From: Hysterangium stoloniferum
Taxonomy: Eukaryota; Basidiomycota; Agaricomycetes; Hysterangiales; Hysterangiaceae
NCBI GenBank assembly: GCA_015178975.1
Contig: WHVD01000115.1
Span: 1 to 64,000 of the forward strand
Direction of reading: 5' to 3'
Length of the DNA: 64,000 bases
Below are positions 1-64,000 of the stretch, one piece after another; the first letter of the stretch is position 1, and each line of letters starts with the position of its first letter. A program made the translations under genes and the position numbers. The notes below the pieces were generated by a model. It made no database searches, had not been told where the DNA came from, and was given only the letters and a program-made list of their open reading frames with translations.

Positions 1-3000
1 ACAAGGTTTTTCCAATTGTCCTGTTGATAGTTGCAATATACGCGGAGGTATTGTTCCAATGTCTGGTTGACGCGTTCGGTTTGTCCGTCACCTTCCGGGT
101 GATGTCCGGACGTGAAATGTAATGTCATGTCAAGGATTTTCCGAGGGATCTAAAGAAGTGAGACACGAACTCTGATCCTCGATCGGAAGTCACGTGGATG
201 GAACTCCGTGCTTGGAAAATACGTGGATAATGAAAAGTTCCGCTAACTGCACGGACGTAATTGTATCATAAGTAGGGATGAATATACCTTGTTTTGAGAA
301 TCTGTCAACAACGACTAGGATAGCGGAAAAGCCTTCGGAATCCGGTAGGTGTTCAATGAAATCCATAGATATAGAATTCCATGGGTGTTCCGGTACCGGG
401 AGTTGTTTCAAAAGGCCGTATGGCTTGTGTCGCTGAGATTTCGAGCGGGGACAAGTAGTGCAAGATTTACAATAGTGCTTAACGAATCCACGGAGTCCAG
501 GCCAAGTGTATTCTCTTCTTATTAATGATAGAGTTTTGTTGTACCCAAAATGTCCTGAGAGTGGATGATCATGTTTATATTGAAGGATCCTGAGGTGGAG
601 GCCATCGAAGTCCGGTACATAGATACGATCGTCAAGTCTAATGAAACCATGTTGATCAAGAGACCACCGAGGTTGATCGGGGTCCACGGGATTGTCCAGA
701 TGAGCTTTAGTAACTGGGTCTAGCGGAATTGCCGATAGAATATCTTGATGTAACTTTTCGATATCCATAATGATAATTCCACGGACAATGGGATTGACGA
801 GGAAAGTTGCGCGGACCAATGCGGTAAGTTGTTAATTCGTGAAGATAGGTTTCAGGTTGTGCGGATTTACTGTTGCATAGTCGTTGCTCCCCTCTTTAGG
901 ATAGACGTCCCATCGTCTAGTTAAAGCGTCGGGTTTGCCGCCGAGACGGCCGGGTCGAAAACGGATAATCATGTTGAAGGTGGAGAGATATTCAGACCAG
1001 CGGGCCTGCCGACAGGTCAAGAGTTTTGTGGTAGAAAAGTATTCCAGGTTTGTGTGATCTGTTACAACGTCAATAGGAGCTCCTGAACCTTCCAAATAGT
1101 GTCACCACGCTTTGAAAGCTGAAAAGATTGCCAGAAGTTCTTTATCATGAACGTCGTAGTTGAGCTCTGCTCCGGTAAAAGTCCGGACAGAAAAGCCACG
1201 GGGTGAACTTCTCCGTCGGAGTCCTGGATAGAGAGAATGGCTCCAAGTGCATAGTCGGAGGCGTCCGTTTCAACAATGAGCGGGAAGTCCGGTTTCCAAT
1301 GTGACAGAATAGGAGCTGTGGAAAAAGAATTTTTTAAAAGATTGAAAGCTTTTTGACACTTATCGTTAAAGTTCCACGGAGTGGCCTTACGTGTAAGACG
1401 GGTAAGGGGTACCGTGATGTCGGAATATCCACGGATAAAACGTCTATAAAAATTGGCAAAGCCGAGGAAGGATTGGATATCTTTAACTTTTCGGGGTTCG
1501 GGCCAATCTTTGATGACTTGCACTTTAGTTTCGTCCATGCGGAGTCCATCGGGTCCCATCATGAAACCTAGGTATTCCACGGAGTCCGTGTCAAAAGTAC
1601 ATTTTTTACCATTTGCGAATAAACCATGTTGTCTGAGCCTCCGGAGAACCTCACGGACTTGTTTGTCGTGTTCCGCGGGATTCTCGGTCTCGGAGTAGAT
1701 AAGAATGTCGTCCAAGTAAACAATGACGCATACATCGAGCATATCGGAGAAAATGTCGTTGATAAAACGCTGAAAAACAGACGGGGCATTAGTGAGTCCA
1801 AAAGGGATGACCAACCACTCGAAGGCCCCATAGCGGGTTCTAAAAGTGGTTTTCCATTCATCGCCCGCGGCAATCCAGACCAAATGATAGGCATGCTTGA
1901 GATCTATTTTGGTGTAAATCCGGGCATTCCACGGAGCATCGAGCAGGTCAGATATAAGTGGGAGTGGATATTTGTCCTTTTTGGTGACAGCATTGAGTCC
2001 TCTAAAATCAACACATAGTCGAAGGGATCCATCCTTTTTTCTGACAAACAAAACAGGTGCTCCAAAAGGAGACTTTGAGGGTCGAATAAAACCTATGGAC
2101 AAATGTTCATCCAGGAAATCACGGATTGCGGATAGTTCCGTGGACGAAAGCGGGTAAATATGTCGTAGGGGTGGCTGGGCGCCATCTTCAAGATCGATTT
2201 TTAAGTCGTATTCTCTGTGAGGCGGAAGCCGGTCAGCTTTTCGCTTGCTAAAAACACCCGCGAAGTCATGGTATTTCTCCGGGACGCCTTCTAGGTCAGC
2301 AGCTTGCTCAGATTCGGATACTGGGGTTGAGAAACGTCCAGTTGCTTCATCAATTTTTAAGTTGATAGTGAACGCCTGGGACCCATCCATTTTTGAAGCC
2401 CTAATAAAAGCTGCAGCATTAATCAGAGAAATGGACGGAGGTGCCGTGGGTTCCGGGGAAGCTGTAGGTGCTGTAGGGATCACAGGAGTCCTCGAGACTG
2501 CAGGTGCCGGGAAGGCCATGGGTGCCGTGGAGGCCGAGACAGGCGCAGTTTCCTCGGTCGCTGTGGGAGTTCGGAATGTTATACTGTTAGCTATCCAGTC
2601 AATCAACGGATTGTAGCGGGTAAGCCAGTTATGTCCTAGAACCACCGAGCAACTTGAGTCTAACTGGGTCACATAGAAAGTGACCAATTGAGATGTTCCA
2701 CAAGGGAAACTGATGGGTAAATCACAAGCTTGGGTAACAACCGAATTACTTGTGCCATCGAAGAGGCGGAGAGCAACGGGATTTATCGAATAAGTTGACA
2801 AAGAATTTTTCTGCGTGAATTTTGTATCTAAAAAACAATGAGTCGAGCCGGAATCTATGAGAGCTGAAAAAACGAATTTCGGAAGCATATTAGACATAAG
2901 TTTAACGAAAAATGAATCAGAATGTGAAAGAGCGGATGCGTTGAGGCGAGTGAACTCTTGAATGCGCGGAGAGGCAACGCAACCCCTAACCCGCGCGGAG

Positions 3001-3146
3001 TCCGCGGGGTTGCTTACTCTTTTTTCGAATCGGCAGCCGGTTTGTCCTTCGACGGGGTTTCCGTGGAGGCCTTGGCTGATCGACCCTTTGAAGAGTTTGC
3101 TTTTGCCAGTGGACATTCCGGGACTCGATGACCGGGTTTCCCGCAC
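1..3146 (-). pseudogene. Gypsy pol (protease-RT-RNase H-integrase), broken and partial
   Basis: The frame opens at 3146, overlapping gag by about 130 bases in the -1 frame, which suits frameshift expression. An aspartic protease motif DSGSTHCF lies in the first ~110 residues. Reverse transcriptase follows with the YLDDIL catalytic motif, then RNase H beginning VETDASDYALGA. RNase H is broken by a frameshift near 1195 and by an in-frame TGA at 1102-1104 where Arg is expected. A TAA at 832-834 interrupts the linker to integrase. The integrase H2C2 zinc site (HPLSGHFGYNK, then CKSCTTC) and the first catalytic Asp (SMDFIEHLP) are visible between 190 and 819. A one-base loss near 195 then shifts the frame ahead of the second catalytic Asp region. 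The C-terminal part is beyond the window. Confidence 0.9.
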
Positions 3147-4303
3147 AAGAGACAGAGGTTGTTGTCCATACGACGTTGTCTTTCTTGTGGAGTCAATTTG
3201 CCATCAGGTCCGAGTTTGCCTGAGAGGTCGGGTTTTCCGGCTTGCTTGCCGGACTGTTGACCCTTGTTGTTGTCCTTATTGTCCTTATTGTTGTTGTTGT
3301 TTGAAGACTTTTTATCGTTCTTCTTGTCGGATTGTGTGGAGTTCTGGTTGCTGGTTGATGAATTGGTGTTATTGTTTTTGTCCTTGGACTTATTTATTTT
3401 GTCCGCGGATGTCTCGCGGGCAACTTCCGCACGACGTTCCCAATAACGTGCGTCCGCATTTTGAGCTTTGAGGCGCATACGGGACAGGGTTTTTGGCTTG
3501 CCATCTTCTCCTTTTGAGACTTCGTCTTTAAGGTGGGATGGCAGACCGGCGTAGAATTGGTGGCGGAGAGCGGGATCGCCCCACTGACAACGAGCTGCAA
3601 GATTATTGAATTGGACGATGTAGTCCGTGATGCGCTGCGTGTCCTTCATACGAAGATTTGTGAGACTATTCTCGGCTTCTCCTGTCGGGTCATACGGGCC
3701 GAAGTTGGTTTCAAGCTCCTCAACAAAAGCTTCCCAATTTTCAAGCCAGAGCGGCTCTTCCTCGGTAATCCCGCTAAAAGCCGGTTCGAACCATTTCAAC
3801 GCGGATCCTGACAAATATGAAAGTGCGTAATTGACTTTTCGGGAGTCCGTGGAGAATGCAGCGGCGCGATCGCGGAAATTGAAGCGACATTGCATGAGGA
3901 AAGTAGAGAGTTTGTTTGGGTTGGAACCCGTGAAGGGTTCCGGAGCATTGACTTTTGACCGTGGAGGTTCTTGTTCCTTTCTTTTTCGTTCTTCTAGCAG
4001 GTGCGTCATGAATTTATCTATAGTACCTGCTAAAAACTCAGAAGTAGGATCCCTCGTGTTCGGTCGTTGAAAAGGCGGAGGATTTTCAGGAGGGATTTCG
4101 ACACCTTTGCCCTTGTCGGGGGCCACGGAATCATCCTCGCGCTCGGATTCGTCCAGGTCTTCCGGGATTTCTTCGATGCGGGCTTCTTCCATGGGTTCCG
4201 ACTGGTTCGCAAGCGTCTGACTGGTATACAGAGTTAACGGGGAATGAAGAGTCGACGGTCCAGGCATTGATGACTGTGCGCGTGTACTTCTTCTTGGTGG
4301 CAT
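3014..4303 (-). CDS. Gypsy Gag (nucleocapsid) protein
   Basis: The 429-residue frame starts at the ATG 37 bases inside the LTR boundary and is uninterrupted. An acidic N-terminal segment precedes the retrotransposon gag domain at about residues 95-260, which includes ALKWFEP and IVQFNNLAARCQW. A long Lys/Asn/Ser/Asp low-complexity linker follows. Near residue 380 is a CCHC zinc knuckle, CLLCGKPGHRVPEC. Gag forms the cytoplasmic virus-like particle that packages element RNA. The low-complexity linker is encoded by short trinucleotide-like repeats and differs in length in the second copy at 30.2-31.2 kb. Confidence 0.93.
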   Translation of the reverse strand: MPPRRSTRAQSSMPGPSTLHSPLTLYTSQTLANQSEPMEEARIEEIPEDLDESEREDDSVAPDKGKGVEIPPENPPPFQRPNTRDPTSEFLAGTIDKFMTHLLEERKRKEQEPPRSKVNAPEPFTGSNPNKLSTFLMQCRFNFRDRAAAFSTDSRKVNYALSYLSGSALKWFEPAFSGITEEEPLWLENWEAFVEELETNFGPYDPTGEAENSLTNLRMKDTQRITDYIVQFNNLAARCQWGDPALRHQFYAGLPSHLKDEVSKGEDGKPKTLSRMRLKAQNADARYWERRAEVARETSADKINKSKDKNNNTNSSTSNQNSTQSDKKNDKKSSNNNNNKDNKDNNKGQQSGKQAGKPDLSGKLGPDGKLTPQERQRRMDNNLCLLCGKPGHRVPECPLAKANSSKGRSAKASTETPSKDKPAADSKKE

Positions 4304-4339
4304 GATGAAAACAATCTGCGAGTATTAGTCAGAAAATAC

Positions 4340-5158
4340 TGTTAGGATACACACTCAGGCCGGGTTTCCGGAGAAACCTGCGGGATATCCGGTAGGACTT
4401 GGCTTCAGCTTATAGGCTGCGCCCTCGCTAGATCGTGTTGTCCAATTTCAGACAGGCGGACGGGAATCCCGGGGAGTCCGGGCGGGGGTTCGTGGGTCGT
4501 GAGTCGTGAGTCGTGAGTCAAGAGTCGTGAATCAAGATAGTCGAGAGAGATAGATGCGCCGGAGCCCGTGGGCTCCGACTAGTGCGAGCGGTCTGATAAG
4601 AGTAGGGTTTTAGAGAGGAAAATGTATTAGATTACTGGGGGGAATCTAAGCTAATTTTCTGACTGGATTGTATGTACAACATCTGCCAGTTTATATAGAC
4701 CGTGGAATGCATGACATACCGAATCCAGTAATAATGAGACGAAACGAGCAAAACATAGAACGGGAATAGTAAACACCAAATTGGTGTTAGGAACGGGACG
4801 GAACGGAGCGGAGTCCAAATCGTGACAAAGCATAACCCATAACGGGAAACGGAGCGGGAGCGGAGTCCTAAATCGTGACAGGTCATTTGACTAAAACGGG
4901 AACGGGGCTCGATTAGAGTGGTGACGGGATTCTAAGCGGGTCCGGTGACTGATGCGTGGGATGAAGACGGACATAGACAGAGACGGGGTTCGGGGGAAGT
5001 CCGGTGACTGATATGTGTCTTAATGAGGTCGAACGTAACGAGTCTTGACGTAACGGAGTCCAGGCGGGAAATCCTATAAACAGACGATTGGTGCTTGTAG
5101 CGCGTGGGCGCGTACGAGTTAGTGCCCAGAGTCCGGCGGGATTTGTCCGGTCGTAACA
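4340..5158 (-). repeat. LTR of Gypsy copy 1 (LTR family A)
   Basis: The 819-bp repeat runs TGTTACGACC... to ...ATCCTAACA read on the minus strand, with canonical TG/CA ends, directly upstream of gag. It contains a small GTGAGTC-rich tandem run near 4495-4545. It also carries a conserved motif (AAGCTGAAGCCAAGTCC on the minus strand) about 50 bases from its inner end. Related LTRs are the solo copy at 31327-32173 and the truncated copy at 32651-33229. The outer edge at 5158 abuts the AT-rich open frame directly. Confidence 0.88.
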
Positions 5159-5880
5159 ACTTCAATCCTTGTCATTCCCACATACTTTAATCTTTCTAGT
5201 GATTGTGACATTGACTCAGTAGGATCAACATATAAATTGTGGATTCTAGATCCTAGAGTAGTCATTACATCACAGCTTTCTAGCATTTGTACAAATTTGT
5301 TATATACTTTGATCTTATATGAGTGATCTTCATTGTAAAATGATATACAATTATCTCCAACCTTTTTTCTATCATCTATAATATCTTCTTTTCTTATTCC
5401 AAGATTTAATATATGCTTAAGAACATCTTTTCTAGTAGTAACATAGGAGATATCTTGGGAGATATCTATATCATGTAATATAATTTCATCGCAAATGGTT
5501 TCTCTTAGGAATTTTATTATGTTTTTAATAGGTACCTCAGATAATGAAATTTTATAAGAAAAGTAAGGAGTATTTGTGGGTGCAATATCATTATTCTTGA
5601 GAGTATCTGAGTGTAATAACTTTATCTTAAAGGAAAGTGAGAAATATACTTTGCATTTTCCATATATGACATCTCTAAAGTCTCCACCAATAGACCAAAG
5701 AATTACATTGTCACAGAAAATATATGAAGTATTAGAAGACTCAAAAGACAGTCTAATGGCTTCTAAAGGATTGTGGTATTTAGTATCCAGAACATCAGGT
5801 ATACTGAACTCTTTTATAATATCAATACATTCTTTGAGTGCCTCATTTGCCATGGGAGACTGTAACAGTTGTACACTCAT
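5159..5880 (-). CDS. AT-rich virus-like or replicon-like protein, C-terminus cut by LTR insertion
   Basis: I cannot name this gene. An open frame of 240 codons starts at the ATG at 5878-5880 (MSVQLLQSPMANEALKEC) and runs without a stop into the LTR, whose first bases add about ten residues (to 5119) before a stop. Base composition is much more AT-rich than its neighbours. The C-terminal half has a DID motif, then GDNCISFYN, KIKVYNKFVQMLE and finally GMTRIEV just before the break. This spacing, a folded domain ending in an R-x-E strand, resembles by eye a poorly characterised family in fungal genomes with virus-like or rolling-circle-replication-like features. That is recollection plus inference, not a database match. 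The undamaged frame implies recent acquisition or recent selection. Confidence 0.6.
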
Positions 5881-6166
5881 TACATTTTTTTCAATTTGAA
5901 AATCAAGACCTTCATATAGGAGGGTGTTTATAATTACTATAATCTCAAATATTTACTAATAAAAGTCTTATTTTTACAAAACTCCATCTTTAAATAGTGA
6001 TATCTATTCTGAAACAATTATATCATCAAAAAACAACCATCAGAAATAGTTCTCCATATACATCTTATACAACCCATAGTTATTTAACAAATTCTATTGT
6101 ATATAATTTCCTTCCTTTTACAGATGTCTACTAATACTTTTATTAGTACTTTGTCTTTTAAAAGCT
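5881..6166. other. AT-rich leader region of the 5159-5880 frame
   Basis: About 285 bases with no open frame, rich in A/T runs and TATA-like strings, lying upstream of the minus-strand frame. It probably belongs to the same foreign-looking block. No promoter element can be fixed. Confidence 0.4.
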
Positions 6167-6803
6167 CTATTTGGGAGTAAAATCCCTTGTGGCAGTCTGC
6201 ACCCAGATACTTGTCATTGTAGGCAGAGTTGTTTGACAAGTGTTCATCAGAGTCAGATGATGAGTCTGTGGGTCCCCTTCAATAAGCTTTTTCTTGGGGC
6301 CCACATTGTTTGAGAAGTTTTGGAGGTAGTTTGACTCTGTCTCCTCATCACAAGTCAATGTGCTTGTTCATCCTCTAGTTGAGGAGAATAAGCAGAAATG
6401 AAAATTGATTCATCATTAGGTTATTTACTAGTCCCTGTGTGCTTAATCCATAAACTGTTTCATACATATAACCTCTGGTCCTCAGCCTCCTTGGTGGGTT
6501 CTGTGCAGAGCATTTATTGATTGAAACATAATGAGACATCTTGCCCATGTGAGGACAGTTGATCTTAAAATGCTCCAGGCTCCCACAAATCCAGCACTCC
6601 TTAGGGGGCCTGGTGATGCTTTTTTTCTCACTTCTTTCAAAGAAAAACCTCCCATGTTTCCTGCCTTGTCTCGAGCTCAGCTTCCCTGTGATGCTGTTGT
6701 CTCTTGTTTCACTAATGAGAATGTGACTGCAACTGGTCAAGTCATTCCTGGTCAAGAGCTCCTCCTTGGCTTCAAGACTCAATTCTTCCTGTTCTGTGGT
6801 CAT
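6167..6803 (-). pseudogene. Retrotransposon gag-like remnant with zinc knuckle
   Basis: A minus-strand frame from 6803 gives 142 residues containing one CCHC knuckle, CWICGSLEHFKINC, preceded by a basic Arg/Lys/Ser segment. This is the usual layout of a retrotransposon nucleocapsid. A further frame (6358-6167) follows downstream after a stop. No protease or polymerase motif is attached. CpG sites are almost absent and TpG/CpA is abundant, as in other old repeats here. It is distinct from the Gag of copy 1. Confidence 0.6.
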
Positions 6804-6879
6804 TACTCTGGGTTTTTGGAACCTGTAACATTCTCAGTGCATCTGATTCCAAGCATTGATGAGAGCATCCTGTAAGTTG

Positions 6880-7236
6880 ATTGTGGAGGTTCCTGATCCC
6901 TTTTCTTGTTTTCTCCAATCATGTGATCCATCAATCTTTCTAAAGTCATTGCTAACAACTCAGAAGTGGGATCTGAAAGTGGTGGTCACTCATTAGACAG
7001 GGGATTTTCAACACCTTTTCCCTTGTCAGGGGCCACAGACTCATCCTCGTGCTCAGAATCATCTGGGTTTTCCAGGGATTCTTCAATATAGGCATCGTTC
7101 ATGGCATCTGGCTGGTTTGTGAGTGTCTGACCGGTGTACAAAGTAAGTGGGAAATGAAGAGTCAAAGGTCCAGGTATGTTTTCCTGTACAGGTGCTCTTT
7201 TTCTTGGTGGCATATTGTCACAATCTGTGAGTCCTG
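6880..7236 (-). pseudogene. 5' end of Gypsy family-A gag (third copy)
   Basis: The frame from 7213 starts MPPRKRAPVQENIPGP and contains the acidic SVAPDKGKGVE segment, matching the first ~75 residues of the Gag at 3014-4303. It stops at the CpG-depleted equivalent of the codons before EFLAGT. Homology to the untranslated leader continues to about 7236, ending in TCAGAAAATACTGTT, where an unrelated integrase piece on the opposite strand begins. It is therefore a rearranged fragment, not an element. Confidence 0.8.
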
Positions 7237-7930
7237 GTCAGAAAATACTGTTCTTTGCAAATAAGGGTTATAATCCCAATATTATGGTACATCCAGAATG
7301 GAATCTTGCATCAGCCCATGCTCAGGAGTTTGTCACAGACCTTGATGAACTCCACCAAGAACTCTGGAAAGCAATAACATCTGCCCAAGAACAATATCAC
7401 CATTCAGCAGACTGAAACTGGATTCCACCCTCTAACTTTAAAATTGGTGACCATGTTTTTGTTAAAGCTAAATTGTTCCAGACTACCTGTCCATTTGAAT
7501 TTATAGCACAAGCTGGTCTGCATCATGGACCTTGCAGCTTCTGGATAGTATGCACACAGTATACCCAGTATTTCATGTTTCTATGTTAGAACCATGTACT
7601 GATAACACTATCCTGGACCACATGCAACCTCCACCCCCTCCAGTTGTTATAGATGGAGAACCCAAGTTTGAAATCTCACAAATTTAGACTCAAAAATAGA
7701 TAATTGTTGATGCACTTGTAAACTGCTTTACTTGGTGAAGTGGGTGGGTTATGAGGACACAGATGAAGAAACATCTTGGATTTTAGCCACAAAACTCTGG
7801 AATGCCATGGAGATTGTAACTGACTTTCGCACAGCATACCCACTCAAACCTGGCCCATTATCCTCTCTCTAGCTGCATTATCTGCAGACTCTGTATACAT
7901 TTTGGATTCACCTCATTATTCCTTGTTTCC
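7237..7930 (+). pseudogene. Gypsy integrase C-terminus and chromodomain remnant
   Basis: The plus-strand reading gives FFANKGYNPNIMVHPEWNLA, DELHQELWKAITSAQEQY and FKIGDHVFVKAKLF. These are the integrase C-terminal region and its barrel-like DHVFV segment. Several stops and shifts follow. A degenerate chromodomain-like stretch is then readable (the KWVGYEDTDEETSWI region near 7738-7785). Chromodomain chromoviruses are the dominant Gypsy lineage in fungi. It abuts a fragment on the other strand at 7236. Confidence 0.7.
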
Positions 7931-8029
7931 CTATGTCTATCTTGCTTTATAAATTCTTGACTTCTTTCATTTTTGTTCTCATTTTTTCACACTTTTTGCT
8001 AAGTATTAAAAAGAAAGATTTATTATTAG

Positions 8030-8470
8030 TCATCTCTGAGTATTGGACCCTCTTGTCCCACCACTACAAACTCCCTGTGTAACCCCTGTATTTCCTCGGC
8101 CCCCCACAGACCTGTCCACCTCCTCAGAACCCTCAGAACCCCCAACCTCAGACTGCTCATAGTCCTTGTAATCTTTCAGGAACTCACAGAATAACTTGCA
8201 GAACTCCCGAAACCTGCCTACCAGGGTTTTCCGAACATTGTTGCCCTCTTGCAACAAAATGTTCTGGACCTCTATGCCCACTGCTATCCACCCTAAAACC
8301 TCCTCCAAGACCCCTGGCCTTTCCACATGCCCACCTGCTTCCCAGGAATCGGACCCTGAGGCTTCCTGCACCAGTGAACACTTGGCTTTCAAGTGCATGC
8401 AGGGCCAACAGCCTGTGCCCCAACTGGACTTCCAAAAACAGTCAGTGTTCTGGTAATTGCAACTGGAACA
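8030..8470 (-). pseudogene. Cys-rich hypothetical gene remnant
   Basis: The minus-strand frame 8398-8030 (122 residues) is acidic and Gly/Glu-rich. Just upstream in the same reading is a cluster resembling C-x2-C, DCFWK, GCWPCMHLKAKCS. This pattern recalls the Cys-rich binding region of hypothetical proteins that are multiplied in mushroom genomes. CpG depletion suggests a decayed repeat copy. No function can be given. Confidence 0.35.
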
Positions 8471-8789
8471 CCACAGGTCATTTCCTATTTCCAGTGGGGC
8501 TGGAAAATTCTTTTGTGTTTTCTGTCATTCAGGTCAGTAGGTTTGTTTCCCCATGGACTGCCCACTTACCTTTTGGGGGCTGGAGCCAGTCTTACAAGCC
8601 AAGAACTGCCAACATACCACTTTCATAACAATTTCTACAATTTCTACATATGTCACATTTGACATGAACAGTAACAGAGATAGTGCTACAATCTACCCAA
8701 CATTGTCTGGTACTCCCAAGTCCCTGATGTGGAATGTCTCGAGTATTGGGAGGGGACATACCAGTCTTACCTCAAGAATCCTTGGCTAG

Positions 8790-9250
8790 TCCTATGGCTA
8801 ATCAGTGGATACAGTAGCTTGAAAATTCTAGGCAGATGGTGAGGCATGCAATAGACAGAGCCCAGAAGATCCAGGCTTGACATATAATAAGAAGAAGGAC
8901 TCCCCCAGACATCTCAGGAGGAGTCCTTGTCCTTGTCAATCCACATACCCTAGAACTTCTAAAGGTCAAGGGAATGTGGAAGGAACTAGCTCAATGAAGA
9001 TAGGACTGTTTCATGCAACTTTGTGATGTGTTCCGAGTTTATCACTTGGTGAAAACTTGCAAGTTGATCCATTCTCGAACCTCAGAGAATTCTTTGATAA
9101 TCCTAGGGATTTCTCTAACACAGAGGAAACATGTTAAGTAGAGGCAATGTTAAAAGAGTCAGAACAACATTATTCCAAGTCAGATGGAAAGAGTATGGAG
9201 GCTGAGGAAGATTCATAGCTCAACAGCAGTGATTTCTGTAATGCTCATTG
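8790..9250 (+). pseudogene. Second Gypsy integrase C-terminal remnant
   Basis: Plus-strand frames read ENSRQMVRHAIDRAQK, then VLVLVNPHTLELLKVKG and, after a shift, NLREFFDNPRDFSNTEE. These are typical integrase C-terminal and tether segments of a Gypsy family different from copy 1. Stops occur in every segment. An LTR may begin near 9248 but I cannot set its ends. From here to 9507 there is only AT-rich sequence without a gene. Confidence 0.5.
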
Positions 9251-9507
9251 TTAGGGTCTGTTCTTTTGGGCCTCCACATATTGTTTCCACCCTTACTATC
9301 CACTGGCATCCTCAAATCAGTACCTTTGATAGTGGTTATCTAATATCAGTGTCCTGACAACACACCCACTTGACATACCATTTCCCACCTCCCCTGTTCC
9401 ATTAATATTGTATTACTATTTTCAGCCCCCTATTCTCCCATTTTACTTTAGCATCTTGTACACTAAATACTCTTCAGTTCAAATATCAACCAAGGATATC
9501 AACTAAG

Positions 9508-9740
9508 GAGGATAATCAAAAACTTCAAAATTTATTTACTCAATCAAGTATATATATTTATATTGTTTGACATAAAATTACTATTTCATTCAGATACAGT
9601 CCATGAGGTAATACTCCAGAGAATGGGGAAATATCAATATTTTCCTGCATCTGATAAAAGTTAGTCAAACAATCACCTGTAGATTATCCTTTTGGAATAG
9701 ATTCCATGACATGGATTAGTAGACCAGATAATTCTTTTGG
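9508..9740. repeat. ~230-bp dispersed repeat, left copy
   Basis: This matches 14492-14722 in the same orientation. Shared landmarks are ATTTACTCAATCAAGTATAT, TATTGTTTGACATAAAA and CTGATAAAAGTTAGTCAAAC. The right copy borders a Tc1/mariner transposase remnant, so both are probably terminal sequence of one Tc1 family. From 9740 to about 10580 I see no gene I can support; the sequence changes from AT-rich repeat to CpG-containing host DNA near 9980. Confidence 0.7.
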
Positions 9741-10581
9741 CTGTGACTGCATATTTTATGGGTTTATATTTCATTGCCCCAAAATTTTATCTTCAAGACA
9801 TGTATGCCCTTTTAAAATATACACAAATTTCATGGTTAAACAGTATTATTTGGGTTATGACTCAATATTTGGGATTGGATGTATTCTCTGGTATATATGT
9901 GACTTTTAAAAATAGTTAATAAAATTTAAAAAATAGAAAAATACATATAATAACTCAGGACTCATACACAACTATGCCTCGGACCTCCCTACAAAATAAT
10001 GAAAGGTTCACCAACGATTGTAATGGAATAGTGTGATCTAAGGTATCCGGCATGATCCAAGATATCCAACAGAATTAGCGGCTTCCGCCCATCCACGTGG
10101 AGCGTCCAAGGCCCCAATACCGCTTTACTGATGTGGCCATATTTGCAAGAATTCACTGTGATGTCTCACGCTGAGTCGGATTGAGAAAAAATAATGACCC
10201 ATTCTTTGACCGCTCACCACGGAAATTGGGTAAGTAGATCATTATTAACAACGCGATGAAAATAGCTAAGGTTCGCTGCATCAGTCAATCAAAATCTAGG
10301 ATGAAGTTGATGAAAAGTCCGTTTGTTTGAAGTGCGCATTTGCGAGTATATCTCCGGTGTAGCTGAATTACATGACAGAAGGCTAGTAAAACGATGAGCT
10401 CCCTCCTTCGTAACCTCCATCGTTCTTGGGGTCGGTGTAGTAACTACTTGGTTGAACATGAGTTTTTTCATGCCTATTTCGATTAGAACTGGTAGTAAAT
10501 GTGCTGTTGCAACCTGGAACTCTGCACGCAAACGCTGTTTGTAGATATATTTCTTCGTGAATTGTTTCATGTGACTATACT

Positions 10582-11299
10582 TCACTTACGTCTTTGATGG
10601 TCATGTGTACGCATATGAGTCTGTTGACAATGTTAATAAACAGCTATGCGCAGTGAAAACGATCATGACATACATATAAAGTGGCCTCCCTGTCAGCGAC
10701 GTAATTGCATCTGGAACAAGCATGTTGCTTCAAAGGGTCAATAGGGGCTCCCCCTCGCCGTGACGGTGCAACCGGATGCAAAACACCCGCTGCATCTTGC
10801 TCATATATTTCTATATGTCCTCTAGGTGGTGTTTGTTGATTCCTGCGATCCCGCTGTTGAGCATAAAATGGTGTTGTGGTAGAAGGCCTGTGAATGTATG
10901 GAGAGGTGCCTGGAGGCATACCGCGTGAGGAAGCCGTGCTCGAAGAGTACCCCTCCTCTCGATATTCCCGAGACTTTATTTTTGCATGAGCTCTCGAAAA
11001 TATATGAGGGATTCTCTTACTGAATATGGTCCAATTGGATACACTGGAAGGCACTGGGATTGACTAGGATTAGTAGTCGCACTAGCGTGGCGGTCAGGAT
11101 TGCTTGTGTGCTCTGTTCCAAGAAAGTCAAGCTGCATTATCAGGGTAGCATGTATGGAATTACCCTCGATTTCATCTTGAATTTCAGAAAGGTTGTTCCG
11201 ACTAGGGAGTATTTCACCCCCAGAGTCCTCTCGCTCTTCAAAGGAGCCAGTATAGTGATGATTGTAGCTAGAACGGTTCTGGGTAGGCCGTCGGGACAT
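10582..11299 (-). CDS. C2H2 zinc-finger protein, three exons
   Basis: Exons are 11299-11021, 10973-10674 and 10620-10582. Intron 1 (11020-10974, 47 bp) runs GTAAGA to AAG. Intron 2 (10673-10621, 53 bp) runs GTATGT to CAACAG with a branch-like TTATTAAC. Both are phase 0. Splicing joins CSRCNYVADREATLY to THMRTHDHQRRK and so completes a classical C-x2-C-x12-H-x3-H finger at the C-terminus of a ~205-residue protein. The start chosen is MSRRPTQNRS. The N-terminal 180 residues are Ser/Pro/Arg-rich and disordered-looking. An extra in-frame intron of ~51 bp (GTAATT to CAG) is possible in exon 1. A GTAAGT at the last codons could instead lead to another exon toward 10289. It is probably a nuclear DNA-binding protein with unknown target. 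CpG is retained, unlike the flanking repeats. Confidence 0.72.
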
Positions 11300-12158
11300 T
11301 GGGAAGTTTTTCACGCTTTTGGTGAAGAACTCTGCATTCCTCCCTTCTTTATATGAAAACACGGTGTGTATTCTTATGTCGGAGGATCGATCTAGTGGCG
11401 TCGGCGATGGTACTGCTCCTTGCTGCGAAGTACAGTTGCGACTAGATCTATAGAGGGAACTGAGGGAAGATGACCTATTCAAAATTCAAAATGCCACACG
11501 TTGGACTACTCCAGCTAGCGCCATCGACGGTTTACAAGCGCCTTATCAAGACCCGAGTCGTGGTTTACCCAATTCCTAGCTTCCTTGGCTGGCTTTGTAT
11601 TCGTTCGGCCTATGAGAGCTTGACATTCGTGATCGTAAAGTATTTGATTATGGAATTTGCTGCACTTCGGCGTCTGCCTGGATGGTCTAGTGCGTCAGAA
11701 TCTCCTACAGTACAAATTGGAGATACAGTTGATGATTAGCACTTTATATGAAGAGCTACGCAAGTACATCTTATATATGGATGTAGCGTATTCCTAAATG
11801 CACTTGACGCGTAAATGTTACCCGCATTACCTGGGAGGATGACAAATATTTCACGTTTCCACATCGACGAACCGACGAAAGGGGAATGTTGTTTCGGTTT
11901 AGATTCTCTTCCTTTGAGTCAAGTTATGATTACTTATTTCCAGTGACGGCGGAACGGTGAGACGTTATGGCAGCTCCTCCGAGCTCCAAGTCACTTCAGA
12001 GATAGGTGGTAGGTTGGTGGCATAATAAGCCCAGTGTGTCACCAGAACTTCTGTTGAAATTCGATGTCGAAATTCTCTGATATTACACTAAAAGAGCAGT
12101 TCAGAACGGTTTGTCGCTCAAACCTTGGCTGCCAAAAATAACCAATTCAAAATATCAG
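11300..12158. other. CpG-containing intergenic region
   Basis: This is host-like sequence upstream of the zinc-finger gene. A plus-strand frame at 11470-11739 (89 codons) and an upstream extension of the zinc-finger frame to 11482 exist, but neither shows a domain. I see no supported gene. Confidence 0.4.
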
Positions 12159-12992
12159 TCACATTACCTCATATATTGCCGTTCCTGAACAGCTAAAACG
12201 CGTGTTGTCAATATTACTGTGGATGAGGGACATAAGCCGCACCTCACTGTCGGGGACCGACTTGATTAGGCGGTACCGTTGGTAGATAGCCGCCTCCATA
12301 GTGGCCCGGAAGTGCGTTGGCACCTCGGAGTCTGTAAGGCTCGGCGGTGTCACAGATGAGTTATCAAAATACAGACCTGACTAAAATTGGATTGCACTCG
12401 ACTTGACCATATAGAATCCGTGGCGAATACGCAGCTGCTTGAATGCCGAATTCATGTCGCAGATCCGGAGCCAACGTGCCTCCATCAGAGAACCTGGACA
12501 TAAATTTGTCCAAACTAGTATAACACTCACTAGTCAGGATCTCCACCGTTGCACCATCAGATACCATGTATCAAAATAGAGTGCCGGTTTGTCACAGGCC
12601 ATTTTGCGTTGCAGAATGGATGTATGGATGTTGTCACTAGTTGTCCGTACATAACACACCCATTAGACAAAGCCACTTTGCATTCTCACTCCGCCTGTTC
12701 CCTCGCCTCGTCTCAATTCGCCCTCGATAGTCTTCAAAGCCTTCGAATTAGCTCATTTTTCGCACCCGCCGTTCCGCTTACCCTTAGATGTAGTTTGGTT
12801 CTCATGTATTTCACTTTCGGCTTGAGCACGGCCTGAGCCTCTTTCAGGATAAAACCTGAAAGAGCGGTGGCGACGCAATAGATTCATTTGCTCGCCCAAC
12901 GTCACACGAACTGCAGAGAATCGGGGATAATGGAGCTCCGGGTTGCTCACCTTGGTGGCATGGCGAAATACTGACGGAACGAAGCGGGTCAA
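12159..12992 (-). other. Possible exons of an unidentified host gene
   Basis: Three short minus-strand frames lie close together at 12992-12753, 12567-12364 and 12353-12159. Their text (for example HFRATMEAAIYQRYRLIK and SDKFMSRFSDGG-like stretches) looks protein-like, and GT/AG pairs are available between them. No single splice model keeps one frame open that I can verify, and no domain is recognised. CpG content matches the adjacent zinc-finger gene. Confidence 0.25.
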
Positions 12993-12999
12993 ACTTAAT

Positions 13000-14490
13000 T
13001 AGTCTCTGAACTATTTCATTTCTAGACGCCCTGTGATGTCGCGCGAATCTGTATCCTGGAGTTGAGCTTACATGCGTGATGGGGCGGTTCAGTATGTTTC
13101 AGGTCACTTTTTGCCAAACCACTTCATGTCCGTTCCCCCATTATTATCTCACGGGGGCCATCAGAACGAATAATATCATTTTACGATATTGATGTTCCAC
13201 ATCGTTTCATGGTGCACACACTCTTTATTTTGAAGCCCTGTCAAATAAAACTGGAAACAATATATCCATGTGAGGAGTACCACAATGCAATCAGTTATAT
13301 GGGAATGATTTCAAGTGGAAAAGCCTGAATACGCTAGAAGTGTACAGACACAGACATGATCATTCCCCTAACTATGGATACAACTAGGTATTCCCCCACC
13401 TGATGAGAGGAAGATAGCTCCCACTGAGCAAAAGTAACAGAACATCATTACCAATCTAAATCAAACAATAAGTCTGGAGGAAGGATGGTAAGGAGGTGAA
13501 GACATGTACACCTGTTCATTGAATGAGGTGTTATATAAGGCCTGTACCCTGTCCCATCATGATCCATTCCCTGATATCTCTGGGCATGTTATAGACAGAA
13601 GATGTATACAAATGTTCATTGCAGGAGGTGAAAGATAAGGTCTATTTAGTTTGACAACTGGGATCTGGAAATGGATAGGAGGAATGTAAGAACCTTAGAG
13701 GACAATTTATCATCCATTCCCTGACTTCTCAAGGCATGTTATAGACACAGAAAACAGAAATATGACCTGGATGATTACAATGATGACAGTGACATCATTA
13801 CTGGGGTCATGCCAATGAAACAATTTGTCATCTTCAAGAGAAGAGGGGGAATAGTGGCTGTCCCAGAAAATCGACTAGATTATTTTACAGTATCCCATGC
13901 TTGGGTCCAGCTGCATATGAAAAATTGACTGGCTCGGATTTGATGGCAATGGCAGAGGATGCTGAACCAATTAAAATACCTTTAGGATCAGGAAGAGAGG
14001 ATTCATATTTGGCAGTGAGAATGGAGGTGCAAATAGTGTGGTAGGAAGTATAAAGCTTCATGAGGAGTTGAGAGTGCCATACTACTTGTAATCTAATATT
14101 TCCCCTCTCTTAAGAACTAGTATTGAACTTAGATAGTCAATACACATTTCACATTGCTTCCATAGTCAAGTATCTTTGTATATTAAGTAATAATTTACAT
14201 GACTCTTCACAGTGGGGATCCAGGCCACCCTACTCTTCCTATGAAGAAACTTCAGCTACATTAACTGTTTAATATGTACTATGACTACTGGCAGGGAAGA
14301 AAGCCCTTTGAACCAATGAATCCAAGAAGATGATCTAGCAGTGGTGGACTTCCAAACAGTATCACTGCTAGGAAGAATTCAAAGGAAAAGCCTCCTTGAA
14401 GGCCACCCCATGGCTGAAGTCATTCCATGGAGAAGTGAATTACTAAGTCAGCAAGACCAAGGCTCAAACTTCAAACTGTCAAGCAATGTT
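13000..14490. other. No supported gene; tandem duplication inside
   Basis: Mostly repeat-like sequence with few CpG sites. A plus-strand reading near 13843-14042 (AAYEKLTGSDLMAMAEDAEP) looks protein-like but has no start or recognised domain. A local duplication is described at 13498-13746. Confidence 0.35.
13498..13746. repeat. Imperfect tandem duplication, two units
   Basis: Two diverged units each read roughly: ATGTACACCTGTTCATTG, then AGGTG, then TCCATTCCCTGA and GGCATGTTATAGACA. They occupy about 13498-13598 and 13599-13746, the second being longer by an insertion. Confidence 0.55.
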
Positions 14491-14491
14491 A

Positions 14492-15192
14492 GGAGGATAA
14501 CCAAAAACTTCCAAAATTATTTACTCAATCAAGTATATATAGTTATATTGTTTGACATAAAAGTAACATTTCATCAGATCCAGTCCACAGGCAATACCCT
14601 GGAGATTGGGGAAATATTTATATTTATCCTGCATCTGATAAAAGTTAGTCAAACAATCATTTGTAGATTATCCTTTGGAATAAATGTACCAACATGGATT
14701 GGTAGGCCAGATAATTCTGGTCAATTTTTTGAATGAAATTAAATTAAATGGTACCTCATAATCCAAAGTCTTCCTTTTCAAGATAGACCACAGATGTTTA
14801 ATGATTGAGATCTGAGGATTGTGCTGTCAGTCCAGAACAGTGATATCTTGATCTTCATACCATTTCTGAGCAAGTTTTGAAGTATGTTTGGGATCATTGT
14901 CCTGTTGGAATATTAATTCCCCTTCCATAATTTCCAATTTGCCAATCCTTCCCAAAAGACCACCTCCAAAATGCTCATATACTGTTTGGCATCCATCTTT
15001 CCTTCAACCTCACAAAGAATTCCAGGCCCATTCCACCCCAAACTCTGATACTACCTCCTCCAAATTTGATGGTGTTACTTCCACCTCCATGTCTTGAAGT
15101 GGTTCTTTACTGGTGTCCATATGACCCAACTCTATTGATATTGGTCTCATCTGACCAGATAACTCACTTCCTGTCCTCCACTGTCCAATTTT
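14492..15192 (-). pseudogene. Decayed Tc1/mariner transposase with terminal repeat
   Basis: 14492-14722 is the right copy of the ~230-bp repeat seen at 9508-9740 and probably forms the element end. From 15192 leftward the minus strand reads NWTVED, then VIWSDETNINRVGSYG (first catalytic Asp of the DDE core), GGGSIRVWGGMGWNGLG and a degraded second catalytic segment with the Gln/Asp-rich turn. Stops and shifts are numerous. The end near 15194 is joined to the fold-back MITE. Confidence 0.7.
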
Positions 15193-15194
15193 AG

Positions 15195-15856
15195 TACAGC
15201 GACGCCTTTCCGGATGAACCCGTATGTTCCCTATTGTTGTGTGTTCAAACCCTCACACCAAAGCTCCCAATTATTCCGCAATCAATGTAACTAGCCAACA
15301 GGAATGCTACAATTTCGGGCCTATTATGCATTAAGTGCAGTTCCATTGAACTCATTGACTGCGACTGAGCTGCCAGAACAAGCAGCATCATGCACGGAAT
15401 TTCAAGCTTCCATTGCAATTTTAATCTCAGCACATCACGGCTTTCGATGGCCTCGCGCAGTTGTCAGGGAGCCCAGACGTGAAAATTACTGCGCTATTCC
15501 CAATGGAAAAAAGAGGCAGGAAAGCAATGGGCGTGGAAAAGCGGTACTCTGAAATAGCACAGTAATTTTCACGTCTGGGCTCCCCGACAACTGCGCGAGG
15601 CCATCGAAAGCCGTGATGTGCTGAGATTAAAATTGCAATGGAAGCTTGAAATTCTGTGCATGATGCTGCTTGTTCTGGCAGCTCAGTCGCAGTCAATGAG
15701 TTCAATGGAACTTCACTTAATGCATAATAGGCCCGAAATTGTAGCATTCCTGTTGGCTAGTTACATTGATTGCGGAATAATTGGGAGCTTTGGGGTGAGG
15801 GTTTGAACACACAACAATAGGGAACATACGGGTTCATCCGGAAAGGCGTCGCTGTA
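15195..15856. mobile_element. Fold-back MITE with ~305-bp terminal inverted repeats
   Basis: The element begins TACAGCGACGCCTTTCCGGA and ends with its reverse complement, so it is bounded by TA at both sides, the Tc1/mariner target duplication. The arms 15195-15502 and 15548-15856 are almost perfectly complementary. Only about 45 bases (AATGGAAAAAAGAGGC...) separate them. No transposase is encoded; the two mirrored open frames in the arms are by-products of the palindrome. Near-identity of the arms and retained CpG indicate recent insertion. Confidence 0.85.
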
Positions 15857-16124
15857 AGGAGTCTATGGGACAACTATAACAATGGACCCGACCCTTCATC
15901 AGCATCGCCATCCATAGGGCATCTTCTACATATGTAGCCATGAGCGCTGCCCTTCTTAAAATTTCACAGCGGCCATGCTTCTGGTCCCCCGCTGTGCCCG
16001 ACTTCACTCTAAAAAGATCTCGGTCAACAAGTCTCGTGAATCTCATTAAGTCCCAGTATGCCTTGGCGCGGGAGATAAGATAACTCACTGCATGTGGGAA
16101 AAAGAACATGCGCTCCCGAAACAA
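15857..16124 (-). CDS. Unidentified partial protein-coding exon, cut by MITE
   Basis: The frame (FRERMFFFPHAVSYLISRAK..., ~88 residues) reads like a real protein, with mixed hydrophobic and charged residues. It runs into the MITE at 15856. Upstream the frame stays open a little further (YFLLNSGRI), without a clear start. No family is recognised. CpG retention suggests a host gene fragment interrupted by the MITE. From 16125 to 16684 nothing else is seen. Confidence 0.35.
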
Positions 16125-17243
16125 GATACGCCCACTGTTTAAAAGAAAATAAGTCCGTGGATCTCAATGCTTCCATAAAAACAAGGGCCTTCTAATGCCA
16201 AGTTTCACAGGGCGAAGAACGGCAAAGCGATTAAGAATCGGTTATTTGCTTGAAGACAAAGCCACCTAAGAGGCATCTTGAGTAGGCTTGGACTACTACT
16301 GGGTGAGCTGAGAAAAACCCATATCATGATGAGCTTTCATTTTATAATAATTCCTTCTATTGTATAATTAACACAACAATAGGAATGGGCCAGCTTAGTA
16401 TGGAACATCCCGATTCATTGTGTATTAGTACAATTTAAAAGTCTCTGTCTCTTATTAGAAGTTTGTAGTACAACAATGAAAGCAGATGCATATGTAGTTC
16501 TTTTTGCTCGGAGTTTACATGTGGAACAATTGGATGTGTATATTTGGTGGGCCAGATGGCTTCATTTACCCCGAGTGTGGTTCGAGGCTCGCGACAGATC
16601 CACAAACCTCCCGGTGAGGTGGACATGCCTTGAAATGGACCAACATTTCACATGTACTACTTGGTAATTGTATTACGTGCGAGTTTATAGTGTCAATATT
16701 TGTGGCACTACACTAAAGTCGTTCGTCCTGAAAACGTCATTGTTAACCTCGTCGTGGTAGTAATAGGATATTTGGGGGGAAAAGGCATACAGGGATGGAT
16801 AGACAATAGGTATCGGTTTTAATAGGAAATATGGGCAGTCGATGGAGTCAGCAACATGTGCTCCAGAGCAGTTGAGGCACCTGAAGTCATGGGCAGTCTT
16901 GGTCGGCAAGGAGGTTGGCCAACTTACATGCGGTGCATTTGGAGCAGTGGTCAGCTTCAGCATGACGGTCCCCGGAGTTGCACTGTGCAGGGGGGTGGCC
17001 GAGGGACCAGCGGTTCATTTGCGAAGTTTTGGCTTGTCAACCCAGCGCTCTGCCGTAACTGGAGCACCAAACATGAAAAATTGTGTGGAGGGCTTCTTTA
17101 GGCAGGAGCCATCGGGGTCCTCAAAAGCTAGCGAGATGGAGGACTTGAAGCTGGAGATTGAGTCTGGGGGCCGTATCCAGGAGGGGGGTTAGGTGAGGTT
17201 GATTTTGGAGGAGAAGGGTAGGTTATTCACCTGGAAATTGTAA

Positions 17244-17430
17244 GCCTGGTGGCTTACGACATACCGATTACATTATCACAGATGCGCGTAGTATCATTTT
17301 TAGTTAATCGTTTTACTTACTGTCATCATCATGTATCATACTCGCCGTTCTCGAGGAATACAGTTTGGTCCTATCAACGTCTGGACCGATGCCAATGTAA
17401 GGCTGCATTAGACAGCAGCCTTTCAGAAAT
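17244..17430 (+). repeat. Dispersed ~185-bp repeat, decayed copy (partner at 51262-51445)
   Basis: Shared text includes GTGGCTTACGACATACCGAT, CTCGAGGAATACAGT and CCTATCAACGTCTGGACCGA. Orientation is opposite to the partner. Where the partner has CG (ATCATCGTGTATCGTACTCG) this copy has CA or TG (ATCATCATGTATCATACTCG), so it has lost CpG by C-to-T change. It lies between the LINE-like remnant and the MITE at 17448. Confidence 0.75.
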
Positions 17431-17447
17431 GCCCTTGCTCCAAAATT

Positions 17448-17765
17448 TTTTAGGATCCTAAGTAGAGGCTTATTTTATATAAACTCCGCCGATCACTCAT
17501 CGGATCCTTAACTGATTTAAAGTCGGTTAAGGATCCAACATGTGATTGGCGGGTTTAGAATCCAACGAACTTTCGGATGCTTCAAAGATCCATAACCGAG
17601 TTAAAATCGGCTAAGGATCTAACATGTGATTGCAGGGTTTAGAATCCAATAAATGTTAGGATCCTCAAAAGATCTCTAATAAATTTTAACTCTTATAAGG
17701 ATTCAATGGATGACCATTGGAGTTTGTATAAAATATGTCTCTACTGAGGATCCTAAAATGTTTTG
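17448..17765. mobile_element. MITE with ~45-bp inverted ends and internal 80-bp repeats
   Basis: The left end TTTTAGGATCCTAAGTAGAG...TTTATATAAACTCC is the inverse of the right end GGAGTTTGTATAAAATATG...CTACTGAGGATCCTAAAA. Inside are two clear and one degraded ~80-bp direct repeats sharing TAAGGATCYAACATGTGATTG and GGGTTTAGAATCCAA. No coding capacity. It interrupts the LINE-like ORF1 remnant. Confidence 0.6.
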
Positions 17766-18517
17766 GAGAGAGAGGTTATCCCAGTGTATTGAAAGAGTCA
17801 AGGAGGGATTCCTTGGAGAAAACAGGGCTGCCTGGGAAATCATGGACAAAGACACCTGCCAGGACAGTCTTGGACCAGTGCATGTCATGAGAGATGGTAG
17901 GGCCAGCACCGAGAGGTCAACGGCCTCTCTGATGGATGGAAGATGTGCTGAGACAGTGACAGGTGAGGTGGAGGGGGAAGGTGATGATGAGTTTGCTAGC
18001 TGTGTTCCAGTGTGCACCAATGGCCTGGAGGCCACAAGCTGTGGGGACAGCTTTGAGCTTGGCATTTATCCTCCTGTTGATGATGAGGGGAGGAGGGTGG
18101 CTGTCGGGAGAAGGAGGGTCGCCCTTGAAGCGGACCATGAAATGGATCAGGGAGGGGGGCTTGCATGGGGAGGGTTTAGTGGTTTTTTTTGGGGGGGGCA
18201 TAGGTGCTGGGTTGGGTGGGCTGGAGGCGACTTCAGAAAAGGATGGGGGGCAGGGGAGGTCAGGGTGTTTGGGGGGTTAACTTGGCGGGGGGCACATGTA
18301 AGGGAATGCAAGTGGGTTGTCAACAAGATCTCTTTCATCACAATTACATCCATGGATACCCCAAACTCTGGGGTGGCTGTGTTTTCCACTAGAATTCCTG
18401 TGACACCATTGTATACCAGACAATGGCATCTGTAAGCCTGGTGCCCCAGTCTTACCCATTCTCCTTTTGTGCCACTCCTTTGTGCCACTCCTTTTGTTCT
18501 AGCATGTGATCACAGCA

Positions 18518-20081
18518 TACAGTAGGCAACAAAACCCTTACAATGTTTTGTACTTTTTGAAAGACATGGCTATTCCTCCAGAAATAAATTCTGTAAAATG
18601 CCGAAAATATTATGTAATATACTTCAACATCATACCTTCCAGAAATGCACAGCCACAAGGCACCACATCCTTATTTGGTAAGTCCACATCACACACAAAC
18701 CAATAGCTCATTGTAAGGGTTTTGGTGCACACATTTTTAAAGTTCAAAATGGGTCCTAGTCACATGACTTTGTTTATAAAGTTCAACAAAGTCATGTGAC
18801 CACTCTTCCTCAATGTATATAAGATGAAAGTAACCAGTTGGAATCCCACAATCACCCTACTCACAATGAAAAGGCTCCCCTCCAGCCAAATCCAACATGT
18901 TCTTACTCTACTTGACTCTGGCATTTCTGGAGCTCAAATATGTTACCAAACTCATCTCAGCAGTGCCACCATCAGTCATATTCACTCTGAGCATTGCCCT
19001 GACCTCCCCAAATGCTCTGGTGGCCGTCCTACAAAGCTTACCACAGCCAATATTGCCTATGCTAGAAGAATAATTTGCATGGGGAAGGTTGATAATGCCA
19101 CACAGGCAACCAAGAAACTTATAGACATCATCAACACTCCTATTACTTCACAAACAGTGCGTCACCACCTCAAAACCATAGGCATGAGGGCTGTGGTAAA
19201 GAGAAAAAGGCCACTTCTCAAACCTCATCATTGGAAATCTCGATTGGAGTTTGCAATATGGTCTGATGAGACTAAGATTAATAGGCTGGGATCAGATGGA
19301 AGGAAAAATGTGTGGAAAAATGTGGGTGAGGGGTTAAATGATAGGTTAGTAGAGGGAACAGTCAAGTTTGGAGGAGAAAACCTGATGATGTGGGGATGCA
19401 TGGGCTGGGATGGGGTTGGGTTTGCAACCAAAATTGATGGGAGGATGGATGCTGAGCTTTATGTGGAGATCCTGGACGATGAACTCCAGCAAACCCTCAA
19501 ATATTACAACAAAACAGTGGCTGACATTGTGTTTCAACAAGACAATGACCCCAAACACACCAGCAAAAAGGCCCAGAAATGATTCACTGACCATGATGTT
19601 ACAGTCCTCAAGTGGCCTGCACAATCTCCTGACATGAATCCTATTGAACATCTGTGGAATCATGTCAAAAAGAAGCTGGGGGAGTATGAACAGCCTGCAA
19701 ATAGTGTTCATGAACTGTGGGAGAGGGTGCAGAAGGTGTGGGAAGAGATTCCAAAGGAGGAGTGTCAGAAGCTTATTGAGAGTATGCCTAGAAGACTTGC
19801 AGCAGTGATTAGAGCAAAGGGGGGCCATACTAAATACTAATTTCTTGTAATAATAGTCTCAAAATAGTGTGCAAAAAAACCCTTACAATGAGCTATTGGT
19901 TTGTGTGTGATGTGGACTTACCAAATCAGGACATGGTGCCTTGTGGCTGTGCATTTCTGGAAAGTATGATGTTGAAGTATATTACATAATATTTTCAGCA
20001 ATTTACAGAATTTATTTCTGGAGGAATAGCCATGTCTTTCAAAAAGTGCAAAACATTGTAAGGGTTTTGTTGCCTACTGTA
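18518..20081 (+). mobile_element. Tc1/mariner element A with 213-bp TIRs and TA duplication
   Basis: TA at 18518-18519 and 20080-20081 brackets TIRs 18520-18732 and 19867-20079, starting CAGTAGGCAACAAAACCCTT. Each TIR also ends with an inverted copy of its own terminus (CATTGTAAGGGTTTTG). The transposase at 18866-19840 is nearly complete. Length and structure fit Tc1-type cut-and-paste transposons. Confidence 0.9.
18866..19840 (+). pseudogene. Tc1-type DDE transposase of element A
   Basis: The start at 18866 gives MKRLPSSQIQHVLTLLDSG, an HTH DNA-binding region of about 120 residues. KRKRPLLKPHHW leads to the catalytic core. First Asp is in IWSDETKINRLG, second in VFQQDNDPKHTS, and the Glu in MNPIEHLW, as in DD34E enzymes. 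About 15 residues that normally precede the first Asp are missing (LEFA is fused directly to IWSDE). One in-frame TGA at 19580-19582 replaces an expected Trp. Otherwise the frame runs to GGHTKY at 19840. It is probably inactive but close to a functional form. Confidence 0.88.
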
Positions 20082-20235
20082 TATAGCCTAGGTAGTTTTC
20101 CTTCTCTTTCCTTACCATACACTGCATCTGCCTGTATCCTGTTCTTGTTCTGGACAATACACCGTGGTCCTGTCAACTTGTGTGATTGCCAGTGATCCCA
20201 ATTGACAACGGGATTACAGCATCCCACAAATTGGC

Positions 20236-20645
20236 TACACATAACCAAATAACACACATAACCAAATAACACACATAACCAAATAACACACATAACCAAA
20301 TAACACACATAACCAAATAACACACATAACCAAATAACACACATAACCAAATAACACACATAACCAAATAACACACATAACCAAATAACACACATAACCA
20401 AATAACACACATAACCAAATAACACACATAACCAAATAACACACATAACCAAATAACACACATAACCAAATAACACACATAACCAAATAACACACATAAC
20501 CAAATAACACACATAACCAAATAACACACATAACCAAATAACACACATAACCAAATAACACACATAACCAAATAACACACATAACCAAATAACACACATA
20601 ACCAAATAACACACATAACCAAATAACACACATAACCAAATAATG
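20236..20645. repeat. 17-bp minisatellite, about 24 units
   Basis: The unit ACACATAACCAAATAAC is repeated almost without change. Because 17 is not a multiple of 3, the minus strand is open in all three frames, each giving the same 17-residue string (LFGYVCYLVMCVIWLCV). The plus strand has stops. It is not a gene. The final unit degrades at 20642. From 20650 to 21313 there is no supported gene. Confidence 0.93.
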
Positions 20646-21313
20646 ACATGAGAACTGACATGAGGTGTTGTGGATAAAGGCAAAAGCCTGCAATGCAACA
20701 ACAGCATCTTGTTGGATGTGGACCATTATGTGCAAGCGTCATTGAGTTGACATCACACCCCATGTCATGGTAAGACAGTTTATGTTATAGTATATTATGC
20801 ATACCTACATGTAAAATATATCTCATGTGCTTGTAACCATCAATACAGTACAAGTCAGTTCTGTATATGCTTGGGTCCTTGTTCATAAAATCCCAACACA
20901 TCTGAACATCAAAGGAATATGGAGAATATCAGACACATTCACCTCATTCACAGTAATGCCCTCCATAAAGACTCAAGACTCTGGAACAGAATTATTTAGT
21001 CAGCAATCACTATGAATCACTATCCATAGCCAACTACTTCCAATACAATACTGGCCCCATGTATGGTACATTTTATTATAATTTGAGCATTGTGGACAAC
21101 ACCAAATTCCAAGACAACAGGATCAAATGGCACAACAATTTTTAGCTTCACAATGGGACCACCACCCCCTTGTGCCACTTGCATTGTTCCTACCATTCCT
21201 ATTGTTCCCTTTACATATATAAACTGTCTCTCCTATCATGCTAGACCTCAGTCTATTATACACTACTGTATCCATACTTAAATATTTATACTAATGATGT
21301 GAGTGCACAATAT

Positions 21314-22845
21314 ATGTGACAAAACCCTTCCAATGATTTTAGGTGTGCAAAGATTCTTGAATAACTAAAGAACCACTGTAGATACAGACCTGAAATTTGG
21401 TGGTTTGTTAGGTCTATATGTTATCTATATGCCCTTAAAATATTATGACATAAGCATTAGTATTTCCCACTCTATAAATAAAATAATAATAAAATCACTT
21501 TGTAAGGGTTTTGTCCCAGTCACATGATTAGTACAAAACCTTATTGATTATCTGCAAATAAGGTCTTATTTGATCATATGACCTGTGAAAATTAGATATA
21601 TATATAGCTGTCCACTTTACAACATCCCCACAACTCAATATTCTACACCATGAAAGGTCTTACTCCTGCTCAGGTTAGCCACATTCTCACTTTGTTCAAT
21701 AAGGGCAAGTCTGCTTCTCAAATATCTAATCACTGGCAGAAGTCTGTCTACTATATCCAGAATTCACTTTATCCATTTCCCATCACTCACCAAAGCACCT
21801 GGTGGTTGTCCATACAAGCTTTCTCCCTCAGATATTCATTATTCCATCCAACAAATCACTTATAAGGCAGAACATGCCACTGAGATCACCAAAATCCTTC
21901 AAAATATGACTGGAGAGTCCATTTCAGTGAAGACTGTTCATAGAGCACTCAAGAAGGCTGGAATGAGGGCTGTGGTGAAGAGAAAAAGGCCTTTATTCAC
22001 TAAGAGGCATAGGAAGGCAAGGATGGACTTTTCTCTGGCACACAAGGACTGGACTGTGGATGATTGGAAGAGGATTGTGTGATCAGATGGGAGGAAGTGA
22101 GTGTGGAAAAGGGGAGGAGAGGGGCTCAGTGGTAGGGTGGTTGAGGGTACAGTCAAGTTTGGAGGAGGAAATCTGATGTTGTGGGGCTGTATGTTCTGGG
22201 AAGGACCAGGATATTCCACCAAGATTGATGGAAGGATGGATGCTGACCTTTATGTCAACATTCTGGAAGATGAACTTCAAGCAATCATGGAGTATTATGG
22301 CAAGAACACAGAAGATGTGGTCTTTCAGCAAGACAATGACTCCAAACACAAGAGCAAGAAGGCCACCAATTGGTTTAAAGACAATGGATTTGTGGTCATG
22401 GTATGGCCACCTCAGTCTGCTGACCTTAATCCAATTTAACACCTCTGGTATTACCTCAAAAAGGGGCTGGGGGAGTATGAAGTGGCACCCAGGAGTATTC
22501 ATGAGTTGTGGGAGAGGGTTCAGACAGAGTGGGAGAAGATCCCTGCCTCTACTTGTCAGAACTTGATACAGAGTATGTCTAGAAGGGTTGAGGCTGTTTT
22601 GAAGGCCAAGGGAGGCTATACCCAAGTACTAGATTGTTTGATTTGTGTTCTTTTTATACCAGGGACAAAACCCTTCCAATGTGTTTTTATTAGTGTTTTG
22701 TTTATAGTGTGGGAAAAATTAATGATTATGTCATAATGTTGTAAGGGCATATAGATAACACATAGACCTAACCAACCACCAAATTTCAGATCTGTATCTA
22801 CAGTGGTTCTTGAGTTATTCAAGAATCTTTGCACAACTAAAAACT
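21314..22845 (+). mobile_element. Tc1/mariner element B, decayed
   Basis: The left TIR starts TGACAAAACCCTTCCAATG and continues CAAAGATTCTTGAATAACT, CCACTGTAGATACAGA and ATATGCCCTTA. The right TIR mirrors this at about 22730-22835 but lacks the outermost ~20 bases. As in element A, an inverted copy of the tip lies at the inner end of the TIR (TTGTAAGGGTTTTGTCCC near 21500; GGGACAAAACCCTTCCAATG near 22663). Confidence 0.82.
21650..22622 (+). pseudogene. Tc1-type transposase of element B, catalytic residues lost
   Basis: MKGLTPAQVSHILTLFNKGK is the HTH start. After several frameshifts the reading gives KAGMRAVVKRKRPLFTKR and DWTVDDWKRIV, then jumps straight to SDGRK, so about ten residues holding the first catalytic Asp are deleted. 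The second Asp is kept in VFQQDNDSKHKSKKA. The third residue is lost because NPIEHLW reads NPI-stop-HLW (TAA at 22437-22439). The C-terminus ends KAKGGYTQ. Non-functional. Confidence 0.85.
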
Positions 22846-22849
22846 ACCT

Positions 22850-23815
22850 CCACTTCTCCTACCTCTATGATGCAGAAAGTCCCTGTTAAATTACAAGGTA
22901 CTGATGATTGTATCTACATTGTCATTATGGATTCTTCTGACATTTCTTCCTCAGAAAGCCCTACTGCCAACTTGGCCATATTCTCCTCCCCTACTTCTTT
23001 ATCTCACACACCCTCAGCCCTTTCTTCTTCCCTCACTTTGACACATGATGTCATGGAGTATGATGGTTGGCTCATTGTTGAGGAGTTAACAATAAATTTG
23101 GACTGGTCCAAGCACAGTATTCTGTCCACCATGACAACAATTCATACATCTGATATCTCTCCTGTTTCCCAACCAAATCATACACCCATATCCACTGACT
23201 CATATGTATTCTGGATGGATAGTGGCACATATGTACATGTTTTGCCTGATTGTACTGATTTCCTGACATTGAAAGCAATTACTCCTCACTCAGTTAAAGG
23301 TGTTGGTGGCTCTTCAATATTGTCAATAAGTATTGGGGATATCAAACTTCACATAGGCTAGGAAACATACTTACTTTTACAGAATGTTCTCTATATTCCA
23401 GATGCCACAGTGCAGTTGATATCTATTCATTGCCTTACAAAGTACTTCAGTGTTGTCACACATTTCAACAATACCTCCTGTTGGCTAGTACTAAATCATC
23501 TGGTACAACAACTATCACTTGGGGCAGTCTGCTTCTGCAAAAGAATCTATGCTCATTGAATATCTGTTCGTGACATGTTCAGTAATGGCCTTCTCACAGG
23601 TACAACACCAACCTCTTCCACACCTCATTCTAAATGTGATTCCTGTATTCTTGGAAAACAGAGTAAGACACCTGTTCTAAAGGTATGGGAGGAGGGAGTG
23701 AGGCATAAAGCAACAAGGAAATTGGAAAAGGTGTGGATAGACTTATTGGGACCTAATCATATCACTTCACATGGTGGATTCAGCTATGCTATAATGGCTC
23801 AATCAAGAACAATGT
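22850..23815 (+). pseudogene. Ty1/Copia gag-pol fragment: protease and integrase zinc-binding region
   Basis: VFWMDSGTYVHVLPDCTDF carries the Asp-Ser-Gly protease motif in the usual Copia context. Then CDSCILGKQSKTPV and ATRKLEKVWIDLLGPN mark the end of the integrase zinc domain and the first catalytic Asp region (IDLLGP). Stops and shifts separate the parts. It begins directly at the damaged end of Tc1 element B and is cut by a Tc1 fragment at about 23816. Confidence 0.8.
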
Positions 23816-24215
23816 GTAGTCCCTATGCTCAAGGGGTCTCATTATCAGCAATGTCTAAAGTTTGCCCAATACCATGAAAATTGGACTATGGAGGACTGGA
23901 AGAGGGTGTTCTGGACTGATGAGACAAAAATCAATAGGATTGGGTCAGATGGGAAGGTATATTTGTGGAAGCAACAAGGGGAACCAGTACCAGACAGGAC
24001 CACCACACTAATGTCAAACATGGAGGGGGGAATAACTTGATGGTTTGGGGGTGTATGGGTTGGAATGGGGTGGGGAAGCTGATAGAGGTGCAGGGGGACA
24101 TGGATGCAGTGCAGTATTGTGAGATTTTGGAGGAGGGAGTGGAGGAGAGCATTGAAAGTTTGGAGATGGCTGAGGATAAGTGGTACTTCCAACAGGACAA
24201 TGATCCAAAACTGTG
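23816..24215 (+). pseudogene. Tc1-type transposase core fragment
   Basis: The reading gives FAQYHENWTMEDWKRVFW, TDETKINRIGSDGK (first Asp), MVWGCMGWNGVGK and WYFQQDNDPK (second Asp). It ends abruptly at the second Asp, joined to Copia sequence on the other strand. Compared with element A it still has the ~15 residues before the first Asp. Confidence 0.85.
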
Positions 24216-24424
24216 GGAACTTCAGAATGAAGAACAAGTTTGTAGACCCCCTTATCTTTAAGAGAGTCCAGTTCTTCTTGGAATCCAGCACACCACCATG
24301 AGGCATCACCCAATTGGAGAGCTTCTGCCCATGTTGGTGGTTTGTCATTGCATGGTAAGGGGTCAATCCCAAGGGTATCAGATATAGTTGCTAAGTTAAG
24401 ATTGAAGTGTGGTAAGTCTGACAT
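24216..24424 (-). pseudogene. Copia reverse-transcriptase N-terminal fragment
   Basis: The minus strand reads PPTWAEALQLGDASWW, FQEELDSLKDKGVYKLV and HSEVPTVLDHCPV. These are the conserved opening of the Copia reverse transcriptase domain. The fragment is only ~70 residues and inverted relative to the adjacent Copia pieces. Confidence 0.78.
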
Positions 24425-24429
24425 GAATC

Positions 24430-26027
24430 AGACAGACAAAACACTTTCTTCATCAGTAAAGTGGTTTAGCCACTGGAGCTGCTGGCTATGATCCGGTTTG
24501 CTCCCGTCCCTTTTGTTGGCTGTAGAGGATAGGTGCTGACTCCCAGAGGTTCTCAGAGTGCTTAAAGTACAAAACATCAATAATATGTATTATTTTACAA
24601 CAGATAATGTACCAATATCACTTCTAGAGTATTTAAAGCAGAAATATAACAGAGTTTCATTACTTGGAACCTGAGATCTCTTCCTTATTTGTCTTATTCA
24701 ATAGGCTATAGAGGATAGGCACTAGCTCCCAGAGGCTCTGAGAGAGAGTAAATACATTCACATGGATTTAGATACAGCTAGAACCCCAAGCCACTATATT
24801 GCTGGGAAATAATGTGACATAACATGATAAACATGCATCAGTCACAGTAGCATACCAGTCATGGTTCAAACATTCTGTGACATACTTATAGTGGTGTGGC
24901 CCTGCTTAGTTTCCCTTCGTGTTCTCATCACCTTCCTCTTTGTAACCTTATCCTTTCTCTGCCTGCATATCTAGCACTATCCACACTTGTTTCCTCATCT
25001 CCACCTTCATCTCTATGCATCTCTTCCTTCACCTTCACATCATTGTCTCTGCCTCGACATTTTGGATTTATCTTGGCACTCACCCCCACACTTGTCCTTA
25101 CTTCTGCTTGGAATATACTGTTTCTCCTTTTCTTTCTTGTTTTTTTGCTTGTCACATTACTGTCCCTGCTGTGCTGGAAGATGCAGTATTGTTACTGTTG
25201 TCTTTCTCACTGGGTTATATTTTTTATAACAACAAGCTCTACATGTCTTTATGACTGCCAACTATACTGGTTGTTTCATTGCTTGTAGTGTGAACATTGT
25301 TTATGGTGTGTTTTGATTTATTTATGTATTTTGGATCATTTTTTCTTATATTTTTTATTGTGTTTTGTAATTGTGCAACTAATGTTTGATAATAATAATA
25401 ATCACTTTCTGCATCACAATTGTATTTGAATTTTTTAAATTTATTTTTCTAAATGAATATTTATTGTAAATATTATAAATATAGCTAGAGTAACTAGAGT
25501 AGTGAGAGTAGTGAGAGAAAAATATTTGCAAGAGATATTGTCGTCTCTATAGTGCTCTGACAGCATTTGAAACCCAGCGATGTTCTCTGAATACTCTGGT
25601 GCCGCTGGAGCCTCCTGGAGGCTCCAGAGCACATGCTCATTTTACTGATGTTGCAACTCACCATGATTTACAATAGAAGCAGGAAAGCCTGTGACAGCAT
25701 TGTGTAAGTCCTGAATGGCACATAGACATTCATGCCTGGTTCAATATGAGGTTCCATTATAGGGGTGCATAGATGGCCATCATGTCTCTCCAGAAAACAA
25801 ACATGATAGAAACTATTTGATATGCCTCATTTTTGGATTAACATCTATATGTCTTTGAGTGGCCATCATACCCAACAAGAACACACTTGATTGACTGCTC
25901 ATAAATGTTAGAATCAGTCCTATTCTGAATCAAGATGAAAGCCCAACAACCAATTTTATACATAACCATAGTTCCCAAGGGATTTTGTTTTTAAGAGATT
26001 TAGTAGTGGTTTGAACATACATGTATA
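24430..26027. other. No supported gene
   Basis: AT-rich sequence with few CpG sites. A hydrophobic 130-codon plus-strand frame at 24896-25288 is C/T-rich and repetitive, more likely compositional than real. A short repeat (GGCTRTAGAGGATAGGYRCTRRCTCCCAGAG) occurs at about 24520 and 24710, which suggests LTR debris. Confidence 0.35.
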
Positions 26028-26570
26028 CAGTTGGTCAAAAAACTGCCCCATTGTTTGTGCATTTTAGAAATATTGATATTGTGTGAAGGAATGACATCAC
26101 CAAAAGTTCTGAAAATATCACATGATATACTAGAGCATGTTGGCTGCCTACCAACTTAAGAGATCATGTGATTTCAATCAAAACTCATTGCTCAATAAAT
26201 CAAACAAAATAATCACTCATTGGGGCAGTTTTTTGACCCTCTATTATTTTACAATCTAATACTTTGTATGACCCCCCTTTGCCTTTAAAACTGCCTGTAT
26301 CCTCCTAGGCATGCTTTCTATTAGCTTCTGAGATGTCTCTGGTGATATTTCAGTCCACTCCTTTGCCACTCTGTCCCATAATTCATGTACTCCTTTGGGT
26401 GGTATGTCATATTGTTGGAGTTTGGCCTTGAGGTGTTGCCAGAGGTGTTCAATGGGATTTAGATTAGGGGATTGGGCAGGCCACTTCATGGGAATGATGT
26501 TATTGTCAGAAAATGACTGGTCTGCCTTTTTTGAGGTATGTTTTTGTGAAGAGTCATGGAAGTTCTAACC
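26028..26570 (-). mobile_element. Tc1/mariner element C, truncated
   Basis: The transposase C-terminus (26489-26256) reads MKWPAQSPNLNPIEHLW with the catalytic Glu, then GVHELWDRVAKEW and KAKGGHTKY. One frameshift upstream links it to QKHTSKKADQSF near 26550. The terminal repeat lies at about 26030-26240 and starts GTTGGTCAAAAAACTGCCCC. Its inner end carries the inverse, GGGGCAGTTTTTTGACC. The 5' part of the element is missing. Confidence 0.82.
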
Positions 26571-26606
26571 ATTCTATGTACAAATAATATTGCCCATTTA
26601 GGTACA

Positions 26607-26857
26607 ACACAACTATATATTGACTATTGAAGTACAATATAGAAGGTAATTAACCTTAGTTGACTTTAGTGATAATAAGACAACTAAGACAACTAAAGAA
26701 AGGGAATCGACCTTGCAGTATGATTCCCTAGTAACAATATATGTATTGACTGTCAAAGGCAATATAGAAAGTAAATAGTCACAGTTAATCTTAGCAGTAG
26801 GACTACTAAGAGGATTAAGGGGAAATGGGAATCGACTTTATGGTACAATTCCCTATA
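26607..26857. repeat. Diverged tandem duplication of ~120 bp
   Basis: Two units at about 26607-26732 and 26745-26857 share TATTGACT, CAATATAGAA, then GGGAATCGAC and ATTCCCTA at the same spacing. It may be duplicated LTR control sequence, since similar text (GTATTGAACTTAGATAGTCAATAC) occurs at 14109 and 44050. Confidence 0.5.
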
Positions 26858-27339
26858 TGGAGTAAATGAAGTAATGAGTTGAAGGGGAGGAAGGATGATT
26901 CAAGTGATGTAAGATGCTAGTGGAAGTTGATAGTAGTTCTAGCTTTGACTATACAGTTCAAAGTTAAATGGTCATCATAGATTCAAGTTGGAAACTGTTC
27001 AAGGATGGCTGAGATAATACCCCAGTCATTAAATACAGGACACTAGAAAGGGTGTCTGGGTAAGTTGTGGTTGCAGGGTAAAAAGTGTCTGTTCTATTTG
27101 GTGCCAAGTGCACCCACAAGTATACACAGGGCTTTGAACTAATGAAACAGTGCAATAGTCAAAGAATGTAAAGGATAGGAAAATATGAATAAAATATGTA
27201 AAATATAAATGAAATAAAAGAAGTATTTTACTGTAGTGAAACCATGGTAAAAGCATACCCCTACAGGGATGTAACATATGCTAAGGGTGGCCTGTTTTCC
27301 AAATAAAAAGGGATGAATCTAGCAAGGCAGTCTGATGGA

Positions 27340-28180
27340 AGGTACACTTAGTTTTCAAGGTTTTCAAACACATTTATGGCAAATATTACCATAAAATGAC
27401 TCCTCCTACTGCACATATGGAATTTTGGCATGTTTTACTCTATATAGCCACCACTCTCAGTTTGGATGCACAAAGAATCAATATCAAGATGGATTTTCTT
27501 TATGGCTTATGCCCTGAGGATGAAATACAATATATGGAGCAGCCCAAAGGATTTTTAGTACCAGGTAATGAGGATTATGTTTGGATGATACTCCAAGGCC
27601 TGTATTGAATATAACAGTGGTCAAATCTGGAATAAATGATGAACAAACAGATGTTAGCTTGGGATTTTACCAGACTCTCATCTGAGTCTTGCCTTTACTA
27701 CAACCACAGTGCAACTGGCATCAATATCACTGCCATCCATGTCAATGATTTCTTACCCATTGCTAGTACACCTATGGAAAAGGAGGTCTTCAAGTGAGAG
27801 ATGCATAGTGTATGGACTATTTCTCACCTTGGCACTGCCCATTTGGTTGTGGGCATTGCTATTCATTGCTATTCAATAGAACCAGCATAATAAGTCCATT
27901 TCTCTTTCTCAGACTGCACTGATTGATAAAGTTATGTGTCAAGTCAGGCAAACTATGGCCTCTACTGTCTTTACCCCCTTGTACCACAGTCTCAAACTCT
28001 GCCATTTTGATCAAATGTGTTTATCCAAAATTTAGCTTACTGACCTACTTAAATTACCCTATCACTCTCTGTTCAGGTGCTTACTTTACCTGGCCATTTC
28101 TACTCATCATGATACTGTATTTCTCATGCTGTTTAACAGCTGTCCCAATTTCTTGACAGCTATTCAGCTCTACATGTTAT
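27340..28180 (+). pseudogene. Copia reverse transcriptase fragment
   Basis: The plus strand reads LLYIATTLSLDAQRINIKM, LCPEDEIQYMEQPKGF and EDYVWMILQGLY. A stop follows, then HVNDFLPIASTP, the Copia catalytic box in which the first Asp of the usual VDD is replaced by Asn. Beyond about 27900 a degraded RNase H-like stretch is readable (LYLAIST, LSQFLDSYS). Multiple stops and CpG loss show old decay. From 28180 to 28506 nothing else is recognisable. Confidence 0.8.
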
Positions 28181-28506
28181 GACCTGTGCTCGGAATTCTG
28201 TAGGACCTCTGAACCACCTGACATTGCCCCTCATTCTCGAATACCCATCAGATACTAGATTTCCTTTTTGGGCCATTCCCTTATGTCCCAATTAGTATAC
28301 CCCATTATGTCCAAACACATCATGCCTCCATCCCATCCCAGTTTGTATTCTCTGAATATTGGAAACCTGTACCTGTCATATTCTCAATTTAGTTATGCTT
28401 TTGTTCTACTTTAGGTACTTTCCTTGTCTCATTAGTACTGTGAGACACTGGAAATATATATATACTGAACTGTAAAGTAGTTACAGGACAATCAGAATAT
28501 TAGCTG

Positions 28507-30303
28507 ATGAAAAAGAATTTTTTAAAAGATTGAAAGCTTTTTGACACTTATCATTAAAATCCCATGGAGTATCCTTACACATCAGACAGGTAAGGGGAAC
28601 TGTGATGTTGGAATATCCATGGATAAACCATCAGTAAAAATTGGCAAAGCTGAGGAAGGATTGTATATCTTTGGCTTTTTGGGGTTCTGGCCAATCTTTG
28701 ATGACTTGTACTTTAGTTTCATCCATGCAGAGTCCGTCGGGTCCCATTATGAAGCCCAGGTATTCCATGGAGTCCATGTCAAAAGTACATTTTTTACCAT
28801 TCACAAATAAACCATGTTGTCTGAGTCTCTGGAGAACTTCACGGACTTGTTTGTCGTGTTCCATGGGATTCTCGGAGTAGATAAGAATGTCGTCCAAGTA
28901 AACAATGATGCATACATCGAGCATGTTGGAGAAAATGTCATTGATAAAACACTGAAAAACAGATGGACATTGGTGAGTCCAAAGGGCATCACCAACCATT
29001 CAAAGGCCCCATAACAGGTCCTAAAAGTGGTTTTCCATTCATCTCCCACGGAGATCCAGACCAAATGATAGGTGTGTTTAAGGTCTATTTTGGTGTAAAT
29101 CTGGGCATTCCATGGAGCAACGAGCAGATCAGATATACAAAGTGGGAGTGGATACTTATCCTTTTTTGTGACAGCATTGAGTCCTCTGAAATCAAGACAT
29201 AGTCTAAGGGATCCATCCTTTTTCTTGACAAACAGAACAGGTGCTCCAAAAGGGGACTTAGAGGGTCTGATAAAACCTATGAACAAATGTTCATCCAGGA
29301 AATCACAGATTGTGGAAAGTTCCATGGAGGAAAGTGGGTAAGTATGTCTAGGGGGTGGCTGGGCACCTTCTTCAAGGTCAATTTTTAAGTTGTACGCTCT
29401 GTGGGGTGGAAGCCAGTCAGCTTTCCACTTACTAAAAACATCCACAAAGTCATGATATTTCTCTGGGATGCCTTCTAGGTCAGCAGTTTGCTCAGATTTG
29501 GATACTGGAGTTGAAAAATGACCAGTTGCTTCATCAATTTTTAAATTTATAGTGAACACCTGGGACCTGTCCATTTTTGTAGCCCTAATAAAAGCTGCAG
29601 CATTAATCAGAGAAATAGATGGAGGTGCTGTGGGTTCCGGGGAAGCCATGGGTGCCATAGGGATCACAGGAGTCCTCGAGACTGCAGGTGTCAGGAAGGC
29701 CATGGGTGCCATGGAGGCCGTGTCAGGTACAGTTTTCTCAGAAGCCACGGGTGTCCAGAAAGTTAAACTGTTGGCTACCCAGTCAATCAACAGATTGTAG
29801 CAGGTAAGCCAGTTATGTCCTAGGACAACCGAGCAACTTGAGTCTAACTGGGTCACATAGAAAGTGACCAACTGGGATGTTCCACATGGGAAACAGATGG
29901 ATAAATGACAAGCTTGGGTGACAACCAAATTACTTGTGCCATTAAAAAGTCGGAGGCTGATGGGATTTATCAGATAAGTTGACAACAGATTATTTTGCAT
30001 GAATTTTGTATCTAAAAAACAATGAGTCAAGCTAGAATCTATGAGGGCTGAAAAAACAAATTTCGGAATCATATTAGACATAAGTTTAATGAAAAATGAA
30101 TCAGAATGCGAAAGAGCAGATGTGTTGAGATGGGTAAACTCTTGAATGTGCAGAGAGGAAATGCAACCCCCAACCCACATGGAGTCCGTGGGGTTGCTCA
30201 CTCTTTTTTCAAGTCGGAAGCTGGTTTGTCCTTCGATGGAGTTTCCATGGAGGAAGTCTTGGCTCCAGCAGACATTCCAGGACTCAATGACCAGGTTTTC
30301 CAC
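28507..30303 (-). pseudogene. Gypsy copy 2 pol (protease and reverse transcriptase), truncated
   Basis: The 500-codon frame from 30303 includes the protease site SALIDSSLTHCFLDTKF, where the catalytic Gly seen in copy 1 has become Ser. RT motifs follow, with YPLPLCISDLL and CYGAFEWLVMPFGLT. A frameshift near 28930 moves the catalytic IVYLDDILIYSE box to another frame (28999-28631). The sequence ends within the RT/RNase H connection. It is inactive. Confidence 0.88.
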
Positions 30304-31186
30304 ACAAGAGACAGGTTATTGTCCATACAATGTTGTCTTTCTTGTGGGGTCAATTTGCCATTGGGTCTGAGCTTGCCTGTGAGGTCAGGTTTTCCGGCTT
30401 GCTTGCCAGACTGTTGACCTTTGTTGTTGTTGTTGTTAGAAGACTTTTTATCGTTCTTCTTGTTGGATTGCGTGGAGTTTTGGTTGCTGGTTGATGAGTT
30501 GTTGTTGTTGTTGGTTTTATTGGCCGTGGACCTGTTCACTTTGTCTGCAGAGGTCTTGCAGGCAACTTCCATGCAACATTCCCAATAACATGTGTCCACA
30601 TTTTGAGCCTTAAGGTGCATATGGGACAGGGTTTTTGGCTTGCCATCTTCTCCTTTCGAGACTTCATCTTTAAGGCAGGATGGCAGACCGGCATAGAGTT
30701 GGTGGTGGAGAGTGGGATCGCCCCACTGACAACGAGCTGCAAGATTATTGAATTGGACAATATAGTCTGTAATGTGCTGCATGTCCTTCATATGAAGATT
30801 AGTGAGACTATTCCCGGCTTCTCCAATCAGGTCATATGGGCCAAAGTTGGCTTCAAGCTCCTCAACAAAAGCATCCCAATCTTTGAGCCAGAGTGGCTCT
30901 TCCTTGGAAAGTCTGCTAGTTCGAACCATTTCAACGCGGATCCCAACAAGTATGAAAGTGCGTAGTTGACTTTTCAGGAGTCTGTGGAGAATGCAGCAGA
31001 TCAATCATGTAAATTGAAGTGACATTGCATGAGGAAAGTGGAAAGTTTGTTGGGGTTGGAACCCGTGAAGGGTTCTGGAGCATTGACTTTTGACTGTGGG
31101 GGTTCCAGATCCTTCTTTTTGCCTTCTCCAAGCATATGATTCATCAACCTTTCTAAAGTGATTGCTAAATACTCAGAGGCGGGGTC

Positions 31187-32372
31187 TGTAAGGGCAACCC
31201 TAATAGTGGGTATCACACTAGTAGAGGAAATCCAAAGAATATATATAAGTAACTAAATACAAGACAACTATCTACTCACCTAGTAGAGGAAATCCAAAGA
31301 GAAAAGTCTAAGGAAACTCTACTAGGTGTTAGGATACACACACAGGGCGGGTCTCCAGAGAAACCCGCAGGATATCCAGTAGGACTTGGCTTCAGCTTAT
31401 AGGCTGCACCCTCGCTAGATCGTGTTGTCCAATTTCAAACAGGTGGATGGGAATCCCGGGCAGTCCGGGCAGGGTTCATGAGTCGTAGGTCGTGGGTTGG
31501 AGGTCATGGGTTGGAGGTCATGGGTTGGAGGTCGTGGGTCGTGAGTTGAGATAGTTGAGAGAGATAGATGTGCCGGAGCCTGTGGGCTCCGACTAGTGCA
31601 AGTGGTGTGAATCAAGTAGGGTTTTAGAGCAGAAAATGTTATTAGATTACTGGGGGGAATCTAAGCTAATTTTCTGACTGGATTGTATGTACAACATCTG
31701 CCAGTTTATATAGACCATGGAGTGAATGACATACCAAATCCAGTAATGATGAAATGAAACTAACAAAACATAAAATGGGAATAGTAAACACCAAATTGGT
31801 GTTAGGAATGGGACAGAACAGAGCGGAGTCCAAATCGTGACAAAGCATAACCCATAATGGGAAATGGAGTGGGAGTGGAGTCCTAAATCGTGACAGGTCA
31901 TTTGACTAAAATGGGAATGGGGCTCGATTAGAGTGGTGATGGGATTCTGAGCAGGGTCTGGTGACTGATGTGTGGGACGAAGACAGACATAGACAAAGAT
32001 GGAGTCCAGGGGAAGTTCGGTGACTGATATGTGTTGTAATGAGGTCGAACGTAACAAGTCTTGATGTAATGGAGTCTGGGTGGGAAATCCTATAAATAGA
32101 CATTTGGTGCATGTAGGGCATGATGGCATACAGGTTAGTGCCTGGAGTCCGGCAGGATTGTCTGGTTGTAACACTAGGTGTGACACGTCAGCTATACAGT
32201 ACACAGCATATTTTTCCCATGCCTTAAGCGCCCTCATACATCAGTTCCATGTACCCTATAAAGAATAAGGTGTCCTGTAATGGGGAGGTAATAAAATGGA
32301 ATAGACAATAGAGCATAATCTGGGGGTTACTAATCTGTGGAATATAAAGTGTGAATGACTTGTCCCCTTACA
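31187..32372 (+). repeat. Solo LTR of family B, with 5-bp target duplication GGGTC, itself interrupted
   Basis: TGTAAGGGCAACCC at 31187 and GTCCCCTTACA ending 32372 are the termini. GGGTC repeats at 31182-31186 and 32373-32377. Without the nested insertion the LTR is about 334 bp. It is homologous to the 301-bp solo LTR at 37192-37492, sharing CTAGYAGAGGRAATCCRAAG twice and GAGAAAAGTCTAAGGAA. Confidence 0.88.
31327..32173 (-). repeat. Solo LTR of Gypsy family A nested in LTR B, target duplication CTAGG
   Basis: An 847-bp LTR related to 4340-5158 begins TGTTAGGATAC (plus strand) and ends GGTTGTAACA. CTAGG at 31322-31326 and 32174-32178 is a clean 5-bp target duplication. No internal sequence remains, so it arose by recombination between the two LTRs of a full element. 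Confidence 0.9.
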
Positions 32373-32650
32373 GGGTCTGAAATTGGTGGTCAATCATTAG
32401 ATGGAGGATTTTCGACACCTTTGCCCTTGTTGGGGGCCACAGACTCGTCCTCATGCTCATATTTGTCTTGGTTTTCTGGGACTTCTTCGATACGGGCTTC
32501 TTCCATGGCATCTGGCTGGTTTGTGAGTGTCTGGCTGGTATACAAAGTTAGCGGGGAATGAAGAGTTGACAGTCCAGGTAATGATGCCTGTGCGTGCACT
32601 TTTCTTCTTGGTGGCATATTGAACATTCTGCAAGTCTTAGTCAGAAAATA

Positions 32651-33229
32651 CTGTTAAGGGTGCATACATGGAGGGTTTCCAGAGAAATCCGGTAGGACTT
32701 GGCTTCAGCTTATAGGCTGCACCCTCATGAGATCGTCTTGTCCAATTTCTAATGGGCAGATGGGAATCCTGGGGAGTCTGGGCGGAGTTCATGGGTCGAG
32801 AGGTCATGGGTCGAGAGGTCATGGGTCGAGAGGTCATGGGTCGAGAGGTCATGGGTCGAGAGGTCATGGGTCAAGAGGTCATGGGTCGAGAGGTCATGGG
32901 TCGAGAGGTCATGGGTCGAGAGGTCATGGGTCGAGAGGTCATGGGTCGAGAAGTTGGGGAGTCAAGATAGATAAGTCAGAGGTTGAGCGATAGATGCGTC
33001 GGAGCCCATGGGCTCCGACTAGTAAGAGCAGTGTGTTTCAAAGAGGAATTTAGAGCAGAAAATATACTAAGATTACTGGGGGGGAATCTAAGCTGATTTT
33101 CTGACTGGATTGTATGTACAACCTCTGCCAGACTATATAGACTGTGGAATGAATAACATACCAAATCCAGTAATAATGAAAACAAAACTAACAAACATAA
33201 AACGAGATAAATAAACACCAAACTTGGTG
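32651..33229 (-). repeat. 5' LTR of Gypsy copy 2, truncated, with internal minisatellite
   Basis: It starts TGTTAAGGGTGCATAC next to the gag leader and follows the family-A LTR through GATTGTATGTACAACCTC to TAAACACCAAACTTGGTG. It stops there because the palindromic element begins. In the intact LTR the text after TTGGTG continues TTAGGAACGGG; that continuation is absent on both sides of the palindrome. Confidence 0.85.
32780..32952. repeat. 15-bp minisatellite inside the LTR, about 11 units
   Basis: The unit GAGGTCATGGGTCGA repeats with one variant. The same LTR position in copy 1 has GTGAGTC-type repeats and in the solo LTR a GGTCATGGGTTGGA-type run, so this site has expanded independently. 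Period 15 makes all frames open but it is not coding. Confidence 0.9.
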
Positions 33230-35599
33230 AGAAACCCTGAACCGATGTTTTGCAATTCAGCACGATTTGCAAATATTCAAAAGGATACAGTGCGATTCAG
33301 TGCGATTCACAAATGTTTGAAAAGATACAGTGTGATTCATTACAATTGGCAAGTGTTCAGGAATATTCAATGCGATTTGCAAGTTTTCAAGAGGCTAGAA
33401 TGCGACTCTTTTAGACTTTTTGCAACTATTCTAGACTTTTTGTGACTATTCTAGACTCTTTGTGATTGTTTGCAACTCTGATAGACTGTTTGCGACTCTT
33501 TTGGACTTTTTGCAACTCTTTTGGACTTTTTGCAACTCTTTTGGACTTTTTGCAACTCTTTTGGACTTTTTGCAACTCTTTTGAACTTTTTGTGACTCTT
33601 TTGGACTCTTTGCGAATCTTTTAGACTCTTTTAGACTCTTTTAGACTCTTTGTGACTCTTATAGACTCGTTACAACTGTTATAGACTCTTTGCAACTGCT
33701 ATAGACTCTTTGTGACTCATGTAGACTCTTTGCGACTTTTTGTGACTCATTTAGATTCTTTGCGACTTTTTTAGACTCTTTGCGACTTACTCTTTGTGAC
33801 TCTTTGAAAAGTTGCAAAGTCGCACAAAGTCACACAAAGTCGCAAAGTGTCACATAAAGTCACAAAGTCACACAAAGTCACAAAGTGTTGAACAAAGTCG
33901 CAAAGTATCACAAAAAGTTGCATTGCAAAAAGTCGCAAAAGTGTTGCACAAAGTCACAAAGTGTCAAACAAAGTCGCAAAGTATTGCAAAAAGTCGCATT
34001 GCAAAAGTGTCACAAATCATAGCACAGTGTCTTCACACAATAATAATCTATGTAAAAAGCCTCCAAAATTTCTATTATCCTCTTTTCTCTATGACCACAA
34101 ACAATGATACACTATACACACAGCACATGGACAAAGGGAGGAAAAAAACGCATCACTATCAATTATATAGATAATGTATGTTAAGAAGAAGCCGCAGCAA
34201 ACCTGATATAGGGGATGATGGCATGGAACAAGAAAATGGGGCTTGGGGCAGGCAGTATCCAAGATGACGGCAGCGGCAGGGGGCAGGCTGGGGTGATGGT
34301 GGGTAGGTACAGGTAGTTGAGTATCGATACCAGTATCATCAGGCACAGGATATAAATGAGACATTGGTTATATTAAGTAGAATATACTTTTTACTTGTAT
34401 AAATCTTGAAAGCTGGTGCAGTGCTGGCCGGGGCAGGGTGACAAGGTGGGGAGAGGTGGTGTGGGCGTGATGGTGTGATATAATATGCTGAGCAAGAAAA
34501 AGGGAATCCAACTCCAAGTCTAGCTGGAGAGGATAGCAATAGAAGTGGGGGGGGATAACCAAAGGGAACTGGCCAGAGGAGACGATGGCGAAACGTGATC
34601 ACTCATCCATCCTATTCATATCTCCGTTTTCATCGTCCGCATACTGCTCCAAAGACTGCCATGGTGCACATTTGCGGGGGACAGCACAAGCGTGGTCCCC
34701 AGGCCCGACGGGTGCTGGTACGACTGGCGTGTCATCGACGTGTGCGGGTGATGTGAGCCAGTATACGACGTGTGGTGCGAGTCGCACACCTCCCCGCGAG
34801 AAATGGCCCGGCCCCACCTCCGTCCCCGATCCGCCCCCCGCCACACCACTCGAGCTGGTCGTGGTGGTGCTTGGCAAGCCCCCAGGGCCCTGCGGGAAAA
34901 ATGGCGCCGTCAGCGTCCCAAGCCCCAGCGTGCCGCCCCCACCCCCTCTGCCGCTGCCGCCCCTACTCGCGTTCCCTGCACCACTGCTGCTGCTGCCACT
35001 CCTGCTGAGGCTGCCGTATCCACTCCTGCCATTCCCCGCGGCGCCGCTACCAAGCCCAGGTGGGAAGCCCCCAAAGTCTGCACTCGAGCCGGTCTCGTCA
35101 GACCAGTTCTGCACGTGGTACGGGGGTGCACGCCACCGTGCACGATCGGGTGCAGCGGCGCGAGGTGCAGCGTGTTGTAGGGCCCGTTCCCGTGTCCGTG
35201 TCCATCACCACCGCCGTGTGGCCCGTGCCTGTGCCCATGTCCCTGTCCATGGTCGTGCAGCCCATACCCGTGTCCTTGTGGCCCGTGGGGCCAGTGGCCG
35301 CCGTGCGTGTGCCCTAGCTTGGGGAAGGCGGGGTGCCATGTCATGGCCAGGGGGAAGTGGTCGTCGGGGTCCGCATGGATGGCGGGTCCATTCAGCACGG
35401 GCACGGCATCGGCGTAGTGGCTGCTGCTGGAGTAGTAGGCCGTGGCGAGCCTGTAGGGGAGGCGGTAGGGTGCGCCGTCGACGGGGGAGACGCTGCCGTA
35501 CTCATCAGCGGGGAAGTTGTGTGGTGAGATGGAGGTGTCGGAGGGCGAGGCATCAGTGCGGCGCTTCTTGCAGCTGTTGTTGGAGTGGGGGCGGTAGAT
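33226..35599 (+). repeat. Left arm of the palindrome
   Basis: Reverse complement of 38160-40445. Matching is very high over the AT-rich block (for example 34040-34390 against 39360-39720), with more difference in the tandem arrays. The inner border is at ATCTACCGCC (35599), inside the captured gene. Confidence 0.88.
33400..34015. repeat. 10/20-bp tandem array of left arm, with orientation switch
   Basis: Up to about 33795 the unit is ACTTTTTGCAACTCTTTTGG (20 bp, two 10-bp halves). At 33796 it flips to the inverse type (AAAGTCGCAAAGTGTCACAC). The inversion point reads GACTCTTTGAAAAGTTGCAAAGTC, a possible hairpin. Confidence 0.88.
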
Positions 35600-35700
35600 G
35601 TATTGGGGTACTTGGAGTTGAAGTTTTCCTTCAACTTTTTTGGCTTGGTCGAGCTGCTTGCAACACTGCACACAGTCACAAAGTGTCACACAAAGTCGCA
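34599..35700 (-). pseudogene. Captured gene 3' end, left copy (HMG-box-like C-terminus, His/Gly-rich)
   Basis: A few residues in another frame (KKLKENFNSKYPN) followed by YIYRPHSNNSCKKRRTD resemble the last helix and basic tail of a fungal HMG box, with a one-base frameshift between them; this identification is tentative. Then come HNFPADEYGSVSPVDGAPY, a Tyr/Ser stretch, a GHGHG-type His/Gly run and a Gly/Ser-rich tail ending NGDMNRMDE. An 8-base length difference from the right copy near 35120 shifts the frame after HPIVHG. High GC and CpG contrast with the surrounding AT-rich arrays. Confidence 0.5.
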
Positions 35701-36160
35701 GAGTGTCACAAAAAGTCACAAAGTATCACACAAAGTCTCAAAGTGTCACAAAAAGTCGCAAAGTGTCACACAAAGTCACAAAGTGTCACAAAAAGTCGCA
35801 AAGTCCCACAAAGTCACAAAATGTCACACAAAGTCGCAAAGTCGCAAAAAGTTCAAACAGTCACAGTCACACAAAGTCTCAAAGTGTCACAAAAAGTCGC
35901 ACAAAGTCGCAAAGTGTCGCACAAAGTCGCAAAGTGTCACACAAAGTCGCAAAGTGTCACAAAAAGTCGCAAAGTCCCACAAAGTCACAAAATGTCACAC
36001 AAAGTCGCAAAGTCGCAAAAAGTCGCAAAAAGTCACAGAGTCGCAAAGTGTCACACAAAGTCGCAAATTACAAAAAGTCGCAAAGTCCCACAAAATGTCA
36101 CACAAAGTCGCAAAGTCACAAAAAGTCGCAAAAAGTCGCAAAAAGTCGCAAACCGTGCAA
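35670..36160. repeat. 20-bp tandem array of spacer, left part
   Basis: Unit CACAAAGTCGCAAAGTGTCA in one orientation. A ~125-bp higher-order repeat is visible: AAAAAGTCGCAAAGTCCCAC recurs near 35790, 35955 and 36072 with similar following text. Open frames here are repeat artefacts. Confidence 0.88.
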
Positions 36161-36164
36161 TAGT

Positions 36165-36735
36165 GTCAGTATGACTAAAATCATACCTGCCAGTGGAGTA
36201 CTCTAGCTCCCCATGTTCATCAGAGTCCATCTCAGAGAGCCAGCTTTCACAGTAGAAATATTTCGCCAGTTTTATGACTGGGAAACTATCACTTGGTGAT
36301 ACTGGGGTTTTAGTGTCGAGTGCCGCACGATCCCTAGCCTGCCAGGATTAGTTTGGCACTCAATGTCCAGCTGAGTGTATATAGGACTCTCACGCCTTTT
36401 CTCCCTGTATGACAACGTCATTGATACACTGTCCGTTCTTGTTTCGCAATTCTTCATCTGAGTTTTCTCTACATTCTTTACAATTTAGTTTTACCCACCC
36501 ACCCTAACCTCTTACTTTAGGTAATGGTAGTAATGTTACTTCCTCTGTGCGTAGTATTTTGTCATAGTTTCAGATTGCACAAAACGAGAGCTGTAAATGC
36601 ATCATGAATGCCTGCCCTCCCAAGCGGCGAGTCTTCCCATGCACACGTGGAGAGCTAACACTCTCCCCCTACCCAACCATGCAGCTCTCTTTAATTGTCA
36701 GTCTGAGATAGTCAATGCTGGAGGTGTGTGATATG
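36165..36735. other. Unidentified single-copy block in spacer
   Basis: About 570 bases without array sequence, containing CpG and Pu/Py-rich text (CCCACCCACCCTAACC). A 61-codon minus frame at 36457-36272 shows no domain. It may be another captured host segment. Confidence 0.35.
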
Positions 36736-37178
36736 AATTTTTGCAACTCTTTGTGACACTTTGAGACTTTGTGTGACTCTGTGACTGTTTGAACTCTGTG
36801 ACTTTTTGTGACTTTTTCCAACTTTGCGACTTTGTGCGACTTTGCGACTTTTTGTACTTTGCGACTTTTTGTACTTTGCAACTTTGTGTGACACTTTGTG
36901 ACTTTGTGCCACTTTTTGTGACACTTTGAGGCTTTGTGTGACTCTGTGACTTTTGAACTCTTGTGACTTTTTGCGACTTTTTGCGACTTTGCGACTTTGT
37001 GTGACATTTTGTGACTTCGTGGGATTTTGCGACTTTTTGTGACACTTTGTGACTTTGTGTGACACTTTGCGACTTTGTGTGACACTTTGACTAAAAGAGC
37101 CACAAACAATCTAAAAGAGTCTAAAAAAGTCGCAAAAAGTCTAAAAGAGTCACAAAAAGTCTAAAAGAGTCGCAATGA
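36735..37178. repeat. 10/20-bp tandem array of spacer, right part, with switch
   Basis: GACT-type orientation up to about 37090, then the AGTC type (AAAAAGTCTAAAAGAGTCGC) to 37178. It is followed at once by the target duplication of the family-B LTR. Confidence 0.85.
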
Positions 37179-37191
37179 ATCCCACTGTAGC

Positions 37192-37492
37192 TGTCAGGGG
37201 ACAACCTTAAGTTCCTCAAATTCACTTTTGACTTGTCAGAGTCTAGTCTCATAAGTCCAGGGTAAAGGTACCTTGTTTTTATCACATTTTCAAACTCCGC
37301 TACACTTTAGTTAGTCACACGCTAGCCGAGGGTTCCTTAGACTTTTCTCTTCGGATTCCCTCTGCTAGGTAAGTAGTACTGCAATTTGTATGTTTATAAC
37401 TAGATAGATATAAACTAACTTCGGATTCCCTCTGCTAGTGCCCCAACTCTGTCTTAGTGCGAGTCAGTGCGGTCTAGAGAGTCGCCCTTACA
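37192..37492 (-). repeat. Solo LTR of family B in the spacer, target duplication GTAGC
   Basis: A 301-bp repeat with TGTAAGGGCGACTC...GTTGTCCCCTGACA read on the minus strand. GTAGC at 37187-37191 and 37493-37497 is the 5-bp duplication. It retains CpG (GAGGGAATCCGAAG) where the copy at 31187 has lost it. It proves that LTR elements inserted into the palindrome's spacer after it formed. Confidence 0.92.
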
Positions 37493-37526
37493 GTAGCCTC
37501 TCAAATATTTGGGAATTGCACTCAAT

Positions 37527-37785
37527 GCAACTCTTTTAGACTTTTTGCAACTATTCTAGACTTTTTGCGACTATTCTAGACTCTTTGTGATTATTTGTGA
37601 CTGTTTGCGACTCTGATAGACTGTTTGTGACTCTTTTGGACTGTTTGCAACTCTTTTGGACTGTTTGCAACTCTTTTGGACTTTTTGCGACTCTTATAGA
37701 CTCGTTACAACTGTTATAGACTCTTTGCAACAGTTATAGACTCTTTGTGACTCATGTAGACTCTTTGTGACTTTTTGGGCGTGGG
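37527..37785. repeat. 10/20-bp tandem array next to the CBM21 fragment
   Basis: Units of the type GACTCTTTTGGACTGTTTGC and GACTCTTATAGACTCGTTAC continue the arm-type array up to about 37777, where a gene fragment starts (CCAAAAAGTC junction). Confidence 0.85.
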
Positions 37786-38159
37786 GGCGGGTGCAGTGGT
37801 GGGTCCCGAACTTGGGCTCAAGATGTCCATGTTGTCTTTCCCTTCAAGCTAGTGTGGAAATCATACCGTGCAGCGAGAGGTGAGGCAAGTGTGGGTTCCA
37901 GTTCCGCCGGGGACAACTTGTCCTTGTCCTTGCCCGTTAACAAATCATTGTCAAAGTTGGCATCCGAGTCAGAGTCACGGAGCGTGTGGGGGAGAATCCT
38001 CAGCCTCCACAGGGGGAGTTTATGTTGCCTGTCGTCCACAATGGTGACCGTGACACTCACTTTCTTGGCATGCTCAAACCCAACCTGGTAGTCCGCCCCC
38101 CCATTGTTATCCCACATATCCCACCCGCCCACCAGAAACCTCATGCAGAGCACTACCGC
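37786..38159 (-). pseudogene. CBM21 (glycogen/starch-binding) gene fragment
   Basis: The minus-strand frame reads VLCMRFLVGG, then WDMWDNNGGADYQVGFEH. The W-D-N-N-x-x-x-Y-x-V-x-F signature closes carbohydrate-binding module family 21, the domain of Gac1/PTG-type protein phosphatase 1 glycogen-targeting subunits. The domain's N-terminal two thirds are missing because the fragment starts at the palindrome arm border. After the domain come ~70 residues of disordered, Asp/Lys/Ser-rich sequence ending at the tandem array. It is a captured exon piece in the orientation opposite to the adjacent gene copy. Confidence 0.7.
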
Positions 38160-39155
38160 ATCTACCGCCCCCGCCCCAACAACAGCTGCAAGAAGCGCCG
38201 CACTGATGCCTTGCCCTATGACACCTCCATCTCACCGCACAACTTCCCCGCCGATGAGTTCGGCAGCGTCTCCCCCGTCGACGGCACACCCTACCGCCTC
38301 CCCTACGGGCTCGCCACGGCCTACTACTCCAGCAGCAGCCACTACGCCGATGCTGTGCCCGCGCTGAATGGACCCGCCGTCCACGCAGACCCCAACGACC
38401 ACTTCCCCCCTGCCGCGACATGGCACCCTACCTTCCCCAAGCTGGGGCACACGCAAGGCGGCCACCGGCCCCACGGGCCACAAGGACATGGGTATGGGCC
38501 GCACAACCATGGACAGGGACATGGGCATGGGCACGGGCCACACGGTGGCAGCGGTGATGGACACGGACACAGGAACAGGCCCTACAACACGCTTCACCCC
38601 ACGCCGCTGCACATGATCGTGCACGGACCCCCATACCGCGCGCAGAACTGGTCCGACGAGACTGGCTCGAGCGTGGACTTTGGGGGCTTCCCGCCTGGGC
38701 TTGGTAGCGGCACCGCAGGGAATGGTGGGAGTGGATACGGCAGCCTCAGCAGGAGCGGCAGCGGCGGCAGTGGTGCGGTGAACGTGAGTAGGGGCGGCAG
38801 CGGCGGAGGGGGTGGGGGCGGCACGCTGGGGCTTGGGACGCTGACAGCGCCGTTTTTCCCACAGGGCCCTGGGGGCTCGCCGAGCACCACCATGACCAGC
38901 TCGAGCGGTGGGGCGGGGGGCAGATCAGGCGCAGAGGTGGGGCCGGGCCATTTCTCTCGGGGAGGTGTGCGACTCGCACCACACGTCGTATACTGCCTCA
39001 CATCACCCGCACACGTCGATGACGCACCAGTCGTCCCAGCACCCATCAGGCCCGGGGACCACGCTTGCACTGTCCCCCGCAAATGTGCACCATGGCAGTC
39101 TTTGGAGCAGTATGTGGACGATGAAAACGGAGATATGAATAGGATGGATGAGTGA
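38160..39155 (+). pseudogene. Captured gene 3' end, right copy (His/Gly-rich protein)
   Basis: Starting at IYRPRPNNSCKKRRTD the frame stays open for ~330 codons to NRMDE and a TGA. It matches the left copy in order: PADEFGSVSPVDGTPYRLPY, SSSSHYADAVP, HGYGPHNHGQGHGHGHG, NWSDETGSSVDFGGFP and a Gly/Ser-rich tail. The upstream part of the gene is replaced by the inverted CBM21 fragment, so no start belongs to it. The 3' flank to about 39720 is shared with the left copy and looks like 3' UTR. Confidence 0.5.
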
Positions 39156-39736
39156 TCACGTTTCGCCATCGTCTCCTCTGGCCGGTTCCCTTTGGTTATC
39201 CCCCCCACTTCTATTGCTATCCTCTCCAGCTAGACTTGGAGTTGGATTCCCTTTTTCTTGCTCAGCATATTATATCACACCATCACGCCCACACCACCTC
39301 TCCCCGCCTTGTCACCCCGCCCCGGCCAGCACTGCGCCAGCTTTCAAGATTTATACAAGTAAAAAGTATATTCTACTTAATATAACCAATGTCTCGTTTA
39401 TATCCTGTGCCTGATGATACTGGTATCGATACTCAACTACCTGTACCTACCCACCATCACCCCAGCCTGCCCCCTGCCGCTGCCGCCATCTTGGATACTG
39501 CCTGCCCCAAGCCCCATTTTCTTGTTCCATGCCATCATCCCCTATATCAGGTTTGCTGCGGCTTCTTCTTAACATACATTATCTATATAATTGATAGTGA
39601 TGCGTTTTTTTCCTCCCTTTGTCCATGTGCTGTGTGTATAGTGTATCATTGTTTGTGGTCATAGAGAAAAGAGGGTAATAGAAATTTTGGAGGCTTTTTA
39701 CATAGATTATTATTGTGTGAAGACACTGTGCTATGA

Positions 39737-40275
39737 TTTGTGACACTTTTGCGACTTTTTGCAGCACAACTTTTTGCGATACTTTGCGACTTTGTGCGAC
39801 TTTGTGACTTTATGTGATACTTTGCGACTTTGTGCGACTTTGCAACTTTTCAAAGACACAAAAAATCGCAAAGAGTCTAAAAAAGTTGCAAAGAGTCTAA
39901 AAGAGTCGTGAAGAGTCACAAAAAGTCGCAAAGAGTCTACATGAGTCACAAAGAGTCTATAACAGTTGCAAAGAGTCTATAACAGTTGCAAAGAGTCTAT
40001 AACAGTTGTAACGAGTCTATAAGAGTCACAAAGAGTCTAAAAGAGTCGCAAAAAGTCCAAAAGAGTCACAAAGAGTCCAAAAGAGTCGCAAAGAGTCCAA
40101 AAGAGTCGCAAAAAGTCCAAAAGAGTCGCAAAAAGTCCAAAAGAGTCGCAAAAAGTCCAAAAGAGTCACAAACAGGCTATCAGAGTCACAAACAGTTGCA
40201 AACAATCACAAAGAGTCTAGAATAGTTGCAAAAAGTCTAGAATAGTTGCAAAAAGTCTAAAAGAGTCACACTCTA
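39737..40275. repeat. 10/20-bp tandem array of right arm, with orientation switch
   Basis: Mirror image of the left-arm array: GACT-type to about 39855, then AGTC-type (GTCGCAAAAAGTCCAAAAGA, 20 bp) to about 40270, followed by the terminal unique segment. Confidence 0.88.
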
Positions 40276-40445
40276 GCCTCCTGAAAACTTGCAAATCACA
40301 TTGAATATTCCCGAACACTTGCCAATTGTAATGAATCACACTGTATCTTTTCAAATATTTGTGAATTGTACTGAATCACACTGTATCCTTTTGAATATTT
40401 GTGAATTGTGCTGAATTGCAAAACATCGGTTCAGGGTTTCTCACC

Positions 40446-41024
40446 TTGAAAACCCTCTAAGAAACTCATGGAAAATCATCAATTTCTTCATCATTTCACA
40501 AACAGATTTTTTGAATTTCCATAGTGTTTGTGACCAAGGAAAATTTTGTTGAAATATATAATTATTCAATGATTTTATGTATAATTAAATTGTAAACTTC
40601 ATCATGGTTTTCCCCTTTCCAAAACATTAAAAAAACTTTGTCTTGGGTCAAGATTTTTTCAGGCAGAAAACCATAGTTTTCACTGAATTCCCTCAGGGGC
40701 AAAATTAAGTAGAAATATGTGGTTTTCAATTGATTTCTCTAGGCGCATTATTACAGTTTTCATAGGATTTTGTTAGGTGGAAAAATCCTAACAAAATACA
40801 GGGTTTTCTAAAAGTTTTCTTATTCAGAAAATCCATCAAGAATAGGCTATTTCCAACAATATTTCCTCATAATTTCCTGATGCAAATTTTTAGAATTTTC
40901 AGATCCAATTTTTGGCCTCAGAAAAACCTACTAAAACTCAGAATTTTCAAAGAGTTTTTCAATTCACAAAACACTTAGAAAATTTGGCCAAATAACAAGA
41001 TTTTCTGAAGGTTTTCCAACTCCA
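40446..41024. other. AT-rich degenerate repeat tract
   Basis: A loose ~60-bp pattern recurs: CAGAAAAYC, AAAACYCAG and TTTTCNAARNGTTTT. No gene. It lies between the palindrome and the Gypsy pol remnant and is devoid of CpG. Confidence 0.4.
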
Positions 41025-43505
41025 ACAATCTTGGGGTGCCTCCAGTGGCAGGCCCTAAAATGTCAGAGGTTGCCACCACAGAAACATTTTGTGCAGAGGA
41101 CCTACATAAGTTGGTTAACTTAGGACATGACATTCCTACTGATGTCTCCTCTCGCTCGGAGTCAGTATTGACTAAGAACATCCAAGCCTTTGGAGTAGAC
41201 GGGCATTTAGGACAAGTAGATGTCAAAGCCAATGTCCCGTTGAAAGAAGGCGTGCAACCTATTTCGATGCCAATGTTTCCAACTTCCCCAGCCAATAGGA
41301 AGGTCATTGATGAACAAATGGATACTTGGATTCAACAGGAGTAATTGAATCGTCCAAAAGTCCTTGGGGGGTGCCAGCCTTTGTCATCTATCACAATGGA
41401 AAACCGCAAGTGGTGATTGACTATTGGAAGTTGAACAGCCTAACAGTTCCCAACGAATTCCCATTGCCACGCCAGTCTGAAATCATGCAAGCGCTTTCAG
41501 GATCCAACATCCTATCTTCCTTTGATGTGTTAGCCCAACTTGAAATGTTAGAAGAAGACAAACTGAAGACTGCCTTCAGATCCCATTGAGGACTGTGGCA
41601 ATTCAGGAGAATGCCCTTTGGACTTCGTAATGGACCCTCTATATTCCAGAGAGTTATGCAAACTGTACTCACACCTTACTTATGGATATTCTGCCTAGTT
41701 TATATTGACAACATAGTGATCTTTTCTAAGACATCGGACAATCATTTAGAGCATTTAGACCAGGTCCTACAAGCCATAATTGCAGCAGGAATCACCCTCT
41801 CGCCCAAAACGTGCTATGTTGGGTATAACTCGATTCTATTACTAGGACATAAGGTGTCTAGACTCAGTTTTTCGACCCATCAAGAAAAGGTCACTGCCAT
41901 ACTAGAACTAGCTACACTTACCAAGATAGCAGATTTTCAACATTGTCTCAGGATGGTTCTGTACTTCTCTGCTTACATACCATTTTATTCCTGGACAGTT
42001 GCCCCGCTCTTCAACCTCTTAAAGAAAGGAGTTTGTTGAACTTGGGATTCCGAACACGCCAGAGCTTTTGAAGACATCAAAGTTGCACTGAGCTCTGCTC
42101 CAGTACTCAGACACCCTGCAAGTGGCATGCCTTATCGGCTATACATGGACACCTCAGACTTTGCATTGGGATGTTGTCTCCAACAAATACAGAAAATGAT
42201 GCTCAAGGATCTAAAAGACACCAAAATCTATGCCCAAGCAAGATCAGCCTTCGATCAATCTCAAGATGTGCCCATTTTCATCACTCATTATAAAACCAAG
42301 GAGCCAGAATTCACTTGGACAAATTCCTGGGCCTCAGATTTTGATGACACCAGTGTCACTGTTGAACGTGTCATCGCCTATTGAAGCCACATGCTCAAGA
42401 AAGCAGAATGTAACTACTCAGCCACAGAGCGAGAGGCGTTAGCCACTAAGGAGGGACTAGTCCATTTCCAGCCCTTTATTGAAGGAGAACATATACTTCT
42501 GATCACTGATCATGTGGCATTACAATGGGCCAGATCTTACGAGAACACCAATTGTCAACTGGCCACATGGGGGGCAGTATACGATGCATACCCCAGTCTG
42601 GAAATCCTACATCAAGTGGGACGAATACACAGCAATGTTGACCCACTGTCTAGACTCCCTCGAGTACCTGGCTGTGCTAGTCCTGCAAGAGACGACCTCT
42701 TACCAATTGTAGGGGATTCTTACAATTGGAATGACAACAAGACATTATGGGAGAACAAACCAGCGGAAAGGGCCATCTTTCTCACTCATCACAAGCTAGT
42801 TGAAACTGATTGGAATGATGGAAGAGGTCCCCCAAACAAAATGGGATCTGCACAACCTCCCCAGAAACGATGAAATTGGCGAGGCAAACTTTACTCTCTC
42901 GAATCCTCAATTGCTTATAGAAATTGATGAGAATTACACTAAGGAACTTCGCAACGGATATCAGAAAGATCCCACCTTCAGAAGTCATTACACTGCCAAT
43001 CCCATTTCCCCAAACGTGGTAGCTACCCCTTCTCACTATTTCATTGGCAAGAATAAGTTACTGTTTTTTCGAGATTCAGACTGGAAAAGTCGAATCTGTG
43101 TACCTAACAGTATGATGTCTACCATACTTAAATTGATACATGACAACCCCTTTGAAGGAGCTCATGCAGGCGGTCACAGACTTTTTCAGCTAATGAAGGA
43201 CCAATTTTTCTGGCTGAGGATGTTGCAGGACTGCGTGGTGTATGCTTGCAGCTGTGACATATGCCAGAAAACTATTTGTGCTATCATTCGAATGCACCAA
43301 AAGGCCTACAGTCGTTGGGTCTCCTCCATTCAGAGGCTGGACAGGCTGACATCCACCAACGACGTTTTGAAGTGGGAGGACATTGTCCTTTCCTTTTGCA
43401 CCAAGTGTCTCACCCACCTTGGAGGTTTTTTGCAGGACACATGGGGAGGAGTTCCAAGCATCTTTCAACACCTTCTTTGACATAGCTCTTCGACCTGGGG
43501 GGCAC
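41025..43505 (+). pseudogene. Gypsy pol remnant of a third family (RT, RNase H, integrase zinc domain)
   Basis: Successive plus-strand frames read ESSKSPWGVPAFVIYHNG, FDVLAQLEMLEEDKLKTAF, RMPFGLRNGPSIFQRVM and FCLVYIDNIVIFSKTSDN, where the catalytic YxDD has become YIDN. RNase H follows (YLDTSDFALG-type near 42145; CNYSATEREALATKEGL). Then comes the integrase H2C2 site, HDNPFEGAHAGGHRLFQLMK and CSCDICQKT. The integrase core is almost wholly deleted. At least four stops or shifts occur. No gag is present upstream. Confidence 0.85.
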
Positions 43506-44548
43506 TGTGAGAGGTACTGCAAAATATACTCTGAAATATAGTCTGGATGAGCCCACACTATATTTCCATTATTATTTCTATTTTCTCTCTATTTAATTAT
43601 ACGCATATATTTAGTTCGACAACCTATGCATTCGGTACATCGACTCCTGTGGGCACATATGCACCAGACCTATGTATTCTAGTGCCGATAGTTAGAACTC
43701 AGACACTTTTTACCCTGTAACCACGACTTGCCCAGACACCCACTTAGTGTCCTGCAAGTTGTGATTGGGGTATCGTATCGACCTCACAGATGGGCCTTAA
43801 CTACCAGCACAATCACTGTTTCAAACTATACTAGTCAAAACTCAAACTATTATCTTAATCCACATGGACTATATCCACGCTACTCTGTTTATTCAACTCT
43901 CTCATTATTTCCTTGAACACTCAAGCAGTCACTCAGAATTATACTTCAAGGTTGATTCACTTTCATTTGTCTTAGCTTTCTATTCTACTTAAGATAGCTA
44001 ATCCTCTCAACTGTATTGAACTAGATAGTCAATACATGTTTAGTCTGTATTGAACTTAGATAGTCAATATATTGTCGTGTCATACCTAAACAGTCGATAT
44101 TCTTCATATATAGAACGGTTAGAACTTCCACCACTCTTCACACTAGCTAATGTTGTACATACAATCCAGTCAGAAAATCAACTAAGTTTCCAGACTAAGT
44201 CCTCCCCCAGTTACTTAGCATATACCCACTCCATCCCCATCTCACAATGCTATTGACCTTGTTGGAGCCCATGAGCTTTCTGACTGGTCCCCACTCCATC
44301 CCCATCTCTTATATCACAATGCTCACTATTGACCTCATTGGAGCCCATGGGCTTCCCGACTGGTCTTTTGACCTATCAACCCTTGACCTATCAACTACAC
44401 CTGGACTCCCCAGGTTTCCCATCTGCTTATTTGAAATTGGACACTACAATCTCATGAGGGCACAGCCTATAAGCTGAAGCCAAGTCCTACCAGAATACCC
44501 ATGGGTTTCTCCAGAAACCCTCCAATAAGCTCTGCACTCACCTTAACA
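43506..44548 (+). repeat. LTR sequence following the Gypsy pol remnant (extent uncertain)
   Basis: A purine tract (CTGGGGGGCAC) precedes TGTGAGAGGTACTGC at 43506, as at a 3' LTR. Family-A-like LTR text in plus orientation follows (TTGTACATACAATCCAGTCAGAAAATC near 44152; GCCTATAAGCTGAAGCCAAG at 44465), ending CCTTAACA at 44548. A ~75-bp tandem duplication (CCACTCCATCCCCATCTC) sits at 44227-44375. Whether this is one LTR or two joined pieces is unresolved. Confidence 0.55.
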
Positions 44549-46296
44549 ATGTGGGACAAAGGAATCAAAGTCAGAATATCCATGGGATATCCAATATTGT
44601 CTGGAAATGGATGACTGAAGTATCTACATATAAGGACACTGGGAGTCTGGGTTGGGAAATGACCAAGGACACTTGGAGATGCTAGCTGGGAAAGGGTGGA
44701 GTCCAATGGGTTCTGGGACATAAGATAATGTCTCTAGTTGTGAGTGGAATACCTGACTGGGGACTGAGTTAAAGGGTACTTGATGGATGAGGGTTGGGTT
44801 CCAGTGGATTGGATCTTGACACTAATCCAGAAAATGGTTTGGAACTTGATATTGTATCTGGAAAATACTCTGTGGAGTTCCCAAAAATGAAATTTCACAC
44901 CAGGATTCATTGTACTTACAACTGATCAGAATATTGACTTAGTTACCCACCTAGCATCCACCCAATTACCTGCTTTATACCTACTGTACATACCTGTTCA
45001 ACTCAACTTGCACCAGCATATTCTCAGAGCCCCCACAAGAATATGCCTAATATTTTCGCATACTGTAATGCAAGGTTGTGATCAGGAGTCATGTCGGGTA
45101 CTGAAGATACATCTTAACATTATCACATATGGACCAGAGACAAGTGTTGACCAAACTTCATGATGGGTGAGGACAGATTCTGAGTTGCTGCCAAGATTGA
45201 AGGTTGTTGATATCGGTTGTGAAGTCAGAGTCAAAGTCAAGGTCATGTACAGGTCCTGACACTAATTCACTATTTTGGAATACGACGCTGCCTGATTCAG
45301 GGGGACAGTCATTCGCCCTTACTATTACTGAGAATGCATTAGACTATGTCAGGTGCAAGATACTCGATATGTGGTAGGTGGAATGACTGCATCTGTCTGA
45401 AGAAATAACAATTGTAAGGTGTATATGGGAAATGTGCAGAGTAGTAGTTTTGGGTTGCCATGCATAAATTGCCACAAATATGTGGTTGTAGTACTTCCCC
45501 TCTTTCCATGTATCTGGATAGAAGATTCTCCTGAGATCTTTCCGGAGATTACATTAATCGTATATATCCCTCAACCTCTCCACATTAGACTTCACAGGAG
45601 TATCATATACATCTCAAGAATCCACTCCATGTATATTCCTCAATATCTCCAGATTATTCTGTATAGACCAGTCCTATGCCCTAAATACCTCCAGATTATA
45701 CTGTATAGGCCAGTCCTATAAATCTCAAGACTCCGCTCTATGAATATTTTTTGATATGTCCACATTACTCTATGACACCTATCCTATAAATATGAAGTAT
45801 AAACTCCAGGGGAGACTATTTTATAAATCTGCATTCTGTATATATATGTACGTCAATATCTCAAGAATCCACTATTTCTATATAATCCCGAATATTACAT
45901 TGTGTGAGTTGACCTGAATACTGATCCTTGTCATCCATTACTTGATCTTAAGGACTTTGAGATGACATTTTTACACAGCCATATACAGTACGGTGCTACC
46001 CCTAACGAGGTTGTAACTCTGCTTGGGTATTTATACGCTTTTGCTCATGTCACATCGATGAATTGCAACGAGGTCAATAGCAATATCATAGTGTACAGCA
46101 CAGAACGAAGTGGAAGAAATACAACAACAAAGCAAACAACCGAAATAAACCAGGCATGCGCAAGGCAACGCTTCGGTGAGAGTAGAAAGGGGGAGAGGAA
46201 AGAGAAGGAAAAAGGCATCACAGCGCAATCAACAAGGCCGTAGAAAACACATTAATCAGACACACATCCTCACGCACACCATAAACCCTTCCCTCC
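44549..46296. other. No supported gene; degenerate repeats
   Basis: The sequence after 44548 (ATGTGGGACAAAGG) resembles that after 53418 and may be a primer-binding region of a decayed retroelement. At about 45540-45900 a degenerate 70-105-bp repeat recurs (TATTCCTCAATATCTCCAGATTA, ACCAGTCCTATAAATCTCAAG). CpG-bearing host sequence begins near 45990. Confidence 0.4.
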
Positions 46297-48982
46297 TCAC
46301 TCCGACACCATTCCTAAATCAATCTCATCATCCCCCTCAAGAACGTACAACATCTCCTCGCCAGTCGCGGCCCCACCGTCGCTGTCCGCTCCACCGCATC
46401 CCGAAACCACCTTGAACCGCTGCGCCTTCTCCTCCTCCAATATCCGCCTCAACATCCGCATGATATTCCTCAACCCGAATAAAAAGCCCAAATCGGGCTC
46501 GGTGGGATGTTGCGGGGGGAAGCGGGCATGGGGGTGCGCGGAGGGTGGGTTTGTGGTCGTGGCGGTAGGGTGAGAAAACGGCGACAAGACGTAGCCATTT
46601 TGGGCATCGGTATGGGCGTGGGCCGGGCATTGGGGTTGTGTTCGACTCGAGCCCCAGTCCAAGTCCCAGTCCAAATCACAGTCCGTGTCCTTATCATCTC
46701 GCGAAGATGAAGGAAAATGATCACGCCCAGTGGTCGCATTTGCGAAATCGACGATACGGATGTTGATTTCACCTCGTTTGCGTTCGTTGGAGGGGGTAGA
46801 GTGGGGATAGGGGTGGGCTGTGGGCTCGGGGTCTTGGCGGGGGTCATGGTTGTGTGTGCGTGTGCGGCGGTGCGTGGGTGTGCGGCTGCCACCGCTGTTG
46901 ACGGCGGGAGCGGGAATGGAAGTGATGGTGGGGGTAGAAGCAGGCGTACGAGAACAAGTGCGCACGGGAACGGGGACATTGTCGTGATTGTATTCGCGCC
47001 TACACTTGCGTTTGCAAGATGGGGATTGGGCTTGAGAGGTAGCATGCAGCTGGGTTTTACCCTTTTTCCATGCCTTTCCATGCCCACCACTCGGATGGGG
47101 TAACTCTCCAGTCTTAAACCGTGAAGGCGTCGCCAGCGGATCGGCCACAAATCTCCTATAAGCCTCCTGGACATCACGATGGCCATCATAAGTAAACAAC
47201 AAGCTGCATCCATAAAAGCGATATCCTTTTAGCCTCTTGATAACCTGTTCGAGGGCATGAAGTTTTTGTAGCAAGGCAGGGATATGGTATACGAGGAGCT
47301 GTTCACCATCATGAAGGAATGAAGCAAAGACGGATTGAAAATCTTCCATGAGGATGTCACGGCCAGCGTATTTATTCTGTGTGGTGTAGGATTGGGTAGC
47401 GTGGTCCCAGACCTGACACAAAGGGCGCATAACATAAATACAGTGTAGTGTTATGAACGAGAAACTGTTTCTCACCCGCATCCCACAAATCCTGGCACCC
47501 AATGCCCTACTCGTCGTCATATTACATTTTTCGCTCTGGCTCTTCTTCTTCGCAGGCGTCGCGTCGATACCATACTGTCGCGTGCCCATCTTCAAGTCGA
47601 GAACACAGGGCTGCTTCAAGCGTCCCGTGAGGTCTTCCATTAGGATGAATTTTTTTTCTTGGCGCAACGAGTCCGAGTCTACCGGTGCTGGTGTGGGTAG
47701 GATAGTGGCTCGGGTGACAGTAGATAGAGATGGCGTATGGAGTGGTGGTGACGGGCACTGCAACGGCAAATGATCAAAATAGCCTCTCTTCTCCCACTCC
47801 CCCACTCGATCCCGTTCTCCACCTGTCCCTCTTCCCCTTCCTCGCGAAGACCGACTCCTTGACGGGCTAAGAAGACCTCTCGGCTCAATTTGGGTCTGCA
47901 CATTGTCCGACGCGGTGGTGGGAGGATTCAATCTTGGTAATCTTCCCCGTCTCCTTCCTCGACATTTCCGGCTCTCATTCATATCATCTTCGGCGTCGGC
48001 GTCGCCTTCGCCTCCGTCTTCAGCTTGGTCATCAATAACATCATTTGCGAATGGGGGCCGTTTTCGAAAGGGTTTGAGGATTGTGCGGAATACGCTGTTT
48101 TTTAATTTACTGTTGACGGTCGTGGAGCCTGTTCCTTCGAAAAAGCTGTATGTGGGTGGAGGCGATGATCGGCGTGGAGATAAGAGAGGTGATGGTGATG
48201 GTGATGGGTATGCGGTTGATGAAGATGGTAGCATCATTGATGGCATGCATGACGAGCATAAATCGGTCTCATTTTTGGTTCCCAAGGCAGGTACATGGAC
48301 TGGGGACCTCGAGCGAACGCTCTTAGCTTGCCAGGTCTTCACGGTGCTGGAGGGGGTCTTCCTTCCCCTTCCCCTTCCCCTTCCGGTTAAAATCCCCGCG
48401 GGAAGGATATGGTTGTTCCTATCGAGGGAGACTGTTGGGGCAGATACAATAGTATGGGGTAGTTGTTCGCAGGGGTCGGAGTCGACGAGCAGGACGCCGA
48501 GATAGCGGGGCACGAATGGGAGAAGCTGAGGTGTTTCTCGTTCGACAGCTTCGTAGAAGAGATTCTCACGGGATACGAGAGGCTATTTTCAATGATTAAG
48601 AATAAGAATTAAGAGAGAGAAGAAGTAAACTCACTTTGCAAACAGCCCAATTTGTGAATTTGTAAATGGTATTATGACCGCCTACCTGATTCCCAAATGG
48701 AGTGAGAGGGATTCGGGGCAGCTCGATGTCGAACAGATCATCGGCCTCGTCTTCGTCGGGTGTAGATGCTGGTGACGGTAGCTGACGGACGTGTCTCCTG
48801 GAGTCACAGTCACGGTGGCCAAGCGCCCATTCGTGATCACGCCCACGTTCGCGGTCACGTTGAGCACGTGCATACCGCGTGTTGAAATCGGAAGCGACTC
48901 CATCCGGGATGGTAAAACTGTTCCTCCTCGATGGTGGAGGGGTATGTGGCAAATAACAGCTGGCATGGGCATAATCGACCAT
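46297..48982 (-). CDS. KCS1: Inositol hexakisphosphate kinase (KCS1 family), three exons
   Basis: Exons are 48982-48635, 48582-47476 and 47412-46297; introns of 52 bp (GTGAGT to AATAG) and 63 bp (GTGAGA to GTCAG) are phase 0. The 856-residue product phosphorylates InsP6 to diphosphoinositol phosphates, which govern phosphate and vacuole physiology in yeast. Family marks are [15 protein letters not shown] at ~95, joined by splicing to [14 protein letters not shown]; the PxxxDxKxG box PCVLDLKMG at 441-449 followed by [15 protein letters not shown] made by intron 2; SLLF at 555-558; and VDFA at 706-709 for metal binding. A low-complexity Ser/Arg/Pro insert separates the first two parts. Start: CCATGG context. 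No stop or frameshift is seen. It is an intact host gene between repeats. Confidence 0.92.
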
Positions 48983-51240
48983 GGAGAGAGAGGATGTCCC
49001 CTGATGTCGAATGTGAATTGAAAGGACTAAGTGACTAAGAGGGGCGCAAAAGGCTCCAAGTTTTGTTCAAGCAATTGCCGTACGCAAAGTGGAACAGAGA
49101 CCACGTGGTAAGCTCGTTGAAGTGGGTTAGGACACACGGTCTCTACCACAGCTCTCACCCCCTACTTATATACCACATACCCCAATATGATATATCATCT
49201 TTCTATGGTAAATATATAGCAGACCTAAGCGAACGTGCATTCCCGGCTCATCATCCTAGCCCACATCCCGCTCTCTTCCTTAAGCTCATCGAATCACGCC
49301 CCGTGATCACTTCGGGCTCTCAGCCACTCACAGCTCCTCGCGTTCACTCACTATACATGGCACTCCACCGCTCAAAATCCTACCTTGATCGTTGTTATAA
49401 CCGAGCCTTCATCGGCCTATCCCATGCTCGCCTGTTAGGCGGGGATATTCTATATTATATACTCTGCTTTTAGTTTCTATTATGTCTCAATAAAAAGAAG
49501 AGGAAGAGGAAGAAGGAAATTCGACGAAAATTCCATGCGCTTATGCCACGAATCGGAAAAATAACGGACACGAGCCTTTCGAATTCTGGTCGGACTGACC
49601 TACCTACCACCTGACCGACGAATTCTAATCCTCGCCAAGTAGCTCGGCTTACTGACATCGATTTTCCATGATCGGCACAAAGCACAAATATTGCACAAAC
49701 AGCCTGTTATAACCCGTAATCTTGCATAATTCCAAGACGCTCGCCTTTTTGGTAGTGATCTAACCTTGGGGACGGACACATGCCGTGGACTCATAATACC
49801 AGTCTACAATAAGTCTCCTACCTCTCCCTACGTCATCGGTCGGCATCAATAATTCTTTTTCCCTGTTTTTGAAAGCAAAACCGGAAGTAACTATATCTGA
49901 TATCGAACTACGTTGAAGAACCAACGTTTATCGCTTCAATAATCTTTGGGAGTCATCGGTAAAGAACGTTGTTCGCCGCAGCGAGCTTATAAATATTTCA
50001 CAAACGAGAATTCAACGACAGGTGCCGATATTCGGGCAAAATCACATTTGATTCGTTCCCCCAGTCGACATTCGGCGTGGGGATTCTAACATAATATCAT
50101 TGAATTGATCACAAGTTCAATTTAAAAATGAGCAACCACACATCGTACAGTGCGCTACGCGGTTAAAGCCTAAATCCGTCGAGCCAAACTGTCCCACTTC
50201 TACGCACTAACCCCATCCCCATCCGCAGCTACACTCGTGAAATTATAGTAGTTCCTAGTACTGTTTAGGACATTGTCAATTCCTGAACAGCGTGCTTCCA
50301 CCGAGGATTGTCCTTAATTCACTCGGACATCCGCATCAAGTAAGGACGGGAGGTCTTTCTTTTTACTCTTTTTATTCTTTTTTCTTTTTTCTTTTTTCTT
50401 TTCTTTCCTTTGCTTCTGTCATGGTTCATTCGTGTATTTTGAAAAACAAATTCAGGACTGTTCCTTGCTGGTTACCCGTCGCTAGTCATCGGTAACCAGC
50501 CAACCAGCATGTGAGTACCAGTTTTAGAGAACGCGGACCCACACGACAGTCTCGCAATATTCTTCAGAGAATGACTTGTTATTCAACTATACCTCTGGAA
50601 GCAACTGTTCTGGACATAATGGAGTGTGCAAGATGTCATTCAGATAATCGTATGAGTCCACTTTCACAACACACGTCTTTTAACGCTTTTTAAACATCGG
50701 AGTGTTCTGTTAAATTCGTAACATTTTAAATCAGATCTGGATATGGAAGAAAATCGAGCTTGAAAAAGTACATGTAGATCAATGCCAGACGTCCCATGTC
50801 ACATGGTCGTCGTCAAGTAAGTGTACATTTAAAGGTTTTTTAGAACCACCGAAAAAATCAAACTTAGAAGCCAGAATTTGGAAGTACAAAGCTGGAATGT
50901 TGCAAGTGGCATCTTGAAATCGGTATTAAATCGGGATCAATGAAAGTCGAGTCAAATCGGGTGATGAGAGTGGGATCGGTCTGTTATGAATCAATTTTAG
51001 GGAGGATGTTAAAAAGACAATTTAGAAATGAATAAATATTCACGTCAGAAACTCAATAGCTGTAATCCAATTCGTTGAAGACCACAGCCAAAACCCATAG
51101 CCATCAGAAATTACATCAAGTAAACGCAGTAATAAAAACAGAAAATGAACTACAAAAATAAAATAAAATATTTAGCGCGAGTCTTCACCTCGAGCTCCAA
51201 ATCTTGGCTCATAAAGCAAAGAAACGACAGCAAAACCACC
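48983..51240. other. CpG-containing intergenic region upstream of KCS1
   Basis: It probably holds the KCS1 promoter and 5' UTR. A plus-strand frame at 49063-49473 (136 codons) has no domain and only weak support. A C/T-rich tract (TTTTCTTTTTTCTTTTTTC) sits at 50365-50410. No RNA gene is recognised. Confidence 0.4.
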
Positions 51241-51261
51241 ACAACCAATGCTTACAAAGGC

Positions 51262-51445
51262 CAGCGACTGAAAGGCTGCTGCCTAATGCAGCCTTACATT
51301 GGCATCGGTCCAGACGTTGATAGGACCATACTGTATTCCTCGAGAACGGCGAGTACGATACACGATGATGACGGTAAGTAAAATGATAAATGATACTACG
51401 CGCGTCTGTGATAACGTAATCGGTATGTCGTAAGCCACCAGGCAG
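51262..51445 (-). repeat. Dispersed ~185-bp repeat, CpG-retaining copy (partner at 17244-17430)
   Basis: Read on the minus strand it matches 17244-17430 from GTGGCTTACGACATACC to GTAAGGCTGCATTA. One minus frame gives a short hydrophobic stretch followed by YRTRRSRGIQYGPINVW, another VSYSPFSRNTVWSYQRL; neither is recognised. It may be a host exon whose decayed duplicate lies at 17.2 kb. From 51560 to 52470 nothing further is supported. Confidence 0.7.
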
Positions 51446-52469
51446 GTTGAACACGGAAGGAAGAACACAAAATAACTTGGTGGCTCTAAGTACTAAGTAT
51501 GACATAGCCGAGTGCGAAGACCCGAATAAACCCAATAAATCCAAATATACCATGTGTTAACAGCGGAAAAGAGGATAACGAAACCGTGAATGTCGTCAAC
51601 GCCTTGCAACGCAATAGCAACAAATCACAACAAGTTGCATGTGGCAAAGGTACTCAGGTCCAGACATTTGGCCTGGATGACTGCAAATTTGGAAAAGAGT
51701 GACCTGATCAGAAATTCTTAAATGAACAAGAAAAATGATGGTGCAGTTATTGTGCAGGTTGGGATTTACAACACCATACTTATACCCACATAACCCATTT
51801 GTACAACACCATGCATTTGACTGTACCTGTGCCAAGCCATATTCAGGACTGAGAATACATTGTATTTTCTTGTTTGAAATAAGCATAATTGAGTGTTTTG
51901 TGAGGTACAGCAGATAAGCTGAAACCAATATTTGGTAATCTAAAGTCTCCAACATATATTCCAAAGATAATCCCCTCTTTACAGTAAGTATTTATATTCA
52001 GAGGCTGAAAGGTCCAAAATGCAGCAAACTGGACCCCTCCTATTTTGCAACATTTTGTGAAATAGCTCCACTGTGAATGCAGTTTTTATTTATGACTGAT
52101 TGACATCAGTAATTATTTCATACATGATATTATTCTTAGGTCATATAAAAAAAATTTTCCCTCCATTTTTGTCCATTGTGGCCTTGCCCTATGTAAAATG
52201 TAGCTAATACATTGGACATCTATATATTTTTCTTTGTTGGGGTTGATCTTTGCATCTGCTCATATGCTGAGGCATGAGTGTGACCATGCCTAAGTACAGT
52301 ATATTAGGCAGAGAGTATTGGGTTGGTGTATGAGTAGTTCACTTTTATTTTGTTGTTGTCATTTCTCATCTTTTTGCCTCTTTGCCTCTTCCTATTCTTT
52401 ACCCACTCTCAACCTCTGTTATCACTGTCTCCTTGTCTAATCATTCAAAATTGTAAGATTGTGCCTCAT

Positions 52470-53418
52470 GGGCCTATAAACTGAAGCCAAGTCCTACCGG
52501 AAACCCTCCACTAAGCTCTGCACACACCTTAACAATCAGATTGTATGTATGTACAAATAACTACTTAGCTATATAGACTAGTAGTTTATTGTATGACTAA
52601 TTCAGACATACAAAAAGACATATCAGGAATACAATAATACAATAAAACCAGGTGTCAAAACTAATTGGTGTTATGACCGTGTCGCAACCCAATGGTCCCT
52701 GAGGTTATCACCACCTATCGATGTTTCAAGTTAGCATTCAAGTCACTGCATCGGAAACCATCAGACTCCCGATGCTGACGTATGCTTTCATGGTGATCAA
52801 ACTCTGTTTATGCCCCCATCAAAATATACTCGTACTATTTGGTTAAACTCTGATACATCCCTTTTTATTATGATGATCCGTTCTACTCTATGTATGTCAC
52901 ATACAGTATGTCTATATATACTTGTAACCCTCAGACTATTTCCTTTTCTTGTAATCCCACTCTCGGTTATTTCATGGCCTCCAAACTAATCATAACCTTC
53001 CTGTTCCTAGTCAAGCTTATTTGTCAATACCGTTTTCTGCTCTTCTCCTAGTTAGTATTTTCTAGATGCCGAATACTTGTATATGAACCCGCTGTAGTTG
53101 TAGTTACTAGGCAATCAGAATATCAACTCAGAATACCCTCTTACACCTCTAGAAGTCTTATACTAAGTATCCCGTTATCCACCTTCACGTGTGCTCGCCC
53201 ACTCTCGGTCCCTGACCCCTTGGCCTGACACTCGACTTATCCTTCGGTCACAATCGGTAACTCACTGAGAGGTACTCGTTAGGACTAGTCTTCGCCTGTC
53301 CGAAATTTAAGGACACCTGACAGATATTTGCGAGGGCACAGCACATAAGCTGAAGCCAAGTCCTTCCGATCAGTCCCTGTCGGCCTACCGACATTAGTCA
53401 GTTTTCAGTTCTTAACAA
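52470..53418 (+). repeat. LTR fragments of family-A-like elements
   Basis: GCCTATAAACTGAAGCCAAGTCC at 52472 and CACATAAGCTGAAGCCAAGTCC at 53342 mark two LTR ends. Each is followed by CCTTAACA or TTCTTAACA, and the second then by ATTGGGAACAAAGG. Between them lies CpG-rich LTR-like sequence (CCTTCGGTCACAATCGG). Exact borders and target duplications are not resolved. Confidence 0.5.
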
Positions 53419-54382
53419 TTGGGAACAAAGGTAAAACTGAACCAGATGACAAATGGGCAAAGACAGATTGGGAACAAGGGTTTCCAGAATGTCCAGGTGG
53501 TGTCTGGTACACCATTTGTTACAATGTAGAGAGTTGGGTGTATGTATGATGGGGTCTGGGTCCTGGCAGGTTTGCCAGTTGCAACACAGGGCTAGTGTAA
53601 GTATTTTGTAGTACTAATATTACCACCATATAAGCCTCTAGTCATTTTTACAAATTTAAATATAGTATTTAAGATCATCCAATCCAACATCCTGACCAAA
53701 AAGGTGTGTAATTGGGGGGAGCTGATTCTTGCAGAGGTCCAAGTCTTAAATAATAGTTTGTAAGACATTTTGCATACAGGAATAGCCCCATTTATAAATA
53801 TAAAAAATACAATGTATCATATATTATTTCCCTCTTGTGATGGAGTTATGTACCTAGCAATTACTTTTCAGATGGAAAGCGAAATTTCTTTCTTGACTTT
53901 CAAACTCTGCACTATGTATCCTTATTCTCTATACAGACAGTACGAGTATTTGCCTTATTGGGAACTTGCGCAGACCACAGTAGATATTAGAATATAACTT
54001 GGCTTGTATCTATGAGTGAACTAATGGGGATTATATATATCTACAGGGAGAAGGTTCTGGAAGGGATGACAGAAATATTACTAAAGCTATGTTAAGTATA
54101 TTCCAAGATATTCTATAATATTCTAGGGATGTCAAATCAATTATCAACATGCCTCACGATACGGTGAAAGTCATCCTGAACCCTCTTCAAGGTACAGTTA
54201 AGGTCGACGGCCCCATATGTGATGCTTCAACCTAAGGGCAAATATTCGATAGGTTTAAACCACGAGACTCAAAAGCTTTGTAGTCAGAGAGTCTGCGCAT
54301 GACAACATGGATGTTCATATATAATGTATATAAGTGTGGTACTATCGTTGACGCCTTTGGAACTGGATGCACCCCATTAATT
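53419..54382. other. No supported gene
   Basis: Sequence after the LTR end is repeat debris (GATTGGGAACAAGGGTTTCC) passing into AT-rich host DNA by about 53760. The part nearest 54383 is the 3' flank of the interrupted LRR gene. Confidence 0.4.
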
Positions 54383-54415
54383 TTAATTTATTTGGTGCTC
54401 ATATATGTCTGTAAG
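54383..54415 (-). CDS. Displaced 3' end of the LRR/F-box-like gene
   Basis: Reading from the target duplication (54411-54415) leftward in the frame of the gene at 63179-64000 gives about nine codons ending in TAA at 54383-54385. This is the natural C-terminus that the retrotransposon separated from its gene by 8.76 kb. Confidence 0.7.
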   Translation of the reverse strand, partial: LTDIYEHQIN

Positions 54416-54694
54416 TGTAAGGTTCGGCTTTAAAGATAGCGTAATCCTTCGGTTTGAGCTTCTTACGAAGAGGAACAAGCAGAGTAGGAATAGGCTCCAA
54501 TTCGAAATAATTACTGTAGCTAATGGGTGGTTTCCCTATTTATGCTTGCATTCGTAGACTAAACCCCCTAGCGACAGATAATAAAAATGAAACAGTGTTC
54601 TGATCGGAAAATTATCTACCCTCTCTTTACCCCCTGAGACAACGGCGGGAGACCGCTCCGTGCCAAGTCCGCCACCAGGTCTGCTCCTGTTACA
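54416..54694 (-). repeat. 3' LTR of the complete Gypsy element
   Basis: 279 bp, bounded by TGTAAGGTTCGG and CTCCTGTTACA on the plus strand. It is nearly identical to 62895-63173; visible differences include TTTAAAGAT against TTTCAAGAT and TCTGCTCCTG against TCCGCTCCCG, the latter two being CpG-type changes. Confidence 0.95.
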
Positions 54695-54742
54695 CCCGCC
54701 CTCCCACGCTGCAATGCAGTGTGCCATTAACAGCGGGCTGGT

Positions 54743-56393
54743 TTAGCCATGCAATTCCCTCACCCCCTGCTCCAGCTCGTCTAAGTCGTCACTCATGTAA
54801 TCACCATCGAGGTCCATCTCCTCCTTGTGGCCATGACCAATCTGTTGCGTCAATGCATGTAGTCTGTCCTTCTTGATCACCTGAGATTGTGCTGACGCCC
54901 TTACACACCCCTCCATGGCCTGCAGCTGACTTAAGACTGGCGCGCCCTTCACAGGCCGAGTTTCTAGGCCGTGCACTGAAGATGATGCCACTGGTCCGGA
55001 AATACCCTGCTGCCGCCTCCTTCTTTGGCAACGTATAGCACTTGAGGCCTGTGGTGATGATAGGCTCCCTGGTACCTCCCGCCGTGGAGACAACCTGTCT
55101 ATCAGCGACGCAGATTGTTGTCTCTCCCTCCAGGCACGAGTCCGTTCCCTTACACGAGGGTTGAATGTTGATTTGGGTTGCGGTAAGTTATTCCTCTGCT
55201 GTGCTTCGAGGAGTTGACGCTGCATAGTCTTGAACTGCTCCATACGCAAGTCCCATGCCACTTGGACACCTCGAAGAGCACTATCGTGAACGGCAGCCAT
55301 TGTAGTCGTCAAGAACTCGGTGGATACTTGCGTTGGATAATCCTGAGCATCCATAGTGGGTGATTCTTGCACAGCGATTGGGACCACTGAGCCAACATAA
55401 ATAGAAGGTAAGTCCTCAGCGCTTGATTTGCAAGACACTCCCTGATGACACTCCGAGCTCAAAGACATCTTGGCGATTTCGATGCGATTCGAAAGCTGCC
55501 CTTGGCCCCTGGGCAATGATTGAATGCTTGTAACACCTAGTGCCTCCAGGTAAGCCTTCAATGAATGAACATGCTGAAGAGCTTGATATGGCAACCAGGT
55601 AGTTTCTCCCGTGTTCCACAAGACCTCAAAGAAGGCCTCGAGACCCTTTCCTGAATGAGCAAGAATCTTCTCGACTGCCCACTCACGAGGCTGACTACCA
55701 AAACCAGGAATCTGCCTCAACTGCCTCCCTGGGAAAAGACGATCGTCATTCGGAATGTGTATCCGAAGCAATGAGGCATGAAAACTTGGGTTAATACCCT
55801 GTTGCTTGAGCTCCTGTGACAGTTCCAACTGGTATGTTGCTCCTGGCTCCAGTACCCGGCTAATCCTAAATGGTCCTATATATTTTGGCAGCAGTTTACG
55901 TGCCCAATTTTTTGGTAAACGTAAGTTCCTCGTGGATAGATAAACTAAATCATTGACATTAAATACCGCAGACCTCCGGTGTCGATTTGCCTGACACGTC
56001 TGCTTAACCCTAGCGGTCAGTATCTCATCGTGAGCATTCATGATTGCCAGCTTCATCCGTTCTGCAAATTCAAGCATACCTGGATACTTCGTATTGTTGT
56101 CCCAGAGCAGTGGCCGTGGCAGCCGACCATAATTCAAAAAAAATGGTGAGAATCCAGTTGTTTCCGATGTAGCGTTATTCATCACAAACTCAATAGCTGA
56201 CAGTTTCGACACCCAATCTTTCTGGTTTGGTGCTACACATTGCCTAAGCATTTGTGTCATCATCCGATTGGCACGTTTGGTAGCGCCATCTGTTTGGGGG
56301 TGGTATGATGAAGACATCCGCAGTTCGACTCCTATCAACCGATGAAGCTCCCTCCAAAAGATACTTGTAAATAATGAATCTGATCACTAACAA
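54743..56393 (-). pseudogene. Integrase C-terminal half and chromodomain of the complete Gypsy element
   Basis: After the frameshift near 56393 the frame reads DSLFTSIFWRELHRLIGVEL, SSYHPQTDGATKRANRMM (catalytic Glu region altered to Lys: the expected E of TDGxTER reads K) and GPFRISRVLEPGATYQLEL. A chromodomain-like WAVEKILAHSGKGLEAFFEV, WNTGETTWLPYQAL follows. A ~280-residue Gln/Arg/Ser-rich C-terminal extension ends DDLDELEQGVRELHG. Chromodomains tether the integration complex to marked histones. Confidence 0.85.
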
Positions 56394-57840
56394 TTTTGTC
56401 GGGCAGCCCATGCAACTTGTAAACATGGTCGAAGATCACCTCAGCCATTTGAATAGCAGTATAGTTGCTGCGCACCGGTACCAAATGGACCATGCAAGTT
56501 AAGTGGTCAATAATAATGCAGATGCTATCAAACTCTCCAAGGCGATTCCTGGACGTTGGCAAGGGTCCTACAAAATCAATCCCAATTGCCTCCCACAGCT
56601 GTGATGGCACTGCCATTGAGCGAAGGTGTCCCTGCGGTTTCTGCGTTTCAGATTTCAATGTGGCACACACACTGCATGACTTGCAAAATAATTTGACATC
56701 CTTGGTTAATGACGGCCACCACACATTGGTTCGCAAATATGTAGCAGTTTTCCTGGCCCCTAGATGTGCCAAGATGGAATGTGCATGCGAGATAACAATT
56801 TCCCGCACTCGTCGATTCCCAATGGTAATATCAGGGATGCAAAGTAGCTTGACGCCCTCCAGATTGAAAAACAGAAACCCATCCTGCGACGTAAAGCCCT
56901 TATACTCCTGCGGCGTTGCCCATATCCTCGAGAAGAAAATGTCTGCTCCATACTGTCGTCGTAAAGCTTCTGGGATGTCCAATCCATCATGGCCCTCCAA
57001 TGGGATTTCTGCTAGTAGAAAATCCGAAGGCAACTCAGGTAACGCACCCTCCATTGTCTCTCGTGAAACAGGCCGTTCAACATAATCTTGATGACCAGAC
57101 GTATTTGGTGTTTTTCTCCTCGCTCCCTGTGATGGATGCTCCAGGGGCGATCCAGATGACTTACTATGACCACTGTGTGTCTTTTCGGTCATCTCTCCTG
57201 ATCCTTCATTACGTCCTTTCCTTCTTGCTCCCAGCCCTGTGAGTGTTGCATATGATGGACGCATTTGGGTAGCCAACCTTCTTGACCGTCTTGGTGCTTC
57301 CTCCAGTGCTACCGCTGCAGACCCTGTATACAGTGGTGTTGACACACTGTTGAAGGCAGGAACCCCTGAAACGTAGTGCATCCCCCATGTATCCTCTTCC
57401 ATCCCTGGAATGTCAGTTACGTACTCGGATTCAGCCCTAATGGTGCCCAATGGCTCATCGCTATAGATTCTCGATAGAGCATCGGCAAACGTGTTCGACT
57501 TTCCAGGGATATATAAAATCTCGAAGTGGAATTCGTTTAGCAGATCCAGCCACCGTGTCTGCCTCGGGGACAAGTTCTTCTGTGTAAGTATATATTCTAT
57601 CCCTTTATGGTCAGTACAGATTCGAAATTTTACCCCCAACAGTTGTGACCAGAATCTTTTCAATGACTCCATGATGGCCAACAACTCCTGTTCGTGGACA
57701 GGGTAGTTCTGTTGTGCCGAATTGAATTTCCCTGACCAGAATGACACGATTGCGGCAGTGCAAAGATCTTCCCCTTGACTGAGAATGCCACTCGCACCTG
57801 TTAAAGAAGCATCTGTTACCAAATTAATGGTTTGATGACC
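56335..57840 (-). pseudogene. RNase H and integrase N-terminal half of the complete Gypsy element
   Basis: This continues the pol frame after the TGA at 57841-57843. RNase H starts NLVTDASLTGASGILSQG and ends YIPGKSNTFADALSR. A variable linker follows. The integrase zinc domain is visible in VISHAHSILAHLGARKTATY and CKSCSVC, and the first catalytic Asp in GIDFVGPLPTSRNR. At SDQIHY a one-base loss replaces the conserved second catalytic SDRD stretch and shifts the frame, inactivating integrase. Confidence 0.88.
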
Positions 57841-60720
57841 TCATGAGTAGTCCAATGCAATTCTATAACTGTCACGATGGGCCTGAACAATCCGCTTGAC
57901 GTCTTCAAAGGCACGCTGCTCTGTTGCACCCCAATGCCACTGCCTATTTACCCCTGTCTGCGCTGCTAAAATAACCATTGGGATTCGAACTCCCTCACAG
58001 TTGTTAGCCAGATATCCCACTGCCCCCAAAAATCCCGCCAGGAGTTGCTTATTTGTCGGAATCTTCCAGTTGCTCACTGTATCAACTTTATGTGGGTCCA
58101 TTTTTATACCTTTATTGTTAATCACATGCCCTAAAACTGGTAACTCCGAAGCAAACAGGTGCATCTTGTTGACAGCGAGGTATAACTTTTCCCGACGGAG
58201 CACTGTAAACACAGTGCATAAATGCTTGACATGATCACTGATGGAATCCGAGTAGATGACAATATCATCCAAATATACATCCATGAAGACACCAATGTAC
58301 GGCGCAAATATGTGGTTCATCAATGTCTGGTAAGTCGATGGACCATTGCAATCCCCTATTTGTAACGTCAGGCTTTCCATAGTGCCATCAGGAGAGGTGA
58401 ACAATGTCCGGTGGACATGCTCAGGAACCACTCGGATCTGCTCATAGGCATCCTTCCCATCTATCAAACTCCGATACTTATGACACACAACATTTTGTAG
58501 AATAGCTTCGATATCTGGCAAGGGGGTCGCCAGCTTATATGTGTTAGCATTCTGCTCACGCTTATCCACTACAGTGCATATTCGCAGTGTGCCATCCGCT
58601 TTTGGAGGTTTAGGAATAATGAGCATAGGACATGCGTTCGTTCCCGTGGCTACCCTCCACCTCCCATTTTTGATATACGCGGTTTTCTTTTCATGCCATA
58701 GATCTCTCATTGCTTCCGGACATTTGGATGGTCTCCATGAGTAAGCCTTGGCGTCATCAATTATTGGAATGGTATGATTAACAGCCCTTAATGGAGGCAG
58801 TGCTGTTGATGCAGTGTCTGGGTCCAGGTCAGCCGCCTCAGCACGTAAATCTGCCCTTAACCTCTCTAACTCATCGTCAAAAATTTCCGCTACCGCAGAA
58901 CGGAGAGTCTCGATGGTGTCTCCTTCCATGGGAAGTGGCTGCACTGACCCAATGTTGACCCTTGTAGGACTCAACCCCATCATCACTTGATGTTGAAAAA
59001 TGAAAGGGGTCCCTAATATCAAGTCATACGAATCAAGGTTAGCAACATCGAAATGCCGAGTGCACTTTATTTTCTGATATGAAAACTCAGCAGTAGCTGA
59101 ATAATTAATTTTTGACCGTGATCCGTGAACAGCCAACTGGATAGTAAGTGGTTTTACTAGTGGATCCTTGACTACTTGCAGCTGATCGACTAACGTCGTC
59201 GACATGAAGTCTGCAAGTGATCCACTATCGATCAGGGCTTTCACCGGTCGTTCATTGATGAATGCCTCAATGACCACAGGTTTCGGTAAGCAACGAGTAA
59301 AGTCTTTTGGTTGCATTGAGGTACGCTGGACCATTTCAACCCCGTCATTTTGCAACTGCCTCTTTTTCCTATGTCCTAACACCTTTTTCGTAGGCATATG
59401 AGCGGCATTGACAAACACAACTGCCCCTGATAAGTCCTCTGTGACTTCTCCCCTGGCCACAATCTGTGGCACGGTCCATTCATCATGTTGGAGATGGTCC
59501 TTCGTAACCAGGTACGTTATTGATAACTCCCGGTCACGAATCTGATACGATCCTGCCGTGAATTGGATGATAAATCGCTGTTGCTCCACCCCATTTAAAT
59601 CTGTCAAGATGCCTGTCTTATAATAGACTCGAAAACGAATCTCCAACAACTTACACATTGCCTCCTGGCAGTGTCGTCGAAAAGCTGGCATATCTTCGGT
59701 GAACCCAGGTATGTGTTCTTCATATACAGCTTGTATTTTATCCTCTATGGCTTCGTCAACCCTGAACACAGACCATGGCATAAACAATGGCAAGTCAGTA
59801 TTGGACTCATCCCAAATCCGCAAGCCAGACTCTTCTGTATGGACCTGAAACCGAGCTTCAGGGGAAATTCCTTCCTCCAAAGCCTCCTCTGGCATGAAGT
59901 ACTCTTTCAAAGCGGCCAGGAGGTACTGCCCTGGAGTGGGCCTGTTTTCTCTCATTGGTTCGTCATCCTCTAAAGACTCTTCTTGATCTGTCCCGCCCTC
60001 CATTAAAATAGCTGTACTAGCCATTTGAGCGATTGTCCAGTCCCCACTTAGGAGGGCCTGTTTTGATATCGCCATATACAAGTGGGGACAGAGGTGATCT
60101 ACTATTTCATATGTCCAGTGACAAGGATCAAATATCACCTTAAACCGCTCAGTGTGACACATCCCGGCATCAATGGACTCAACATTTGAAAAATACAGGC
60201 AACACTGATGTTGTATCAGGGTTGCGACAGCAATTTGGTCGGCACAGTTATTGGTAAGTCTTTTCCCAGACCATTCGAAGTTACTTAATATACTTTGCTC
60301 CACGTGATACCCAGGTTCCCTACATTCTACCTTTCCAATATGCAGGTGAGGCCCAGGTAAGACATTATCTTTGATCACAAAATCTGCCGTTGTCAAGGAC
60401 ACTTCAAATCGTGTCCTTGGATTTTGCCCCTCAGCGATGGCAGTATCCGGCCCAAAATATTCAGTAATTGATTTTTGTAGCCAAGATGCGTAAATCCGCT
60501 CATGCAAAATATTAAACTCCTGTTGGTCTTCCGTATTTCTCAACACAAAGGAGGCCATGTGTAGTGGAATCTCAGCACGCTCCTTTTTCTTTTCCAAATC
60601 TGTGAGTCGTTTAACTCTGACAGATCCAGCTGATATCACAGTACCCTTTTTGGGTGCCAAAAGGAATTTTCCTTGAGGACAATTGCGGGATTCATGACCC
60701 TCCTTCTTGCAGTTAAAGCA
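57841..60720 (-). pseudogene. Zinc knuckle, protease and reverse transcriptase of the complete Gypsy element
   Basis: Frame between TGA codons at 60721-60723 and 57841-57843. It opens with the nucleocapsid knuckle CFNCKKEGHESRNC. A ~400-residue region follows with the protease motif ALIDSGSLADFMS. Reverse transcriptase shows CPMLIIPKPPKADGTLRI, LIDGKDAYEQIRV and the catalytic VYLDDIVIYSDS. RNase H opens just beyond the terminal TGA. The codons replaced by TGA fit CGA (Arg), so reading may once have been continuous from gag. Confidence 0.9.
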
Positions 60721-60885
60721 TCATCCTTCTGCTCGAAGTTGATTCATTTCTGTACGACTCAATTTCAAGCGATGTACTTTAGTGGTGTTTTCGAACCCAG
60801 AAGATGTCGATGGATGAGTTCTTCTTCCCTTTTCATCAGTTTGTCCCACTATCTGATTGGCTTGGTCAGTCTTTCGTAGCCATCC

Positions 60886-62766
60886 TCAGTTCGACTTGAC
60901 AAATGAGGTTTCCCTTTGTCCTTTGTCTATCTTATGAAACTCTTGGGCTGCTTCAAATCGAGTTTCCATCTTGATGAGTCTCTTCCATGACGTATTGTCA
61001 GGGTTTAACCCCTTGTCTAACCATTTTTCCTTAAGGTAATTGTACGCACCATCCCATACAATCTGCTTAAGTTGACGCTCCTGGATGTCAGGAAACCGAA
61101 TCGCATTATGCTCAACATCTCGAGCGAAATCCCGAAAGCACCTTCCACCCTGTCGGGAAGTGGTCAATCGCTTATGCAACTGCAACTTGTAATCTGCCAG
61201 AAAACAATAGTCGAAAAGACCATCGTACACAGCCTTTAACATCCACTTCCTCTTGCTCAGTGCCACATGTTTCATATAGAAGGAACTAGCCTTGCCATCC
61301 AGGAAGTAAATGATGAGCTTAACCGCCCATTTACGATCTAACCCATTAATTTCTGCCCACAGATCATAGGCGTAGATGAAGGCTTCAAGTACATCAATTT
61401 CAGCTACGCCGTTATATATAACAGCCTGCTTCGTTTTGACTCCAGCTAACAATTGTTTAGTCCGTTTAGCATCGGCGTTCGACCTTTTTCGCTTTTCATG
61501 TCTTATGCGATTAGAGCTTGGTGAGGTTTTCTTTCCACCCTTCTTTTTTCCTGTTTCAGAATTGCTTTCCGTAGAATCTTCTGATCCTGATCCTGAATCA
61601 GGTGCGTCTATGCTCCTACTGATTTCCGAATCAGTGGATATACTGCTGGCTGAATCATCTGATCCATCACTACTAGATGGACTGCTGGAGTCGGATGGTG
61701 GTCCGAACTTTCTTTGCCCTCCCACTGCAAAGTACCCGCCATCAGGCACTTGTGAGGGTTCTCGTACATACTGGTTCGTCACATTCTTATCCATCTGCTT
61801 TCTCAGCAGCTGACGATTTCGCTTCTTGCTCTCCCCGCTAGTGTTTAAACTCGGGGAAGCCTTAGTAGGTTTCTTTAAGGGACGTTCACCCTCCATTCTC
61901 TCCTTTCCTTTAGGGGACTGGGTTGACGACTTATTTTTAGATCCATCTGCTTTTGCAGGTTCTAACCTAGAGGAGGATGCTTCGGTTGGAATGGGTTCAT
62001 TTTCGTCTACCTCAATGACAATGGCGCTTAGATTTAGGGAGACATGGAGAAAAGTAACTGGACTCTCCAACTCTCTAATCATTCTCCTGGCTTTAGGTAA
62101 TGTCCATGTTTCTGGTAGCGGCCCCAACTGATCTTCATCAGACTCCAAACAATCGGACCATCTAAACTGATCAGCCTGGCTGCCCTCCCATGCCATAGCC
62201 TTGGACGCTCCCTCCTGCCTTTCATTGTCATCGCAACTACTCTCCATTTCAAACCACTCTGGAAAAAAGAGCGACTTTGCAGGGATGAGAGGTGTCTCCT
62301 TTCGCCGCCTCCTCCGGAAGGTGTTTCGAGGAGCGGCCAGCTCTTCAGGATACAATAGGCTATACTGGTATGTCCAGTTCTGAAGAGTAACCGGAGTACG
62401 GAGGTATTCATCAATAAGGGGAAAAAGCTCTCTCTCTCCCCCGCTTTCAGACGATTCATTCGAGGCTTCATTACTGGGAGCATGGTCGTTTCCACCAGCC
62501 GGGGCCATCGAGGAATCGGAGGTTATTGCCGCTACCTCTTCCATCTCGGCATCACAGTCCATCCTTCCCTCTCCCCCCTGATGTGTAGGGAGGATTGGTT
62601 CGGGGCCCGTGGCATTCTGAGGTGAAGAAGTACTACTCACCGCTGCTATGGCCGGATCTTTCAACTCATCAACTACCACCACTTGTCGAACAATTCTCTT
62701 GCTCCACATGGGGATTGCGCTTCGGACTGTGCCTCGGCGAGTAACGGGTTGATTTATCTCGGACAT
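60886..62766 (-). CDS. Gag of the complete Gypsy element
   Basis: The start at 62764-62766 gives MSEINQPVTRRGTVRSAIP, 129 bases inside the LTR; 626 codons to a TGA at 60886-60888. An acidic, Ser-rich disordered half leads to a Ser/Asp stretch. The retrotransposon gag region is at about residues 440-620 (AFIYAYDLWAEINGLDRKWA, FYMKHVALSKRKW, LKEKWLDKG). The frame is the same as the downstream zinc knuckle and pol, so the TGA (in AAC-TGA-GGA) probably replaced CGA and the original was a single Gag-Pol reading frame. Confidence 0.88.
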   Translation of the reverse strand: MSEINQPVTRRGTVRSAIPMWSKRIVRQVVVVDELKDPAIAAVSSTSSPQNATGPEPILPTHQGGEGRMDCDAEMEEVAAITSDSSMAPAGGNDHAPSNEASNESSESGGERELFPLIDEYLRTPVTLQNWTYQYSLLYPEELAAPRNTFRRRRRKETPLIPAKSLFFPEWFEMESSCDDNERQEGASKAMAWEGSQADQFRWSDCLESDEDQLGPLPETWTLPKARRMIRELESPVTFLHVSLNLSAIVIEVDENEPIPTEASSSRLEPAKADGSKNKSSTQSPKGKERMEGERPLKKPTKASPSLNTSGESKKRNRQLLRKQMDKNVTNQYVREPSQVPDGGYFAVGGQRKFGPPSDSSSPSSSDGSDDSASSISTDSEISRSIDAPDSGSGSEDSTESNSETGKKKGGKKTSPSSNRIRHEKRKRSNADAKRTKQLLAGVKTKQAVIYNGVAEIDVLEAFIYAYDLWAEINGLDRKWAVKLIIYFLDGKASSFYMKHVALSKRKWMLKAVYDGLFDYCFLADYKLQLHKRLTTSRQGGRCFRDFARDVEHNAIRFPDIQERQLKQIVWDGAYNYLKEKWLDKGLNPDNTSWKRLIKMETRFEAAQEFHKIDKGQRETSFVKSN

Positions 62767-62894
62767 TATGGCGGTATTGTTAGGTATTTGGTTTGGTAGT
62801 GTGCACACGTGTTATTGTTAAAACCTAGTGGGTGATCAGTCCACTAGTAGAAAATATAAAAGAATACGAGATTGAAGACAAAATACTCAAAAAG

Positions 62895-63173
62895 TGTAAG
62901 GTTCGGCTTTCAAGATAGCGTAATCCTTCGGTTTGAGCTTCTTACGAAGAGGAACGAGCAGAGTAGGAATAGGCTCCAATTCGAAATAACTACTGTAGCT
63001 AATGGGTGGTTTCCCTATTTATGCTTGCATTCGTAGACTAAACCCCCTAGCGACAGATAATAAAAATGAAACAGTGTTCTGATCGGAAAATTATCTACCC
63101 TCTCTTTACCCCCTGAGACAACGGCGGTAGACCGCTCCGTGCCAAGTCCGCCACCAGGTCCGCTCCCGTTACA
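62895..63173 (-). repeat. 5' LTR of the complete Gypsy element
   Basis: 279 bp, nearly identical to 54416-54694. Its outer end (CGTTACA at 63173) adjoins the target duplication GTAAG. It supplies promoter and transcription start for the minus-strand element. It also adds about 25 foreign codons to the truncated host gene, with a stop near 63095. Confidence 0.95.
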
Positions 63174-64000
63174 GTAAGCTCATCGCCATATACCTCCATC
63201 AAATCTGAACATTGCTCTTCCCAGAGAGTTTTTTGGGCCTTATCTTCCCAATAAACTCTCAGTGCCAGCGGGTTCCTACAAGCCGATCTTATCTGAAGCA
63301 GATTTTGAAGGAATGTCTTGAAATCTGGAACACTAAACGTCACGGAATATAAGGAAATCGTATTGAGAAGTGGCCCAATGATATTGGTGTCGTTCGTCCT
63401 GTCACATATAAAGGACCGGAAAAAGGACTTGTCTAGGGTCGAATAACTGAATTTGAGAGAGCGCAAAGTCTGCATGCAATCTCCCGTGCCCCGTCGAAGG
63501 GAGAATCCCCTCAAATCGAGGGCAATTAAATGTGGGTAGTGATTGAGGAAGTTGGACGGTAATTCTGTAAATCTGTACGCCTCACATCCGGCCTGCAAGG
63601 ACAGTCGTTCTAGTGAAGGAGATTTTATGCACTGTAGTGCTTGCATACAAATGGGCATGTTGGCTGGAGATAATATGGTGATCGATGTGAGGCGTGGGAA
63701 GTTGATTCGCGGGCCACAGTAACTGAAGGAAAACATACCACCTGGGGCATCATCTGTCCAATGAAGCGTCCGGAGGTTGTGACATTGTTCAAGATTCTGT
63801 AGGGTAGATGAAATGTAGGAGTGTGATATAATAACTGTTTCAAGTGATGCGCCTACATCTAACCTCATTAACCATGCCGAAGCGGTCAAAGGATGAAGTA
63901 ATTGGGAGTTAGGGAGGAAGACATGTAGAAGACTCGGTGTATCAATGTCTCCACTATAGGAAGGAATACACATTTCATTCCAACTACAAAACCCCAATAG
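63174..64000 (-). CDS. Leucine-rich F-box-like host protein, 5' end outside window, 3' end cut by retrotransposon
   Basis: An open frame of ~275 codons enters from the right edge (no ATG at the edge) and shows irregular leucine-rich repeats: LETVIISHSYISSTLQNLEQ, FPRLTSITILSPANMP, SPSLERLSLQAG, HLIALDLRGFSL, LRSLKFSYSTL. This is the C-terminal layout of the large F-box/LRR family of mushroom genomes, which act as substrate receptors of SCF ubiquitin ligases; the F-box itself would lie upstream and is not seen. The frame ends GDELT at the target duplication, then runs into the LTR. The genuine tail lies at 54383-54415. CpG is retained. Confidence 0.72.

Follow-up and report, generated by a model that had tools for sequence, protein, structure and literature searches.

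What kind of structure is the palindrome in the window, the 64,000-nt stretch of DNA from the false-truffle fungus Hysterangium stoloniferum analysed here, and where do the gene pieces inside it come from? A sequence-only reading had described inverted arms carrying 10/20-bp tandem arrays and had taken 33226 and 40445 as the ends. Alignment of the arms within the window (33226-35600 and 38159-40445) bears out the palindrome, with four aligned blocks whose identities are 99% (553 nt), 92% (580 nt), 83% (433 nt), and 92% (390 nt), and the arrays are present inside both ends. The two positions do share an identical 18-mer, but they are not the limits of the element, as the inverted repeat extends ~602 bp further outward in other copies, to the true terminus CACTGGAGGC. 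In the window, the inverted repeat of the right arm runs on to 41047 and the left arm stops at 33226. The window copy is therefore 33226-41047, ~7.8 kb, with an intact right terminus and the left 602 bp lost.

A genome-wide search for further copies with the same ends, which that reading had proposed, returned 42 exact occurrences of its end motif and 77 near matches, against 0 for the reversed control in each case; a lack of such copies, which would have refuted that reading, is not what the genome shows. Termini within 3 mismatches number 550 (controls, 0 and 1), and CACTGGAGGC stands at nearly every intact end read, with one-base variants in L023 and L030. Seventeen inward-facing pairs of the end motif lie at different sites. 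Target duplications, likewise proposed there as a check, were scored in the 11 of these 17 copies with both termini readable, a sample that excludes the window copy with its lost left end. A perfect 3-bp duplication flanks 8 of the 11, compared with 6/110 in cross-pairing; C9, C44a, and C44b have no matching duplication, and no flank match of ≥4 bp occurs in any of the 11. The window palindrome belongs to a dispersed transposon family that numbers dozens of copies. The family layout comprises a 602-bp outer terminal inverted repeat (TIR), a 178-bp inner TIR, 10/20-bp arrays, and then captured host sequence. Array-like repeats, judged by eye, also adjoin a diverged sister terminus.

In the window copy, the left inner TIR with 40-bp repeats (33226-33403, plus strand; outer 602 bp missing) leads into a subterminal array of 20.4 copies of a 20-bp unit (33401-33787) and a second array of 9.5 copies (20-bp unit; 33815-33998). 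Next come the 3'-flank (UTR-like) block of a captured gene (34031-34598, minus strand) and the 3' end of that gene, type I, with the longer edge (34599-35653, minus strand). The middle holds an inner array (20-bp unit, 25.7 copies; 35669-36152), a repeat piece (36153-36733), further inner arrays (36734-37175), a solo-LTR-like TG..CA insert of 301 bp with the 5-bp target duplication GTAGC (37192-37492), another inner array (20-bp unit, 12.6 copies; 37526-37776), and a captured CBM21 exon piece (37777-38158, minus strand). The right arm carries the captured gene 3' end with a type II edge (38159-39155, plus strand), open up to the stop at 39155, its 3'-flank (UTR-like) block (39156-39722, plus strand; 98.8% identical to the left arm), subterminal arrays (39747-39849 and 39866-40267, spanning 39747-40267), the inner TIR (40269-40445, minus strand), and the 602-bp outer TIR (40446-41047, minus strand), whose terminus, read inward from 41047, is CACTGGAGGCACCCC. 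The piece at 36153-36733 had been read as single-copy, yet it has at least 66 matched stretches genome-wide with 40 of 361 candidates scored, and is a dispersed repeat. The 301-bp insert adjoins this piece.

The CBM21 exon piece had been assigned to the spacer. In the window, the piece matches no more than positions 87-112 of the Pfam profile, with an E-value of 0.0025 that misses the curated cut-off, and its identity is confirmed by a 419-bp DNA match, ~93% without gaps, to a host CBM21 gene on contig 441 (C441; L079:267-685). Judged by this match, the piece is derived from the contig 441 gene, and the donor is still present. It is not unique spacer but an arm-type part, found in both arms of copies C1 and C79 and in one arm of C533, C235, and the window copy. 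Although the area within 10 kb of end motifs is 1.2% of the genome, 16 of 18 CBM matches lie there (17 within 12 kb), and the remaining one is the donor itself. C441 was also considered as the source of the gene 3' end and rejected, since nothing but the CBM21 piece of the window is matched in the 2951 bp read there.

For the gene 3' end, the probable source is an HMG-box gene of contig 34 (C34). Its edge at 35573-35653 matches C34:74570-74650 over 81 nt at 91%, and 93 nt upstream of that match lies an exon that hits the HMG-box profile above the cut-off (E 2.3e-9). The assignment rests on these two observations, because the matches scored for the 997-nt gene-end block (40 of 73 candidates) do not include C34. 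It depends on the C34 locus and not on a domain recognized within the arm, because an 80-residue piece of the left arm has no Pfam match at E 1. Further matches at C124:816442, C399:519464, and C510:263945 (83-88%) may be relics or paralogues. Protein-database searches for a donor, one of them with 8000 candidates scored, gave only gene models holding the element's block, and no outside homologue. Of 50 gene-end matches, 46 are no more than 10 kb from an end motif (49 within 12 kb), and the last, C553, bears its own terminus. Eleven of the 17 copies carry the gene-end piece in both arms. Across the family, the gene 3' end and the CBM21 piece are both components of the arms.

How closely the two arms resemble each other differs from copy to copy. 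In three copies they are ~99% identical across 2.5-3.2 kb, and the gene-end arms are 100% identical within C246, C442, and C79, compared with a maximum of 98.8% in 112 comparisons between elements. This suggests arm-to-arm copying in the three copies with ~99% identical arms. Such copying is not general, since the identity between the two gene-end arms does not exceed this between-element maximum in 5 of 8 elements.

Five of the 17 copies supplied 22 reading frames, in which no EnSpm-type domain was found, so the family copies look non-autonomous. The 4.6-kb core of C79 and the 7-kb core of C1 were rejected as autonomous cores: their 15 frames hold no Pfam transposase apart from a nested mariner-type HTH/DDE_3 pair in C1. 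Retrotransposons have also inserted later in other copies, as this mariner-type element has. The C9 insert is an LTR element with 1270-bp repeats at 99.9% and a reverse transcriptase (E 4.7e-25), and the C511 insert carries a copia-type gag (E 3.4e-29) with 122-bp end repeats. In the C442 insert, the sole match resembles a reverse transcriptase and is weak, with an E-value (0.0088) that misses the cut-off, and the inserts of C146, C46, and C533 have no frame of ≥80 aa. By eye, the C146 and C46 inserts resemble LTR pieces with short flanking duplications. Genome-wide, there are 68 Plavaka stretches (control 0) and 12 Transposase_21 places. Both were rejected as the resident transposase, with 0/68 and 0/12 inside the 36 pairs formed from the first 100 of the 550 termini.

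We consider it very probable that the window element belongs, as a truncated copy, to a non-autonomous CACTA/EnSpm-type family with very long TIRs, captured host sequence and, in some copies, arm-to-arm copying. CACTA/EnSpm is a better fit than Mutator-type foldbacks or Plavaka to the CACTG..CAGTG ends, the 3-bp duplications, and the subterminal 10/20-bp arrays. Fungal EnSpm elements are described with CAC..GTG ends and 3-bp target duplications (PMC12730594), and CACTA elements with subterminal repeats and a 3-bp duplication, to which those of Chenopodium add captured gene fragments (PMC8978399). In contrast to these, the present family has a TIR of ~0.8 kb outside the arrays, an inverted arm of up to ~3 kb with them, gene pieces within the inverted arms, and no transposase found in the copies read. 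Plant Pack-CACTA elements are likewise non-autonomous CACTA elements with fragments of host genes, in some cases taken from two or more loci (PMC8903248), and here such ends enclose CBM21 sequence from C441 and a gene 3' end whose edge matches C34. The family differs in being fungal, in its large arrays, in carrying the gene-end piece in both arms rather than in a unique interior, and in its 3-bp duplication, as opposed to the 5 nt reported for rice and maize CACTA (PMC8903248). The element looks like a foldback-shaped Pack-CACTA, in which gene pieces inside mirrored ends make an unusual variant of a known CACTA group.

Three other explanations were weighed. FB and TU foldbacks have long inverted arms, internal tandem repeats, and modular rearrangement. 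Tetris shares these features, and the majority of foldbacks are considered relatives of Mutator (PMC4079207), so that a Mutator-type foldback (FB/TU/Tetris) moved by a MULE transposase would account for the overall shape seen here, with tandem repeats inside long inverted repeats and a variable middle. Such an origin is nevertheless very unlikely, as no duplication in the 11 readable copies exceeds 3 bp, compared with 8-10 bp in Tetris, the termini are CACTG..CAGTG, and the units are 10/20 bp instead of the ~220 bp of Tetris (PMC4079207). The earlier proposal of a gene-capturing, non-autonomous element is supported by the dozens of copies, the target duplications, and the host-gene pieces, but 'foldback' describes the shape only, the ends and 3-bp duplications being those of CACTA/EnSpm. 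Mobilization by Plavaka, of a related transposase clade (CMCT), is also unlikely, if slightly less so: its transposases are abundant in this genome, PlavakaB gives 2- or 3-bp duplications (PMC12730594), and, among the termini listed, four stretches on three contigs lie ≤20 kb from a single terminus. Against it, none of the 68 stretches falls inside the pairs examined, and PlavakaA ends in TGT..ACA and PlavakaB in CATCA..TGATG (PMC12730594), unlike the CACTGGAGGC termini.

A one-off chromosomal inverted duplication by template switching would also yield a palindrome with host-gene pieces, and an assembly artefact might be suspected in a genome set described as Illumina, PacBio, or hybrid assemblies. 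Either origin, without a transposon, is hardly credible. The duplication, which the sequence-only reading had offered as its alternative, is refuted by the dispersed family, with its 17 pairs at different sites, and by the target duplications; the window arms are 1-17% apart depending on block, so they cannot be a single sequence that the assembler mirrored.

For the CACTA/EnSpm-type family, we infer that an EnSpm transposase coded elsewhere would bind the CACTG ends, and probably the arrays too, and would then cut and paste the element. In maize Spm, TNPA binds in this way. The host pieces may have come in via repair or aberrant excision and then spread with the family, each apparently entering once, because the copies share the same edges. 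Arm-to-arm copying, by gene conversion or fold-back repair, would have given some copies their mirror-image arms or refreshed them. A more tentative and rather doubtful extension is a 'capture and mirror' transposon, in which a fragment in one arm would be copied to the opposite arm by fold-back repair, so that captured genes become part of the TIRs and spread family-wide; if transcribed, the arms would then yield long hairpin RNAs directed at the two donors, the genes for an HMG-box regulator and a CBM21 protein.

In protein searches, three NCBI 'hypothetical proteins' of H. stoloniferum contain the element's captured block, on contigs equal in length to C172, C268, and C2, each with end motifs, which is a warning to annotators. 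In the literature consulted (PMC8978399, PMC8903248), CACTA gene capture is described in plants, and the family here is basidiomycete; among open-licence PMC papers, covered mostly at listing level, we found no comparable fungal element. The captured pieces occur in mirrored and unmirrored states and at least one donor gene is still present, so the order of capture and mirroring is testable from sequence alone.

The inverted arms described in the sequence-only reading were borne out by four matched block pairs within the window: 34001–34553 with 39200–39752 (99%), 34548–35127 with 38627–39206 (92%), 33226–33658 with 40013–40445 (83%) and 35211–35600 with 38159–38548 (92%); the 10/20-bp tandem arrays were likewise present. 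The window's contig, C19, belongs to a 111-Mb assembly of 554 contigs from Hysterangium stoloniferum, a basidiomycete of the Hysterangiales termed ectomycorrhizal (PMC7550596). Genome-wide, the 18-mer GGTGAGAAACCCTGAACC was found 19 times forward and 23 times in reverse (reversed control, 0), and its extension by four bases, at ≤3 mismatches, 77 times (control, 0). The expected other copies were thus found as end-motif matches across the genome and as 17 inward-facing motif pairs, window included, with 2.7–13.5 kb between motifs. Sequence was read for the 16 pairs outside the window, with the outer flanks of ten and shorter flanks for others; copies are named after their contigs, with two (C44a and C44b) on C44.

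The placement of the ends at GGTGAGAAACCCTGAACC proved wrong, as the inverted repeat of intact copies goes ~602 bp beyond this motif. In copies with intact ends this outer repeat stops sharply at CACTGGAGGCA(C/T)CCC, and at the right end of C44a it is 561 bp long rather than ~602 bp. The window's right arm carries the outer repeat, to 41047, and its left arm is without it; the copy therefore spans 33226–41047, with the left 602 bp missing. At ≤3 mismatches, 550 termini (272 + 278) were found genome-wide (control, 0 and 1), which makes the motif-bearing family a subset of a larger one. A diverged sister end (genome stretch L029:2298–3022) shows, by eye, related inner sequence and array-like repeats. 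A 363-bp miniature element on another stretch (L077:820–1182), almost wholly palindromic, has the same CACT(G/A)GAGGCACCCC ends. To the left of the window copy lies a direct duplication (31371–31795 and 32684–33222, 79–84%) that adjoins Gypsy-like minus-strand reading frames with an RT match; its second copy stops where the truncated left end starts. A 15-bp tandem array of GAGGTCATGGGTCGA (11.1 copies, 98%) lies just outside the element at 32785–32951, and a perfect 17-bp array (23.9 copies at 100%) at 20237–20643.

Target duplications were scored in 11 of the 17 pairs, leaving out C19, C46, C246, C1 and C79, each truncated at one end, and C533, whose outer flanks lay outside the sequence read. 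A perfect 3-bp duplication was present in eight (C2 AAA, C20 AGT, C22 TCA, C146 AGA, C235 AAT, C323 ATG, C442 TAT and C511 CAG) and one of ≥4 bp in none of the 11; as a control, left and right flanks from different copies agreed in 6 of 110 pairings. The left and right 3-bp flanks of C9 disagree. C44a and C44b each have disagreeing flanks that match crosswise, AGA outside and AAA inside, as would be expected of a composite transposon, with a 33-kb block moved, or of recombination between elements. These two copies are 25 kb apart in the 33-kb block C44:147703–180992.

On balance, the element fits CACTA/EnSpm. Fungal EnSpm families are described with CAC..GTG ends and 3-bp duplications, the CMCT clade with mostly CA..TG ends and 2–5-bp duplications, and PlavakaA and PlavakaB with TGT..ACA and CATCA..TGATG ends, respectively (PMC12730594). 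Subterminal repeats and a 3-bp target duplication are reported for CACTA elements, and captured gene fragments and tandem arrays for those of Chenopodium (PMC8978399). However, the 5-nt duplications given for rice and maize CACTA elements (PMC8903248) disagree with the 3 bp of the H. stoloniferum family. The foldback lineage proposed earlier is probably wrong: foldback is treated as a structure possibly arising in different lineages, mostly Mutator, and the shape is alike, but foldback Tetris has 8–10-bp duplications (PMC4079207) compared with 3 bp here. No EnSpm-type transposase was found in the 22 longer reading frames of C1, C9, C79, C442 and C511. Of the genome's 68 Plavaka and 12 Transposase_21 places, not one fell inside the 36 terminus pairs built from 100 listed of the 550 termini.

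Mapping the window blocks onto all 17 copies gave the arm order, going inward, as outer TIR, inner TIR, arrays, 3'-flank block, gene-end block and a type I or type II part, followed by the mirror image. The type I part consists of the gene-end continuation and arrays, in some copies with a repeat piece, and the type II part of the CBM21 piece and an array. In the window and C533 the left arm is of type I and the right arm of type II. Both arms are of type II in C1 and C79, and of type I in C2, C9, C22, C46, C246 and C442. The gene-end block occurs in both orientations in 11 of the 17 copies, and in a single orientation in C20, C44a, C44b, C235, C323 and C511. The spacer block thought to be single-copy (36153–36733) is in fact a dispersed repeat, with at least 66 matched stretches from 40 of 361 candidates scored. 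A 301-bp TG..CA insert lies at 37192–37492 (TSD GTAGC), and other copies hold an LTR element (C9), a copia-type gag (C511) and a mariner-type element (C1).

Gene capture was confirmed by tracing the CBM21 piece to a host gene on C441 (stretch L079). Window 37777–38158 aligns with 419 bp of this gene within its open frame, and the gene matches the CBM21 domain at E 2.2e-24. The piece has 18 matches genome-wide (18/18 candidates scored). The distance to an end motif is ≤5 kb for 15 of these, ≤10 kb for 16 and ≤12 kb for 17, and the sole match further away is the donor gene; the area ≤10 kb from end motifs makes up 1.2% of the genome. Seven CBM21 copies from five of the 17 elements (C79, C533, C1, C235 and C19) differ from the donor by ~7%, gaps excluded. 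Among their mismatches, 107 of 158 are C>T or G>A, 89 of those 107 at donor CpG. Because of the copies' shared ancestry and the identical counts of the two in C79, the changes do not represent independent events. The spectrum suggests methylation-linked decay of the family.

The gene-end block (38159–39155) matches at least 50 stretches, with 40 of 73 candidates scored. Among the 50 listed, 43 have an end motif at ≤5 kb, 46 at ≤10 kb and 49 at ≤12 kb; the remaining one, on C553, is 3 kb from a terminus. C34 is absent among these scored matches. A 93-bp query spanning the type I edge gave 28 matches (28/28 candidates scored), including C34:74570–74650 (91%). An HMG-box exon match (C34:74348–74476, E 2.3e-9, above the cut-off) lies 93 nt upstream of it and stops at profile position 43. 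The HMG-box search gave matches in 2 of 14 control genomes, none over the cut-off. The arm piece alone has no Pfam match; setting its AKKVEGKLQLQVP by eye at HMG positions 57–69 leaves ~63 nt for an intron. The right-arm copy of the block in the window stays in frame through to a stop codon. The nearby HMG-box exon and the edge match, of which 81 nt were read, indicate that the donor is probably an HMG-box transcription-factor gene. Three hypothetical H. stoloniferum proteins at NCBI (P0001, P0002 and P0003) contain, by eye, the captured block, and P0002 also includes sequence antisense to CBM21 and the beginning of a frame that occurs in the C1/C79 core.

Comparing gene-end arms within elements gave 100% identity for C246, C442 and C79 and 88.9–98.5% for the other five of eight elements; between elements the arms average 93.5% and reach at most 98.8% (n = 112). 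For the 3'-flank block, the within-element figure is 100% in C246, C9, C442 and C79 and 96.5–99.2% in the other five of nine, whereas identities between elements average 97.3% and go no higher than 99.0% (n = 144). The two outer TIRs of an element agree at 98.2–99.8% in eight cases and at 92.3% in C246, which is truncated (between-element mean, 97.4%). Whole arms reach ≥99% over 2.5–3.2 kb in C246, C442 and C79, and 84–97% in the other 14. Such identities suggest that arms are homogenised or mirrored anew from time to time rather than continuously.

The family is mobile, as its common ends and target duplications show, and it has captured the CBM21 piece and carries mirrored arms. An EnSpm transposase supplied in trans could mobilise the element by binding its ends and arrays. 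Host pieces may have been captured by repair or aberrant excision, both proposed for Pack-CACTA capture (PMC8903248, PMC13317346). Fold-back copying would have mirrored the arms, which may in turn give hairpin RNAs.
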